56,534 nt of DNA from an uncultured Bacillota bacterium (lineage in GTDB: Bacteria; Bacillota_I; Bacilli_A; Erysipelotrichales; Coprobacillaceae), in assembly GCA_949290865.1 (NCBI GenBank), contig CASETM010000103.1, forward strand, positions 1-56,534, written 5' to 3'. A program made the position numbers and the translations under genes. Shown here piece by piece: positions 1-56,534 of this stretch. The notes under the pieces are model-generated. The model was given only the letters and a program-made list of their open reading frames with translations. It was not told the origin of the DNA and ran no database searches. Numbering within the stretch: position 1 is the stretch's first letter; every line of letters begins with the position of its first letter.

Positions 1-170
1 AAGGAGGCAAAAAATAAAAGCCCTTAAAGGGCTAGCCAGAAAAGGCGTTGCGGCTGTCAGGCTTCAGAGTGTGAAACACAGCGCAACAGAATGCCCTTCT
101 AGGGCGCGTACATACCACGTCTTTTAGGCGTGGTTATGATTAGAAAAAATTCAGATATTTCCTCACAAAA
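1..170 (+). mobile_element. Possible right end and guide-RNA region of an IS200/IS605 tnpB element (truncated by window edge)
   Basis: The first 150 bases fold strongly on the plus strand: a palindromic AGCCCTT/AAGGGCT hairpin (20-33), a long bulged stem with arms GTTGC..GCTGT and ACAGC..GCAAC (48-90), a GCCCT/AGGGC hairpin (93-105) and a CCACG/CGTGG hairpin (115-133). Runs of hairpins just after a reading frame that enters from the left, with the last close to the element end, are typical of IS605-family right ends, where the TnpB guide (omega) RNA overlaps the tnpB 3' end. One frame entering from the left closes at 25-27 (TAA); another stays open to about 130. The element would run opposite to all the neighbouring genes. 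The transposase itself is outside the window, so this is pattern-based inference. Confidence 0.4.
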
Positions 171-200
171 AACTATTAAAAAATACATTCCTTTGCCTAT

Positions 201-229
201 AAAAAAAGAACTATGACAGTTCTTTTTTT
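201..229 (-). terminator. Intrinsic terminator of efp
   Basis: AAAGAACT/AGTTCTTT stem with a 5-nt loop, flanked by runs of A and T on both sides, just past the efp stop. It could work in both directions and would also close transcription coming from the mobile-element side. Confidence 0.8.
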
Positions 230-231
230 AA

Positions 232-792
232 TTAAGCTCTTCCCTGATATTTACCATCTTGTGTATTGACCATAACAACTTCACCTTCACTGATGAATAA
301 AGGAACTCTGATCTGGAATCCAGTTTCTAAAACAGCGTTTTTTGTAGCACCTGTTGCTGTATCACCTTTTACAGCTGGTTCAGTTTCAGTGATTGTTAAT
401 GGGACGTTGATTGGTAAAGAAACACCTAATACTTCTCCTTCATGACTTGTAATTTCAACTTCATCAGAAGCTTTCAGGAAGTTCAATTCCCATTTTAAAC
501 GTTCAGAAGGGATTTCGATCTGATCATATGTTTCATTATCCATGAATACCAGCATATCACCTGAATCATAAAGATATTGCATTTTTCTCTTTTCAATCAT
601 AGCCAATTCAACTTTTCCAGTTGGATTATATGAGATTTCAGTAATTGCACCTGTTCTCATGTTTTTTCTCTTGACCATATATTTTCCAGATAATCTACCT
701 TGTTTATTCTGTTCATTAGATACACATAAGAATAAATCATTGTTTTCTGTATAAGCGTTTCCTGGTTTTAATTCTTTAATATTAATTGCCAT
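232..792 (-). CDS. efp: Elongation factor P, divergent loop tip
   Basis: EF-P binds ribosomes stalled on polyproline and promotes peptide bond formation. The 186-aa protein matches the family in length and in its three-domain layout (KOW-like N-domain with LKPG and MRTG, then two OB folds, ending near QIRVPLF and the DGKYQGR tail). The start at 792 (MAINIKEL) fits the AAGGAG site better than the ATG nine bases upstream, which sits almost on top of that site. The usual KPGKG tip is replaced by KQGRLSG, which puts Arg33 where a modified Lys normally sits. No EarP-, YmfI- or EpmA-like modifying gene is seen nearby. The gene has its own promoter and terminator and may be one of two EF-P copies in the genome (inference). 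Confidence 0.93.
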   Translation of the reverse strand: MAINIKELKPGNAYTENNDLFLCVSNEQNKQGRLSGKYMVKRKNMRTGAITEISYNPTGKVELAMIEKRKMQYLYDSGDMLVFMDNETYDQIEIPSERLKWELNFLKASDEVEITSHEGEVLGVSLPINVPLTITETEPAVKGDTATGATKNAVLETGFQIRVPLFISEGEVVMVNTQDGKYQGRA

Positions 793-822
793 AAATGTCA
801 TCTCTCCTTTATTATCGATAGC

Positions 823-851
823 ATTATATCAAATTTCTATTATCTTGTAAA
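823..851 (-). promoter_or_regulatory. Sigma-A-type promoter of efp
   Basis: TTTACA (complement of 846-851), 17-nt spacer, TATAAT (complement of 823-828) with a TG extension. It lies between comGG and efp, so efp need not depend on the comG transcript. Confidence 0.7.
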
Positions 852-880
852 ACAAAAAAATACACATTACATCCATCTTT

Positions 881-1258
881 TTACTTTTCATTATGATATT
901 CAAATCTTGTCAGATAGCTTTGTTCTTTGTTCAAATCAAGATCAAAACATGTTTGATGATCCAGTTGAACAATAGAAACATTGATATAATAATAATCTCC
1001 CATATCATCAACAGTATAATCAATAATCACATCATCAAACGATATATAATCACTTAAAAGCAGATCGTATTTATTTGTATATTTGATATAGGCAAGGAAA
1101 AGACAGATCTGAAGACGTTCCATGTTGACAAGCTTTATGTTCTGAAAATTTCTGGCAGCACTGATTGTTACAGCAAACGTATAACATATCTGGGCAGTAA
1201 GGATCATCAAGATCATCAATGTAATGATCAAGACGTTCCCTCTATTCTTTATCTTCAT
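881..1258 (-). CDS. comGG: ComGG-like minor pseudopilin
   Basis: Last gene of the comG operon. It has a short basic leader (KIKNRG) and one hydrophobic helix (about residues 8-30), then a small polar domain with no recognisable catalytic motif. ComGG proteins are poorly conserved, so the identification rests mainly on position after comGF, size (about 125 aa) and the N-terminal helix. In the Bacillus system ComGG is a minor subunit needed to assemble the competence pseudopilus. It overlaps the end of comGF. No good RBS is visible; the start at 1258 is chosen because the basic leader begins there, and ATGs a few codons upstream are possible. Confidence 0.65.
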   Translation of the reverse strand: MKIKNRGNVLIITLMILMILTAQICYTFAVTISAARNFQNIKLVNMERLQICLFLAYIKYTNKYDLLLSDYISFDDVIIDYTVDDMGDYYYINVSIVQLDHQTCFDLDLNKEQSYLTRFEYHNEK

Positions 1259-1679
1259 AATCATCATAATCACTGCCAATCAGAGAAGTTCTTTTCTGTC
1301 CCTGATACTGATATTCCATATAAATTAGACCGTTATCATTGTAAAAATAAACATTTTCCAGATCATGACATATAATATTCTGTCCTGGTGTGATGACTAG
1401 CCTTCCATCATTTAAACTGACACAGCATAGTTCTTCCTTTTCATTATAAAATTCCAATGTATCACCATAGGTAAAGTTGTACCCGGTGCATAATTCATAT
1501 GAAAGTGTAGCAATACCGTTTTCAACTGCTGCATCGATTTCTTTAGAAAAGAAAGGTTCTTTGAGTGCTTTGTAGAACATTGAGCAGTTCATTAGAATGA
1601 ACAGAGTTATGCTTAAAGAAAACAGCATTTCTATCATTGTAAATGCCGGATGATATCTTCTAAACCATTTTCTATGCAT
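1242..1679 (-). CDS. comGF: ComGF-like minor pseudopilin
   Basis: 145-aa protein with a type IV prepilin-like N-terminus (AFTMIEMLFS at about residues 12-21, including the Glu at +5 of the mature helix) and a hydrophobic helix to about residue 32. The soluble domain contains two Cys pairs and a C-terminal acidic tail (SDYDDYEDKE). In competence pili ComGF is a minor pseudopilin, probably in the tip complex, processed by the prepilin peptidase ComC. It overlaps comGE upstream and comGG downstream, which implies coupled translation. Confidence 0.8.
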   Translation of the reverse strand: MHRKWFRRYHPAFTMIEMLFSLSITLFILMNCSMFYKALKEPFFSKEIDAAVENGIATLSYELCTGYNFTYGDTLEFYNEKEELCCVSLNDGRLVITPGQNIICHDLENVYFYNDNGLIYMEYQYQGQKRTSLIGSDYDDYEDKE

Positions 1680-1864
1680 ATATTTTTCTCTTTTTCTTCC
1701 TGTTTGTTAAGATAATTTTCATATTGATCATGAAGCGATAACATCTGTTTTCTATTTAAGGTATATAATGATAACAGAACAATCAGGCAGAAAATGTATA
1801 TCTGAAAAGAGAATAAACTGGTTATTAATGTAAATCCCCTACTCTTCAAAATAATAGTCTCCAT
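1634..1864 (-). CDS. comGE: ComGE-like minor pseudopilin
   Basis: Small protein (76 aa) with a prepilin-like motif (KSRGFTLITSLFSF) and a single membrane helix to about residue 34, then a charged helical tail rich in Glu and Lys. It lies exactly where comGE is expected, between comGD and comGF, and overlaps both. The ATG at 1864 has only a close-packed AGGA. A TTG at 1849 has GGAG at a normal distance and would give a more typical leader (KSRG before FTL), so that may be the true start. The role as a minor pseudopilin is inferred from context. Confidence 0.7.
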   Translation of the reverse strand: METIILKSRGFTLITSLFSFQIYIFCLIVLLSLYTLNRKQMLSLHDQYENYLNKQEEKEKNICIENGLEDIIRHLQ

Positions 1865-2246
1865 TTCCTAAATGAAAAATAAGTTTTCTTTCCGTATCGA
1901 AATCATGAAGAAGAACGTGATTTGCCTGATTGATATTGCCATTTTCATTGAAATATACCTCTTTAAGATGAGAAAAGGAATAATTATCCGGTAATGAATA
2001 AGAGATAAAATTATCATCTTGAGAATAATAAACCTGATCTTCAGTAAAATAAAGATTGACTTTTTCATGAGAAGAAAGTGCAGCAGTTTTCGCCCCATTA
2101 ATGATTGCAGAAATATGATATTTAACATTGTCAATATTTTCTTTTACCTGAAAGCGATAAATGGGAAGTGTCAGAAATGATAATGTTAAAATGAGAGATA
2201 AGACAAAGATTTCTTCGAGAAGTGTAAAGCCATTAGTTTTGGACAT
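1839..2246 (-). CDS. comGD: ComGD-like minor pseudopilin
   Basis: Prepilin-like protein of 135 aa: basic leader MSKTNG, then FTLLEEIFVLSLILTL with the conserved +5 Glu, and a beta-rich C-terminal domain. The start at 2246 is preferred over the longer frame because GAAGGAG lies six bases upstream. It is a minor component of the competence pseudopilus that helps pull DNA through the cell wall. Start and end overlap comGC and comGE respectively. Confidence 0.85.
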   Translation of the reverse strand: MSKTNGFTLLEEIFVLSLILTLSFLTLPIYRFQVKENIDNVKYHISAIINGAKTAALSSHEKVNLYFTEDQVYYSQDDNFISYSLPDNYSFSHLKEVYFNENGNINQANHVLLHDFDTERKLIFHLGNGDYYFEE

Positions 2247-2550
2247 AGGCTTCTCCTTCAGAAATACCAATTGACAGGCCAGATGGGCAGACTGTCTGTT
2301 TTTCTTTGAGATAAGGATGTTCTCCAGAAGTTAATTGTGACATGCTGGTAGGTAATTCACCATGCTCTATTTCATAGAGAATGATCTGCGAATTCACAAC
2401 TTCTATCTGGGCATCACAGCTTTTTTCCTTGATCATTTTATTTTTGCTGGTTACTTCAGGAATGACCAGCAAAAGGATGATCAGAATGATAGAAATACAG
2501 AAAACCATTTCTAATAATGTAAAGCCGGCACATGTTTTTTTACGAATCAT
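2233..2550 (-). CDS. comGC: ComGC major pseudopilin
   Basis: 105-aa class I prepilin. The cleavage motif AGFTLLEMVF (residues 8-17) is followed by a strongly hydrophobic helix to about residue 31. Two Cys residues (CDAQ and VCPSG) could form the disulfide reported for Bacillus ComGC. ComGC polymerises into the transformation pilus after processing and methylation by ComC. A full AGGAGG site precedes the ATG, a strong RBS suited to a major subunit. The prepilin peptidase gene is not in this window. Confidence 0.9.
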   Translation of the reverse strand: MIRKKTCAGFTLLEMVFCISIILIILLLVIPEVTSKNKMIKEKSCDAQIEVVNSQIILYEIEHGELPTSMSQLTSGEHPYLKEKQTVCPSGLSIGISEGEAYVQN

Positions 2551-2564
2551 ACAGTTTCCTCCTT

Positions 2565-3566
2565 TTATAAATTCGTTATGACATTCATCATAGGAATGAT
2601 AATAGAAATATAGACTACGATAACAAACGCTGCAGTAAAACCATAAATTAAGGGAACTGTTATTCTGATAAATTGAGAAAGAAAATGATTGATTTGCATA
2701 AATACGATTTCAATATAATCATTTAAGGATTTGAATTGGCGGTTTTGACTCATCATCAGATAAAAAATTTTAAAATTTTTTTCAAAATATGGAAAATGAG
2801 AAATTGCATCATTGATTGATTCGCCTGAAATAATAAAGTGATGAAGTTCGTAGATGATCATCCTGATATCACTGTCATTAATTTTTTCATAAAGGATCTC
2901 AACTATTGTTGAGGCATCATAGTGATTTTTTAGCATTTCATCATAATACAAGGCAAATTTAAGTGAATAATATTTTTTTATGATCATACTGATGAAATGA
3001 GTTTTGGCAATCAACATATCGATAACCTTGTAGTTGATTCTTTTGATATTGATATAGACATATAAAAACAGCGTCAGTGCAGTTAGAAAAAGAAAAAAGA
3101 TCAGATATGGAATAAAGTGAAAAATGATAAACATTATGGTGATGACCATTCCTTTTTCAATCTGAAAATCAGTAAACAGATTTTCGACCTGTGGCAGCAG
3201 GAAAGTAATAATAAAGATTGAAAAGACAAAAAGGAAAAGAAGCAGACAGCAGGGATATGTAAGTTTGCTGATCAGCATTTTTTTGATTTTGTTTCTTTTT
3301 TCACAGATTGTCACTGTTTTTCTGACGGCATCGCTGATAGAAAATGTATTTTTGAAAAAAAGGAAATATTCTTTAAAAGTATCCGAAAAATGACATTGTA
3401 AGATTGCTTCGCCTAAATTATTTCCTTTCTTTAAGCTGTCTGTCAAAGCTTCACACTCTTTATGGAAATGAAGACTGGAGCATAATTTTAATATGCTTTC
3501 AATGTCATACTGCTGATCCAGGAGAGAAACAAGGATATTCATGAATTCTATTTCTTTATTATTCAT
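2565..3566 (-). CDS. comGB: ComGB, polytopic membrane platform protein
   Basis: GspF/PilC-family inner-membrane protein (333 aa) with the usual two cytoplasmic helical domains and three hydrophobic regions (around residues 110-135, 155-185 and 310-333). It anchors the ComGA ATPase and directs pseudopilin assembly. The start at 3566 (MNNKEIEF) is set by AAGGAG seven bases upstream; the longer frame lacks an RBS. It overlaps the comGA stop by 8 bases. The C-terminus ends in a transmembrane helix (YISIIIPMMNVI), as in the family. Confidence 0.88.
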   Translation of the reverse strand: MNNKEIEFMNILVSLLDQQYDIESILKLCSSLHFHKECEALTDSLKKGNNLGEAILQCHFSDTFKEYFLFFKNTFSISDAVRKTVTICEKRNKIKKMLISKLTYPCCLLLFLFVFSIFIITFLLPQVENLFTDFQIEKGMVITIMFIIFHFIPYLIFFLFLTALTLFLYVYINIKRINYKVIDMLIAKTHFISMIIKKYYSLKFALYYDEMLKNHYDASTIVEILYEKINDSDIRMIIYELHHFIISGESINDAISHFPYFEKNFKIFYLMMSQNRQFKSLNDYIEIVFMQINHFLSQFIRITVPLIYGFTAAFVIVVYISIIIPMMNVITNL

Positions 3567-4515
3567 AGCTGATCTCCTTGGCATTAAGAATATTTTTTGC
3601 TTTATGAAAATCAAAATAATCTACCTGCTGATCATTAAGATAGTGATAGATTTCTTCCTGATTCATGAATTCACTGATGACAATCAGCTGTTCATGTTTG
3701 TCATATCTGATCTTTTGTGTCATAACACCAATAAGAACATCACCTAAATCAAGTTTTGTCAGACCTAAATTAATAAGTCTTTTCATCGTATTGATACAAT
3801 GACTGGCATGCAGAGTTGTTAAAACAAGATGGCCAGTTAATGAACAGGTTAATGCTAAAGCAGCTGTTGTCTGATCTCTGATTTCTCCAATCATGATGAT
3901 ATCAGGATCATGTCTTAATATCTGTTTTAATGACTGTTCATAGGTAATCCCCTGTTTTTCATTTAATTCGATTTGCAGACAGTAATCTTTTTCAATTTCA
4001 ATAGGATCTTCAATAGTAATGATGTTTCGATGATATATCCTGTAGATTTCATCCAACAAGGCATAGAGCGTTGTTGATTTTCCTGAACCTGTTGCTCCAG
4101 ATATAATGAATAGCCCATGCTCTTTGGTAACTATTTCATTAAGAAATTGTTTAACTTCACTGATTTGTGAAATATTGTTGAGTGAAATGTAAGGATGATT
4201 GTTTAAGATACGAATAACGAGGGTCTCACTGTCTTTTCCTACCAAATTAGAAACTCTTAAATGATAAACATGATGCTCATGTTCATAACTGTAGTGTCCT
4301 GTTTGTGGCTTAAGATGATAATTTAAATCAATTTTTGATATATACCGGATAAAATTGATCAGCTTAAGTATTTCGTCATTTTCCAGTTCTTCAAACATTT
4401 TGATTTGCCCATTGATTCTGAAACGGATTATTCCTTTTTTTTTGGAAAGTAAATGAATATCAGTAGCGTTCATAATCAGGGCATTGTGGATAATTCTTTC
4501 AAACAATTCATTCAT
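3559..4515 (-). CDS. comGA: ComGA, secretion ATPase of the competence pilus
   Basis: GspE/PilB-family ATPase of 318 aa, first gene of comG. Visible motifs are Walker A GATGSGKST (about residues 140-148), the Asp box in ITIEDPIE, Walker B DPDIIMIGE (203-211) and the His box HLVLTTLHA (229-237). It lacks the long N-terminal domain of GspE, as is usual for ComGA. It powers pseudopilus assembly in the cytoplasm next to ComGB. The start at 4515 has an AGGAGG site; part of that site lies in a small hairpin, which could limit translation. No ComK box or sigma-X-type box was recognised upstream. Confidence 0.92.
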   Translation of the reverse strand: MNELFERIIHNALIMNATDIHLLSKKKGIIRFRINGQIKMFEELENDEILKLINFIRYISKIDLNYHLKPQTGHYSYEHEHHVYHLRVSNLVGKDSETLVIRILNNHPYISLNNISQISEVKQFLNEIVTKEHGLFIISGATGSGKSTTLYALLDEIYRIYHRNIITIEDPIEIEKDYCLQIELNEKQGITYEQSLKQILRHDPDIIMIGEIRDQTTAALALTCSLTGHLVLTTLHASHCINTMKRLINLGLTKLDLGDVLIGVMTQKIRYDKHEQLIVISEFMNQEEIYHYLNDQQVDYFDFHKAKNILNAKEISYE

Positions 4516-4524
4516 AACAGGTCC

Positions 4525-4542
4525 TCCTATTAACATATAGGA
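4525..4542 (-). promoter_or_regulatory. Hairpin overlapping the comGA ribosome-binding site
   Basis: On the transcript, TCCTAT and ATAGGA pair perfectly around a 6-nt loop. The second arm contains the first four bases of the AGGAGG site of comGA, so the fold would hide the RBS. Whether it regulates translation is inference. Confidence 0.4.
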
Positions 4543-4561
4543 ATAAATCTGCAATTTTACT

Positions 4562-4598
4562 TTAAAAAAAACATTATGAAATTTCATTCATAATGTTT
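4562..4598 (-). terminator. Intrinsic terminator of the PBP gene
   Basis: 12-bp perfect stem (AAACATTATGAA with its complement), 6-nt loop and a run of T, lying between the PBP stop and comGA. It separates comG transcription from the cell-wall gene. Confidence 0.85.
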
Positions 4599-4608
4599 AA
4601 AGATGAGA

Positions 4609-6744
4609 TTAATTAAGACCATATTTTTCAACATATTTATCGACTACCTGATTGGCAATCAGTGGTGCAGAAGAATCGGCGCCTGATGAACTGGTTGTCT
4701 GTCTATAGGTGATGCAGACAAAGGCAACAATTGGTTCACTATTTTCAGTAGCGGAAATATATCCAATCTGTAAATGGTTAGGATAATCGACATTGCCAGT
4801 TCCTGTATAATCTTCAGCAGTTCCAGTTTTACAGTATGCTGCGTATGGTTTTGTTGACCAGTAGGTATGCGATGTCCCGTCAATTCTGGTGACGCATTCT
4901 CTCATACCCAGCTTGATTCTTTCAAAGGCTGTTGCCTGATCGGTAATATCATCCTGAATATTGGTTTTAAAGCTTGATGTCGTAATATGATTTCCTTCAT
5001 CATCATTCTTAAATGATTCAATCAGCAGATGTGGCTGTACACGTATACCCTTATTCGCTAATGTGGCAGTATATTGAAGCAGCTGAATCGGTGTATAGGT
5101 ATCATACTGACCAATACAGGCATCGAGTAACAGACCAGCTTCTGTGCTGTTTCCTTTATAGCCATCACCTTCATTTGGCAAATCAATACCTGTTTTGACA
5201 CCGAGTCCCAGTTCACCAAAGTCACGGCGAATTGTCGAGATTGTTTTTACAAAAGTTTCAAAATCAACATTTAATGACTCATTATAGCGGTATTCAACAC
5301 CTGCCAGTTTCATGGCAATCTTAAACATGTAAACATTTGAAGAAAGCGCCATCGCATCAACTTCATTAATATTTCCCATCGTTTTCCATGATTTCTTTTC
5401 TTTTGTCCCTTTTATTTTGATAGGTTCATCAACCATATAGGTATTTGGAACGATGATATTTTCTTTGAAAGCAGTATAAAGTGTTCCGGCTTTAGAAGTT
5501 GAACCGATTTTGACTGCATCCATATAGATACCATGAGCATAATCAGAAACCTCTCCTGTTTCCTTGTCTATGGTTTTTGCTGACATAACCAGTACTTCCC
5601 CATTGCTGGGATCAATCATCGCAAAGTACATTTTATTGAAAAACTTGTTGGATGCATTGCATGCCTTTAATTCATTTTCAATCAGAGAATCTGCAAACTG
5701 CTGCAGTTCCCAGTCAATTGAAATACGAATATTATCACCTTTTGTTCCAGTTTCACTGTTTAAAATTGTTGGTGATCCGTCACTGTCATATTTAATCGAA
5801 TATGATGTGTCACTGCCTCTTAAAATCGTTTCGTACTGCTGTTCCAATCCAGAAGTTCCTACTCTTGAGTTGTTGGAATAGCCTTGTGCTAAAAGTTCAT
5901 TTTTCATTTCTGAAGGCAGTCCTTCTTTTTTTGTTGTCAGTTTTCCCAGAACGGTAGACATTTTTCCATCAGTCAGAGAATTTCTGGACCAACCTGTGCT
6001 GATTTCAATACCTTTTAACAGATTGGTATTTTCTCCAACTACACTGGCTTCTTCAACCGTAATACCTTCAACAAGAGTAACAACACCACTCGTACAATTG
6101 TTCATTAAGTACTCAAACCTGGCCTGTTCGATCTCATCCTGTGTCATATATTCATAGACAAGAGACAGGTCATCAGGTATTTTGCTTATTTGTAAATTTA
6201 ATTTAGCTTTTTCATAACTTGAGCTATCTTCATATTTTTCTTTCAATTCTTTATCTTCTTCTTCACTGATTAGATCATCAGCAATATCTTCATTAGCCAT
6301 AATAAAAAATTCTTTGATGTTTCTCGTTGTAATATTATTAATATTGTTTTTAGAAAAATCTATGGTAATGTTTTTGCTTAAAAATTTAGCGATTTTTGTA
6401 ATTTCATCCTTGGAAATGGATTGAGGAGCAAAATAATCAATACAGATGACATTTTGGTTTTCTACGAGTTTGGTATAGTTACGATCATAGATTTCTCCAC
6501 GAGGAGCATCTGTATAATATGTTTTGCTACCATACGTTTCCAGTTTAACTTCCAGTGTTTCTGATTGAGTTAATTGTATATAGCCTAATCTTACGATTAA
6601 TACGAGAACAAGAATTGCTGTCAGACCAATCAGTTCTATCAGTCTTTTTGTAACAATATATTCATTTTTATTATTAAGTTCTTTCTGGTGTTCAACGAAA
6701 CCATAAAACCTGACTTTGTTTTTATTTTTATTGTTAAAGGTCAT
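4609..6744 (-). CDS. Class B penicillin-binding protein (PBP2/PbpA type)
   Basis: Monofunctional D,D-transpeptidase that crosslinks peptidoglycan. After the start at 6744 (711 aa) there is a cytoplasmic stretch, one membrane anchor (about residues 34-54), a PBP dimerisation domain starting at PRGEIYDR, a charged Glu/Lys-rich insert, and the transpeptidase domain. Active-site motifs are complete: SxxK as STSK (Ser415), SxN as SSN (about 468) and KTGT (about 639). STSK replaces the more usual STFK. Length and PRGxIYDR fit the PBP2/PbpA/MrdA elongation group, though a FtsI-like role is not excluded because no rodA or ftsW is adjacent. The gene has its own promoter and terminator. Confidence 0.88.
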   Translation of the reverse strand: MTFNNKNKNKVRFYGFVEHQKELNNKNEYIVTKRLIELIGLTAILVLVLIVRLGYIQLTQSETLEVKLETYGSKTYYTDAPRGEIYDRNYTKLVENQNVICIDYFAPQSISKDEITKIAKFLSKNITIDFSKNNINNITTRNIKEFFIMANEDIADDLISEEEDKELKEKYEDSSSYEKAKLNLQISKIPDDLSLVYEYMTQDEIEQARFEYLMNNCTSGVVTLVEGITVEEASVVGENTNLLKGIEISTGWSRNSLTDGKMSTVLGKLTTKKEGLPSEMKNELLAQGYSNNSRVGTSGLEQQYETILRGSDTSYSIKYDSDGSPTILNSETGTKGDNIRISIDWELQQFADSLIENELKACNASNKFFNKMYFAMIDPSNGEVLVMSAKTIDKETGEVSDYAHGIYMDAVKIGSTSKAGTLYTAFKENIIVPNTYMVDEPIKIKGTKEKKSWKTMGNINEVDAMALSSNVYMFKIAMKLAGVEYRYNESLNVDFETFVKTISTIRRDFGELGLGVKTGIDLPNEGDGYKGNSTEAGLLLDACIGQYDTYTPIQLLQYTATLANKGIRVQPHLLIESFKNDDEGNHITTSSFKTNIQDDITDQATAFERIKLGMRECVTRIDGTSHTYWSTKPYAAYCKTGTAEDYTGTGNVDYPNHLQIGYISATENSEPIVAFVCITYRQTTSSSGADSSAPLIANQVVDKYVEKYGLN

Positions 6745-6773
6745 TGTTCGCCATCCCTCCATTTTCGTTATCA

Positions 6774-6802
6774 ATTATAGTACATTACTCATAACAAGTA
6801 AA
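6774..6802 (-). promoter_or_regulatory. Promoter of the PBP gene
   Basis: TTTACT (complement of 6797-6802), 17-nt spacer, TATAAT (complement of 6774-6779). The predicted leader is very short. Confidence 0.7.
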
Positions 6803-6826
6803 CTTAAAACAATATTTTACATATTA

Positions 6827-6856
6827 CAAAAGAATAACAGCAAAAACTGTTATTCT
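6827..6856 (-). terminator. Intrinsic terminator of lepA
   Basis: 10-bp AGAATAACAG stem with a 6-nt A-rich loop. The upstream arm includes the lepA stop codon, and only a short T-run follows. Confidence 0.6.
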
Positions 6857-8658
6857 TCATCAACAGATAAGATAGCCATAAAAGCTTCCTGTGGAATTTC
6901 TACACTTCCTACAGCTTTCATTCTTTTCTTTCCTTCTTTTTGTTTTTCTAAAAGTTTCTTTTTTCTGGTAATATCGCCACCATAACATTTTGCTAAAACG
7001 TTTTTTCTTAAAGCTTTGATCGTTGTTCTGGCGATGATCTTTCCCTGTAAGGAAGCCTGAACAGGAACTTCAAACATTTGTTTAGGGATAATTTCTTTTA
7101 ATTTTTCACAGATGATCTTTCCTCTGCTGTAGGCAAAATCCTTATGAACGATTGATGACAGAGCATCAACAACTTCACCGTTAAGAAGAATATCCATTTT
7201 CTGCAGTTTGTTAGGACGATATCCAATCAGTTCATAATCAAAGGAAGCATAACCTTTGGTACTTGATTTCAGCTTATCAAAGAAATCATAAACGATTTCT
7301 GATAAGGGAATACTATAAACAATACTTTGTCTTGTATCATCAATATACTGGATATCAACATATTCTCCACGTTTGGCCTGACATAGTTCCATGATTGTAC
7401 CAATATATTCGCTTGGTGTCATGATTGAGGCCTTGACAAAAGGTTCTTCAACACGGTCAATCACCTGCGGTGAAGGCATATTGGCAGGGTTATCAACTTC
7501 GACCATAGTTTTATCTGTCAGATAAACATGATAGATAACTGATGGTGCAGTTGCAATCAGGTCAAGATCAAATTCTCGTTCCAGTCTTTCCTGGATGACA
7601 TCCATATGCAGCAGTCCTAAAAAACCACAACGGAAACCGAAACCTAATGCCTGAGATGTTTCTGGTTCAAAAACTAAAGAGGAATCACTTAGCTGTATTT
7701 TATCAAGTGCTTCTCTTAAGTTTTTATATTTTGCATTATCAATAGGATATAGACCACAATAAACCATTGGATTCAGTTTTCGATATCCGGGAAGCTGTAT
7801 AGAAGATGGATTATCTAATGTTGTGATCGTATCACCAACATTGACATCTTTGATTGATTTGATGGCTGCCGAAATCCAGCCTACTTCTCCACAGACAAGT
7901 TCGTCTTTCTTTAATTCATTAGGTGTTTTGACACCGACTTCAGTGACATCATAAGTTGCTCCGGTAGCCAGGAACTTAATTGTATCTCCTACTTTGATTT
8001 TTCCTTCTTTGATTCTGACAAAAACAACAACACCACGATAGCTGTCATAATAAGAATCAAAAATCAAAGCCTGTGTTGGATGATCGATACTGCCTGAAGG
8101 AGCAGGAATGTCTTTAACGATCATTTCCAGTACCTGATCAACATTGAGACCACTTTTGGCTGAAATAAGCGGAGCATGGTCAGCAGGTAAACCAATGACA
8201 TCTTCAATTTCATTGATAACCCTTTGAGGGTCTGCACTTGGCAGGTCTATTTTATTGATAACTGGCAGTATTTCCAGATCGTTGTCAATTGCCAGATAAA
8301 CATTTGCCAGAGTTTGAGCTTCCACACCTTGAGCAGCATCAACAACCAGTACAGCCCCTTCGCAGGCAGCTAATGAGCGTGATACTTCGTATGTGAAGTC
8401 AACATGACCAGGGGTATCAATCAGATGTAAAATATATTCTTCACCATCTTTCGCTTTATATTTTAACTGAACAGCATTTAATTTAATCGTAATTCCTCGT
8501 TCTCGTTCAAGTTCCATGTTGTCCAGCAGCTGAGCTTTCATTTCTCTGTCACTGACAGCTCCAGTCAATTCCAGTATGCGGTCAGCTAACGTACTTTTTC
8601 CATGGTCAATATGGGCAATGATGGAAAAATTTCTAATTTTATCTTGTTGTAAACTCAT
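6850..8658 (-). CDS. lepA: Elongation factor 4 (LepA), ribosomal GTPase
   Basis: 602-aa translational GTPase that acts on stalled or mis-translocated ribosomes and in 30S biogenesis. G motifs are clear: AHIDHGKST (about residues 15-23), DTPGH and NKID. The EF-G-like domains and the LepA-specific C-terminal domain follow ([21 protein letters not shown], then [24 protein letters not shown]). The start at 8658 follows GGTGAT; upstream in-frame codons have no RBS of their own. It is a single-gene unit with its own promoter and terminator. Confidence 0.97.
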
Positions 8659-8682
8659 TGTTATCACCGACTTTCGCTATCA

Positions 8683-8711
8683 ATTTTAACAAAAAAGAGC
8701 TTTAAAGACAA
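8683..8711 (-). promoter_or_regulatory. Promoter of lepA
   Basis: TTGTCT (complement of 8706-8711), 17-nt spacer, TAAAAT (complement of 8683-8688). It lies in the gap after the ssb-like gene. Confidence 0.65.
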
Positions 8712-8712
8712 A

Positions 8713-9003
8713 TTATTTATGAAAATGTTTATCTAAAATTTCTATAACCTCAGCATGAACAACATATGTATCCTGATTCTGACTGACCAGACGACCGCGA
8801 ATGGCAATTAATGAATTTAAAAAGCATTCATCACTAAGCATATCTTCCAGACCTTTCCATAATAAAATCGAAAATACTTCAAATTCATCTTTCCCTATTT
8901 CTAATGAAAATGGTTTTTTTACTTCAATATCGATATATTTTCTGTTTTGTTTATAATAGGCTGTTTTAATGATTCTACCAACCAGAGAAACAGAGTTAAG
9001 CAT
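8713..9003 (-). CDS. Short single-stranded-DNA-binding-like OB-fold protein
   Basis: 96-aa protein that begins like SSB (MLNSVSLVGRI) and carries the OB-fold pattern (KYIDIEVKKPF, FEVFSILLWKGL, LIAIRGRL, YVVHAEVIEIL). It lacks the Gly/Pro-rich linker and acidic DDDIPF tip that recruits partners in true SSB, so it is more likely an auxiliary SSB or PriB-like paralogue than the replicative protein. With comG and dprA in the same window, a role in transformation like Bacillus SsbB is possible but unproven. The GAGGTGAT site sets the start at 9003. Confidence 0.7.
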   Translation of the reverse strand: MLNSVSLVGRIIKTAYYKQNRKYIDIEVKKPFSLEIGKDEFEVFSILLWKGLEDMLSDECFLNSLIAIRGRLVSQNQDTYVVHAEVIEILDKHFHK

Positions 9004-9083
9004 AATGATCACCTCAATCATATAATAAATGAAAAAAGCAGAACAGTATTCTTTATCGTCACGAAATGCCTTAAAAACAGCAT

Positions 9084-9107
9084 AAAAAAAGCAGAATATT
9101 ATTCTGC
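9084..9107 (-). terminator. Intrinsic terminator of acpS
   Basis: GCAGAAT/ATTCTGC stem with a 3-nt loop and seven T. The 5' arm contains the acpS stop codon. Confidence 0.8.
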
Positions 9108-9413
9108 TACAATAAATGCAATAACATAATCTTTTTCATGAGAGATAGAAACGTGACATGTTTCATTAAGAATATAAGGTTTGCCCTGTGTATCATTCAA
9201 ACAGCAGATACTTTTATAGGGAACAATTCCGCATGCTTTAAAAAAGGCTTCTTTGACCGCAAAACGGCCACCTAGAAATTCTTTTTTTGCCTGAATCGTT
9301 TTTTTATGCTGGTACAATGCCAACTCTTTTTCATGAAGTATTTTATTGGCAAGATGATCCATATTTTTCAAACGATTCAGATTGCATATATCAACACCAA
9401 TCCCTTTGATCAT
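9099..9413 (-). CDS. acpS: Holo-[acyl-carrier-protein] synthase
   Basis: Transfers 4'-phosphopantetheine from CoA to a Ser of apo-ACP, activating fatty acid synthesis. The family signatures are present: GVDICNLNRL with Asp8 and FAVKEAFFKA with Glu55, the Mg2+/CoA ligands, then a short C-terminal sheet (HVSISHEKDYVIAFIVAE). At 104 aa it is somewhat shorter than the usual 115-125. It follows the charged unknown gene by two bases and is therefore probably co-translated with it. Confidence 0.95.
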   Translation of the reverse strand: MIKGIGVDICNLNRLKNMDHLANKILHEKELALYQHKKTIQAKKEFLGGRFAVKEAFFKACGIVPYKSICCLNDTQGKPYILNETCHVSISHEKDYVIAFIVAE

Positions 9414-9415
9414 AA

Positions 9416-10099
9416 CTAGTCCTTAAATTTTTTTTCATATAGGCTCATAAGTTCGTCTAGGGACATATTGTCATCGATTTCATCGATTAATGAGCCTTGT
9501 TTTTCAGTAGAATTTGTACCGAAATCCAGTTTAAATTCTCCTGTTCTTTCTTCAATGATCTTTAATTGATCCTGTTCTTCTTCAACGATTTTGGCAATAT
9601 TTCTCAAATTGTCTTCCACGGTCATAATTTCCTCTGGTGATTCATTTTTATTGTCTTCTTCCGCAGTTTCTTCCTGTGCAGATGTTAGAACAGCGTCATT
9701 ATTTGTATCTTCTTCATCTTCGTTTTCCTGATCAAAATTGCCATAAAATGGACTGATGACCTGGATTAGAGAATTATCTCTCTTCTTTGATTTTTTTACG
9801 GTTTTCTTTTTTGCTGACTGTGTTTTGGTTTTTGTTGTTTTTTCTTCAGCCAATCCAAACATTGGAGAAATGACTTCCATCATTTCGTAAGCCTTTTTTT
9901 CTACCTCAATATCAACCTGTTTAGGTTTGATTTCAGTTTTAGGTGTTTCTTTTTTTGGTTTTGGTTTTTCTTTTTTTTCTTCAAATTCTTCATCATATAT
10001 CAAAGGTTTTGAAAATTTTTCATTTCTTCTTTGTTCTACGATAGGATCTACTGTTTCAAAAATATCTTCATCATCTTTTCTAAAAAAACTTTTAAACAT
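9416..10099 (-). CDS. Unrecognised charged, probably disordered protein with two ISP-aromatic-Gly motifs
   Basis: I do not recognise this family. The 227-aa protein is soluble with no signal or membrane segment. It alternates Lys/Pro-rich and acidic low-complexity stretches that look disordered. Three islands stand out: an N-terminal MFKSFFRKDDEDIFE, two copies of a VISP-hydrophobic-aromatic-G motif (EVISPMFG at 75-82 and QVISPFYG at 113-120), and a C-terminal helix (MSLDELMSLYEKK at 211-223). The spacing suggests a scaffold with short docking motifs. It sits between the thioredoxin-like gene and acpS, with a good GAGGGGG site ahead of the ATG. Function unknown. Confidence 0.85.
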   Translation of the reverse strand: MFKSFFRKDDEDIFETVDPIVEQRRNEKFSKPLIYDEEFEEKKEKPKPKKETPKTEIKPKQVDIEVEKKAYEMMEVISPMFGLAEEKTTKTKTQSAKKKTVKKSKKRDNSLIQVISPFYGNFDQENEDEEDTNNDAVLTSAQEETAEEDNKNESPEEIMTVEDNLRNIAKIVEEEQDQLKIIEERTGEFKLDFGTNSTEKQGSLIDEIDDNMSLDELMSLYEKKFKD

Positions 10100-10126
10100 T
10101 GCTATCCCCCTCTTCTTGATGGTTTT

Positions 10127-10444
10127 TTATAATGATTCTATAAATGCTTCAATTTCTTCTCTGGTTTTTCTCAGTTTGCTGACAAATCTGCCAGTTTCTT
10201 TACCATTTTCAAAAGCAACAAATGAAGGGATTCCCATGATATCTAGTTCTTTGCATAAATCAATCATTTCATCACGATCAATAACATAAAAAGTATACTG
10301 ATCATATTTGTCAACGACTTCACCGATAAATGGTTTGATAAATATGCAGTCAGGACACCATGATGCAGTGAATAAAAAGATTGCTTTTCCTTTAATTGCA
10401 TTTTGGTACTCTTCCAAAGTATGTATTTCAGTAAATTTATCCAT
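10127..10444 (-). CDS. Thioredoxin-like protein with CPDC active site
   Basis: 105-aa cytoplasmic thioredoxin fold: FLFTASWCPDC with redox Cys30 and Cys33, the cis-Pro in MGIPSFVAFENGK, and the final helix. CPDC is a known variant of CGPC in small thioredoxin-like proteins such as the YtpP group; substrates cannot be deduced. The start at 10444 follows GGAGG, which overlaps the trmB end by eight bases, so the two genes are likely coupled. Confidence 0.88.
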   Translation of the reverse strand: MDKFTEIHTLEEYQNAIKGKAIFLFTASWCPDCIFIKPFIGEVVDKYDQYTFYVIDRDEMIDLCKELDIMGIPSFVAFENGKETGRFVSKLRKTREEIEAFIESL

Positions 10445-11093
10445 TCTTTTTTCCTCCATAACTTACAATCATTTTATATATAGGACCATTGACAGAAAAT
10501 TTCTTTTCATATTCTGTCATGACATTATTTTCCATTTCTGGAGAATGATGCAGATCCAGACTTACGTACTCCAGATTCATTGGATATTGGTTAACAGAAA
10601 CAAGAGAATATTCAAATAACCCCCTGTTATCTGTTTTAAATTCGATCTGACCGTTGTCGATCAGAATATTTTTATAGACGTGAAGAAATGCATGAGATGT
10701 CAATCTTCGTTTGGCATGTCTTTTTTTAGGCCAGGGATCACTGAAATTCAGATAAATGTGATCAACTTCATTTTTTGCAAATATATCATTTAATTGAATG
10801 GCATCATAATGCATCAGTTTTAGATTATTGAGTTTTTCTTTCTGGTTGATCTTATTAATTGCTGCTGCAATAACACTTGGAAACTTTTCTATGCCAATAA
10901 AATTAATATCGGGATTTCTTCGTGCCATTTCATACATAAAATCGCCTTTTCCCATACCAATTTCAATATGCAGCGGATGCTGCTGTTCAAAAACATCTTT
11001 AAACTTACCTTTATGGCTGACAGGATCGAGAATAACCAGCTCACTGTTTTCTGCCATAATATCATATGCTTTGGGATTATTTCTTAATCTCAC
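10437..11093 (-). CDS. trmB: tRNA (guanine-N7-)-methyltransferase TrmB
   Basis: SAM-dependent enzyme that makes m7G at position 46 of tRNA. Typical motifs are MRLRNNPKA at the N-terminus, the SAM-binding IEIGMGKGDF, the signature FSDPWPKKRHAKRRL and the C-terminal TEYEKKF. The length of 218 aa is normal. The start codon is GTG after a strong GAGGAGG site. Confidence 0.96.
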   Translation of the reverse strand: MRLRNNPKAYDIMAENSELVILDPVSHKGKFKDVFEQQHPLHIEIGMGKGDFMYEMARRNPDINFIGIEKFPSVIAAAINKINQKEKLNNLKLMHYDAIQLNDIFAKNEVDHIYLNFSDPWPKKRHAKRRLTSHAFLHVYKNILIDNGQIEFKTDNRGLFEYSLVSVNQYPMNLEYVSLDLHHSPEMENNVMTEYEKKFSVNGPIYKMIVSYGGKKNG

Positions 11094-11123
11094 AAAAAAA
11101 CCTCCTCATACAGTTGTATTCTA

Positions 11124-11840
11124 TCATAAATCTTTCATCAAGTCGAATAATTCGTCATCTGTTAATTCTCGATATCGACCTGATTCGAGATGCGGATCGA
11201 GTTTTAATGTTTTGATCTGCAGCCTTTTTAAATATACAACCTTCTTTCCTGTTGCTTGAACCATTCTTTTGATCTGATGAAATTTCCCCTCGTATATTTC
11301 AATATAAACCTCACTGTAATTTTCCTCAATTGCCAGAACTGTCAATTGAGCAGGCTGACATTGGTAATCACCGATATAAATGCCTTCCTTAAATTTTCTG
11401 ATATCATCTTCAGTGACAATTCCATCTATTACAGCATAATAAAGTTTGGCATGTTTCCTTTTTGGAGCCATGAGCTTATGAGCAAAGTCACCATTATTAG
11501 TAATAATAAGCAGACCTTCGGTATCTTTGTCAAGTCTTCCCACCGGAAAAAGATCATAATGGTCATACCCTTCGATAAGATCAATAACAGTACGGTGGAC
11601 CTGATCTTGTGTTGCACATACACAGCCGGCAGGTTTATTTAACATGATATAGACATACTGTCTGTATTCTATTTTTTGATCATTAAAACAGATGAAATCA
11701 CAATCAAGATCAACTTTGTAATCATCTTTTTTTATAATGATATCGTTAACTTTAACCAGACCTTTACGAATAAAGCTTTTCACTTCTTTTCTGGTTCCTA
11801 GACCAAAATGAGCAAGATACTTATCAAGACGCATTTTCAT
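11124..11840 (-). CDS. rsuA: rRNA pseudouridine synthase, RsuA/RluB type
   Basis: About 238 aa. It has an N-terminal S4 RNA-binding domain (MRLDKYLAHFGLGTRKEV) followed by a pseudouridine synthase domain with the catalytic Asp in PVGRLDKDTEGLL. Size and YIMLNKPAG fit the RsuA family, which modifies small-subunit rRNA (U516 in E. coli); RluB/RluE-like specificity cannot be excluded from sequence alone. The start at 11840 (MKMRLDKY) is chosen because the S4 domain begins there and the longer frame reads through the lipoprotein gene. It overlaps that gene slightly. Confidence 0.88.
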   Translation of the reverse strand: MKMRLDKYLAHFGLGTRKEVKSFIRKGLVKVNDIIIKKDDYKVDLDCDFICFNDQKIEYRQYVYIMLNKPAGCVCATQDQVHRTVIDLIEGYDHYDLFPVGRLDKDTEGLLIITNNGDFAHKLMAPKRKHAKLYYAVIDGIVTEDDIRKFKEGIYIGDYQCQPAQLTVLAIEENYSEVYIEIYEGKFHQIKRMVQATGKKVVYLKRLQIKTLKLDPHLESGRYRELTDDELFDLMKDL

Positions 11841-12318
11841 ATAGAATAATATACCTTTCGATAAACTGATCCTGTTGTTCAAATGTCAGATAAACCTTGA
11901 CTGTAATATCAGTTAAAGAAGTGATTCCAGAAAGATTGATTCCCTTATAAATCCCTTTTTCTTTATCGGTTGTATCAGCGTTCAGGGTGAACGTTTCTTC
12001 TTCCAGCAGACCAATGCTGGGAGGATTAAACTCATTTTCATTTTCAACACAGGCGATTGCCTTGACATTTTCCATGATTACTTTTGGCTGATCGATAATG
12101 ACATCATATCTAAGATTATCATTATTGGTATGATTCAAAACAAGCCTCACTGAACATTCAGGAATTGTCGTATTAAAATCATCAGCTTTAGTCAGTTTGC
12201 TGTAATATTCCTGGTATTGCTGATAAAGCTGATCATCGATTTTATCTTCATCATTCTGATTTGACTGACACCCGGTCAGTAACAATAAAATCAAAATGAA
12301 AACGAATATTTTTTTCAT
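11824..12318 (-). CDS. Small lipoprotein of unknown function
   Basis: 164 aa with a clear lipoprotein signal: MKKIF, a hydrophobic core and the lipobox LLTGC (Cys17). The mature part is acidic and predicted to be a single beta-rich domain (repeated strands around VRLVLNHTNN, YDVIIDQPKVIM and DITVKVYLTFE). I do not recognise the family. It is presumably anchored on the outer face of the membrane. It shares a transcript with the pseudouridine synthase, which starts before this gene ends. Confidence 0.85.
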   Translation of the reverse strand: MKKIFVFILILLLLTGCQSNQNDEDKIDDQLYQQYQEYYSKLTKADDFNTTIPECSVRLVLNHTNNDNLRYDVIIDQPKVIMENVKAIACVENENEFNPPSIGLLEEETFTLNADTTDKEKGIYKGINLSGITSLTDITVKVYLTFEQQDQFIERYIILYENAS

Positions 12319-12333
12319 AGCATCACCTCATTT

Positions 12334-12342
12334 ATTATAGCA
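12334..12342 (-). promoter_or_regulatory. Extended -10 promoter of the lipoprotein operon
   Basis: TG-C-TATAAT (TATAAT is the complement of 12334-12339) placed between the upstream terminator and the RBS. No good -35 box is visible, as is common for extended -10 promoters. Confidence 0.5.
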
Positions 12343-12354
12343 AATAAATAATGT

Positions 12355-12384
12355 AAAAAAAATAGGAAAAGAGTTTCCTATTTT
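12355..12384 (-). terminator. Intrinsic terminator of the DUF1540 gene
   Basis: AATAGGAAA stem, 4-nt loop, complement arm and a long T-run. It includes the stop codon of the small gene. Confidence 0.85.
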
Positions 12385-12527
12385 AATTTAAAAGTTTCAC
12401 ATTCTGTTTCACTTTCAGATTTTGCATTTGTACAATGACATTGAGAAACTGTTATTGTATTGGCACTGCATTTGTGACTTTCATTATAGGCGCATGTTGA
12501 TACATTGCATTTAACGTCTTTTGCCAT
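12378..12527 (-). CDS. DUF1540 small Cys-rich protein
   Basis: 49-aa protein. The pattern C-x4-C-x7-C-x-A-x2-I-x-V ... TECETF matches the DUF1540 domain (Cys7, Cys12, Cys20 and Cys43). Two extra Cys (30 and 32) lie in the middle loop. DUF1540 proteins are common in spore-forming Firmicutes and probably bind a metal, but their role is unknown. The RBS is an almost ideal AAGGAGGTGATCAT directly before the ATG, suggesting high expression. It has its own terminator. Confidence 0.88.
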   Translation of the reverse strand: MAKDVKCNVSTCAYNESHKCSANTITVSQCHCTNAKSESETECETFKLK

Positions 12528-12574
12528 ATGATCACCTCCTTATATATTTTAAACATTATTGAAAATTGTATACG

Positions 12575-12600
12575 AAAAAGGACAAATTTTTATTTGTCCT
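12575..12600 (-). terminator. Intrinsic terminator of the Cse60-like gene
   Basis: 9-bp AGGACAAAT stem with a 4-nt loop and a T-run. The 5' arm contains the end of the gene. Confidence 0.8.
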
Positions 12601-12760
12601 CATAGATGATCATACAGCTGAAACTGTATTCAAGTTCAGATGAAAAGCACATTGCTACCTGATATTTCATGTCCAGGATCTTATGATCCTTGGACAGAAA
12701 ATCATTGATATCATCTTCTAAATCTAATTCATGTGTGCATTCGATTATTTTTACTTTCAT
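12590..12760 (-). CDS. Cse60-like small protein
   Basis: 56-aa protein beginning MKVKIIECTHELDLEDDIN, then FLSKDHKILDMKYQVA and ending SCMIIYEDK. This layout (a strand, an acidic helix, then two strands) matches the small Cse60-like proteins of Firmicutes, first found as a sigma-E sporulation gene in Bacillus. Its function is unknown and membership of the sporulation regulon is inference here. No strong RBS precedes the ATG: the upstream bases form one arm of a hairpin that also contains the end of the epimerase gene. Confidence 0.7.
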   Translation of the reverse strand: MKVKIIECTHELDLEDDINDFLSKDHKILDMKYQVAMCFSSELEYSFSCMIIYEDK

Positions 12761-12763
12761 ACA

Positions 12764-12809
12764 TCAATCATAAATGACGATGAATGAAAAATATGTCATT
12801 ATTGATTGA
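12764..12809 (-). repeat. Inverted repeat spanning the epimerase stop and the start region of the Cse60-like gene
   Basis: Arms 12764-12778 and 12795-12809 pair as 7 bp, a 2x2 internal loop and 6 bp around a 16-nt loop. It has no T-run, so a classic terminator is unlikely; it may mask translation initiation of the small gene. Confidence 0.45.
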
Positions 12810-13677
12810 TTTCAATTGTAAAATCACATTGGAATGAATCATCTGGTTTTAATTCGACACAACTTTGCTTGTCTTTAAAATCTCCATCAAAATCAACATA
12901 GTCAGCATGTCCTACCCAAGGTTCAATAGCGATAAGTCCACCAACATGTTTCGCTGCCCAAATTCCGACATGATCAAATCCATTCATATAAAAGACAAGG
13001 GATTTATCATGATTTAGTGATTTAAGTGAGATACTTCTTGAAACAAAATCCTGTAAGACGATAGCATCACGACTGAATAGATCCTGTCTGACAAAAAATC
13101 TTCTTTCATTTTCAAAGAATGGTTCAACAGTTCTTGACATACCACGTTTAGCAACGTCAATGACTTTTCTTCCTTTACTTTCATTTTCAGAAAATTCCAG
13201 ATAATAATCATTGCTTGATTCATTTTCCATCAGTGGACAGGCAAACGCTGGATGTCCTCCAATTTGAAAATAAATATTCTGATCATCAGTATTTTTGACA
13301 TTGATATCACAGTGCAGCTGATTCTTATTGAGTGTGTAACGAACATTCAATTCAAACAGATAAGGATACTGTTTTTTGATTTCTTCATTTGGAATCAATG
13401 TAAAAGTCACATCAGTATCACTTTTCTGATCAACTGTGAACTCATTATGTCTGGCAAAACCATGCTGGGTCATATGATAAGTCTGACCATCGATCATATA
13501 TTGATCGTTTTTAACTGCTCCAACAATTGGAAATAAAATTGGAGCACTGTTTGCCCATTGAACAGGATCTCTTTTCCACATATAGTTCAGACCATCCTGC
13601 ATTCCAGTAATGGAAATGATTTCTGCTCCTTTAGGATGTAAGACGACTTTTAAAAATTCATTTTTTAATTCAACCAT
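12799..13677 (-). CDS. Aldose 1-epimerase family protein (GalM/LacX-like)
   Basis: 292-aa beta-sandwich epimerase-like protein. Recognisable pieces are HPKGAEIISI, LFPIVGAVKNDQY, the catalytic-site-like HGFARHNEF, the second His in GGHPAFACP, and the late Glu in IAIEPWVGH. This pattern is that of the LacX/YihR branch, whose substrates are mostly undefined; mutarotation of a hexose or a hexose phosphate is the best guess. It sits alone, with no sugar operon nearby. AAGGAG sets the start. Confidence 0.88.
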   Translation of the reverse strand: MVELKNEFLKVVLHPKGAEIISITGMQDGLNYMWKRDPVQWANSAPILFPIVGAVKNDQYMIDGQTYHMTQHGFARHNEFTVDQKSDTDVTFTLIPNEEIKKQYPYLFELNVRYTLNKNQLHCDINVKNTDDQNIYFQIGGHPAFACPLMENESSNDYYLEFSENESKGRKVIDVAKRGMSRTVEPFFENERRFFVRQDLFSRDAIVLQDFVSRSISLKSLNHDKSLVFYMNGFDHVGIWAAKHVGGLIAIEPWVGHADYVDFDGDFKDKQSCVELKPDDSFQCDFTIEINQ

Positions 13678-13706
13678 TGCATTTCTCCTTGTATATTATT
13701 TATTCC

Positions 13707-13715
13707 ATTATAACA
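13707..13715 (-). promoter_or_regulatory. Extended -10 promoter of the epimerase gene
   Basis: TG-T-TATAAT (TATAAT is the complement of 13707-13712), 30 bases upstream of the ATG. The -35 box is weak. Confidence 0.5.
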
Positions 13716-13755
13716 TAAAACTGAAGTTGGGAATGGATTATTCGCTGTAAAGAAA

Positions 13756-13793
13756 AGAAAAATCTACACCGTCTAAAACAGTGTAGATTTTAT
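13756..13793 (-). terminator. Terminator of the rimP-nusA-infB-rbfA operon
   Basis: 11-bp stem AAAATCTACAC with an 11-nt loop and a T-rich tail, just past the rbfA stop. Confidence 0.8.
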
Positions 13794-13797
13794 CACA

Positions 13798-14145
13798 CTA
13801 CTGATGATCTTTCTTTTCATTCAGTTCTTTCAGAATACTTTCAATTTTATTTCCGTATTCTAAAGATGTATCTAAAACGAAATGAAGTTCAGGACATTTT
13901 CTGACTTTCAGTTTTTTTGCCAGCAGATTTCTAATAAATCCATTTGATCTTTGTAACGCCTCTAATCCTTTTTTCTGATTAGAATTCAAGAATGTTACAT
14001 AAACTTTTGAAATGGACAGATCGTTTGTTGTTTCTACAGCGGTGATCGTACACATTTTTAAATCACGATCACGGACTTCATTCTGTAAGATAAGAGATAT
14101 TTCTCTTTGAATTTGCGTATTGATTCTATCTACTTTGATTGTCAT
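13798..14145 (-). CDS. rbfA: Ribosome-binding factor A
   Basis: 115-aa KH-fold factor that binds the 30S neck during late maturation and cold adaptation. Features include VDRINTQIQREISLIL at the start, KMCTITAVETTNDLSISKVYVTF, and the family core RKCPELHFVLDTSLEYGNKIE. It is the last gene of the nusA-infB operon. The usual next gene, truB, is absent: a terminator and an unrelated gene follow. Confidence 0.96.
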   Translation of the reverse strand: MTIKVDRINTQIQREISLILQNEVRDRDLKMCTITAVETTNDLSISKVYVTFLNSNQKKGLEALQRSNGFIRNLLAKKLKVRKCPELHFVLDTSLEYGNKIESILKELNEKKDHQ

Positions 14146-14160
14146 GCATGTTCATTCCTT

Positions 14161-16005
14161 TTATTTTCTTTTAACTTCTTCCATAACATATCCTTCAATA
14201 ATATCGCCTTCTTTAATATCATTGAAGTTTTCAATATTTAATCCGCATTCAAAACCACTGTTGACTTCTTTCACATCATCTTTAAAACGTCTTAACGATG
14301 CCAGTTTTCCTTCATAAACAACAATACCATCTCTGATTAGACGAATTCCACAATTACGTTTGATCGACCCATCAGTAACATAGCATCCGGCAATATTACC
14401 AACTTTGCTGGCTTTGATAACCTGTCTAATTTCTGCCTGTCCAGTAACAACTTCTACGAGTTCAGGAGCCAGCATACCTTTCATGGCTGTTTCAATTTCT
14501 TCAACCATCTTATAGATGACATTATGCAGTCTGATTTCAACTTTTTCTTCTTCTGCTTTGCTTCTTACTTTAGCGTTAGGTCTGACGTTAAAACCATAAA
14601 TGATTGCGTTTGAAGCACTTGCGAGAATAACATCTGATTCCGAAATTGCACCTACAGATGAACGGATAACGTTGACACGTACGCCTTCAACATTGATTTT
14701 TTCAAGTGATGCTTTAACTGCTTCAGCAGTACCCTGAACATCAGCTTTGACAATGATATTCAGATCAATGATCTGACCATCTTTGATTTGAGAGAACAGA
14801 TCATCTAGTGACATAGCAGCACCACTGTTTCGATCTTTGGCAATCTTGGCTTTCATTCTGGTTTCACCGATAGAACGTGCTTGTTTTTCTGATTCGAAAA
14901 CCATAAATTTGTCACCAGCTACAGGAACTTCATTTAACCCGGTAATTTCAACTGGGGTTCCTGGCAGTGCTTCTTTAATGACACGGCCTTTATCATCGAG
15001 CATCTGTCTGACACGACCAAAAGCAGTACCAACGACAATAGGATCACTTGCTCTTAAAGTTCCATTTTCAACCAATAATGTTGCGACCGGCCCACGCCCT
15101 TTATCAAGTTTTCCTTCAACAACGCTACCATAGGCATATCTGTTTGGATTGGCTTTCAGATCAGCCAGTTCAGCGACAACAGTCAATGTTTCCAGCAGTT
15201 CTTCGATACCAATTTTCTTTTTGGCAGAGATTTCACAGTAAACGGTGTCACCACCCCATTCTTCAGGAAGCAGTCCTTCTTCTGACATTTCAGCCTTGAT
15301 TCTTTCTGGATCAGCTCCTTCTTTATCAATTTTATTGATTGCGACAACGATTGGCACATGAGCTGCTTTGGCATGGTCAATTGCTTCTTTAGTTTGTGGC
15401 ATGACTCCATCGTCTGCAGCGACAACAATAATAACAATATCAGTTACCTGTGCTCCACGTGCACGCATAGCGGTAAAGGCTTCATGACCTGGAGTATCCA
15501 GGAAAGTGACTTTTTTACCATTGACCTCTACCTGATAGGCACCGATATGCTGAGTGATCCCACCAAATTCTCCTTCAACGATTGCTGATTTTCTGATTGT
15601 ATCTAGCAAGGTTGTTTTCCCATGGTCAACATGTCCCATGATTGTAACAACAGGACATCTTGGTTTCAGATCTTTTTCATCATCAACAATTTCGATATTT
15701 TCGAAATTGATTTCATCTGCTGGAACATATTTTTCACATTCAACACCATATTCCATACAAATCAGTTCTACCTGTTCATCATTTAATGATGAATTGATAG
15801 TAACCATGGTTCCTAGTAAAAATAATATTTTTATAACATTAGCAGGAGTTTGTCCTAATTTTTCAGCTAACTCACCAACTGTAATTCCTTCTTCATATGA
15901 AATAGTACCGTCTTTGATTTCTACTGTATCTTTCTTATTGGGAAAGTTAGATTGTAGCTGTTTTTTCTTTGGGGCACCTTTTTTATTTTTGTTCTTCTTT
16001 GCCAT
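14161..16005 (-). CDS. infB: Translation initiation factor IF-2
   Basis: 614-aa initiator-tRNA GTPase. The N-terminal region is short: a Lys-rich tail and one IF2_N module ([19 protein letters not shown]). G motifs follow: GHVDHGKT (124-131), DTPGH, NKID. The C-terminal domains ([56 protein letters not shown]) are complete. The compact N-terminus resembles that of reduced Firmicutes and Mollicutes. Confidence 0.98.
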
Positions 16006-16009
16006 ACTC

Positions 16010-16312
16010 TCAACCTCCTATAATTTCTTTTATTTTTTTTGCAAATCCTCGATCAGCAATACCGACAGCAACACGGTTTTCTTTTCCGATTGCTTTTCCT
16101 AAGATATCACTTTCTTCATCAACAATATAGTATTGAATATGATAATAATGACATTTGTCAGTAATTTTTTTCTTTGTATTTTCACTGGCATTAGCTGAGA
16201 TCAAAACCAGTGATATTTTATTGGCTTTTATGTTTTTGATCAAAGTTTCTCCAGTGACAACTTTTCTGGCAGCATTGGCAAGACCTAAAATGTTCAGGTA
16301 ACTTTTATTCAT
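16010..16312 (-). CDS. ylxQ: L7Ae-family protein YlxQ (kink-turn RNA binder)
   Basis: 100-aa L7Ae/L30e/S12e/Gadd45-fold protein ([14 protein letters not shown], then [16 protein letters not shown]). The family binds kink-turn RNAs. In the nusA operon of Firmicutes its exact role is unsettled. The start overlaps the ylxR end by 8 bases and the end is 4 bases from infB, so translation is tightly coupled. Confidence 0.9.
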
Positions 16313-16562
16313 TACAGTATTTTTCCAGTTCTGTATAGATTTCTTCAGGAATATCTATCTGTAAAGATCGAGCCAGCAGTTTTTTCTTTTTGGCAATGGC
16401 AACGGCTTCACGGCTTCTTTTCAGATACGCACCTCTGCCATTCATTTTACCAGTTGGATCTACAAAGACCTCACCTTCTTTATTTTTAACAACTCTGATC
16501 AGTTCTTTTTTTGACAGTTGTTCATTTGTTGCGATACATTTTCTTAAAGGAATTTTTCTCAT
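16305..16562 (-). CDS. rnpM: YlxR/RnpM, DUF448 RNA-binding protein
   Basis: 85-aa basic protein with the DUF448 signature RKCIATNEQLSKKELIRVV, DPTGKMNGRGAYLKRS and the basic KKKKLLARSL segment. In Bacillus this protein (YlxR, renamed RnpM) binds RNase P RNA and modulates its activity. It lies between nusA and ylxQ, the standard position. Confidence 0.92.
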   Translation of the reverse strand: MRKIPLRKCIATNEQLSKKELIRVVKNKEGEVFVDPTGKMNGRGAYLKRSREAVAIAKKKKLLARSLQIDIPEEIYTELEKYCNE

Positions 16563-16573
16563 AAAATCACTCC

Positions 16574-17968
16574 TTAATCTTCATCATAATATTTATCATA
16601 TTCATCATAATCTATATCATTGTCATATTTGCTGTATTCATCATCGTAGTCATCATAATCATCATAGTCATCATAATCGTCATAGTCATCATAATCATCG
16701 TATGCGTCATCATGATCCTGTTCTTGAGCATCTGCTGTAACAGTTTCTTCTACAGCAGTTTCTGTTTCTGTCACAGTTTCATTTTCATCTGCGGTTTCTT
16801 CATCAGCGATAGTGACATCTTCTTCATGATCTGTTTCTTCCTGACTTCCCAGCATTTCATTAGCGAAGATTTCCTGGAAATCGTCATCAACAGGGATTTC
16901 CTGTTCGTTTTCTGTTAATAAGCCCAGTTCTTTAGCTTCACTGAGAGATTTGATATCAATCTTCCATCCAGTCAAACGTACAGCCAGGCGGGCGTTTTGT
17001 CCACGTTTACCGATAGCCAGTGAGAGCTGATCATCAGGAACGATTACCAGTGCACTATGGTCTTTTTCATCGATAGATACTTTTTCTACTGTCGAAGGTG
17101 ATAAAGCATGTGAAATATATACGACTGGATCATTTGACCATTCAATAATGTCGATCATTTCACCATTTAATTCATCAACAACATTTTTCACCCTTGTTCC
17201 TTTAGGACCAACACAGGCACCAATTGGATCGATTCCTTCATGGGCAGTATAAACTGCGACTTTACTTCTATCCCCTGCTTCACGGGAAACAGATTTGATT
17301 TCTACGGTACCATCATAGACTTCAGGAACTTCCAGTTCAAATAATCTTTTTACAAATTGAGGTTCGGTTCTGCTGACAACGATGTGGGTACCTTTGGTAT
17401 TGCGGTCAACATCACTGACATAGACTTTGATATGATCGCCTTCTTTTAATGTTTCACCAGGAATCTGCTGATTCAGACCTAAGAAAGCACCAGTTTTACC
17501 AATATTGATAATTGCAAATTTAGGTTCTACACGATCAACGATACCAGTAATGATTTCATCTTTTTTATCAGCGAATTCATTGTACAAGGTTTCTTTTTCT
17601 GTTTCACGGATTTTCTGTCTAAACAGCTGTTTTGTCTGAATAGCAGCTAGTCTTCCAATCTGTTCGACATCTGCTTCAGTTTCAATTATATCACCAATCT
17701 GATAATTTTCATTAATTTCACGAGCTTCATCTAAAGAGACTTCAGTGTCTTCATCTTCCAGATCATCGACAACTGTTCTGATTTCAAATAATCTGAATTT
17801 TCCGGTTTTTTCATTGATTTCAACTCTAACATTAGCATCGGGATTTAAATAATTCTTCTTATATGCTTTTTCAATTGACTCTGTTAACATTGTTAAAAAG
17901 ACATCTTTTTCAATCCCTTTTTCTTCGCATAAAAGATTTAATGCGTTCATAAATTTTTTGCTAGCCAC
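16574..17968 (-). CDS. nusA: Transcription factor NusA with acidic Asp-Tyr repeat tail
   Basis: 464-aa transcription elongation/termination factor. It contains the N-terminal RNAP-binding domain, the S1 domain (ITGIVDRVEPKFAIINIGKTGAF), and two KH domains (GACVGPKGTRVKNV and AIGKRGQNARLAVRLTG). Beyond residue 365 the family core ends and an unusual acidic tail follows, with seven or so consecutive Asp-Asp-Tyr triplets (about residues 422-442) before a looser Asp/Tyr-rich end. The start codon is GTG after AGGAGG. It follows rimP, as usual. Confidence 0.97.
   Translation of the reverse strand: MASKKFMNALNLLCEEKGIEKDVFLTMLTESIEKAYKKNYLNPDANVRVEINEKTGKFRLFEIRTVVDDLEDEDTEVSLDEAREINENYQIGDIIETEADVEQIGRLAAIQTKQLFRQKIRETEKETLYNEFADKKDEIITGIVDRVEPKFAIINIGKTGAFLGLNQQIPGETLKEGDHIKVYVSDVDRNTKGTHIVVSRTEPQFVKRLFELEVPEVYDGTVEIKSVSREAGDRSKVAVYTAHEGIDPIGACVGPKGTRVKNVVDELNGEMIDIIEWSNDPVVYISHALSPSTVEKVSIDEKDHSALVIVPDDQLSLAIGKRGQNARLAVRLTGWKIDIKSLSEAKELGLLTENEQEIPVDDDFQEIFANEMLGSQEETDHEEDVTIADEETADENETVTETETAVEETVTADAQEQDHDDAYDDYDDYDDYDDYDDYDDYDDEYSKYDNDIDYDEYDKYYDED
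16640..16706 (-). repeat. Triplet/nonanucleotide tandem repeat coding the NusA Asp-Tyr tail
   Basis: Repeated copies of a 9-base unit read on the minus strand as GATGATTAT/GATGACTAT (Asp-Asp-Tyr), with mostly synonymous differences. In-frame gain or loss of units could vary tail length between strains. Confidence 0.75.
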
Positions 17969-17981
17969 TTTTTAATTCCTC

Positions 17982-18449
17982 CTAAAATTTTACAGCTAAT
18001 CTTATAAATTGAATATTGCTATAATCTATAACAATATGTTTTTTAATGTTTTTTACTAAATATTCAAATTCTAATTCCTGACCATTAATTGATTTTAAAT
18101 AACCTTCCAGTTCGTGTAATCCGCTTTTAGGATCTTTCAGTTTCACATAGACATACTCACCAACAGATTTTTCAACCTGTTCAAAGGTTTTTAATGGTTT
18201 TTCAATTCCTGGAGATGAGACTTCTAAATAGTATTCTTCCTTGATTGGATCAGTTTCATCCAGTTTTTCACTGATCAGTTCACTGACAGCTACACATGTA
18301 TCCATATCCAGATAACCATTATTTTTTTCAATAAAAATTCGCAGATACATGTCATTTTTATCTTTGACATATTCAATATCATCCAGATAACAGTCATGCT
18401 GTTCAATAAGGGGTAATACAATTTCTTTGATACGATCTAATAGCTCCAT
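17982..18449 (-). CDS. rimP: Ribosome maturation factor RimP
   Basis: 155-aa 30S maturation factor. Typical parts are the IEQHDCYLDDIEYVK strand, MYLRIFIEKNNGYLDMDTCVAVSELISE, and YYLEVSSPGIEKPLKT, then a C-terminal SH3-like domain. It is the first gene of the rimP-nusA-ylxR-ylxQ-infB-rbfA operon and is preceded by a structured leader. Confidence 0.96.
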   Translation of the reverse strand: MELLDRIKEIVLPLIEQHDCYLDDIEYVKDKNDMYLRIFIEKNNGYLDMDTCVAVSELISEKLDETDPIKEEYYLEVSSPGIEKPLKTFEQVEKSVGEYVYVKLKDPKSGLHELEGYLKSINGQELEFEYLVKNIKKHIVIDYSNIQFIRLAVKF

Positions 18450-18474
18450 TTTTTCACCTCAATTCAATAATAAA

Positions 18475-18492
18475 GAGTGGGTTTCCCCACTC
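18475..18492 (-). terminator. Hairpin in the rimP leader / possible polC terminator
   Basis: GAGTGGG/CCCACTC stem with a 4-base loop (GAAA on the transcript) and a weak T-rich tail. It lies downstream of the rimP promoter, so it can act both as the end of polC transcripts and as an attenuator of the nusA operon. Confidence 0.6.
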
Positions 18493-18516
18493 GTTTCTCG
18501 CTATGAAACTATAAAC

Positions 18517-18545
18517 AATATATCATATTATCTTCATTTAATCAA
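18517..18545 (-). promoter_or_regulatory. Promoter of the rimP-nusA operon
   Basis: TTGATT (complement of 18540-18545), 17-nt spacer, TATATT (complement of 18517-18522) with TG extension. It sits just past polC and upstream of the leader hairpin. Confidence 0.65.
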
Positions 18546-18551
18546 TACTTT

Positions 18552-21500
18552 CTAGAATAGAGAAAGCTGATTTTCTTCCTGCATACCATCAAAAACTCCC
18601 ATCTTCGTCAGCTGTTTGACATGTGAGTTATTAAGTTTTGTTCTGTTGACCACATCTTCAATAGATAGAAATGGTCCTTTTTTTCTTGCTTCGATAACGG
18701 TCTTGGCCACAGACTCCCCTAAAGAATCTACGGAACTGAAAGGTGGTATAAGACCTTTTTCGTCATGTGGATCTAGAATAAAACGGCTGGCATCAGAAAG
18801 TTCCAGATTTAAAGGATTAAAATGATATCCTCTTTCGATCATTTCCAATGCAATTTCAAAAACATCCCATAAACCTTCATCTTTATTTGAAGATTTCCTC
18901 TGTTCTCTTAAATGTTCGATTTCTTTTCTTTTGGCCAGGATAGCTTCTTTTCCAGAAATCATTGTTTCAATATCGTAAAAATCACAGCGCGTAGAAAAGT
19001 ACACAGCATAATATTCACGTGGATAATAAACTTTCCACCAGGCAACACGAATCGCAGATAAGACATAAGCCACAGCATGGGCTTTTGGGAACATGTATTT
19101 TATTTTTTTACATGAATCAATGTACCATTGTGGAACATTGTATTCTCTCATCAGTTCTTCGTATTTTTTTTCTGGGAAGACAGCTGGTGATTTTCCTTTA
19201 CGGACACATTCCATGATATCGAATGCATCTTTGTTTGGTAACCCTTTTTCAATCAGATAGACCATGATGTCATCACGACATCCAATAACTTCTTTTAATG
19301 TACATGTTCCATTTTTGATCAGTGTTTCTGCATTTCCCAGATAAACATCAGTTCCATGAGATAATCCTGAAATAATGACCAGATCATTAAATGTCTGTGG
19401 TTTTGTCTGATCCAGCATGCTTCTAACAAATGTTGTTCCAAATTCCGGTAAGCCTAAAGCACCACTTTTACAGTTGATATAAGACAGATCGATACCCAAA
19501 GCTTCAGAACTGTTAAACAGTGACATGACTTTTTTATCATTAGTTGGAATTGTTTTGGGATCAACACCAGTTAGATCCTGAAGCATTCTGATAACTGTTG
19601 GATCGACGTGTCCCAAAATGTCAAATTTCAAAACATTGTCATGAATGGCATGGAAGTCAAAGTGCGTCGTTCGCCATTCTGCATTAAGGTCATCAGCCGG
19701 ATACTGATAAGGAGTAAAATCAAAGACATCATAGTCTCGTGGAATTACGATAATACCTCCAGGATGCTGACCAGTTGTTCGTTTGACCCCACCGCATCCT
19801 CTGGCAATCCTTTCCAGTTCTGCAGAACGGATGTCGTTATCAATATTCAGTGTTTCTGCATACCCTTTGGCATATCCATAAGCTGTTTTTTCAGCTACAG
19901 TAGAAATCGTTCCTGCTCTAAAGACATGATCTTCACCAAAAATGATTTTCGTAAATGCATGAGCATTGGCCTGATATTCTCCTGAAAAGTTAAGATCGAT
20001 ATCAGGAACCTTGTCGGCATTAAATCCCAGGAAGGTTTCGAAAGGAATATTATGTCCTTCACCTTTCATCGGTTTGCCACAGACAGGACAAAGCTTATTT
20101 TCCAGATCATAGCCATCAGCAATCTGTCCTTCTTTAAGAAATTCACTGTGACCGCAATGGAGACACAGATAATGTGGTGGTAAAGGATTTACCTCGGTAA
20201 TTCCAGCCATGGTTGCTACAAACGAAGATCCTACTGATCCTCGTGAACCAACCAGATAGCCATCATCGTTTGATTTTTTAACAAGCAAATGAGAAATATA
20301 GTAAATCACGCCAAATCCATGTTTAATGATATTGCTTAATTCCTTTTCCAGTCGTTTTTCAACGATCTGTGGCAATGGGTTGCCATACATTTTATGTGCA
20401 GTTTCATAACAGATCTTTTTCAGGTTTTCGTCTGCGTTATCGATTGTTGGGGTAAAAAGTTTGTCATGAATTGGTCTAATTTCTTCAACCATGTCCGCAA
20501 TCAGATTGGTATTTGTGACAACATACTGATACGTCTCTTCTTCAGAAAGATAAGGATAGCAGTTCATCATTTCATCAGTTGTTCGGAAATACTGATAAGG
20601 TGTAAATGCTCGTGGATTTTTCCTGTCACAGAGTGGATGTGCTTTGTGACCGATACCAATTTTCGGCTGAGAGATAAAGACATCTCGGTATATTTTATCT
20701 TTTTTATCAAGAAAATGAACATCACCAGTAGCAACGATGATTTTATCGAGTTTTCTGGCAATACGAATCAGTCGCTGAAGAGAATCAATCAGGTCATTTT
20801 GATTTTCAATCTGACCTCGATCAATCAGATGATAATAGTCATCTAATGGCTGTATTTCCACATAATCATAAAATTTTAAAAGTTTTTCCAGCTGTTCGTC
20901 AGAACGATTCATCGCTGCTTCAAAAACATCAGATTTGTAGCAGCTGGTTCCATATAAAAGTCCTTTATGATAGTATTCCAGTCGTTCTTTTGGAATCCTT
21001 GAGCCATCGTGGAAATATGTAGTATTAGCTTCGGAGACAATTTTAAACATGTTTTTCAGCCCTTCTTTATTGAGAGCTAAAGCCGTCATATGATACGGAT
21101 AAACGATCTTATAAGCATCATCTTTCTGCAAGGTGTTGAGATCAAGCAGATTGTAGTATCCCATCTGCATGATTGAATGCAGCATTGTAATAAAGACGCT
21201 GGCCAGTACTTCTGCATCATAGTCGGCACGATGGGCAACATCATCTTCATAGTTGACACGATAGACCCTGCAGATTGCTCCTAAACGATAGGATTTCATG
21301 GGTTTCATTACAGCTCTGGCCAAGGCCAGAGAGTCGATGACCGGATTTTCCAGCGGCGGTTTCTGCATTCTTTTCAGACTTTCATTAAGAAAACTGATAT
21401 CAAATTTAGCATTATGGGCAACAAGAATCGCATCACCAAAGAATTCTAGTATTTTTGGCATAAATTCAGCAATCGTTGGTGCATCAGCAACCATATCATT

Positions 21501-22871
21501 ACGGATATGTGTGAGCTCGACAACTCTTGTTCCGATTTGCTTTTCTGGATTGATAAAGCTTTGCAGTCGATCAACGATTTCTCCATTGCGAATCTTAACA
21601 GCCCCAAATTCAGTAATACCATCATGCACTACAGAAAAACCAGTTGTTTCCAGGTCGAAAGAGACATAAGTCGCATTTTCTATCGATAATGATTTTTCAT
21701 TAAAAACAATATCAAAATAAGGTTCGATCATATTTAATTCAACCCCATATATCATTTTGATACCGGCTTTGAGACTGGCTGACTGAGCTTCAGGAAAAGA
21801 CTGCACATTACCGTGGTCAGTTACCGCTATGGCCTGATGTCCCCATTTGGCAGCCTGAGAGATATAATCAGAAATATTGCCAATACCATCCATTGCTGAC
21901 ATCTTTGAATGAGTATGCAGTTCGACCCTTTTGACTTCAGCCTGATCCTTTCTTTCTTCAGGTCCTTTAATAATATCGATCTGGCGAGCCATCAGGATCG
22001 TTTCTTTGGCAAAATTATCAAAACGGATTTCACCAACTGCCTTGATCCAGACTTTTCCTTTATCAAGGATCTTGATATCTTCCAAAGAATTCTTTTTGCT
22101 TTCAAAACGCTTAACGATGATCGAATCAGTATAGTCAGTGATCCATAGACTTTGAATATGTGACTGTTTTTTTGTTTTGATCAGTTCAGTTTTAAAAACA
22201 TAACCTTCAATAACAGCATTATTATCAATGGTCTGATTGGTAATTTCATGAAGTTTGTAATGATGAGCATCCCCTGTTTTCTGCCTTCTGGCATAGAAAT
22301 TATTCGAGTTATTATTTTCATATTTTTGCTGTTCTTTCTGTATTTGACTCAAATCGATTTCAACAGGTTCGATATTTTCCATTTCACCGATCAGATTCTG
22401 ATAGTCATCATCATTCTGATCAATGTAAAAATCAATATCCAGATTAATGCCGATGTCTGAAAATTTATCAAGAATCAGCTGTTTCTGCTGAAAGAACTGA
22501 TCCAGCTGGATTTCATTGAGAGCTTTCATTCTGATCTTGTCATCAATCTGAATATCTTCAAGATCCAGTGTTGAAAAGAACAGAGATTCCAGTTTCAGCT
22601 GTTCAATGATCAAAGCCACATACAAAGACCAGTCTTCCTGAGCAAAATCAATCTTTTCATATTCGATATGAAAAGATGCAGGATAAGGAAACTGCTGAAT
22701 ATGATCATTCAACAGCTGATATTCTTCAAAAGGAATAAATGTCGAACTGGTAATATAAAAATCATACTGATCATTTTGATGAACGATTACTTTTTTTAAG
22801 GCTGCATGCAACAGAATGTGACATTCATCGACAATATTCAATTGTTTTAAGAGAATAATTAGTTTGTTCAT
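18552..22871 (-). CDS. polC: DNA polymerase III alpha subunit, PolC type
   Basis: 1439-aa replicative polymerase of low-GC Gram-positives, with the usual PolC order. An N-terminal region and an OB domain (about 220-310) precede PHP part 1 (VELHTHSKMSAMDG). An inserted DEDDh exonuclease (YVSFDLETTGFS to HRADYDAEVLASVF, about 400-570) splits PHP from its second half. Further on come a zinc-ribbon-like C-x2-C/C-x2-C segment (CLHCGHS..CPVCG), the palm motif PDIDLNFSGEY and finger motifs (TGQHPGGIIVIP). The proofreading function therefore appears intact. Its usual neighbour proS between rseP and polC is missing. Confidence 0.98.
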   Translation of the reverse strand: MNKLIILLKQLNIVDECHILLHAALKKVIVHQNDQYDFYITSSTFIPFEEYQLLNDHIQQFPYPASFHIEYEKIDFAQEDWSLYVALIIEQLKLESLFFSTLDLEDIQIDDKIRMKALNEIQLDQFFQQKQLILDKFSDIGINLDIDFYIDQNDDDYQNLIGEMENIEPVEIDLSQIQKEQQKYENNNSNNFYARRQKTGDAHHYKLHEITNQTIDNNAVIEGYVFKTELIKTKKQSHIQSLWITDYTDSIIVKRFESKKNSLEDIKILDKGKVWIKAVGEIRFDNFAKETILMARQIDIIKGPEERKDQAEVKRVELHTHSKMSAMDGIGNISDYISQAAKWGHQAIAVTDHGNVQSFPEAQSASLKAGIKMIYGVELNMIEPYFDIVFNEKSLSIENATYVSFDLETTGFSVVHDGITEFGAVKIRNGEIVDRLQSFINPEKQIGTRVVELTHIRNDMVADAPTIAEFMPKILEFFGDAILVAHNAKFDISFLNESLKRMQKPPLENPVIDSLALARAVMKPMKSYRLGAICRVYRVNYEDDVAHRADYDAEVLASVFITMLHSIMQMGYYNLLDLNTLQKDDAYKIVYPYHMTALALNKEGLKNMFKIVSEANTTYFHDGSRIPKERLEYYHKGLLYGTSCYKSDVFEAAMNRSDEQLEKLLKFYDYVEIQPLDDYYHLIDRGQIENQNDLIDSLQRLIRIARKLDKIIVATGDVHFLDKKDKIYRDVFISQPKIGIGHKAHPLCDRKNPRAFTPYQYFRTTDEMMNCYPYLSEEETYQYVVTNTNLIADMVEEIRPIHDKLFTPTIDNADENLKKICYETAHKMYGNPLPQIVEKRLEKELSNIIKHGFGVIYYISHLLVKKSNDDGYLVGSRGSVGSSFVATMAGITEVNPLPPHYLCLHCGHSEFLKEGQIADGYDLENKLCPVCGKPMKGEGHNIPFETFLGFNADKVPDIDLNFSGEYQANAHAFTKIIFGEDHVFRAGTISTVAEKTAYGYAKGYAETLNIDNDIRSAELERIARGCGGVKRTTGQHPGGIIVIPRDYDVFDFTPYQYPADDLNAEWRTTHFDFHAIHDNVLKFDILGHVDPTVIRMLQDLTGVDPKTIPTNDKKVMSLFNSSEALGIDLSYINCKSGALGLPEFGTTFVRSMLDQTKPQTFNDLVIISGLSHGTDVYLGNAETLIKNGTCTLKEVIGCRDDIMVYLIEKGLPNKDAFDIMECVRKGKSPAVFPEKKYEELMREYNVPQWYIDSCKKIKYMFPKAHAVAYVLSAIRVAWWKVYYPREYYAVYFSTRCDFYDIETMISGKEAILAKRKEIEHLREQRKSSNKDEGLWDVFEIALEMIERGYHFNPLNLELSDASRFILDPHDEKGLIPPFSSVDSLGESVAKTVIEARKKGPFLSIEDVVNRTKLNNSHVKQLTKMGVFDGMQEENQLSLF

Positions 22872-22894
22872 ATGTCTACCTCATAGTATTAAAC

Positions 22895-22903
22895 ATTATA
22901 GCA
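22895..22903 (-). promoter_or_regulatory. Extended -10 promoter of polC
   Basis: TG-C-TATAAT (TATAAT is the complement of 22895-22900), 30 bases upstream of the polC ATG. No convincing -35. Confidence 0.5.
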
Positions 22904-22951
22904 CAATATCCAATGAAGATAAGTGAATTTTATAAAAATAAAAACTGCCAT

Positions 22952-22999
22952 AATAAAATGAACCTCCATTATTCGGATGTCCAAATAAAGAGATTCATT
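22952..22999 (-). terminator. Terminator of the rpsB-rseP gene cluster
   Basis: Long imperfect stem: 11 bp (with GU pairs) between 22957-22967 and 22989-22999, a small internal loop and a 7-bp TATTTGG/CCGAATA top with a 4-nt loop. A T-rich stretch follows. Confidence 0.6.
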
Positions 23000-23018
23000 T
23001 CATAAAACAGTCTTACAG

Positions 23019-24098
23019 TTAAAATAAACGGCCAACATCATTAATTGTAACAAAGATCATTAACCCAAACACCAGCAGCAGACCAGCCATCTGCAATGTA
23101 TATTTGATCTTTAATGGAATTTCACGACCAATGACTTTTTCAATCAAAGCAAAGATGACCTGACTGCCATCCAGACCAGGAATTGGCAACAGATTAAACA
23201 TCCCGATATTCGTTGATAACAGAGCGGTTAAGGAAAGCAGTGTACTGATAGAACCAGATTCAGTAACCTGCTGAGTTACCTGATAAATGCCAACAGGACC
23301 TGAAAGCTGACCGATTGTATTGCTGACATCGGTAATCAGTTTTCCCAATGTTGTAAAAATCAGTGTGGCATAGACGATAAACTGGTCAAAACCATATTTA
23401 ACAGCTTCCATAAAACTCAGTTTTCTTGTTGAAGGATTGATACCTATTGCATAAGAATCAGTATCTTTCTGATATTCAGCAATAATATCGCTTTGATATT
23501 CTTTTTCATCACGAGTGTATTGGACCTTAATTGTGATTTCTTTTTCTGTTGACTGAATCTGACTGTTGCTTAATACTGATTGAATATCAGAAAATGAACC
23601 AATCATATATTCTTCATCGTTAACAGTGATCATATTGATGACATCACCTTTTTGCAGACCAGCCTGAGCTGCTCCCATATCTTCAACAACTCCACCAATT
23701 TGTGGTATATTCATCTGCACATCAATAAAAGAATAAATACCAATCAGCAAAACAATGGCTAGAACAAAATTCATGAATATACCGGCCAGCATGATAACAC
23801 ATTTTTTCCAGGTTTTAATGCCTTTAAGAGTTCTTTCAAAAGGAACATCTTTGAGTTCTTCATTGTATTCCTGATCTGCTTCACCTGCCATGGCAACATA
23901 TCCGCCAATTGGTAAAGCTCTGATCTGATATTCGGTTTCACCTTTTTTCTTGCCATATAGCTTTGGTCCCATTCCTAAAGAAAATTCTGAACAGTATACA
24001 CCAAAATATTTAGCAGTGATAAAATGACCAAATTCATGAATCATAATGATCACACCAAGTATTAAAAAGAAAACAAGTAAATTGATAATTGTTTGCAT
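23019..24098 (-). CDS. rseP: Site-2 membrane metalloprotease RseP
   Basis: 359-aa intramembrane zinc protease of the S2P family. The HEFGH active site is at residues 21-25 in the first membrane helix, a PDZ domain is near 130-210 (GGVVEDMGAAQAGLQKGDVI), and the third zinc ligand is in NLLPIPGLDGSQ. In Firmicutes (RasP/Eep) it degrades signal peptide remnants and cleaves anti-sigma factors or peptide pheromone precursors. It follows dxr by one base in the same operon. Confidence 0.96.
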   Translation of the reverse strand: MQTIINLLVFFLILGVIIMIHEFGHFITAKYFGVYCSEFSLGMGPKLYGKKKGETEYQIRALPIGGYVAMAGEADQEYNEELKDVPFERTLKGIKTWKKCVIMLAGIFMNFVLAIVLLIGIYSFIDVQMNIPQIGGVVEDMGAAQAGLQKGDVINMITVNDEEYMIGSFSDIQSVLSNSQIQSTEKEITIKVQYTRDEKEYQSDIIAEYQKDTDSYAIGINPSTRKLSFMEAVKYGFDQFIVYATLIFTTLGKLITDVSNTIGQLSGPVGIYQVTQQVTESGSISTLLSLTALLSTNIGMFNLLPIPGLDGSQVIFALIEKVIGREIPLKIKYTLQMAGLLLVFGLMIFVTINDVGRLF

Positions 24099-24099
24099 T

Positions 24100-25248
24100 C
24101 TATTCTCCTATCTGCTGTAAAACATAATTTCTTGCCCAACGGTCAACTTCAAACAGCTGCTCAATTGTTGGATCAGCAATCACATCATGGTTTTCCATGG
24201 CTTTTTCAACAAGATCTTCGATTTGCAGGAATTCTATTTTTCCATCTCTGAATAAAGCGTTCGCCATTTCATTGGCACCATTTAAAACACAAGGCAAGCT
24301 GCCACCAATTTTACCAGCATGATAAGCCAGTTGTAAAGCTTTATATCTGGTGAAATCAGCTTTTTTAAATGTTAATGAACCTAAACTGATCAGATCCAGA
24401 CTTTCGCCATTGACCAGCACTTCTCTTTTTGGATAGGTCAAGGCATATTGAATTGGTAAACGCATATCTGGTGTTCCCATTTGTGCCATTACCGAAGTAT
24501 CTTCATATTCAACCGCAGAATGAACGATGCTTTCTGGATGGATGATGACCTGGATCTGATCATAATCTACATCAAAAAGCCATTTTGCTTCGATGACTTC
24601 TAAACCTTTATTGAACATCGTTGCACTGTCAATTGTAATTTTGGCTCCCATTGACCAGTTTGGATGATTCAGCGCTTCTTTTACCGAAACACCGACCAGT
24701 TCTTCTCTTGTTCGATCACGAAAACTGCCACCACTGGCAGTTAACAGGATCCTTTTGATCTTGTTGCCTTTATTTCCCTGTAAAGACTGAAAAATAGCTG
24801 AATGTTCACTGTCAACTGGTAATAGACTGACCTGATACTGTTTGATCAGTTTCGTAATGATATGACCAGCAACGACCAGTGTTTCTTTATTCGCCAAAGC
24901 AATATCTTTTTTATGTTCAATTGCATGGATCGTTGGCAGCAGTCCAGCAAAACCAACGATGGCATTTAAGACAACATCAACCTCTGGTAATGTCGCAATA
25001 TAATCTAAACCTTCTTCTCCATAGACAACTGTTAATTCAGGATATTTGTTCTGCAGATAAAGTGCATCTTCTTTTTCAATAACACAGACTATTTTTGTAT
25101 CAACAGCTGTTAATGTTTTTTCCAGCAGCTCAATATTTTTTCCAGCAGACATGGCGACAAGTTCAAATTCATCACGATGATGACAAATGACATCAACGGT
25201 TTGCTGTCCAATTGAGCCAGTTACACCTAAAACTGATATTTTTTTCAT
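24100..25248 (-). CDS. dxr: 1-deoxy-D-xylulose 5-phosphate reductoisomerase
   Basis: 382-aa enzyme that makes MEP from DXP with NADPH, the second step of the non-mevalonate isoprenoid pathway. It shows the NADPH motif GVTGSIGQQTVDV, ANKETLV, the metal and substrate site PVDSEHSAIFQ, SGGSFRD and the HPNWSMGAKITIDSATMFNKGLEVIEA signature (in pieces). The isoprenoids feed undecaprenyl phosphate made by uppS upstream in the same operon. Confidence 0.97.
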   Translation of the reverse strand: MKKISVLGVTGSIGQQTVDVICHHRDEFELVAMSAGKNIELLEKTLTAVDTKIVCVIEKEDALYLQNKYPELTVVYGEEGLDYIATLPEVDVVLNAIVGFAGLLPTIHAIEHKKDIALANKETLVVAGHIITKLIKQYQVSLLPVDSEHSAIFQSLQGNKGNKIKRILLTASGGSFRDRTREELVGVSVKEALNHPNWSMGAKITIDSATMFNKGLEVIEAKWLFDVDYDQIQVIIHPESIVHSAVEYEDTSVMAQMGTPDMRLPIQYALTYPKREVLVNGESLDLISLGSLTFKKADFTRYKALQLAYHAGKIGGSLPCVLNGANEMANALFRDGKIEFLQIEDLVEKAMENHDVIADPTIEQLFEVDRWARNYVLQQIGE

Positions 25249-25249
25249 G

Positions 25250-26032
25250 TTATAACCTCGCTATTATTAAAAAGAAACTAAAAATCAAAGCATTATATGT
25301 CAGGCTATCGATCCTATCTAAAATACCACCATGGCCAGGTAGAAGATGAGAATAATCTTTGACTTCAAAATATCGTTTGATAGCACTGAAGATCAGGTCA
25401 CCAATCTGACCGGTCATTGTCATGATGATAATAGCCGCAATCAGCAGCCAGTTGTTTGACAGAATACCGATATAATGGCTGTAGCCAATGCCTAGACAGC
25501 TGCCAAAAAGAATTCCTCCAATTGCCCCTTCTATTGTCTTTTTTGGTGAGAGTCTTGGAATCAGTTTGTGTTTTCCAAACATCACTCCAGCAAAATAGGC
25601 ACCGGTATCACTTCCATAGGTGGCAACAGCCAAAAGCAGCAGATATTCCCATCCATAGTGAAGTCTTAACACCAGCAAAGCATGTATCCCACAGCAGATT
25701 AGACTGCCAGCAGTAAAAACATATGCTGCTCTTTCAATATTTAATGTATCATCAAATATCATACATGCCAGAATGACAGCCAGATAGATCATGACAGGAT
25801 AAGATGAAAGTAGCAGGCTGTCTCTATCCAGAAGAAATCCAGAAATAAAAAACAGCGCTGTGATGATATACATATATATATTGATTTTTGGTCGACTGCA
25901 AATATGGATCATTTCATAAACGCTGATACCCATGACAACAGCTATTACTATTTTATAAAAAATTCCTCCAAAAATGACGGCAGGAATAACAACCGCCATG
26001 AGGCAGAAAGCAGTAATGATTCTTTCTTTCAT
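25250..26032 (-). CDS. cdsA: Phosphatidate cytidylyltransferase
   Basis: 260-aa polytopic membrane protein (about seven to eight helices) producing CDP-diacylglycerol for phospholipid synthesis. The family signature is at the C-terminus: SPKKTIEGAIGG, then KRYFEVKDYSHLLPGHGG and LDRIDSL with the catalytic Asp residues. The start overlaps the uppS stop by one base (TAATG). Confidence 0.96.
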   Translation of the reverse strand: MKERIITAFCLMAVVIPAVIFGGIFYKIVIAVVMGISVYEMIHICSRPKINIYMYIITALFFISGFLLDRDSLLLSSYPVMIYLAVILACMIFDDTLNIERAAYVFTAGSLICCGIHALLVLRLHYGWEYLLLLAVATYGSDTGAYFAGVMFGKHKLIPRLSPKKTIEGAIGGILFGSCLGIGYSHYIGILSNNWLLIAAIIIMTMTGQIGDLIFSAIKRYFEVKDYSHLLPGHGGILDRIDSLTYNALIFSFFLIIARL

Positions 26033-26766
26033 TATTTTAAACCTCCATATCTTCGATCCCTGTTCTGGTAAGACCAGATTGCTTTATGCAGTTCATGTTC
26101 ATCAAAGTCTGGCCAGTAGACAGGAGTAAAAATAAATTCGGCATAAGCCAGCTGCCATAGCATAAAGTTTGACAGGCGTTGTTCTCCACTCGTTCTGATC
26201 ATCAAATCAATATCAGGCAAATGACTGGACATCAAAGTTGATTGAAAATAGTCTTCATTGATGTCATCAATATCAATAACACCGTCTTTAACAGACTGTG
26301 CTATTTTTTTTGCGGAACAGACAATTTCATCTCTGCTGCCATAGATAAAAGCAAAACAGAGATTCAATCCAGTATTATTTTTGGTCTTTTCTATGGCTTC
26401 ATTAACTATGTCCTGAGTAGCTTGAGGTGCTTTTTCCAGATGTCCAATCAAGCTGATTTTTACATTATTCTCAATTAATTCTTTCAAGTAAAGATTAAAG
26501 AAAGTTTTTGGTAGTTTAAATATAAACTGAACTTCATCATCAGGTCTGGCAAAATTTTCTGTTGAAAATGCGTAAACAGTCATCGCCTTGACACCTAAGC
26601 GATTTGCTTCTAAAGCAATTTTACGAATCGTTTTCGTACCCTCGTTATGACCATACGTTCTGGGCATGAATCTTTTTTTTGCCCAACGTCCATTTCCATC
26701 CATGATAAAAGCAATATGTTTTGGTATATTATTCATATCTAATTCGATTTTATCATTATCGTTCAT
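26032..26766 (-). CDS. uppS: Undecaprenyl pyrophosphate synthase
   Basis: 244-aa cis-prenyltransferase building the C55 lipid carrier for peptidoglycan. Catalytic signature FIMDGNGRWAKKR (Asp23), then the substrate helix YGHNEGTKTIRKIA, FSTENFARP and the C-terminal DLMIRTSGEQRLSNFMLWQLAYAEF (quoted in part). A GGAGGG site fixes the start. A promoter lies in the gap after frr, so uppS-cdsA-dxr-rseP can be transcribed separately. Confidence 0.97.
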   Translation of the reverse strand: MNDNDKIELDMNNIPKHIAFIMDGNGRWAKKRFMPRTYGHNEGTKTIRKIALEANRLGVKAMTVYAFSTENFARPDDEVQFIFKLPKTFFNLYLKELIENNVKISLIGHLEKAPQATQDIVNEAIEKTKNNTGLNLCFAFIYGSRDEIVCSAKKIAQSVKDGVIDIDDINEDYFQSTLMSSHLPDIDLMIRTSGEQRLSNFMLWQLAYAEFIFTPVYWPDFDEHELHKAIWSYQNRDRRYGGLK

Positions 26767-26796
26767 AGGATTCCCTCCACACTATAATCGTAAAAT

Positions 26797-26805
26797 ATTA
26801 TAACA
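26797..26805 (-). promoter_or_regulatory. Extended -10 promoter of uppS-cdsA-dxr-rseP
   Basis: TG-T-TATAAT (TATAAT is the complement of 26797-26802) between the frr terminator and uppS. A TTGTTT occurs 15 bases upstream, shorter than ideal. Confidence 0.5.
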
Positions 26806-26817
26806 TAAATTCATTAA

Positions 26818-26848
26818 AAACAAAATAAAAGGATGCAACGCATCCTTT
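26818..26848 (-). terminator. Intrinsic terminator of frr
   Basis: AAAGGATGC/GCATCCTTT stem with a 3-nt loop, then a T-rich run (TATTTTGTTTTT). The 5' arm overlaps the end of frr. Confidence 0.8.
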
Positions 26849-27392
26849 AAACAGTCATAATATCTTTTTCTTTTACTTTACCGATTTCATCAATCTGTTT
26901 AATATATTTGTCAGTAAGTTTTTGTACCTTATTTTGTCCATCTTTTATAGCATCTTCGCTGCCATCACATTTTTTAATATCTTCATTTGCATCACGACGA
27001 ATATTTCTTACTGCCACTTTAGCATGTTCAGCAAACTTCCAGACATTTTTTACAAATTCCTTACGTCTTTCTTCAGTAAGAGGCGGTACATTGATTCTGA
27101 TAACTTCCCCGTCATTTTGAGGTGTCAGACCCAGATCAGCTTCATATATTCCTCTTTCAATATCTTTGATTGATGATCTGTCATAAGGTTTGATCAGCAG
27201 CTGTCTACCTTCAACAACAGAAATTCCTGCAATCTGATTAACTGGTGTAGGCGATCCATAGTAATCGACCATAACCCTGTCTAGCATAGCTGGGTTAGCA
27301 CGACCTGTTCTGACAGTTGCCAGATCACGCTGATAAGATTCCACTGCTTTTGTCATTCTTTCTTCTGCATCATCTAAAATCATATCTATCAT
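26847..27392 (-). CDS. frr: Ribosome recycling factor
   Basis: 181-aa factor that splits terminated ribosomes with EF-G. The three-helix bundle is recognisable: AEERMTKAVESYQRDLATVRTG, ANPAMLDRVMVDYYGSPTP, and the C-terminal VAVRNIRRDANEDIKK. The start at 27392 (MIDMILDD) has AGGAGG; the longer frame would run into pyrH. It lies one base after pyrH. Confidence 0.97.
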   Translation of the reverse strand: MIDMILDDAEERMTKAVESYQRDLATVRTGRANPAMLDRVMVDYYGSPTPVNQIAGISVVEGRQLLIKPYDRSSIKDIERGIYEADLGLTPQNDGEVIRINVPPLTEERRKEFVKNVWKFAEHAKVAVRNIRRDANEDIKKCDGSEDAIKDGQNKVQKLTDKYIKQIDEIGKVKEKDIMTV

Positions 27393-27393
27393 A

Positions 27394-28110
27394 TTATTTT
27401 CCTCCTGAAATGACTGTTCCGATTTTTTGACCATCACAAGCTTTTGCGATGTTACCTTCTTCTTGCATGTTAAATACGCATAAATCAATATTATTATCTT
27501 TACAAAGTGTAATCGCTGTCTGGTCCATAACTTTTAAGTCTTTCGCCAATACATCACTATAAGTGATTTCATCATATTTCACTGCGCTTTGATCAACTTT
27601 TGGATCTGCTGAATAAACACCATCAACACCGTTTTTCGCCATGAGTATGACATCAGCATTAATTTCTGCAGCACGTAATGCAGCGGTAGTATCAGTTGTA
27701 AAATATGGACTTCCGGTTCCAGCACCAAAAATAACGATTCTACCTTTTTCTAAATGACGTACTGCTCTTCTTCTGATATATGGTTCAGCAACCTGTCTCA
27801 TCTCGATTGCTGATAAGAGACGAGTCTGTACACCTAACTGTTCTAATGCGTTTTGTACAGCTAAACCATTCATGACAGTTGCGAGCATACCCATATAGTC
27901 TGCTGATGAACGTTCCATGCCCATTTCCGCACCAGTCTTTCCACGCCAGATGTTTCCACCACCACAGACAATGGCAATTTCGATACCTAGTTCTTTGGCA
28001 TCCTTGATTTGTCTGGCAATGTTTGCAACTGTTTTCGCGTTTATACCAAATTGATCATTACCTGCTAAAGCTTCACCGCTTAATTTTAATAGCACTCTTT
28101 TATATTTCAT
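27394..28110 (-). CDS. pyrH: UMP kinase
   Basis: 238-aa hexameric amino-acid-kinase-fold enzyme making UDP from UMP. Motifs: [32 protein letters not shown], and [17 protein letters not shown] (in part). The RBS is AAAAAAAGGAG, the A-run of which mirrors the T-run of the terminator just upstream, so the SD may be trapped by that tract. Confidence 0.97.
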
Positions 28111-28117
28111 TTTTTTC

Positions 28118-28157
28118 TCCTTTTTTTAAAAAAAGGACACACTGATAGTGTCCTTTT
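28118..28157 (-). terminator. Terminator between tsf and pyrH, with SD-pairing tract
   Basis: AAAGGACAC/GTGTCCTTT stem (28132-28156), 7-nt loop and seven T. The tract then continues as a perfect 20-nt palindrome (28118-28137) of TCC, seven T, seven A and GGA, the last part being the pyrH Shine-Dalgarno. The terminator and the SD-sequestering hairpin are mutually exclusive. Confidence 0.7.
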
Positions 28158-28159
28158 CA

Positions 28160-29041
28160 TTATTTACCCATTTGAGCAGCAACTTCTTCAGCAAAGTTTT
28201 CTTCACGTTTTTCCATACCTTCACCAACCTGGTATCTGGCCATGCTTAAAACTTTGCTCTTACCTAAATATTTTGCAACTGTTTCTTTAGGAGTTTTGAT
28301 AAATTCTTGATCTAGTAAACACATTTCACTAAATACTTTATTTAATTTACCGCGTTTAATTCCTTCTAATACTTTTTCTGGTTTATTCTTTAATTTTTCA
28401 TCATTTGCCATGATTTCGCTTTGTACAGCATCTTCACGATCTCTAACTTCTTGAGGAATTTCATCCTGAGAAATAAACTGTGGATTGATAGCAGCTACAT
28501 GCATAGCGATATCTTTTGCTTTTTCTTCATCAGCATCGCTTAATTTAACGATAGAAACCATTTTTCCACCCATATGAGAGTAAGCTCCAAATACTTCATT
28601 GTCTTCTTTAGTGAAAATTTCAAATCTTCTGAAAGACAGTTTTTCTCCGATTTTTCCTGAAGCTTCAGCAATAACAGTTTCTAAAGGTTTTCCATCAATT
28701 TCAATTTTTAATGCTGCTTCTAAATTTTCTGGTTTGTTTTTTGCAACAGTATCACAGATTGTTTTTACCAGTTCCTGGAATTCAGCGTTTTTCGCTACGA
28801 AATCTGTTTCAGAGTTAACTTCAACGATTGCAGCAGTGTTTCCATCAACAGTAAATGCAGCTAATCCTTCAGCAGCAATTCTGTCAGCTTTTTTAGCAGC
28901 TTTAGCGATTCCTTTTTCTCTTAACCAGTCGAATGATTTTTCGATGTCTCCATCACAAGCTTCTAATGCTTTTTTGCAGTCCATCATTCCAGCACCAGTT
29001 TTTTCACGTAATTCTTTTACTAATTTTGCACTAATTGCCAT
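28160..29041 (-). CDS. tsf: Elongation factor Ts
   Basis: 293-aa nucleotide exchange factor for EF-Tu. The N-terminal UBA-like module (LVKELREKTGAGMMDCKKAL) and the EF-Tu-contacting TDFVAKN motif are present, followed by two subdomains and a C-terminal module. Second gene of the rpsB-tsf unit, with a terminator hairpin on each side. Confidence 0.98.
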   Translation of the reverse strand: MAISAKLVKELREKTGAGMMDCKKALEACDGDIEKSFDWLREKGIAKAAKKADRIAAEGLAAFTVDGNTAAIVEVNSETDFVAKNAEFQELVKTICDTVAKNKPENLEAALKIEIDGKPLETVIAEASGKIGEKLSFRRFEIFTKEDNEVFGAYSHMGGKMVSIVKLSDADEEKAKDIAMHVAAINPQFISQDEIPQEVRDREDAVQSEIMANDEKLKNKPEKVLEGIKRGKLNKVFSEMCLLDQEFIKTPKETVAKYLGKSKVLSMARYQVGEGMEKREENFAEEVAAQMGK

Positions 29042-29052
29042 TGTTCTTATCT

Positions 29053-29088
29053 CCTTTTTTATTAAAAAAGGGAAAGCTATGCTTTCCC
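29053..29088 (-). terminator. Terminator between rpsB and tsf, with SD-pairing tract
   Basis: GGGAAAGC/GCTTTCCC stem with 3-nt loop (29070-29088) and six T. CCTTTTTT of the 3' side can instead pair with AAAAAAGG of the tsf RBS (29053-29071) around a 3-nt loop. It probably lowers tsf expression relative to rpsB. Confidence 0.7.
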
Positions 29089-29121
29089 ATCACAACTAAT
29101 TTTATGAGTTCCAGCTATTAA

Positions 29122-29970
29122 CTATTCTTTAGTTGGTTTTTCTTCAGTTGTTTTTGCTTCTTTTTTTGGAGCTGGTCTACCAGCTTTATTTCTTGGTCCT
29201 CTTCTATTGTTGTTTTCAACAGAAGTTACAGCATCGTTCATTGTGACTTCTTTGTCATCTTCATCTTTAACATAAGCAACTGTTAATGGTTCATTTTTTG
29301 CTTCACAGATAGCATCTGCCATAGCGGCAACGATCAGTTTAACAGCTCTGATTGCATCATCATTTGCTGGAATGACATAATCAACTTCATCTGGATCACA
29401 GTTTGTATCAACGATACCAAATACAGGGATTCCTAAGATATGAGCTTCAGCTACAGCGTTATGTTCAGCTTTTGGATCAACAACAAATAAAGCGTTAGGC
29501 AGTCTTCTCATTTCTTTGATACCACCTAAGTTCTTTTCTAACTTAGCAGCTTCTTTTTTCAGTAAGATTACTTCTTTTTTAGGTAAAAGATCAAATGTTC
29601 CATCTTTTTCCATTTTTTCTAATTCAATTAATCTTCTGATTCTTTTTTGAATTGTTTTGAAGTTTGTTAAAGTTCCACCTAACCAACGTGAGTTCACATA
29701 GAAACTTCCAGAACGGATTGCTTCGTCTTTAACTGCTTCCTGTGCTTGTTTTTTTGTACCAACAAATAAAACTTTTCCACCTTTTTCTGCAATTTCATTC
29801 ATTGCTTTATAGGCTTCATCGATTTTTTTAGATGATTTCTGTAAATCAATGATGTAAATTCCATTTCTTGATGTGAAAATGTATGGAGCCATTTTTGGAT
29901 TCCATCTTTTTGTCTGATGTCCGAAATGAACACCAACTTCTAATAATTTTTTCATTGAAATTACTGACAT
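29122..29970 (-). CDS. rpsB: 30S ribosomal protein S2
   Basis: 282-aa small-subunit protein. The N-terminal [19 protein letters not shown] and the [17 protein letters not shown] and [22 protein letters not shown] signatures are clear. A C-terminal extension of about 45 residues is rich in Lys, Arg, Pro and Glu. The start at 29970 (MSVISMKK) is set by GGGAGG; the longer frame covers the leader. Confidence 0.98.
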
Positions 29971-30078
29971 TGTAATTTCCTCCCTTTCGTTAATTTCCTC
30001 CATTATTTCTAACATTTACCACCTTGACAGGCACTTGATAAATGAATCCATAATGTGTGTATTTTTAATACCTACATG

Positions 30079-30107
30079 ATTTTATCATAGACGGCCAGAC
30101 AAAACAA
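30079..30107 (-). promoter_or_regulatory. Promoter of rpsB-tsf
   Basis: TTGTTT (complement of 30102-30107), 17-nt spacer, TAAAAT (complement of 30079-30084) with TG extension. It leaves a leader of about 100 nt, long enough for S2 feedback control, but I could not recognise a known leader fold. Confidence 0.65.
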
Positions 30108-30137
30108 CCTTTTTTATTTAAAAATACGCATTTCTTT

Positions 30138-31037
30138 TTATTTGTTGCGCGGATGAGCTTTCAAATAAACATTTCTCAAATGTTCCTTTGTTATATGTGT
30201 ATAGATTTGTGTTGTTGAAAGATTTTCATGACCCAAGAGTTCCTGAACTGTTCTTAAATCCGCTCCAGCATTAAGCAGATGAGTAGCGAAAGAATGTCTG
30301 ATCGTGTGAGGATGAATCTTTTTGGTCGGATCATAGTTCTTTACGACACGGTCAATAATATTTTCGATACCGCGATTGGTCATCATCTGTCCCCGATTAT
30401 TGACAAAAACATATGGAGTTCCACCTGTTTTGGCTGTCAGATTGTTTCTTGCTTCCTGAATATAGCGAATCAGCCATTTCTTGGCATATTCATGAAATGG
30501 CACATATCTGTCTTTATTGCCTTTTCCATGGATCAGCAAAATATTTTGATCAAAATCAATACAGTTTAATGTCAGTCCAACGGTTTCAGAGCACCTGAGA
30601 CCACAGGCGTACATCAGTTCCAGAATCGCCTTGTTTCTGATACCCAGATCGCTGTCGGTACTGATGCTGTCGAGCAGTTCGATCATCTCATCAGGATAAA
30701 GAAAATCAGGGTTACGTTTTGGCACCTTGACATTTTCAACCAGCAGCATGGGATTGTCATTTACCAGTTCCTGTTTAACAAGAAAAGCATATAAAGAACG
30801 CAAAGAACTGATACGATGATTGATAGAATTTCTAGACAGATCTTTATGATGAAGAAAAGACAGATAGCCCCTGATCAGTGGATATTCAACTTCCTGAAAT
30901 GAGCAGATATTTTCTTTTTTTAGATAGTCTGTGAATTCATTGATATTTCTGGTATAGGCATCAATTGTCAAAGAAGAATATTTTTTCTGATATTTCAGAT
31001 AATCAAGAAATTCTTTTTTATCATTATCTAAGTTCAT
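30138..31037 (-). CDS. xerC: Tyrosine recombinase XerC
   Basis: 299-aa site-specific recombinase for resolving chromosome dimers at dif. It has the N-terminal SAM-like core-binding domain ([19 protein letters not shown]) and a catalytic domain with all active residues: Arg in CGLRCSE, Lys in GKGNKDR, HxxR in HTIRHS, His in LGHEN and Tyr in TTQIYTHI. Position after topA-trmFO is the conserved xerC locus, so this is most likely the housekeeping enzyme rather than a phage integrase. The start overlaps the trmFO stop. The hslV, hslU and codY genes that often follow are absent. Confidence 0.93.
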
Positions 31038-32328
31038 TGAGGAACTGATCCATCCTTTCAACGGCTCTAGAAGCATAAGCTTCTTTTCGCAGTTTCTTCT
31101 TGACCTTTATCTCTAGATCAGGCAAAATACCAAAATTTGCTTTCATTGGCTGAAAATGATCAATATCACAATGTGTAATATAATAAGATAATGCTCCTAT
31201 GATCGTTTCCTTTGGGAAAATAACGGGTTCTTTATTCTCCAGATAACGGACCATATTGATTCCGGCTACGATACCGCTTTGCGCTGATTCAATATAACCT
31301 TCAACACCAGTAATCTGACCGGCGATAAACAGTCCTGGATGTCCTTTGACACTGTAGTCCTGATTCAGATATTTTGGCGATGAGATAAAAGTATTACGAT
31401 GCATTACCCCATATCTGACAAATGTAGCGTTTTCCAGACCAGGAATCATATGAATGATACGTTTCTGTTCGGGCCAGGTCAGATGCGTCTGAAAACCTAC
31501 GATATTGTAAAGACTGGCCTGAACATTATCCTGTCTTAACTGAACGACAGCATATGGTCGTGAGCCGTCAGGTTTGTTTAACCCTACTGGTTTCATTGGG
31601 CCAAACAGCAGTGTCTGTTTTCCCCTTCTGGCCATTTCTTCGAAAGGCATGCATCCCTCAAAGAATTTTTCTTCAAAATCTTTGGGTTTGACCACCTGGG
31701 CATTCATCAGTTCATCATAGAAACGATTGAATTGTTCTTCGTTCATAGGACAGTTGATATATTCATTTTCTCCTTTATCATAACGTGATTTATAATAGGC
31801 AATATTAAAATCAATGCTTTCTTTTTCAATGATCGGTGCAGCTGCATCAAAGAAATAAAGATATTCATCACCCAGTATCTGTTGAATAGCTGTGGAAAAA
31901 GTGTCGCTGGTTAAAGGACCAGTCGCAATGATTGTTGGCCCTTCTGGAATCGCAGTCACTTCTTCGTGAATAACATTAATCATAGGATGCTTTGAAATAA
32001 AATCAGTCACTGCTTTTGAAAAGCGTTCTCGATCAACTGCCAGGGCTCCGCCAGCAGGAACGCTGTTTTCTCTGGCAAAACGGATGATGATACTGTCTAG
32101 TTTTTCCATTTCGTTTTTAAGAACACCAACAGCATTGCTGAAACTGTCGCCGCGCAGCGAATTGGAACATACAAGTTCAGCAAAATTGCCCGTATGATGA
32201 GCCGGTGTCATTTTTTGAGGGCGCATTTCGTAAAGATTGACATGATATCCTTTTTTAGCAAGCTGATAGCTGGCTTCTACCCCAGCCAGTCCAGCGCCTA
32301 TAACATTTACAGTTTTTTCTTCATTCAT
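31024..32328 (-). CDS. trmFO: Methylenetetrahydrofolate-tRNA-(uracil-5-)-methyltransferase TrmFO
   Basis: 434-aa flavoprotein that makes ribothymidine at tRNA position 54 using methylene-THF and FADH2. The FAD-binding [16 protein letters not shown] and the family signature [11 protein letters not shown] are near the N-terminus, with [18 protein letters not shown] and [16 protein letters not shown] further along. The start at 32328 follows AAAGGTG. Downstream xerC begins inside its last codons. Confidence 0.97.
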
Positions 32329-32362
32329 TTTCATCACCTTTCCTATTTTAACATATCAAAAC

Positions 32363-32386
32363 AAAAAGTAGAACAAAGTTCTACTT
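32363..32386 (-). terminator. Terminator after topA
   Basis: AAGTAGAAC/GTTCTACTT stem with a 3-nt loop and a short T-run. The 5' arm contains the topA stop. It separates topA from trmFO. Confidence 0.75.
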
Positions 32387-34456
32387 AATGATTGTTTTGC
32401 ATTTTGGATAATTTGAACATGCTTTAAATTCACCATAGCGTCCCTTTTTGATAACAACAGGTGAACCACAGTTTGGACAGACTTCATCAGTAATAACTGG
32501 TTCCTGTTTTTTTCTTGTGTTTTTGATATATTTGCATTCTGGATAGTTCGAACATGCCTCAAATTTTCCATATCTTCCTGTCTTATAAACCATCGGACTG
32601 CCACATTGAGGACAGTTTTCACCGGTATATTCCGGTTCAATTTTCTCTTTTTTGATATATTTACATTCTGGATAGTTTTCACAGGCGATAAAGGTTCCAT
32701 ATCGTCCTTTTCTTTCAACAAGATCATGACCGCATTCAGGACATTTTTCACCCGTTTTTTTCGGTGCAATCACTTCCATATTGGTATTGGCATTATCCAG
32801 TAAAGGCTGGAATTTCTTAATAAAAGTATCGATCGCATCAAAATAGTCATCATCACCTTCCGCAATATTATCCAGCTCTTTTTCCATCTGAGCCGTATAT
32901 TCAACATTGATAATATCATTGAAGAACTGAGTCAGTTTATCGCTGGTCAGAATTCCTGATTCTGTTGGTTTAAAGGCTTTATCCTGAAGTTCAACATAGC
33001 CACGTGTCTGAATCGTATCAATGATCATGGCATAGGTACTTGGACGGCCAATTCCTAATTCTTCCATTTCTCTGATCAGTTTTGCTTCAGTATATCTTGC
33101 TGGTGGTTTGGTGAAGTGCTGACTTTTTTCAATGTTCTGACTTTCCAAGATTTCTCCTTCATTAAGTTCTGGCAGCTCTTCATTTTTCTGCTTTTCGTAT
33201 GGTCCATAAACTCTTAAATAACCATCGAATTTCAATACTGAACCACTGGCATTGAACTGATAACCGTTATTTTCAAGAACGACACTGGTAGCATCAAACT
33301 GTGATGGGGCCATTAAAGAAGCCATAGCACGTGCATAAATTAATGAATATAATTTAAATTCATCAGCTGTTAAATATGATTTGACTGATTCTGGTGTTCT
33401 TAAGGCACTGGTTGGTCTGATTCCTTCATGAGCATCTTGAACATTTTCTTTCTTTTTGCTGACTTTGACTTTCCCAACATAGTTCTTGCCGTATTTTTCT
33501 CCAATATATTCTGTTGCACTGGAAACAAACACATCTGACAGACGCGTTGAGTCGGTTCTCATGTAAGTAATCAATCCGACTGTTTCATCCTCGAGTGCAA
33601 CCCCTTCATACAGTTTTTGGGCAATCATCATTGTTCTTTTGGCTTTAAAACCTAATTTTGATGAAGCTTCCTGCTGCAATGTTGACGTAATAAATGGTGC
33701 TTTTGATTCTCTTTTCTTTTTTGATCTTTTTACAGCAGCAATCGTGAAGTTTTTATCCAGTTTTTCAAAAACCGATAATGCTTCTGCTTCATTTTGAATT
33801 TCTATTTTTTCATTTCCAGCTTTTGAAAGTTCAGCAGAAAACGCGATTTCATCTTTGATAAAATCTGCTTTGATCTTCCAGTATTCTTTAGGAATAAAAG
33901 CTTCTATTTCTCTTTCTCTTTCAACGATCAGTCGAAGTGCAACCGACTGAACTCTGCCTGCTGATTTTGATTTTATTTTTTTCTGCAGCAGCTTTGAAAG
34001 CTTAAACCCGATGATTCTATCTAGAACTCTTCTGGTTTCCTGTGATTTTACAAGATTCTTATCTATTTTTCTGGGATGATTCAAAGCATCAATGACTGCA
34101 TCCTTCGTAACTTCATTAAATACAATTCTATTGTTTTGATCTTCGTCAAGTCCTAAGACTTCAGCCAAATGCCAGGATATCGCTTCTCCTTCCCGATCAG
34201 GGTCAGTTGCCAGATAAACTGTTTTCGCTTCTTTAACTGCAGCCTTTAGATCTTTGACGACATTTTTTTTATCTTTAGAAATGACATATTTGGGTTTATA
34301 GCCATTTTCCTGGTCGATTCCCAAACCGTCTTTTCCTGAGGTTGCTAAATCTCTGATATGTCCTTTAGAAGAAGTCACATGATATTCATTTCCTAAATAG
34401 TTTTCAATTGTTTTTGATTTAGATGGTGATTCGACGATCACAAGCTTGTCATACAT
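32381..34456 (-). CDS. topA: DNA topoisomerase I
   Basis: 691-aa type IA topoisomerase that relaxes negative supercoils. Toprim domain: VIVESPSKSKTI and the acidic DPDREGEA (about 85-92). The catalytic Tyr lies in ITYMRTDSTRLS. The C-terminus has three tandem zinc ribbons of the C-x2-C...C-x4-5-C type, each with a GRYG-x-F/[FI]-x-AC-x-NYP-x-CK core. The start at 34456 has AAGGAGG. Its promoter lies inside the end of dprA. Confidence 0.97.
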   Translation of the reverse strand: MYDKLVIVESPSKSKTIENYLGNEYHVTSSKGHIRDLATSGKDGLGIDQENGYKPKYVISKDKKNVVKDLKAAVKEAKTVYLATDPDREGEAISWHLAEVLGLDEDQNNRIVFNEVTKDAVIDALNHPRKIDKNLVKSQETRRVLDRIIGFKLSKLLQKKIKSKSAGRVQSVALRLIVEREREIEAFIPKEYWKIKADFIKDEIAFSAELSKAGNEKIEIQNEAEALSVFEKLDKNFTIAAVKRSKKKRESKAPFITSTLQQEASSKLGFKAKRTMMIAQKLYEGVALEDETVGLITYMRTDSTRLSDVFVSSATEYIGEKYGKNYVGKVKVSKKKENVQDAHEGIRPTSALRTPESVKSYLTADEFKLYSLIYARAMASLMAPSQFDATSVVLENNGYQFNASGSVLKFDGYLRVYGPYEKQKNEELPELNEGEILESQNIEKSQHFTKPPARYTEAKLIREMEELGIGRPSTYAMIIDTIQTRGYVELQDKAFKPTESGILTSDKLTQFFNDIINVEYTAQMEKELDNIAEGDDDYFDAIDTFIKKFQPLLDNANTNMEVIAPKKTGEKCPECGHDLVERKGRYGTFIACENYPECKYIKKEKIEPEYTGENCPQCGSPMVYKTGRYGKFEACSNYPECKYIKNTRKKQEPVITDEVCPNCGSPVVIKKGRYGEFKACSNYPKCKTIIK

Positions 34457-34483
34457 ATCATTTCCTCCTTGTTCGCAAAAACT

Positions 34484-34512
34484 ATTATTATCATTTTTTT
34501 TCACTTTGTCAA
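34484..34512 (-). promoter_or_regulatory. Promoter of topA within the dprA 3' end
   Basis: Consensus TTGACA (complement of 34507-34512), 17-nt spacer, AATAAT (complement of 34484-34489). This lets topA be expressed without dprA. Confidence 0.6.
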
Positions 34513-35274
34513 CCTCATTTCCAAATCTTCAATAATATCATTAATGTCCAATACGAGCTTTGCTCCCTGTTGAATCAGAATATTGCAGCCACGAGGATCA
34601 TATATACGCGAAGGAACGCAATATATGTCTTTTCCCTGATCAAGAGCATAGCCAACTGTGATCATTGTACCTGATCTTTGATTGGCCTGTGTTACTAATA
34701 TAGATGCACTTAACCCAGCAATAATTCTGTTTCTTACTGGAAAATGATGTGATTGAGGTGTTACATCATTCGGGTATTCACTTATAACAAGATGATTATT
34801 TTTTAACTGATGATATATTTTCTGATTAGAGTGAGGATAACAGTAATCAATGCCACTGCCTAATACAGCAACGGTATGACCACTATATTTTAAAGCGCTT
34901 TGATGGGCAGCACTGTCAATACCAATAGCCATACCACTGATGACCGTCATTTTATGTTCAACCAGTTTTCTGACCATCGTTTCAGTTATGGCATAGCCAT
35001 ACTGATTGGGATGGCGACTGCCAATGACGCCAATACAATAATGATCGAGCAGTGAAAGATCTCCATAGTAATATAAGACAAAAGGCGGACACATGATGCT
35101 TTTTAAAGATGCTGGATAATCTTTCGATATAATTGTTGTATATTTAGATTTGATCTGTGTTTTGGCATCATGTATCTGCTCTTGAGATACTTTTTCTTTC
35201 GTTTTTAAAGCGTGATATATTTTATGAAAGTCACCATTATATTTTAGTGAAAAGTAAAGCAGAATATCCTCCAC
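34501..35274 (-). CDS. dprA: DNA processing protein DprA
   Basis: 257-aa Rossmann-like protein that protects incoming single-stranded DNA and loads RecA during natural transformation. Core motifs: GSRHPNQYG, ISGMAIGIDSAAH, VLGSGIDYCYP, SEYPNDVTPQSHHFPVRNRIIAGLS (in part) and ANQRSGTMITVGYALDQGK (in part). No C-terminal winged helix is present. The likely start is GTG at 35274, spaced eight bases from GGAGG; a TTG further upstream overlaps that site. The position upstream of topA is the standard one. Confidence 0.95.
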   Translation of the reverse strand: MEDILLYFSLKYNGDFHKIYHALKTKEKVSQEQIHDAKTQIKSKYTTIISKDYPASLKSIMCPPFVLYYYGDLSLLDHYCIGVIGSRHPNQYGYAITETMVRKLVEHKMTVISGMAIGIDSAAHQSALKYSGHTVAVLGSGIDYCYPHSNQKIYHQLKNNHLVISEYPNDVTPQSHHFPVRNRIIAGLSASILVTQANQRSGTMITVGYALDQGKDIYCVPSRIYDPRGCNILIQQGAKLVLDINDIIEDLEMRLTK

Positions 35275-35329
35275 TTTTCTCACCTCCAACCATATATAGA
35301 CTAACCTTTCATTTTTTTACTTTAAAAAA

Positions 35330-35640
35330 ATGGCAAAATTTTTTCTTGTCTTTCTATTACTTTTTGAACTGTCGATATATCCGTGTTTATATGGATTTAG
35401 CGGTATCTCTCTTTTCACAGATACACTGTGCAATCTGACTATACATTTCCATATTCATCTCAGTTGTTTAATAGCAGTAATGATTGGTTTATATGTCGTT
35501 GTATAAGGAACATTCATTTATTGAAATTTCGTTGTGATTTTCCTTGTTTTCTTTTGCCTGGCTATAAGACAGATACTGTATTGATGTGGTTGTTGGTGTT
35601 TTCCTGCCTTTTTTTGTTAAAAAAAGGAACTAAATATCTA
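35330..35640 (+). pseudogene. Possible decayed plus-strand membrane-protein gene in the dprA-rnhB gap (weak)
   Basis: This 340-base gap holds no minus-strand gene. On the plus strand an ATG at 35330 opens a 58-codon frame (stop 35504-35506) that encodes a hydrophobic start (FFLVFLLLF) and a second hydrophobic stretch (CLIAVMIGLYVVV). A second frame shifted by one base is open from 35428 to 35679 and encodes another hydrophobic stretch (VLMWLLVFSCLFLL). Together they could be remnants of one small membrane protein broken by a frameshift. There is no RBS and no recognisable family, so chance is quite possible. Confidence 0.15.
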
Positions 35641-36253
35641 AAGACATTTGTTCCTGCATATACTGCTGTATGGGTTTAAAAGAACGGCGATGAATAGGAC
35701 AAGGTCCTAGTCTTGCGAGAGCTTCTTTATGGGATTTGGTTACATATCCCTTGTGTTTTTCAAAACCATATTCTGGGTATTCTTCAGCGTGTCTGATCAT
35801 CAGTCTATCTCTTGTCACTTTGGCAAGGATACTTGCTGCTGCGATTGAAAGTGACAGTGTATCACCTTTAATGATGGCCAGATGATTAATATGATGAAGT
35901 GGCATAGCATCAGTTAACGCAAACATTGTCTCTCTTTTGAGTTTTTCTACGCATTTTTCCATACCTTTCTGACTGGCACGATAGACATTGAGCTTATCAA
36001 CATCCGCAACAGAAATGATTTCAATATGATAAGCCAAAGCATGTTCAATGATGATATCATACATGGTTTCTCTTTTTTTTGCTGAAAGCTGTTTAGAATC
36101 ATAGATTCTTTCATCATAGAATCCTTGTGGAAAAATGACACCGGCTACGACGAGTTCTCCAGCCATTGGTCCCCTTCCAGCTTCATCTAAACCGATGATA
36201 TAATCATATCCCTGCTGATAATAGCGGTTTTCAAATTCCAGCAGCTTACACAT
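35630..36253 (-). CDS. rnhB: Ribonuclease HII
   Basis: 207-aa enzyme that nicks RNA-DNA hybrids at ribonucleotides. The metal-binding DEDD set begins with GLDEAGRG (Asp23, Glu24), followed by YDSKQLSAKKR, SIAAASILAKVTRDR and the C-terminal YGFEKHKGYVTKSH. It overlaps rbgA by eight bases. Confidence 0.97.
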   Translation of the reverse strand: MCKLLEFENRYYQQGYDYIIGLDEAGRGPMAGELVVAGVIFPQGFYDERIYDSKQLSAKKRETMYDIIIEHALAYHIEIISVADVDKLNVYRASQKGMEKCVEKLKRETMFALTDAMPLHHINHLAIIKGDTLSLSIAAASILAKVTRDRLMIRHAEEYPEYGFEKHKGYVTKSHKEALARLGPCPIHRRSFKPIQQYMQEQMSLDI

Positions 36254-37103
36254 TTGGAAACTCCCATGTTATTTTGCCAATCAGGCCGTCAAAAAGATCG
36301 TTGAAAAAAACATCCATAACTCTTTCATAATCGGTCATACCCCTTACTGGTTTGATTTTCCTGTTTAAGGCAATTTCATCATAGCATTTTTCGACCCAGT
36401 CATCCTGCAGATCAACGGATATGTTATATCTTTTTTCGACGAGACCAGGATAGTTTTTGATCAGATATTCAACAGCATAGATAAAAAGTTCTTCTCGTGG
36501 CAGGATCTGCTGTCTGATTGATCCTATTAAAGCAATATTTTTGGCAATATTTTCATTTTCAAATTTTGGCCATAAGACTCCGGGGGTATCAAAGAGTTCA
36601 AAATCTTTATCAACCTTGATGATCTGCTGGGCTTTGGTAACACCAGGACGATTTCCAGTGACCGTTGCCTTTCTTTTTGCCAGACGATTGATAAATGTCG
36701 ATTTGCCAACATTAGGAATACCGAGGATCATTGCTCTCATTGCTCTTGGTTTCAGTCCTTTTTTGGCTTCTTTGGCCATTTTCTCTTTAAGAATATCTTT
36801 GCTGACCTGAATGATTTTTTTGTATTCATTAAAATTGTGAAGATTAACACTGATCGCATAATAGCCCTTATTTTGATAATAGGCCAGCCACTGTTTTGTC
36901 ATACTTTCATCAGCAAGATCTTCTTTTGTCAGTACGATCAGTCGAGGTCTGTTATTGATCACGCTATTGAACAGAGGATTTTTAGAAGAGTAAGGTGCTC
37001 TTGCATCAACGAGTTCAATAACGATATCGATCAGTTTCATTTTGTCGCTTATTTCCCTTTTGGCTTTTGCCATGTGTCCGGGAAACCATTGAATTTGTGC
37101 CAT
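36246..37103 (-). CDS. rbgA: Ribosome biogenesis GTPase RbgA
   Basis: 285-aa circularly permuted GTPase needed for late 50S assembly, including uL16 incorporation. The N-terminus IQWFPGHMAKAKREI is characteristic. G motifs occur in permuted order: TKED (G4), GIPNVGKST (G1), RPGVT (G2) and DTPGV (G3). The C-terminal ANTAR-like helical domain follows. It sits between lepB and rnhB. Confidence 0.97.
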   Translation of the reverse strand: MAQIQWFPGHMAKAKREISDKMKLIDIVIELVDARAPYSSKNPLFNSVINNRPRLIVLTKEDLADESMTKQWLAYYQNKGYYAISVNLHNFNEYKKIIQVSKDILKEKMAKEAKKGLKPRAMRAMILGIPNVGKSTFINRLAKRKATVTGNRPGVTKAQQIIKVDKDFELFDTPGVLWPKFENENIAKNIALIGSIRQQILPREELFIYAVEYLIKNYPGLVEKRYNISVDLQDDWVEKCYDEIALNRKIKPVRGMTDYERVMDVFFNDLFDGLIGKITWEFPNV

Positions 37104-37107
37104 ATGT

Positions 37108-37644
37108 TTAATCCATCCATTTCATTTCACTAAACGGGTAAAGAATGAGCCCATTTTTTGCGATTATTTTATCATAAGAAAAAGGTCCTAAAACGCGTGA
37201 ATCTAAAGAAGCTATACGATTATCACCTAATACAAATATTTCATTATCACCCAACTGAATCTGAAAATCATCTGTAAAGTGACTTAACCCTTTTTTTTCT
37301 TTTATCTGTCTAATATATTCCTGATCAAGGAAATCTTCTGCATAATATTCGCCATCGATGTATAACTGATCATCGATATATTCTATCTTTTCATTAGGCA
37401 AACCAATGACTCTTTTAACGATATACTTATCCAGATCATCAGAGTCGACAACAATAATATCAAATCTCTTGATATTATTTTTTTTGGTATGCCATGCATC
37501 CATCAAGGCATTTTCATTATTTTTTAAAGTTGGGTACATAGAATCACCACTGATTTTTACAGGCAAGAATACGTAATGAAAAGTAACAAAAGTTATAGTC
37601 AGCAATATAGACAGTTGTATAATGATTTTTAAATATTTTTTCAT
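37108..37644 (-). CDS. lepB: Signal peptidase I
   Basis: 178-aa membrane-anchored serine protease that removes signal peptides. One N-terminal helix (about 8-28) is followed by the catalytic Ser in ISGDSMYPTL (Ser35), the Lys base in YIVKRVIGLP (Lys77), and box D/E (GDNRIASLDSRVLG). Single-anchor topology is typical of Gram-positive enzymes. Located between rplS and rbgA. Confidence 0.96.
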   Translation of the reverse strand: MKKYLKIIIQLSILLTITFVTFHYVFLPVKISGDSMYPTLKNNENALMDAWHTKKNNIKRFDIIVVDSDDLDKYIVKRVIGLPNEKIEYIDDQLYIDGEYYAEDFLDQEYIRQIKEKKGLSHFTDDFQIQLGDNEIFVLGDNRIASLDSRVLGPFSYDKIIAKNGLILYPFSEMKWMD

Positions 37645-37682
37645 TTTTTTTGCCTCTTATACAGTTTCAATATATATAAACG

Positions 37683-37708
37683 AAAAAAGAAATGGGTATC
37701 CATTTCTT
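37683..37708 (-). terminator. Intrinsic terminator of rplS
   Basis: AAGAAATGG/CCATTTCTT stem (37687-37708) with a 4-nt loop, followed by a T-run. Confidence 0.8.
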
Positions 37709-38057
37709 ATTTTCTGATTTCTTTAATTCTTGCTGCTTTTCCAGATAATCCACGTAAGTAATGTAATTTAGCTCTACGTACTTTACCAATCTTAACAACT
37801 TCGATTCTGTCAATGATAGGTGAATGAATTGGGAAAATTCTTTCTACACCAACCTGATAAGAAATTTTTCTAACAGTAAATGTTTCAGCAATTCCTTTCC
37901 CTTTTCTAGCAATACAAACCCCTTCAAATAACTGAATACGATATTTGTTACCTTCTTTGATTTTTACGTATACTTTTAAAGTATCACCAGGTTTGAATTG
38001 AGGAATATCAGATCTTAATTGTTTTTTAGTAATTTGATCTACTAATGTTAAATTCAT
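37707..38057 (-). CDS. rplS: 50S ribosomal protein L19
   Basis: 116-aa large-subunit protein at the 30S-50S interface. Conserved pieces: [51 protein letters not shown] and the C-terminal [20 protein letters not shown]. It has its own promoter and a hairpin leader, so it can be controlled apart from trmD. Confidence 0.98.
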
Positions 38058-38089
38058 CTTTATTTCTCCTTTTTCGATATTTCGTCTTC

Positions 38090-38119
38090 TATGTTCATTC
38101 GATTAACCAGCGGAACATA
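38090..38119 (-). ncRNA. Probable L19 autoregulatory leader
   Basis: In the rplS 5' UTR, TATGTTC and GAACATA form a 7-bp stem around a 16-nt loop beginning CGCTGG. Position, size and loop resemble the Firmicutes L19 leader motif, where L19 represses its own synthesis. The match is from memory, not a covariance search. Confidence 0.6.
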
Positions 38120-38139
38120 TGCAGTCATACGACTCATAA

Positions 38140-38167
38140 ATTATAGCATATTTACATATGAAATCAA
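38140..38167 (-). promoter_or_regulatory. Promoter of rplS
   Basis: TTGATT (complement of 38162-38167), 16-nt spacer, TATAAT (complement of 38140-38145). The -35 overlaps the trmD stop codon. Confidence 0.65.
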
Positions 38168-38883
38168 CACTTTTTTTTGATTTCATTCAACATTTTTGTT
38201 TCTTCCTCGGACAAAGAATAATTTTCCAATAAGTCAGGTCTTTTCATATATGTTTTTTTCAAAGACTGATATTTACGCCATTGTGCAATATTTTTATGAT
38301 GACCAGATAACAGCACATCAGGAACTTTATTGCCATCATATTCGACCGGTCTGGTATACTGTGGATATTCAAGCAGACCTTGAGCAAACGAATCATCATC
38401 ATGACTTTCCTGTCTGATAGCTCCATCAAGCAGACGGGTGACAGCATCGCAGACGACCATGCTGCCTAGTTCTCCCCCAGTAAGAACATAGTCACCGATT
38501 GAAAGTTCAAGATCAACATAATCTCTGATTCTTTCATCAAAACCTTCATAATGCCCACAAATGATAATTAAATGTTTAGAAACTGAAAGTTCTTTGGCAA
38601 CCTGATGCTTTAAAGTAATTCCTTGAGGAGACATCAGGATCACTAGCGCATCATCGTTAGTTAGACTTTTTAAACAGTCAATGATCGGCTGACACATCAG
38701 GACCATTCCTTGGCCACCACCATAAGGATAATCATCGACATGTTTGTGTTTATCTAAAGAAAAATCACGAAAATTGTGAATCTGAATATCTACAATATTT
38801 TTATCAATAGCCCTTTTGATAATCGAAGTATTTAAAAAACCGTCAAACATTTCAGGAAACAGGGAAAGAATATCAATCTTCAT
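38164..38883 (-). CDS. trmD: tRNA (guanine-N1-)-methyltransferase TrmD
   Basis: 239-aa SPOUT-class enzyme making m1G37, which prevents +1 frameshifting. Motifs: ILSLFPEMFDGFLNTSI, DDYPYGGGQGMVL, ICGHYEGFDERI and the knot sequence SIGDYVLTGGEL. The start overlaps the rimM end by 11 bases. Ends in TGA, confirming the standard genetic code. Confidence 0.97.
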   Translation of the reverse strand: MKIDILSLFPEMFDGFLNTSIIKRAIDKNIVDIQIHNFRDFSLDKHKHVDDYPYGGGQGMVLMCQPIIDCLKSLTNDDALVILMSPQGITLKHQVAKELSVSKHLIIICGHYEGFDERIRDYVDLELSIGDYVLTGGELGSMVVCDAVTRLLDGAIRQESHDDDSFAQGLLEYPQYTRPVEYDGNKVPDVLLSGHHKNIAQWRKYQSLKKTYMKRPDLLENYSLSEEETKMLNEIKKKC

Positions 38884-39373
38884 CTAAAAACCCCTTGATC
38901 AGATGAACATCAATAATCTGATCATCAATATTCACATTGTCAATAAATGCATCAACATAAGGTATTGATACTTTTTTTGTTTCTGTCTGCACTGACAGAA
39001 TGTCATGTGCACCATTATGAAATATAGAAACGACCTTGCCAATTTCTTTCTCATCCTGTTTTACGGTACAGCCAATCAGATCACCATAAAAATACTCATC
39101 ATCATCCAGTTCGATATCATCTTTGTATCCATAAACATTGAGCCCAATATATTTTTCTACCAGATTAATATCCTGCAGACCTTCAAAACTCACCAGATAG
39201 TTTCCTTTATGAAAACGCACAGTTTTGATGACAAATTCTTTATTTTGATTTTCAAGCAGCAGTTTATGTCCTACAACAAATCTTTGATCATTAAAATCAC
39301 TGTTTGATCTGATTTTCAACTCTCCTTTTAAGGCATGCGTTCCGATAATTTTTCCAATTTTCAATTTATCCAT
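38873..39373 (-). CDS. rimM: Ribosome maturation factor RimM
   Basis: 166-aa factor binding the 30S head via S19. The N-terminal RimM domain (IGKIIGTHALKGELKI) and a PRC-barrel domain (YFYGDLIGCTVKQDEKEIGKV, FHNGAHDILSV, PYVDAFIDNVN) are recognisable. The start at 39373 is fixed by GGAGGAG, which directly follows a terminator's T-run. Confidence 0.95.
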   Translation of the reverse strand: MDKLKIGKIIGTHALKGELKIRSNSDFNDQRFVVGHKLLLENQNKEFVIKTVRFHKGNYLVSFEGLQDINLVEKYIGLNVYGYKDDIELDDDEYFYGDLIGCTVKQDEKEIGKVVSIFHNGAHDILSVQTETKKVSIPYVDAFIDNVNIDDQIIDVHLIKGFLDED

Positions 39374-39380
39374 AACTCCT

Positions 39381-39412
39381 CCAAAAAAAATAGATGTGAA
39401 AACACATCTATT
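39381..39412 (-). terminator. Intrinsic terminator between khpA and rimM
   Basis: Perfect 10-bp stem (39389-39398 with 39403-39412), 4-nt loop and eight T, immediately followed by the rimM SD with no space for a promoter. It contains the khpA stop. A read-through-dependent attenuator is likely. Confidence 0.8.
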
Positions 39413-39656
39413 CATACGATTCAAATTTAATATCTAATTTTTTATCAGATAAACGTCCTGCAACTGACATCAGCTGACGAATCGAATTAGCCATGATGCC
39501 TTTTCTGCCAATGAGTTTGGCAATATCATCTTTTGCAGAATACACGTATAAGACAATTGTATTTTCATCTAATGAAGGCATCTGTCTTACTTCCAGATGA
39601 TCTTTATCTTCAACCAGCTCAATACAAATATCTTTTAAAATTTTTACGTAATCCAT
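39408..39656 (-). CDS. khpA: KH-domain RNA-binding protein KhpA
   Basis: 82-aa single KH domain with the RNA-binding loop LIGRKGIMANSIRQL. KhpA pairs with KhpB/Jag and binds many transcripts, affecting division and cell length in other Firmicutes. Standard position between rpsP and rimM. The terminator hairpin begins in its last codons. Confidence 0.94.
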   Translation of the reverse strand: MDYVKILKDICIELVEDKDHLEVRQMPSLDENTIVLYVYSAKDDIAKLIGRKGIMANSIRQLMSVAGRLSDKKLDIKFESYE

Positions 39657-39658
39657 GG

Positions 39659-39931
39659 TTATTTACCTTGTTTAGAATCAGCAAATTTTTTCATGATACC
39701 TTGTTTAGATAATAAATTTTTCACAGTATCAGATGGTTGAGCACCTTGATTTAACCATTTTAAGATTTCTTCTTCTTTTAAAGTGACAACTGCAGGGTTT
39801 TTAGTTGGATCATATGTTCCTAACAGTTCAATGAATTTACCATCTCTTGGAGCTCTTGAATCTGCAGCGACAACTCTATAAAAAGGTCTTTTTTTAGCAC
39901 CCATTCTAATCATTCTTAATTTTACTGCCAT
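39659..39931 (-). CDS. rpsP: 30S ribosomal protein S16
   Basis: 90-aa small-subunit protein: [39 protein letters not shown], and the C-terminal [14 protein letters not shown]. The start at 39931 (MAVKLRM) follows AGGAGG. It is separated from ffh by a terminator that carries the rpsP -35 box in its arm. Confidence 0.98.
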
Positions 39932-39968
39932 AAGTATATCCTCCTGTTTTAATTTTTCTTGCCAATAT

Positions 39969-39997
39969 AATTTAACATAGTAACAAAAAGGTGTCAA
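39969..39997 (-). promoter_or_regulatory. Promoter of rpsP overlapping the ffh terminator
   Basis: Consensus TTGACA (complement of 39992-39997), 17-nt spacer, TAAATT (complement of 39969-39974). The -35 sits inside the 3' arm of the terminator hairpin. Confidence 0.65.
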
Positions 39998-40015
39998 GTA
40001 TTTTTACTTAACACC
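39985..40015 (-). terminator. Intrinsic terminator of ffh
   Basis: 11-bp stem GGTGTTAAGTA with its near-complement, a 4-nt loop and five T. Confidence 0.8.
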
Positions 40016-40017
40016 CT

Positions 40018-41412
40018 CTATTTTTTCTTTTTCTTTTTATGACGAACTTTTTTACGGTTTGGACTTCCCACAAAATGCTGCGATTTACCTCCCGCCATAG
40101 GCATTCCAGTGTTTGGATCCAGATTTGACAGTTTTTTCATCATCTGTTTGGACTGCTCAAACTGTTTCAGCAGACGATTGACAGCAGCAAGATCTTTTCC
40201 ACATCCCTTGGCAATTCTCTGTTTTCTTGACAGCGTGATGATGCTTGGATCTTTTCTTTCTTCTGGGGTCATCGAATATATGATCGATTCGGTTTCTTTC
40301 ATTTTTCTGTCTGTCATTTCATCAGAAAGATTAGGCATTGATGGCATACCAGGAATCATTTTCAGTACCCCTGATAAAGGACCTAATTTTTTCAGCTGAT
40401 GCATTTGTTTAAGCATATCATCGAGTCCAAAGCGACCAGCCTGCATTTTTTTAAGGTCTTTCATTGTTTCTTTTTCATCATAGACATCCTGAACTTTTTC
40501 AACCAAAGAAACAACGTCACCCATTCCTAAAATACGGTCAGCCATACGGTCTGGATAGAACAGATCGATAGCATCCAGTTTTTCACCAGTACCTATGAAT
40601 TTAATTGGAACGTGAGTAATATGTCTGATAGACAGAGCCCCACCACCACGTGAATCACCATCCAGTTTTGTAAGAACTGCACCGGTAATTGACAGTTTTT
40701 CATTAAATGAAGCCGCAACATTGACGATATCCTGTCCCGTTAAAGAATCGACAACCAGCAGGATTTCATCAGGATGTGCTATTTCCTTAATGTTTGACAG
40801 CTCCTGCATCAATGGTTCATCGATATGCAGACGTCCAGCAGTATCAATAATAATGACATCATGCTGATTAAAAGCAGCATAATTCAAAGCACCTTTAACG
40901 ATATTTTCTGCACTTTCAGATGTTCCTTTTTCATAAACAGGAACATCCAGCTGCTGGCCTAAAGTGACCAGCTGATTGACTGCTGCTGGTCTATAAATAT
41001 CGGCAGCAACCAGTAAAGGTTTTTTGCTGTATTTTTTAGTAATCAGTTTTGCAATTTTTCCAGCAGTTGTTGTTTTCCCTGATCCCTGTAAACCAACCAT
41101 CATAATAATCGTTGGTTTTTTTTCAAAGCTGATTTCTGATACTTCATCACCTAACAGATGAACCAGTTCATCATGAACAATCTTTACCAGGACCTGTCCT
41201 GGCTTTAAAGAACCGATTACATCTGCTCCTAAAGCTTTTTCTTTGGTTGAAGCAATGAACTGTTTAACAACTTCATAGTTGACATCGGCTTCTAACAGGG
41301 CAAGTCTGATCTCTGTTAACATTTCCTGCATATTGCTTTCTGTTAACTGACCTTGTCCTGAAACTTTTTTCAGTGTGGACTGTAATCTTTCAGATAAAGA
41401 ATCAAATGCCAT
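40018..41412 (-). CDS. ffh: Signal recognition particle protein Ffh
   Basis: 464-aa SRP54 GTPase. N domain, then the G domain with GLQGSGKTTTAGK, DTAGRL, TKLDGDSRGGG, and a Met-rich M domain (LKMIPGMPSMP, MKKLSNLDPNTGMPMAG) that binds signal peptides and 4.5S RNA. It acts with FtsY at the membrane; ylxM and ftsY are directly upstream. The 4.5S RNA gene is not in the window. Confidence 0.98.
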   Translation of the reverse strand: MAFDSLSERLQSTLKKVSGQGQLTESNMQEMLTEIRLALLEADVNYEVVKQFIASTKEKALGADVIGSLKPGQVLVKIVHDELVHLLGDEVSEISFEKKPTIIMMVGLQGSGKTTTAGKIAKLITKKYSKKPLLVAADIYRPAAVNQLVTLGQQLDVPVYEKGTSESAENIVKGALNYAAFNQHDVIIIDTAGRLHIDEPLMQELSNIKEIAHPDEILLVVDSLTGQDIVNVAASFNEKLSITGAVLTKLDGDSRGGGALSIRHITHVPIKFIGTGEKLDAIDLFYPDRMADRILGMGDVVSLVEKVQDVYDEKETMKDLKKMQAGRFGLDDMLKQMHQLKKLGPLSGVLKMIPGMPSMPNLSDEMTDRKMKETESIIYSMTPEERKDPSIITLSRKQRIAKGCGKDLAAVNRLLKQFEQSKQMMKKLSNLDPNTGMPMAGGKSQHFVGSPNRKKVRHKKKKKK

Positions 41413-41421
41413 ATTTACCTC

Positions 41422-41751
41422 CTATAATTCTCTTAGCATTTTTAAATGCTCATCGATATTTTCGTGTTTTTCTTTGATATCTTCTTCCAGTTTATCAAGA
41501 ATATGAAGACGTTCTGTATATTTATCTAAAAGTTTAAGTTTGTCTTCATATTTTTCGAGATGACTGACAGCTTTTCTGATATTATCATACACTGCATTTT
41601 TGGAAACATCCTTGATCAGAGCAATTTCTGACAATGACAGATCCTGATGATAATAGAGATCGAGATAATCTCTTTGCTTGTCGGTCAGCAATTCTTCATA
41701 AAGATCCATCAGTAAATTGATTCTCTGCTTTTTCTCCAATAAATTTTCCAT
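41422..41751 (-). CDS. ylxM: YlxM/p13-like SRP-associated protein
   Basis: 109-aa helix-turn-helix protein of the UPF0122 family (DLYEELLTDKQRDYLDLYY, LSLSEIALIKDVSKNAVYDNI) with a coiled C-terminal helix. Its conserved place between ftsY and ffh, and streptococcal work, link it to SRP. It resembles a sigma-factor region 4 fold. The first ATGs overlap the ftsY stop; the third is used here. Confidence 0.92.
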   Translation of the reverse strand: MENLLEKKQRINLLMDLYEELLTDKQRDYLDLYYHQDLSLSEIALIKDVSKNAVYDNIRKAVSHLEKYEDKLKLLDKYTERLHILDKLEEDIKEKHENIDEHLKMLREL

Positions 41752-41753
41752 CA

Positions 41754-42737
41754 TCATACCTCAACAAGATTTTTGCATAATCCGTAAATATACTGTTCCA
41801 GATCAAATTCCTGCAGATCATCGACCTGTTCACCAAGACCAATAAACTTTACTGGAATATTCAGCTGATCTTTAATTGACAGAACAATACCACCCTTGGC
41901 AGTTCCATCCATTTTTGTTAAAACAATACCAGTTATATCTGTTATTTTTGAAAATTCACTAGCTTGAGAAATTCCATTCTGACCTGTTGTTGCATCAACA
42001 ACAAGCAAGGTTTCATGAGGACCATCAGGAACAACTCTTTTAATGATACGATTCATTTTTTCTAATTCGTTCATCAGATTGACTTTATTCTGCAGACGCC
42101 CGGCAGTATCACAGATCAGTACATCTGCATGTGATTCAATAGCTTTATTCAAGGCATCATAGACAACAGCTGAAGGATCGCCACCTTCTTTTCCTTTGAC
42201 AATGTCAACACCAACTCTTTCAGCCCATACAGCCAGCTGATCGATTGCTCCAGCACGGAAAGTATCACCAGCGGCAACAACAACCTTCTTTCCTTCGTCC
42301 TGCATAATTCGGTGTGCCAGTTTCCCAATTGTTGTTGTTTTTCCTGCTCCATTGACACCTACCATGAGAATAACGGTTAGTCCTTCCTTGGCATAATTGA
42401 TTTTTGTAGACATGACTGTATCGTTGGCATAGATCACAAACATTTTGTCAACAATGATATCGTTGATCTGTTTTGGATCTGTTATATTTTTTAATCTGAC
42501 TTCAACTTTAATTTCAGAAACAATTTTCATGACCATTGAAACGCCAACATCGGCCATGATCAAAATGTTTTCCAGTTCTTCAAAATATTCATCATTGATT
42601 TCTCTAAAACGTGCTGCCAGTTCATTGATTCTTTCAGAAAATGTGACATTTGATTTATCTAATCCAGCAACATATTTTTCATTCTGTCTGGCTGATTTTC
42701 CAACCAGTTTTTCTTTGATCTGTGAAAAAAATCCCAT
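41754..42737 (-). CDS. ftsY: Signal recognition particle receptor FtsY
   Basis: 327-aa NG-domain GTPase that docks SRP-ribosome complexes at the membrane. It has GVNGAGKTTTIGKLA, the ...DTFRAGAIDQL motif, DTAGRLQNK, and TKMDGTAKGG. The acidic A domain is minimal, as often seen in Gram-positives. It lies between smc and ylxM. Confidence 0.97.
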   Translation of the reverse strand: MGFFSQIKEKLVGKSARQNEKYVAGLDKSNVTFSERINELAARFREINDEYFEELENILIMADVGVSMVMKIVSEIKVEVRLKNITDPKQINDIIVDKMFVIYANDTVMSTKINYAKEGLTVILMVGVNGAGKTTTIGKLAHRIMQDEGKKVVVAAGDTFRAGAIDQLAVWAERVGVDIVKGKEGGDPSAVVYDALNKAIESHADVLICDTAGRLQNKVNLMNELEKMNRIIKRVVPDGPHETLLVVDATTGQNGISQASEFSKITDITGIVLTKMDGTAKGGIVLSIKDQLNIPVKFIGLGEQVDDLQEFDLEQYIYGLCKNLVEV

Positions 42738-42749
42738 AGTGAACCTCCT

Positions 42750-45698
42750 TTATTTTTGATCCTGTGACAGATCAATGGCTTCTTCTAATTTCACACTGAC
42801 TAATTTTGTAACACCTTTTTGCTGCATGGTTGCACCATAAAGCAGATCGCATTCTTCCATCGTTCCTTCACGATGGGTCACAACGATAAACTGCGTCTGT
42901 TCACTGAATGAACGCAAATATTTTGCAAATCTTTCAACATTGGCCATATCCAAAGCAGCTTCAACTTCATCCAGGATACACATTGGTACGGGACGGACTC
43001 TCAAGATTGCAAACAAACAGGATATAGCAATCAGTGCTTTTTCACCACCAGAAAATAATGTGATATTCTGTACCGCTTTCCCTGGAGGCTGAACATCAAT
43101 ATCTATTCCTGTTTCTAGAATATTATCAGGATCACTGTATTTGATGTTAGCTTTTCCCCCACCAAATAAGGAACGGAAAACATTGTTGAATTCGATATTG
43201 ATTTTTTCAAAAGTCGATGAAAACTTTTCAATCATGATTTCATCCATTTCCTGAATAGCCTGAATGATCGTATCCTGAGCATGAATAAGATCCAGCCTTT
43301 GGGCATTCATGGTTTCATAACGTGCAGAGACTTCCTTGTATTCATCAATAGCTTCAATATTGACATGACCCAAAGCAGAAATCTGATTACGCAGTGTTGC
43401 CACTTCGAATTTTGCAGATTCAATATCAATTGTTTTTTGATAATGTTCACTGGCGTATTCATAAGTCATAGCATATTCTTCATTTAAACGGTTAAGGTAA
43501 TTATTGAGAATACCTTCTTTTTTAGTAGCTTGAATAGCAGTTTCATTTAATTTTGTTTGAATGTCTTTAAGATCTTTTCGTAAGGCTTTGAGTGATGTTT
43601 CCAGTTCATCATTTTCATTGACATAGGCCATTCTTAACTCTCTTTTTGCCTTGATCTGTTCAGTCAGTTCATCCCTTTTTTTAACGGCTTCATTCAGCCG
43701 CTGGATCAGCTGATTTTCAGTTGTTCTGTTTTTAAAATCTTCCAGTTCAATATGCTGATGAGAAAGAGATTCATATTCTCCTTTAGCTACGATCAGTTCT
43801 TCTTTTTTGTTCTGGACGACAACTTCCAGTTTGGCATGTGACATCTGTTTTTGCAGCAGATCATGAGATATTTCTTTAAGCTGGTTATCGAGCTGACTGA
43901 CTTTGTTTTTTGTTTCTAACAGTTCTTTTTCTTTAAGCTGTAATTCGATTTCCAGTTTGTCCAGTTCTCTTTTCTGTACGATCGTTGACTGCTGTCTGGT
44001 AGCACTTCCTCCTGTTAATGAACCACCGACATTGACAGTATTGCCATCTAAAGTGACAACTTTATATCTGGCAAATGTCGCTTTAGAAATAGCGGATGCA
44101 TGATCGATATTGTCTGCCAGAATAACATTACCTAACTGATTGGAAATAATAGTATCGATTTTCTTGCTGCTGAAAACAAAATTACTTAATATTCCCAGAT
44201 ATCCTGGCAATGTCGGCAGAAGCAGCATATGTTCATCTCTGACATGTCTTTCTGTCATTGATGTCATTGGCAAAAAGGTTGCCCTTCCGGCTTTATTGTC
44301 TTTTAAGAATTTGATGGCCTGTCGTGCCTGGTTGTCATCTTTGGTCACAATAAACTGTAAAGCACTGCCTAATGCTGTAGAAACAGCAAGATCATACTGG
44401 TCTTCATTGATGATCAGATCACCCAGAACACCGATGATACCAGGGTTATTTTTGGCATATTGCATAATGGCATTTACACCACTATAGTAGTGAGATTTAT
44501 TGCTGACATTATCTGTCAGTATTTCTTTTCGTGAACGCATCTTGCTGATATCATTTGTCAGGAAAGAAATATTCTGATTAAGATTTTCAATCTCTCTTTG
44601 CAGTTTGACTTGCTGCGATTTGATATCACTGGTTTCATTTTCATTTGTCTGGAGACGTTCGACTCTGTCATTATATTCTTCAACCAGATCAGCCAGGATA
44701 GCTTTTAAATTGGCTAAACGTTCTTTTATGTTATCATTATCTTTCGATTCCAAAGCATGTTTTCGCTTCTGATCGATCTCAATTTTCGATGTTTCAAGTT
44801 TAGATACTTCAGACATCGTTTCCATCAGCATTGTCTGAAGGTTATTGATTTCATTATCCAGAACAAACATTTTTTTCTTGATCTCATCATTTGTGTTTTC
44901 TTTCAGCAGAATTTCCGCATCGATCATTGTCTGGTTTTCATTGAGCTGTTTTAACTGTTGGCTCAACTGATCCAGTGAAGTTTTGGCTGATGATATTTCA
45001 TGAACGATGACATTGACTTCAATATCTGTCAGTTTTTCTTTCAGTTCTAAATATGTTTCTGCTTTTTCTTTCTGTTTTCTTAATGGTTCGATCTGTTTTT
45101 CCAGTTCAAAAACAATATCACCAATACGGTCTAGATTATCTTTTGTTCGTTCCAGCTTGCGAATTGCTTCTATTTTTCTTTTTTTATATTTGGCAACTCC
45201 TGCTGCCTCTTCAAAAATAGCGCGTCTTTCTTCAGGTTTATTATCAGCAAAGCGTGAGATATTTCCTTGAGAAATAATGGATAATGAATCTCTGCCTAAA
45301 CCAGTATCCAAAATCAGATCGGTAATATCTTTTAAACGGCACTGCTGATGATTCAGCAGATATTCTGCTTCATTACCCTGTCGGTACAGGCGACGGGTAA
45401 TTTCGACCTCGTTGTAATCATAGTTGATCATACGGTCCGTATTATCAAAAACAAGGGTCACTTCAGCCAGATTCTGTGCTTTACGGTCTTCAGAACCGGC
45501 AAAGATGACATCTGACATATTGCTTCCTCGCAATGATTTAACAGACTGCTCACCCAGTACCCAGCGAACAGCATCTGAAATATTCGATTTTCCACATCCG
45601 TTTGGTCCAACGATTCCGGTAATTCCTGGCTGGAATTCAATATTGACTTTATCAGCAAACGATTTAAATCCATGAAGTTCTATTCTTTTTAAATACAT
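42750..45698 (-). CDS. smc: Chromosome partition protein SMC (short arms)
   Basis: 982-aa condensin subunit. The head halves are complete: Walker A GPNGCGKSN and the Q-loop near the start; signature LFSGGEKALIAISCLFA and Walker B CILDEVEAALD at the end. A hinge domain (about 400-525; GVLGDLIINEDQYDLAV, GGSLTGGSA) is flanked by coiled coils (about 165-395 and 550-800). Typical SMC proteins are near 1180 aa; here each arm is shorter by about 100 residues, as also seen in Mollicutes. Usual partners ScpA/ScpB are not in the window. Confidence 0.97.
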   Translation of the reverse strand: MYLKRIELHGFKSFADKVNIEFQPGITGIVGPNGCGKSNISDAVRWVLGEQSVKSLRGSNMSDVIFAGSEDRKAQNLAEVTLVFDNTDRMINYDYNEVEITRRLYRQGNEAEYLLNHQQCRLKDITDLILDTGLGRDSLSIISQGNISRFADNKPEERRAIFEEAAGVAKYKKRKIEAIRKLERTKDNLDRIGDIVFELEKQIEPLRKQKEKAETYLELKEKLTDIEVNVIVHEISSAKTSLDQLSQQLKQLNENQTMIDAEILLKENTNDEIKKKMFVLDNEINNLQTMLMETMSEVSKLETSKIEIDQKRKHALESKDNDNIKERLANLKAILADLVEEYNDRVERLQTNENETSDIKSQQVKLQREIENLNQNISFLTNDISKMRSRKEILTDNVSNKSHYYSGVNAIMQYAKNNPGIIGVLGDLIINEDQYDLAVSTALGSALQFIVTKDDNQARQAIKFLKDNKAGRATFLPMTSMTERHVRDEHMLLLPTLPGYLGILSNFVFSSKKIDTIISNQLGNVILADNIDHASAISKATFARYKVVTLDGNTVNVGGSLTGGSATRQQSTIVQKRELDKLEIELQLKEKELLETKNKVSQLDNQLKEISHDLLQKQMSHAKLEVVVQNKKEELIVAKGEYESLSHQHIELEDFKNRTTENQLIQRLNEAVKKRDELTEQIKAKRELRMAYVNENDELETSLKALRKDLKDIQTKLNETAIQATKKEGILNNYLNRLNEEYAMTYEYASEHYQKTIDIESAKFEVATLRNQISALGHVNIEAIDEYKEVSARYETMNAQRLDLIHAQDTIIQAIQEMDEIMIEKFSSTFEKINIEFNNVFRSLFGGGKANIKYSDPDNILETGIDIDVQPPGKAVQNITLFSGGEKALIAISCLFAILRVRPVPMCILDEVEAALDMANVERFAKYLRSFSEQTQFIVVTHREGTMEECDLLYGATMQQKGVTKLVSVKLEEAIDLSQDQK

Positions 45699-45712
45699 AC
45701 TGTTCCCTTTCC

Positions 45713-47080
45713 TTATCTAAAGAAACCAAGTTTATTTTCCTCTAATGGCATTTTGACTTTGAATACAGTTCCTACATCAACCGTAGATTCTACCTCTATT
45801 TTACCATGATGCAAATCAACGATTGATTTAACAATTGCCAGTCCCAAGCCATTCCCTTCTATATTTCTTGCTTTATCTTCACGATAAAACCTTTCAAAAA
45901 TATGCGAAATAACTTCTTTGGACATTCCAATACCAGTGTCTTCAATATCGACTTCCACTTCTTTACCTGTTCGTTTCATCGTAATAGTAATAAGACCGCC
46001 ATCATTTGTATATTTGATCGCATTGGATATGATATTTGTCCAAACCTGTTCCATTCGCTGTTCATCAGCCAAAAGCGTGATATCTTTTTTAGGTGGCTGA
46101 AAAACAATTTCAATATCTTTATTGGCAGCTATAGATTCTTGCGTAGAGATAACTCTTTTCAGCTGTTCAACCAGAGAATAACTGGTCAGCTCTAATTCTA
46201 TTTCATCTCTGTCAAGCAGGGTTAATTGTAACATATTTTTTGCCAGTGAGGACAGTCTTTTACTGTTATATAAGATAATATTTGCATATTTTTCCCTTTG
46301 TTCTTTAGAAAGATCCTCTTCTTTCAGGATATTTGCGAAACCTTGGATCGATGTCAGAGGTGTCTGAAACTCATGAGAAATATCAGAAATAAACTTTTGT
46401 CGCGTTTCATCCTGTTTGGCAAGCTGTATGGCCATACGGTTGAATGACTGATTCAGTTTGGAAATTTCATCCTCTCCTAAAGTATCGACCCTGACGCTGT
46501 AATTGCCATTATACAGTTCTTTTGTAGCATTGGTCAGTCTGGCTATTGGTCTGACAATGATTTCTGCAACAACCAGGAATACAACACTGCCGATGAAGAA
46601 AACACAGCCTAAGATAAGAATGACAGAATTTGTAAAAATATTTTTCTGATCACTGGTATCCTTCTGAACGAGAATATAGTATTCCTGTCCATTGATCAGG
46701 CATTTTTCGCCATATGACAGAATATTGCCACTGCTATAGATCATCGTCCGGTCTGATGAACTTTCATATAATTTTTTGATTTCCTGTTCATCCAGACAGA
46801 AATCCTGACTGCCATAGCAGAATACTCTGCTGTCCTTTGAATAGTAGGAGATGGTCAGTTCTGAACTTAAAGCATAAAGATTGATTATTTCATCTTTGTT
46901 TTGTATACCTTCATTGCTTAAAACTTTAGAAACATAATCTCTTGTTGAAATCAGATCATCAACCACTGTTTCCTTGATCTGTTCATTATTGCTTTTCAAA
47001 GAAACGATCCCAGCAACAGAAAATGATGCTACGATCGTTACAAAAAAACCAAAAATCAGCTTTGAATAAATGGATTTCAT
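45713..47080 (-). CDS. Sensor histidine kinase (PhoR/BaeS-like)
   Basis: 455-aa membrane sensor. Two helices (about 8-28 and 150-172) flank an extracytoplasmic domain of about 120 residues, which contains a Cys pair (VFCYGSQDFC). A HAMP domain (about 172-225), HisKA with phosphoacceptor His236 in ISDISHEFQTPLTS, and an HATPase domain (NIISNAIKYTNDGG, DTGIGMS, GNGLGLAIVKS) follow. The signal is unknown. Its cognate regulator directly precedes it (1-base gap), and smc follows with no terminator between. Confidence 0.95.
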   Translation of the reverse strand: MKSIYSKLIFGFFVTIVASFSVAGIVSLKSNNEQIKETVVDDLISTRDYVSKVLSNEGIQNKDEIINLYALSSELTISYYSKDSRVFCYGSQDFCLDEQEIKKLYESSSDRTMIYSSGNILSYGEKCLINGQEYYILVQKDTSDQKNIFTNSVILILGCVFFIGSVVFLVVAEIIVRPIARLTNATKELYNGNYSVRVDTLGEDEISKLNQSFNRMAIQLAKQDETRQKFISDISHEFQTPLTSIQGFANILKEEDLSKEQREKYANIILYNSKRLSSLAKNMLQLTLLDRDEIELELTSYSLVEQLKRVISTQESIAANKDIEIVFQPPKKDITLLADEQRMEQVWTNIISNAIKYTNDGGLITITMKRTGKEVEVDIEDTGIGMSKEVISHIFERFYREDKARNIEGNGLGLAIVKSIVDLHHGKIEVESTVDVGTVFKVKMPLEENKLGFFR

Positions 47081-47752
47081 TTATTCCACCTCAACTTTAT
47101 AGCCAAGTCCTCTGACGGTCACAACGGAAAAACCAGGGAGATGACCGATATTTTCTCTAATGCGCTTGATATGTACGTCAACGGTTCGGTCAAAACCATC
47201 GTAGTCCATCCCCCATATTTTTTCAATCAGCTGTTCTCGTGAAAAAATCTGATTAGGATGTTTTGCCAGTTCAAACAGCAGTTCAAACTGTTTGAGCGGC
47301 AGATGAATTATTTCATCTTTATATCTGATTTCGTATTTTTCCCCATCCAGTTCAACGTCTTTTAGCATAATGATATTGGAAGCATTGATATCATAGCGTC
47401 TCATAACAGCTTTGACCCTTGCCATTAATTCATTAGGATCAAATGGCTTAACAACATAATCATCAACACCAGCTGAAAAGCCTCTCAGTTTATCTTTGCT
47501 TTCTCCTTTGGCAGTTAACATGATGCAAGGTACATCTTTGATTTCTTTGATATTTTCAACCAGTTCAAAACCATCCATTTTTGGCATCATGACATCAACG
47601 ATTGCCAGATCGATATATTCGCTTTCAAAGATTTCTAGTGCTTCTTCTCCATCTTTAGCTTCAATAACGTCGTAACTTTCTTTATTCATATAGAATTTGA
47701 TCAATTCTCTAATATCCTGTTCATCATCAACAATTAAAACTTTTGATTTCAT
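47081..47752 (-). CDS. OmpR/PhoB-family response regulator
   Basis: 223-aa regulator. The receiver has VLIVDDEQD, phosphoacceptor Asp53 in AIVDVMMPKMDG, the conserved Thr/Lys in LTAKGE and VVKPFDP. The C-terminal winged helix contains LPLKQFELLFELAKHPNQIFSREQL (in part) and TVDVHIKRIRENIG. Targets are unknown. The start at 47752 (MKSKVLIV) follows GAGGTGG. An extended -10 promoter drives this two-gene unit and perhaps smc-ftsY. Confidence 0.95.
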   Translation of the reverse strand: MKSKVLIVDDEQDIRELIKFYMNKESYDVIEAKDGEEALEIFESEYIDLAIVDVMMPKMDGFELVENIKEIKDVPCIMLTAKGESKDKLRGFSAGVDDYVVKPFDPNELMARVKAVMRRYDINASNIIMLKDVELDGEKYEIRYKDEIIHLPLKQFELLFELAKHPNQIFSREQLIEKIWGMDYDGFDRTVDVHIKRIRENIGHLPGFSVVTVRGLGYKVEVE

Positions 47753-47777
47753 TTGTTCCACCTCGATTCATTTTCCA

Positions 47778-47786
47778 ATTATATCA
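47778..47786 (-). promoter_or_regulatory. Extended -10 promoter of the two-component operon
   Basis: TG-A-TATAAT (TATAAT is the complement of 47778-47783) in the gap after the membrane protein's terminator. The -35 is poor, which may mean activator dependence. Confidence 0.55.
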
Positions 47787-47803
47787 TAATTCAATCAAAA
47801 AGA

Positions 47804-47833
47804 ATATAAAACCCTGTTGCGAATTGAACAGGG
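47804..47833 (-). terminator. Intrinsic terminator of the nrnA-membrane protein operon
   Basis: CCCTGTT/AACAGGG stem with an 8-nt loop, then a T-rich run. Confidence 0.8.
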
Positions 47834-47839
47834 ATAAAT

Positions 47840-49510
47840 CTATTTTTTATTGATTTTGTGACAGACAGCACTTTCATCGCCTGGAATATACTCAATTTCA
47901 ACTTTATCACCAGCTTTGAGCAAAGGTAACTGGTCGGATAAGGAAATATCTGCGATAAATACCGTATCATTGCCATCTATCTGGAAATAGTACAGACTGT
48001 TTCCTTCTTTTACAGCACTGCTGATCTGCGATATCGTTCCTTCTGTTTCTTCATATTTTGACTCACCGGTCGTCTTTCCGTTTTGAGCGAGGATTTCATA
48101 GTAGTTTTCTTCAGCTTCACTGACACTAGATCCTGTCGCAACGATCTGATAATTTTTTACTGAAACAAAAGCATACATCTTAACAAGATTAGAACTGTCT
48201 TTTAGTGACAGAAAATAAGATGGTTCACCATTGGCATTGACAAGAATAGGAAAAGTCGCTGTATATTTCAGATTCTGAACTTTTCCTTCCGCTGAAGACA
48301 TGGCTGAATGTTCTTCTGCACCAGAAATATTATAATATTTCCCTTCTTTGGTACGCAGATTGATCAAAGCAAAACCAACATTGCTGGCGTCTTTCGATAC
48401 TGAAGTCAGGCCAGTATATAAATAAACATCATCATTTAAAGCAATATAGTTATAACCGTCAGTTGGCTGCAGGACACCCTTTTGAGAAAAGATCGAATTC
48501 AGGAACCCATTTGTATATTTCCCGTAATTTTCCAGCTGTGTAATCACCAGATCAGATGGATACACACGGTCCACCCAGTTTGGAACCTCATCGATATCAT
48601 AGTACTTGTGATCACCACTGACAGCATCGACTAGAACAGCACCAATGATGTCTTTACCGCCAAAAAAGCCAATTTTATAATCATAGACAGGTGCGATCCA
48701 ATAAGGACTGCCATCATCATCAATTTCAAAAGCAACTTCATCAAACATTTTCGCAGGATAATTCAGTCTTAAATGGCGATAAATATTTCTGCCAAAATGT
48801 TCTGAAGTTGAATACTTCATTCCTTCTTTTAATTCGACAACTTCTGATTCCTGAGTAACCATATCAACCCTGATATAGGCTGGCAGACCTTCTTTTCTGT
48901 TGGTAAACCATTTGATCAGGTTACTGTATTCCAATGGTGTCACACGATAAGGAGAATCATTGTAATTGATTTGATCATAGGAATCATTAACTTCAAACTG
49001 CGAAACATAATCAACCATCTGACCCATTTTACGGTCACCCAGCTTAATAGCACTTTCACGATCGACAACTGGAATCGACTGATATGAAATTGTTTCATTG
49101 TCTTTATAGAAATCAGCTTCTTTATCAAGCGAAAGCTGCTGCTGATATTCCTTGGCATGAAAGACCGGCAGACTGTATATCGTTCCTAAACCAAGATAAA
49201 CGACAAGGAAAACAGCAAAAAAGCACAGGAACTTGTTGATCTTGTCAAAATTTCCTGATAACAGGTAATGTAAAGCGACAAAAATCATGATCAGAAAAAT
49301 GGTCTGCATGATAAAAGCATGTGAACGTAAATGTACGGGAGTCAAAAGTATATATTCACAAAGCATAAACAGAACCACGACAACAAGCAGTGGAACTGCA
49401 AAGGATTTAACTTTTGACTTTGGCTGAAAATCATTTTTATGAAAATGACTCTGCATATCAAAAAAATGACGTATTCTATCAAAAAGATCAATTAAAGATA
49501 TTCTATTCAT
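47840..49510 (-). CDS. Large membrane protein of unknown function with extracytoplasmic domain
   Basis: I do not recognise a named family. The 556-aa protein starts with a cytoplasmic stretch, then three membrane helices (about 37-57, 66-85 and 93-113), and about 440 residues that would lie outside the cell. That domain is beta-rich. It has repeated segments resembling peptidase-propeptide or PepSY-like layouts (YWIAPVYDYKIGFFGGKDIIGAVLVD in part, VSGDHKYYDIDEVPNWVDRV in part). The last 70 residues (EGTISQI ... YYFQIDG ... AGDKVEIEYI) look like a small OB-type barrel. It overlaps the nrnA stop by eight bases, so the two are translationally coupled. Confidence 0.8.
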   Translation of the reverse strand: MNRISLIDLFDRIRHFFDMQSHFHKNDFQPKSKVKSFAVPLLVVVVLFMLCEYILLTPVHLRSHAFIMQTIFLIMIFVALHYLLSGNFDKINKFLCFFAVFLVVYLGLGTIYSLPVFHAKEYQQQLSLDKEADFYKDNETISYQSIPVVDRESAIKLGDRKMGQMVDYVSQFEVNDSYDQINYNDSPYRVTPLEYSNLIKWFTNRKEGLPAYIRVDMVTQESEVVELKEGMKYSTSEHFGRNIYRHLRLNYPAKMFDEVAFEIDDDGSPYWIAPVYDYKIGFFGGKDIIGAVLVDAVSGDHKYYDIDEVPNWVDRVYPSDLVITQLENYGKYTNGFLNSIFSQKGVLQPTDGYNYIALNDDVYLYTGLTSVSKDASNVGFALINLRTKEGKYYNISGAEEHSAMSSAEGKVQNLKYTATFPILVNANGEPSYFLSLKDSSNLVKMYAFVSVKNYQIVATGSSVSEAEENYYEILAQNGKTTGESKYEETEGTISQISSAVKEGNSLYYFQIDGNDTVFIADISLSDQLPLLKAGDKVEIEYIPGDESAVCHKINKK

Positions 49511-50438
49511 GGATAATCTCCTTTAAATCATTTACCAGTAATGGCAGTTCATCAAGTGAAGACAAAGTTGCTCCAGCAGCATACATATGTCCGCCACCAT
49601 GATATTTGTTCGCCACCTTATTAACAGGATAATGACGGGAACGCAATGATACTCGCCAATTGCCATCTTTTGTATTTTCCGTGATAGCCATCCAGATGGC
49701 CAATTCTTTTGTCTGACCCAGCATCTGCACATAATTTGATCCCATTTCTCGAGATATATGCAGAAGCTGAAGATCTTCATCTTTTAAGATATAGTATCCT
49801 ATCTGTTCATCAACAGTAAAATGATTCAGAATAAATCTCTGGACATATAGATCTGTCAAGGAAGATAGATACATTCTTTCATAAAGATCCTGCAGATCGA
49901 TCTGCTGAGTGAGTAATAAAGAAGCAATTTCAAAAGTGCGTTTATCTGTACTGCTGTACATGAAGCGATTGGTATCTCCAACGATTCCCATGAAAAGTGC
50001 TTCCGCTCCTTTTTTATTGATAACCGTTCGACCGTTCTTTAAGAATTCACCTACAATCTGACTGCAAGAACTTGCTGAAGGATCCTCAAAATTTAAATGA
50101 CCATAACTGTCAACAACGATATGATGATCGATTTTGATCAGTTCCTGACATTGCTGGTAGCTTTTTCCATCGATTCGTTCCTGATTGGCAGTATCGAGAA
50201 CGATTCCTAAAACTGGTTCACGAAAATCGTTATCAAAAAACAGACCATCAAATTGATATTTCGAAACCAGATCAGATGAAAAATCTCCAGTCACATATAT
50301 ATTTTTATCTGGAAAAGTATTTTTAAGCAGATAATACATGCCAAACTGACTGCCAAAAGCATCAAAATCAGGATTGACATGGCGATATATAACGATTTGC
50401 TTATATTCACCTATTTTATTTAATATTTTTTCAATCAT
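49503..50438 (-). CDS. nrnA: DHH/DHHA1 phosphoesterase, NrnA type
   Basis: 311-aa bifunctional oligoribonuclease/pAp phosphatase-like protein. DHH motifs: RHVNPDFDAFGSQ, VLDTANQERIDG, and IKIDHHIV. The DHHA1 half ends with KYHGGGHMYAAGAT. NrnA degrades nano-RNA and 3'-phosphoadenosine 5'-phosphate; cyclic-di-AMP or pApA hydrolysis by soluble DHH proteins is an alternative. GAGGTGA sets the start. Confidence 0.92.
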   Translation of the reverse strand: MIEKILNKIGEYKQIVIYRHVNPDFDAFGSQFGMYYLLKNTFPDKNIYVTGDFSSDLVSKYQFDGLFFDNDFREPVLGIVLDTANQERIDGKSYQQCQELIKIDHHIVVDSYGHLNFEDPSASSCSQIVGEFLKNGRTVINKKGAEALFMGIVGDTNRFMYSSTDKRTFEIASLLLTQQIDLQDLYERMYLSSLTDLYVQRFILNHFTVDEQIGYYILKDEDLQLLHISREMGSNYVQMLGQTKELAIWMAITENTKDGNWRVSLRSRHYPVNKVANKYHGGGHMYAAGATLSSLDELPLLVNDLKEIIHE

Positions 50439-50469
50439 AAATTCACCTCGTCAATATCATATCATATTA

Positions 50470-50503
50470 AAAAAAAAAGAAAAGCCTTGTGAAAAAGGCT
50501 TTT
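50470..50503 (-). terminator. Intrinsic terminator of ackA
   Basis: AAAAGCCTT/AAGGCTTTT stem with a 5- to 6-nt loop and a long T-rich run (ten T in sequence). Confidence 0.85.
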
Positions 50504-51695
50504 ATAATCCTAGAATTCTGATCGTATCTCTAGCAATCATCACTTCTTCATTTGTAGGAACAACCATAACTTTGATTGGTGAATCAGGCGTTGAGATTTC
50601 TCTGACTTCTGATGATCTGATGTTATTCTTTTCTTCATCTAATTGGGCTTTTAATGCAGGAGCAATAGCCTTGATAATTAGATTTCTTAAATATGCAGCA
50701 TTTTCACCAACACCAGCAGTGAAAGCAATAACATCGATGCCACCAAGTTCTACAAAGTAGCTGCCGATATATTTGGCAACGATCGTTGCATATAACTCGC
50801 TTGTCAGGATGGCTCTTTCATCACCATTGTTGAAAGCAGCTTCAACATCACGGGAATCTGAAGAGATTCCTGAAATTCCTAGCATACCAGATTTTTTATT
50901 ATAGATTTCTAAAACTTCATCAACATTTTTATTAAGTTTATGACACAAATAAGGCATGACTGATGGATCAACATCACCTGTACGTGTTCCCATCATGACT
51001 CCAGCCAGAGGTGTAAATCCCATTGAAGTATCAATACATACCCCGTCTTTGACAGCTGACAAACTTGCCCCATTTCCCAAATGACATACAATGATGTTTG
51101 AATGTTCAGGATTGTTCAGATAACTGATGACAGTCTGTGAAACATATTTATGACTGGTTCCATGAGCACCATATTTACGTACTTTAAGATCTGTATAATA
51201 TTCATATGGTAAAGGATATAAGAATTTATCTTTTGCCAGTGTCTGATGGAATGCAGTATCAAAAGTGAAAACATGTTCAACTCCTGGAAGTGCAGCTTTA
51301 AAAGCACGATAACCAACTAAGTGTGCTGGATTATGTAAAGGTGCCAGTTCAACCAGTTCTTCAACCTTGCTGACAACATCTTCATCAACTTTAACAGAAT
51401 CATTGAAATATTCTCCACCATGAACGATACGATGTCCTACTGCATCAATTTCACTTAAATCTTTCACAACTTCATATTCAACAAGAGCACTTAATAGCAT
51501 TTCTACAGCAACCTGATGATTAGGAATTGGCTGCTGTTTTTTCTTTTTTTCGCCATTGACTTTGATTTCAAAATTACCTTGTTCTAAACCTATTCTTTCA
51601 ACTATACCAGATGTGATAACTTCTTCACTTGGCATATTGATTAGCTGGAACTTTAATGATGAGCTTCCAGCATTTACTGCCATAACTTTAACCAT
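50502..51695 (-). CDS. ackA: Acetate kinase
   Basis: 397-aa ASKHA-fold kinase converting acetyl phosphate and ADP to acetate and ATP, the energy-yielding step of acetate fermentation. Signatures: VNAGSSSLKFQL, GHRIVHGGEYF, FDTAFHQTL, CHLGNGASL, and FTAGVGENA. The start at 51695 follows GGGAGG. The partner pta is not adjacent, so phosphotransacetylase must be elsewhere. Confidence 0.97.
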   Translation of the reverse strand: MVKVMAVNAGSSSLKFQLINMPSEEVITSGIVERIGLEQGNFEIKVNGEKKKKQQPIPNHQVAVEMLLSALVEYEVVKDLSEIDAVGHRIVHGGEYFNDSVKVDEDVVSKVEELVELAPLHNPAHLVGYRAFKAALPGVEHVFTFDTAFHQTLAKDKFLYPLPYEYYTDLKVRKYGAHGTSHKYVSQTVISYLNNPEHSNIIVCHLGNGASLSAVKDGVCIDTSMGFTPLAGVMMGTRTGDVDPSVMPYLCHKLNKNVDEVLEIYNKKSGMLGISGISSDSRDVEAAFNNGDERAILTSELYATIVAKYIGSYFVELGGIDVIAFTAGVGENAAYLRNLIIKAIAPALKAQLDEEKNNIRSSEVREISTPDSPIKVMVVPTNEEVMIARDTIRILGL

Positions 51696-51725
51696 AATAT
51701 TTCCTCCCTTAAACGTCATGTTTAT

Positions 51726-51754
51726 ATTTTACATAATTCAAGGAAAATTGACAA
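51726..51754 (-). promoter_or_regulatory. Promoter of ackA
   Basis: TTGTCA (complement of 51749-51754), 17-nt spacer, TAAAAT (complement of 51726-51731). Confidence 0.7.
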
Positions 51755-51810
51755 TAAATTTTTAAGAAAAGAAAAGAATAGTGAAAAAGACATATTTTAT
51801 TAGATACATA

Positions 51811-51875
51811 ATAAAATCCCACTTTGATAGATAAGTGAAACATGGATAATTTCATTTGTCTATTTTTGTGGGATT
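51811..51875 (-). terminator. Long hairpin terminator of the SASP gene
   Basis: Outer 8-bp stem AATCCCAC/GTGGGATT (51815-51822 with 51868-51875), a 4x4 internal loop and an inner 14-bp stem (51827-51840 with 51850-51863, two G:T pairs) around a 9-nt loop; a T-rich tail follows. It is unusually long for a terminator, and could also stabilise the spore mRNA. Confidence 0.65.
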
Positions 51876-51889
51876 GTATTAACTGATCT

Positions 51890-52102
51890 TTATTTGTTAT
51901 TGTATGAAGAACGAGACATCTGTTCCTGTCCCATTTTGACTAATCTTTTTGTGATTTCTCCACCGACAGATCCATTGGCTCTAGCAGTTGTATCAGGACC
52001 TAAATTCACTCCAAATTCATTGGCGATTTCATATTTCATTTGATCGATTGCGTTTTGAGATCCAGGTACAACTAATCTATTGCTGTTGTTGTTTTGTGCC
52101 AT
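51890..52102 (-). CDS. Alpha/beta-type small acid-soluble spore protein
   Basis: 70-aa DNA-binding protein that coats the chromosome in dormant spores. It contains the family core: [20 protein letters not shown] (with the germination-protease site E-IA-NEFGV) and [19 protein letters not shown]. The start at 52102 (MAQNNNSN) is set by AGGAGG. A sigma-G-like promoter lies upstream. It is monocistronic. Confidence 0.95.
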
Positions 52103-52126
52103 GTGTTCGTCACCTCCTGACAACTA

Positions 52127-52156
52127 TATTTTGTGTCAGGATAAAGAATATATACA
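52127..52156 (-). promoter_or_regulatory. Candidate sigma-G promoter of the SASP gene
   Basis: TGTATA (complement of 52151-52156), 17-nt spacer, CAAAATA (complement of 52127-52133), close to the forespore consensus gGnATA-N17-18-CATnnTA. Confidence 0.55.
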
Positions 52157-52160
52157 TTTT

Positions 52161-53357
52161 TTAAAAAATATCTTCATTTTTTTTGTAGGAATTATCAACG
52201 ATAACAGTTTGCGCTGTTTCTACACATTCATCAACCAGCGCTTCAAAATCAAATTTTTCTTCATAAGCTCTTGCTTTATAACTTTTTGGCTTTGTTGCTG
52301 GCGCTTTAGGAGTAAATATCGTGCAGCAGTCTTCATGAGGTCTGATTGATATATTGTAAGTATCAATTTTATTAGCTATATCAATAATTTCCAGTTTATC
52401 AAGACAGACAACTGGTCGCAAGACCGGAATACGAACAACTTCATTGATGACCTGCATGCTATCAAGCGTCTGAGAAGCAACCTGTCCAATACTTTCACCA
52501 TTGACCAGAGCCAGACAATGATTTCTGTTGGCCAGTTTTTCACCGATACGATACATCATTCTGCGCATGACTGTCATAGCGTAGCTTTCATCACAGTTAT
52601 CATAGACTGCCAGCTGCAGTTTGGTAAAATGAACAACGTGAACTTTGATTGTTCCATGCGTATAATGACGCAATCTGTCTACCAGATCAAAAACTTTTTC
52701 TTTAGCAAATTCATTTGTATAAGGTGGTGCCGCAAAATGAACACATTCCAGATCAACACCACGTTTTAATGTCAGATAACCCGCTACTGGTGAATCAATA
52801 CCTCCTGAAAGCATCAGCATGGCTTTTCCACCGATCCCAACGGGATAGCCACCGGCACCTTTGATCACATTGTCCATGACATAAATAGCATCATGTCTGA
52901 TTTCTACAGTAATCAGCATTTCTGGATGATGAACATCTACTTTTAAAGGACGATCGACATGATGGAACACATGTCCTGCAATTTCTCTGTTAATATCCTG
53001 TGACTGCCCAGGAAATGTTTTATCACTTCTTTTGGTATTGATCTTAAAAGTTGTTTTGGTATCTTCATTGATCATTTTGGCAATAGCATCTTTGACAATA
53101 TTCAGATCTTTGGCAAATTTATAGGCATTAGAAAAAGAATATATGCCAAAAACATTTTTCAGTTTTTTATTGACCGGTTCATGATCAACACCATTTAAAT
53201 AAATATATAGACGATCATACTGTAATTGATACTGCAGTTGAGGAAATTCGAATAGAATTTCTTTGGTATTTTTCAATAGTTTCTGTGTGAAAAGTTTTCT
53301 GTTTTTTCCTTTTGTTGTTAATTCTCCAAATCTTACAACGATATAATCAGCTTTCAT
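52161..53357 (-). CDS. thiI: tRNA sulfurtransferase ThiI
   Basis: 398-aa enzyme making 4-thiouridine at tRNA position 8. It has an N-terminal ferredoxin-like and THUMP domain (about 60-165) and a PP-loop ATP pyrophosphatase domain (MLMLSGGIDSPVAGYL). The C-terminal rhodanese domain of E. coli ThiI is absent, as in Bacillus; sulfur then comes directly from the desulfurase encoded just upstream. It starts three bases after that gene. Confidence 0.96.
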   Translation of the reverse strand: MKADYIVVRFGELTTKGKNRKLFTQKLLKNTKEILFEFPQLQYQLQYDRLYIYLNGVDHEPVNKKLKNVFGIYSFSNAYKFAKDLNIVKDAIAKMINEDTKTTFKINTKRSDKTFPGQSQDINREIAGHVFHHVDRPLKVDVHHPEMLITVEIRHDAIYVMDNVIKGAGGYPVGIGGKAMLMLSGGIDSPVAGYLTLKRGVDLECVHFAAPPYTNEFAKEKVFDLVDRLRHYTHGTIKVHVVHFTKLQLAVYDNCDESYAMTVMRRMMYRIGEKLANRNHCLALVNGESIGQVASQTLDSMQVINEVVRIPVLRPVVCLDKLEIIDIANKIDTYNISIRPHEDCCTIFTPKAPATKPKSYKARAYEEKFDFEALVDECVETAQTVIVDNSYKKNEDIF

Positions 53358-53360
53358 ACG

Positions 53361-54494
53361 TTACCTCTGCTTCTTTATTTCTACTAGTATTTCTTTTAGA
53401 CAGTAAATAAATTTATCAATTTCTTCTTTTTTTGTCAAATCGCTGATACTGATCCTTAAGGCACTCTTTGCGATTTCTTCGTCAATGTGAAGCTGTTTCA
53501 TTACGCGGGAAACATCGCTTGTATGTGAACTGCAGGCACTTCTTGTGGAAATCAGGATATCTTTTTCTTCCAAAGCATGCAAGATGACTTCAGGTTTATA
53601 GCCGATACATGAAAAATTGATGATATGATTGGATGCTGATCCCCCTGTATTGATAACAACATCATTTAAACCATCCAAACCATCAATAATATAGTCATGA
53701 AGCATTTTGACATACTGTTCTTTTTCTTCCTGATTTTCTAGAGCAAGTCTCAATGTTTTGGCCAGAACGATATTTGTACAGGCATTACTGGTTCCTCCTC
53801 GTAAACTAAATTCCTGCTGTCCCCCATTGATCAGCGGAACAAGTGTTGTCTTTTTGTTTTTATACAGGAAGCCACTGCCTTTTAATCCATAGATTTTATG
53901 GGCTGAAAAAGAAGCACAGTCAATTCCTTGCAGATCGATTGGAAGTTTTCCTAAAGATTGTACCATATCGACATGGAACTTAATCAAAGGATACTTTTTC
54001 AGCAGTTTTTTTATGTCTTCAATGGGCTGAATGGCTCCTATTTCATTATTAACATGCATCACCGATATCAAAATAGTATCATTTCTAATGTTTTTTTCAA
54101 TATCACCGATTGAAATATGTCCGGTCTGATCAACTGGCAGATATGTCACCTCAAAACCGAACAGTTTTTCAAGCTGCTGGCAGGTTTCGTATACAGAAGA
54201 ATGCTCAATACTTGTTGTAATAATGTGCTTTCCGCGATTCTGGTACTGGAATGCGATGCCTTTGATTGCCATGGTATTCGCTTCTGAACCACAGCTGGTG
54301 AAAATGATTTCATCATTATTGACTGACAAAGCATTGGCAATCAGCTGACGTGATTTTTCCATCAGACGATTGACTTCGATTCCTTTTCCGTAAATGCTGT
54401 CAGCATTATAAAAATATTTGTTCAATAACTGATTATAGGTTTTGAATACCTCATCATTTAATGGTGTTGTTGCCGCATAGTCTAGATATACCAT
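53361..54494 (-). CDS. iscS: Cysteine desulfurase (NifS/IscS type, ThiI partner)
   Basis: 377-aa PLP enzyme producing a persulfide from Cys. Motifs: YLDYAATTPL at the start, CGSEANTMAIKG, the PLP Lys in SAHKIYGLKGSGF, and the active Cys in STRSACSSHTSD. Adjacency to thiI matches Bacillus NifZ-ThiI, so the likely product is the sulfur donor for 4-thiouridine rather than for iron-sulfur clusters. No iscU or sufU is nearby. AAGGAGG precedes the ATG. Confidence 0.94.
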   Translation of the reverse strand: MVYLDYAATTPLNDEVFKTYNQLLNKYFYNADSIYGKGIEVNRLMEKSRQLIANALSVNNDEIIFTSCGSEANTMAIKGIAFQYQNRGKHIITTSIEHSSVYETCQQLEKLFGFEVTYLPVDQTGHISIGDIEKNIRNDTILISVMHVNNEIGAIQPIEDIKKLLKKYPLIKFHVDMVQSLGKLPIDLQGIDCASFSAHKIYGLKGSGFLYKNKKTTLVPLINGGQQEFSLRGGTSNACTNIVLAKTLRLALENQEEKEQYVKMLHDYIIDGLDGLNDVVINTGGSASNHIINFSCIGYKPEVILHALEEKDILISTRSACSSHTSDVSRVMKQLHIDEEIAKSALRISISDLTKKEEIDKFIYCLKEILVEIKKQR

Positions 54495-54543
54495 TTTAAC
54501 CTCCTTATTGTATTTTATTCATTGATTGATTTTTTGTTCTCAA

Positions 54544-54571
54544 TAAAAAAGCCCTATTTGGTTTTAGGACT
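54544..54571 (-). terminator. Intrinsic terminator of ezrA
   Basis: AGTCCTA/TAGGGCT stem (one G-U pair) with an 8-nt loop and six T. It overlaps the end of ezrA. Confidence 0.75.
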
Positions 54572-56296
54572 GTTTTTATTGATCAGCATTTCATAAGAAT
54601 CAGGTCTGATTTTTTCGATAATATCAACAGCTGTTGCTAATGCCTTGGTATATTCGCCATTTCTGTATAACAGTTCCGCTTTGGTTAATTCTGTATTAAC
54701 TTCTAAAAAAGATGAACGGTATCTGTTTCCGTAAATGATTGCATCTTCAACCATTTCAGCAGTAACAATGAGGTTATGAATATTGTCATAGAGTTTATAG
54801 ATGACATCTCTGGCTGCATCTACCTGTTGTGACAGGTTATTCAGATCAATAGGTCTTTTACGGATAAAGTTCAAGATAGCATCAGCTTTCTGATAAGAAT
54901 CCTGGATATAATCCTGGTATGATTCAGAAATCATTGGCAGATGTTTATTTCTGATTTCAGATTTGATTTCAAGCAGAACGATATTGATGTTATCTAATTC
55001 ATTTAATGCGCGTTTTTCCTGAATTTTCAAGCTTTCTGCCAATTCATTGTGTTTCAGCAGTGAATTGTTGAATGGTTTACATTTTTCGTTGATAGCTTCA
55101 AAATTATCTATCATTTCCGCATATGAAAAATCTTTTGATTCAATGATTTTCGTTAATTCATTTAATTCATCAATAACTTTTTCAAATTCTTTATAATCAT
55201 CTTCAACAGTAATAACAAAAGCATCTAGGATATAATTTTTTCTAATATCACGAATGACTTCGATTGTATTCTGGAGACCACTGTCAATCATATTGACATT
55301 TTTATAGCATTTGTTTTTGCTTTCTTCATACAGTTTATAGGCTGCCTGTTCTTTTTCAAAATCATTGTTAAGCAGTTCTATTTCTTCAGTCATGACTTCG
55401 ATGTTTTTTCCAACATTATCTAACTGCAGCTTTTTGATATCTGTACATGTATCTTTCAGATCACTTTCAATCTTGTTCATTCTTAATGTCGCATCTAAAC
55501 GCTCAATAGCAAAATCTTTTGACTTCATTTCTTCCATGATCTTATGAATATCTTTGATTTTGTTAGGCAGATACTGTCTAACAACAGAAATATATGTAGG
55601 CAGATCCTTTAAGGCTGCATCCAGAAAATCTATATCTCCTGATATTTTTTCAGTAAATTTCTTTGCTGATTCATACTGCTGGGTATTCATATAGTTTTCA
55701 AGCTTGACAAAATTATCATCGATTTTCTTGAAAACATCCTGAACCGCAGGAACAAAATCATCAATTTTAAAACGAATCTGTGTGTAACTGTCATTCGTAT
55801 TACGATATTTCTCTTTAACTTTGATGATTTCCAGTCTTTGGATATTTTCAATTTCAGTAATGACTTCAATCTGCTTTAGCAGTTCCTTTGATTCAGTTTC
55901 ATATTTATTCAGCAGTTCTGACAATTCATGAAGATCTTTTTTAACACCTCTCAAACGGCGGTAATAAAGCGATTCATCTATATCATTGATCAGGGGAACG
56001 ATTTTTTCAGACTGTAAATTACAGAGTTCATTATAGTTTGTTTCATGTTCATCATATTTTTCTTTGACATCCTGCATATTTCTGGCAATTCCTTTAACTC
56101 TTCCCAGTTTATACTGAATCGGCAGAGATTTAATAGCATTCATGTTATTTTCAAGTTCAACAATCTGTTTTCTGTATTTCCTTAATTTGATTAATCTATA
56201 GACTAAAATAAAAATAATAAGAGCGAGTAGAACAGTTCCACCAATAATAATATTTTTCGCTCCTAATGTATTGATAATCTTATTGATCCATTCCAT
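54554..56296 (-). CDS. ezrA: Septation ring formation regulator EzrA
   Basis: 580-aa division protein. One N-terminal membrane helix (about 17-36) is followed by a long spectrin-like coiled-coil cytoplasmic domain (residues 40 to about 560) and the conserved C-terminal patch NRYRSSFLEVNTELTKAELLYRNGEYTKALATA (in part). EzrA tethers FtsZ to the membrane and prevents extra Z-rings at poles. It is transcribed alone from its own promoter. Confidence 0.95.
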   Translation of the reverse strand: MEWINKIINTLGAKNIIIGGTVLLALIIFILVYRLIKLRKYRKQIVELENNMNAIKSLPIQYKLGRVKGIARNMQDVKEKYDEHETNYNELCNLQSEKIVPLINDIDESLYYRRLRGVKKDLHELSELLNKYETESKELLKQIEVITEIENIQRLEIIKVKEKYRNTNDSYTQIRFKIDDFVPAVQDVFKKIDDNFVKLENYMNTQQYESAKKFTEKISGDIDFLDAALKDLPTYISVVRQYLPNKIKDIHKIMEEMKSKDFAIERLDATLRMNKIESDLKDTCTDIKKLQLDNVGKNIEVMTEEIELLNNDFEKEQAAYKLYEESKNKCYKNVNMIDSGLQNTIEVIRDIRKNYILDAFVITVEDDYKEFEKVIDELNELTKIIESKDFSYAEMIDNFEAINEKCKPFNNSLLKHNELAESLKIQEKRALNELDNINIVLLEIKSEIRNKHLPMISESYQDYIQDSYQKADAILNFIRKRPIDLNNLSQQVDAARDVIYKLYDNIHNLIVTAEMVEDAIIYGNRYRSSFLEVNTELTKAELLYRNGEYTKALATAVDIIEKIRPDSYEMLINKNSPKTK

Positions 56297-56329
56297 CTGT
56301 ATTCAACCTCTTTTTCATATCTATACAGA

Positions 56330-56358
56330 ATTATAACATAATGAGCATTCCTTGTCTA
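56330..56358 (-). promoter_or_regulatory. Promoter of ezrA
   Basis: TAGACA (complement of 56353-56358), 17-nt spacer, TATAAT (complement of 56330-56335). The -35 box overlaps the stop codon of the upstream partial gene. Confidence 0.7.
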
Positions 56359-56534
56359 AAAAATCCCAAAGATTTTACTGTGAAAGAGATTTATTTTTTC
56401 ACGAGAACAGTGCTGATACTTTAATAAACATAGCGAACTGAAAAAAACAATAAGAAAACCACAAATCATCGAGAAACTGACGCTTTCCTTTAAAAACAGA
56501 ACAGAAAACAGATAAGTCAATGCCGGTGTCAAAC
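56356..56534 (-). CDS. EamA/DMT-family transporter, C-terminal fragment
   Basis: The reading frame enters from the right edge and ends at TAG (56356-56358). The 58 visible residues read like the last two helices of a drug/metabolite (EamA) transporter: LTPALTYLFSVLFLKES followed by ICGFLIVFFSSLCLL, then a short charged tail. The substrate cannot be deduced. The start lies outside the window. Confidence 0.7.
   Translation of the reverse strand, partial: LTPALTYLFSVLFLKESVSFSMICGFLIVFFSSLCLLKYQHCSREKINLFHSKIFGIF

Follow-up and report, generated by a model that had tools for sequence, protein, structure and literature searches.

A conserved tandem-motif protein at the sftA position in Coprobacillaceae and its relatives, a probable motor-less counterpart of the SftA N-terminal arm

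What can be the function of a small, strongly charged protein that has no Pfam or NCBIfam match above the cut-off and carries the same short motif twice? Such a protein is encoded in the stretch of DNA analysed here (56,534 nucleotides from an uncultured bacterium of the Coprobacillaceae, order Erysipelotrichales; "the window"), next to a gene read as acpS. A preliminary description of this locus regarded it as a possible undescribed scaffold. In our study the question was approached by comparing the gene, its neighbours and its motif across the order and with the DNA translocases of related bacteria.

The gene and its tandem motif

Positions 9416-10099 of the minus strand hold an open reading frame of 227 amino acids, with an ATG at 10099 and its stop at 9416-9418; reading on the plus strand of the same interval is interrupted by many stops. 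The features of the gene and its surroundings are as follows.

9416..10099, minus strand: putative motor-less protein of the SftA-arm type, 227 aa (open reading frame and family alignments)
10076..10099, minus strand: MFKSFFRK at the N-terminus, which may form a short helix that binds the membrane (weak in the window protein, clearer in the sister family)
9983..10036, minus strand: EQRRNEKFSKPLIYDEEF block, residues 22-39 (invariant columns in the family alignment; hhalign)
9854..9877, minus strand: motif 1, EVISPMFG, residues 75-82, an SPxxG of the SftA type (alignments, hhalign)
9740..9763, minus strand: motif 2, QVISPFYG, residues 113-120, second copy of SPxxG (alignments)
9521..9619, minus strand: conserved block VEDNLRNIAKIVEEEQDQLKIIEERTGEFKLDF, residues 161-193, in the window's own family only
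9419..9493, minus strand: C-terminal block SLIDEIDDNMSLDELMSLYEKKFKD, residues 203-227, of which the SLDEL part is common to the sister family
10127..10459, minus strand: thioredoxin-like gene (trx), a relative of the gene in the ytpP position at sftA loci
10437..11093, minus strand: trmB, conserved upstream neighbour
9099..9413, minus strand: acpS (named from sequence reading and the preliminary description), downstream neighbour in the window family only, murC standing there in the sister family

The two blocks EVISPMFG and QVISPFYG had been singled out before, and the coordinates then given for the gene are right. The remainder of the protein is rich in charge (K, E and D make up 40.5% of residues), and its AlphaFold model (20 homologues), which is of low confidence with a mean pLDDT of 59.8, is mostly coil with predicted helices at residues 161-175 and 214-226, in agreement with the earlier picture of a disordered chain with a C-terminal helix. 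Searches of Pfam and NCBIfam returned only chance matches to the window protein, none above the cut-off, and the 20 homologues likewise had only chance matches below the cut-off in Pfam. Neither the FtsK/SpoIIIE motor (PF01580) nor the SepF domain (PF04472) was matched in the Pfam search of the protein, and no transmembrane segment was apparent when its sequence was read by eye. SftA itself reportedly possesses an N-terminal amphipathic membrane helix. The model of the sister family has a predicted helix at residues 3-16, with a mean pLDDT of 78 over the first ten residues. The N-terminal hydrophobic moment was no better than that of shuffles in most window-family sequences (Eisenberg and Kyte-Doolittle scales), and amphipathicity as a shared feature was not supported by this comparison for most sequences of either the window family or the SftA set.

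VISP.[FY]G did not occur, not even singly, in 200,000 shuffles of the window protein. When the 2.33 Mb genome was searched at the DNA level with a degenerate pattern encoding [VI]-[ILFM]-S-P-x-[FY]-G, three places matched, two of them in this gene; a reversed-pattern control likewise gave three. The gene itself is real and conserved. It was matched in 41 of the 43 genomes of the window's own family, the two others (G020 and G023) being draft assemblies of one genus, and the named relatives that possess it (32 loci) include Faecalibacillus, Thomasclavelia, Massilimicrobiota, Kandleria and Sharpea. In one single-contig relative (G001:C1:2420570-2421168) the gene is divided between two frames and interrupted by stops, as a result of either sequencing error or decay. 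The protein alone as query gave matches in 112 of 294 genomes of the order, and a 20-row profile in 168 of 196. Both motifs are present in all 30 family proteins read, a set in which reading frames were kept only if they contained SP..G, and two SP..G motifs also occur in 20 out of 20 proteins of a sister family, distant homologues of the same order whose loci were picked from among the profile matches. Since that profile is itself motif-strong, this carries some selection towards the motifs; the shared locus of these homologues (see below) is independent of it. In an alignment of 34 proteins from both families (hereafter ISP proteins, i.e., members of the tandem-motif family of the window gene) six columns alone are invariant, S78, P79, G82, S116, P117 and G120; the rest of the alignment is free to vary, which marks the tandem motif as the core of the protein. 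Neither of the two outcomes named in the preliminary description as refuting it, loss of the motif in orthologues or absence of the gene from close relatives, was observed.

The sftA position and the arm of the translocase

In the window family trmB and trx lie upstream at 30 of 30 loci and acpS downstream at 29 of 30, while a ytpR-type gene stands between trx and the ISP gene at 17 of the 30; at the window locus trx directly adjoins the gene and acpS, two bases away, is found where murC would stand. The order in the sister family is trmB, then trx and/or a ytpR-type tRNA_bind gene or another gene, then the ISP gene, murC and DUF948, with trmB at 18 of 20 loci and murC also at 18 of 20. Single-motif proteins adjoin murC in family f10 (L222) and trmB at four loci of family f12 (L124, L225, L230, L233). 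Anoxybacillus has the order thioredoxin, DUF1444, ytpR, an FtsK-type translocase, nicotinate phosphoribosyltransferase and murC; Listeria has the same order without the extra gene before murC, and in families f9 and f13 five genomes have the translocase between trx and murC. The position between ytpP/ytpR and murC is what we take to be the sftA slot, from the gene order of B. subtilis. Judged from these gene orders, the orthologue group of the window gene occupies the sftA slot, and acpS is a lineage-specific neighbour. Two replicons deserve mention in their own right. In Anoxybacillus amylolyticus (L180) the record that carries the core ytpP-ytpR-sftA-murC block, with an IscB gene just upstream, is 258 kb long and labelled as a plasmid; it may be a chromid or mislabelled. 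On a 628 kb replicon of Rossellomorea sp. AcN35-11 (L181) an SftA-like translocase with IPSPTHG lies outside the murC locus, near genes for a penicillin-binding protein and methyltransferases.

A class-wide profile search gave weak matches in frames of 700 aa that proved to be FtsK-type translocases lacking transmembrane segments, with EFISPIFG or RFVSPIFG near their N-terminus. Among 57 translocase reading frames, a non-random set that included examples from Bacillales and Lactobacillales and in which 30 loci were taken as the top matches to a single translocase with the motif, SP..G precedes the motor in 38 of the 44 without transmembrane segments (SftA type) and occurs in one of the 13 with such segments (FtsK/SpoIIIE type). 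This last case, a B. velezensis protein, has it inside a membrane segment and is taken as chance. Three of the six exceptions of the SftA type differ, by eye, at one position, i.e., L144 (SSLWG), L165 (STYYG) and L184 (SPVYA); L163, L166 and L170 are without any. It was also observed that L163, L165 and L166 (all f17) and L170 (f5) have no clear SPxxG even though SepF is present in their families.

In the arms of Bacillales and f9 translocases SPxxG is preceded by a block of the type KFRFPLIPDD or EKFIKPLINDE, whose counterpart in the window protein is EKFSKPLIYDEE. Hence both elements by which we define the arm from the sequences read, KFxxPLIxD and VxSPxxG, are present in the window protein. 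In an hhalign comparison of the window-family alignment with 18 SftA N-termini the two elements were aligned together at a probability of 91.4 (E 9.1e-7). When the sister family was added to the alignment, only the first motif was aligned (probability 29, E 5.8e-4) because the PLI block is not kept in that family. An HMM of the SftA N-termini gave 29 of the 34 ISP proteins a score higher than any of 1,700 shuffles (14 of 14 in the window family and, for the sister family, 15 of 20); the converse comparison, with the family HMM on SftA arms, was weaker. It is thus very probable that the window protein is related to the N-terminal arm of SftA, a homology for which short motifs and synteny are the evidence. 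The preliminary description of the protein as undescribed therefore stands for the stand-alone protein, which is absent from the family libraries searched; it does not stand for the module, which is known from the SftA arm.

The genome of the window encodes one PF01580 protein, elsewhere, of 760 aa with five predicted transmembrane segments and no motif (L128), and each of the 22 genomes of the same order that were listed has a single FtsK match at a strict threshold. These lineages would thus have a membrane FtsK together with a free arm of the SftA type. With Bacillales as outgroup, loss of the motor is tentatively favoured over a later fusion of the arm to a motor.

Candidate partners at the Z-ring and competing explanations

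Short conserved motifs in a disordered chain had been proposed to dock partners, and the sequences support such a putative role. Recruitment of SftA is said to be supported by SepF. SepF matches were found in 225 of 296 genomes of the class sample, including the window's own (G000:C23), and in every one of the motif-bearing genomes checked (72 of 72, i.e., 36 of 36 with a motif-bearing SftA arm and 36 of 36 with an ISP protein in the same order); these genomes are kin and the counts are not independent tests. One genome (G062) lacks both a SepF and an ISP match. SepF is also present without a detected motif in families f5, f7 and f17, so that SepF does not require the motif. FtsA was considered as a conserved partner and judged less likely, since a match to its family (PF14450) is absent from 24 of the 36 genomes with a motif-bearing SftA and 9 of the 36 with an ISP protein (33 of the 72, counts again from related genomes); it is therefore unlikely to be the general receptor. 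As a separate observation, a match to the FtsA family is missing from 10 of the 26 genomes of the sister family, and the six PF14450 matches with listed frames in that family, of 328-343 aa, are read as MreB-size proteins and not FtsA; the sister family may thus be without FtsA and anchor its Z-ring through SepF alone. A passage in PMC11790237 describes SftA as attached to the membrane and bound to the Z-ring with the support of SepF and FtsA, and a passage in PMC5357621 has the FtsZ ring recruiting SftA despite the absence of an integral membrane domain. We infer that the ring of SepF and FtsZ is where the tandem motif docks, with SepF as the best candidate partner, FtsZ as the second and FtsA as a less likely one; docking on SepF specifically is put forward tentatively, at slightly less than an even chance.

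Taking together the shared collinear elements, the genomic slot, the tandem motif and the lack of a motor, we consider it probable, on the basis of sequence and synteny, that the gene product corresponds to the N-terminal arm of SftA, a soluble septum-associated translocase, but stands alone and has no motor; we further infer that its SPxxG motifs dock on the Z-ring as a bivalent tether. The arm would have persisted at the sftA locus where the only FtsK of a lineage is membrane-anchored. Its SPxxG peptides would attach the protein to the Z-ring, most likely via SepF; two copies on one flexible chain would form the bivalent tether, which may tune SepF/FtsZ assembly or the timing of constriction, and the family-specific C-terminal helices may bind another partner. 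The "scaffold" proposed earlier is accordingly better put as a putative Z-ring- or SepF-docking arm without a motor.

The closest competitor accepts the likeness to the SftA arm and has SPxxG bind FtsZ or another part of the divisome instead of SepF. Recruitment of SftA by the Z-ring, as stated in the cited passage of PMC5357621, would suit it, and SepF without the motif in several families weakens an exclusive link with SepF; the naming of both SepF and FtsA as supports in the passage of PMC11790237 speaks against it, and we regard it as rather unlikely. Less likely still is a general disordered scaffold that came to resemble SftA by convergence, a common docking peptide having been gained independently at a shared locus. 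That the motif can arise elsewhere is indicated by family f12, where a membrane-anchored protein of other architecture also carries it, but the genomic slot is identical across several lineages and hhalign found a second collinear element in common. An accessory role in envelope or lipid synthesis, tied to AcpS or MurC, could be read from the two-base spacing to acpS in the window and from murC adjoining the gene in relatives. The neighbour varies by family, however, acpS standing at nearly all window-family loci where the sister family mostly has murC, whereas the trmB/trx/ytpR side is retained, as is the motif. This explanation is highly improbable, and the view of the preliminary description, that nothing in the protein suggests lipid synthesis, is supported.

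Family f12 was found to possess two kinds of protein with the motif. One is cytosolic, with [IV]ISP[IV]YGILDKNY or similar and a C-terminal LFDLIDSMYE that resembles the C-terminus of the window protein. The other is a charged protein anchored by a transmembrane segment, in which [IV]ISP-x-[FY]-G occurs once and in most cases close to the C-terminus (L123, L223, L226, L227, L228, L229); the one such protein scanned had a sub-threshold FtsL_2 match (E 7.6e-4), and it is possible that this carrier is a divisome membrane protein. The existence of this second carrier suggests a reusable docking peptide. The motif-pattern matches examined, a part of those in families f4, f5, f6, f7, f10, f17 and f18, revealed no convincing disordered arm. 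Literature searches with the motif as text (five-letter variants) listed no paper that, judged by its entry, concerned SftA or cell division, and SftA was unmentioned among the matches listed for Erysipelotrichia or Turicibacter. A bolder and more doubtful version of the preferred reading would be that SPxxG is an undescribed divisome-docking peptide, that in Erysipelotrichales-type lineages and their neighbours the targeting arm of the translocase outlived its motor as a bivalent crosslinker of the Z-ring through SepF, which would give the SftA arm a role in division independent of the motor, and that the membrane protein of f12, with its different architecture, acquired the peptide.

Loss or excess of SftA affects division, yet SftA is not required for it. 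The motor-less-arm reading suggests that the arm has a task of its own at the division site, and conservation of a version without a motor throughout the order implies that the arm is worth retaining by itself. The reading also bears on how SftA reaches the division site, names a motif that can be mutated in both B. subtilis SftA and the ISP proteins, and offers a possible function for a hypothetical protein that most genomes of this gut-dwelling order encode.

Comparison with known systems

The nearest known system is SftA (YtpS), the septum-associated FtsK-like translocase of Bacillus, compared here through the proteins of Anoxybacillus (WP_066327727.1) and Listeria (WP_014600875.1). Its arm has a block of the KFRFPLIPDD type followed by VPSPVYG in Anoxybacillus and VPSPVYA in Listeria; the elements of the window protein are collinear with these, EQRRNEKFSKPLIYDEEF corresponding to the KF(R/I)xPLIxDD of SftA N-termini. 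SftA is without transmembrane segments, none being apparent by eye in the window protein either, and like the group of the window gene it is encoded at a ytpP/ytpR ... murC locus. The window protein differs in having no C-terminal FtsK motor and gamma domain, in its length of only 227 aa, in carrying SPxxG twice instead of once, and in its extra predicted C-terminal helices. The membrane-anchored translocases FtsK and SpoIIIE have transmembrane segments and a motor and lack SPxxG; no similarity to the window protein was seen, and a protein of this type resides with it in the same genome. SepF, finally, is a cytosolic division protein with a reported supporting role in the recruitment of SftA, and it co-occurs with the motif; the window protein itself has no SepF domain.
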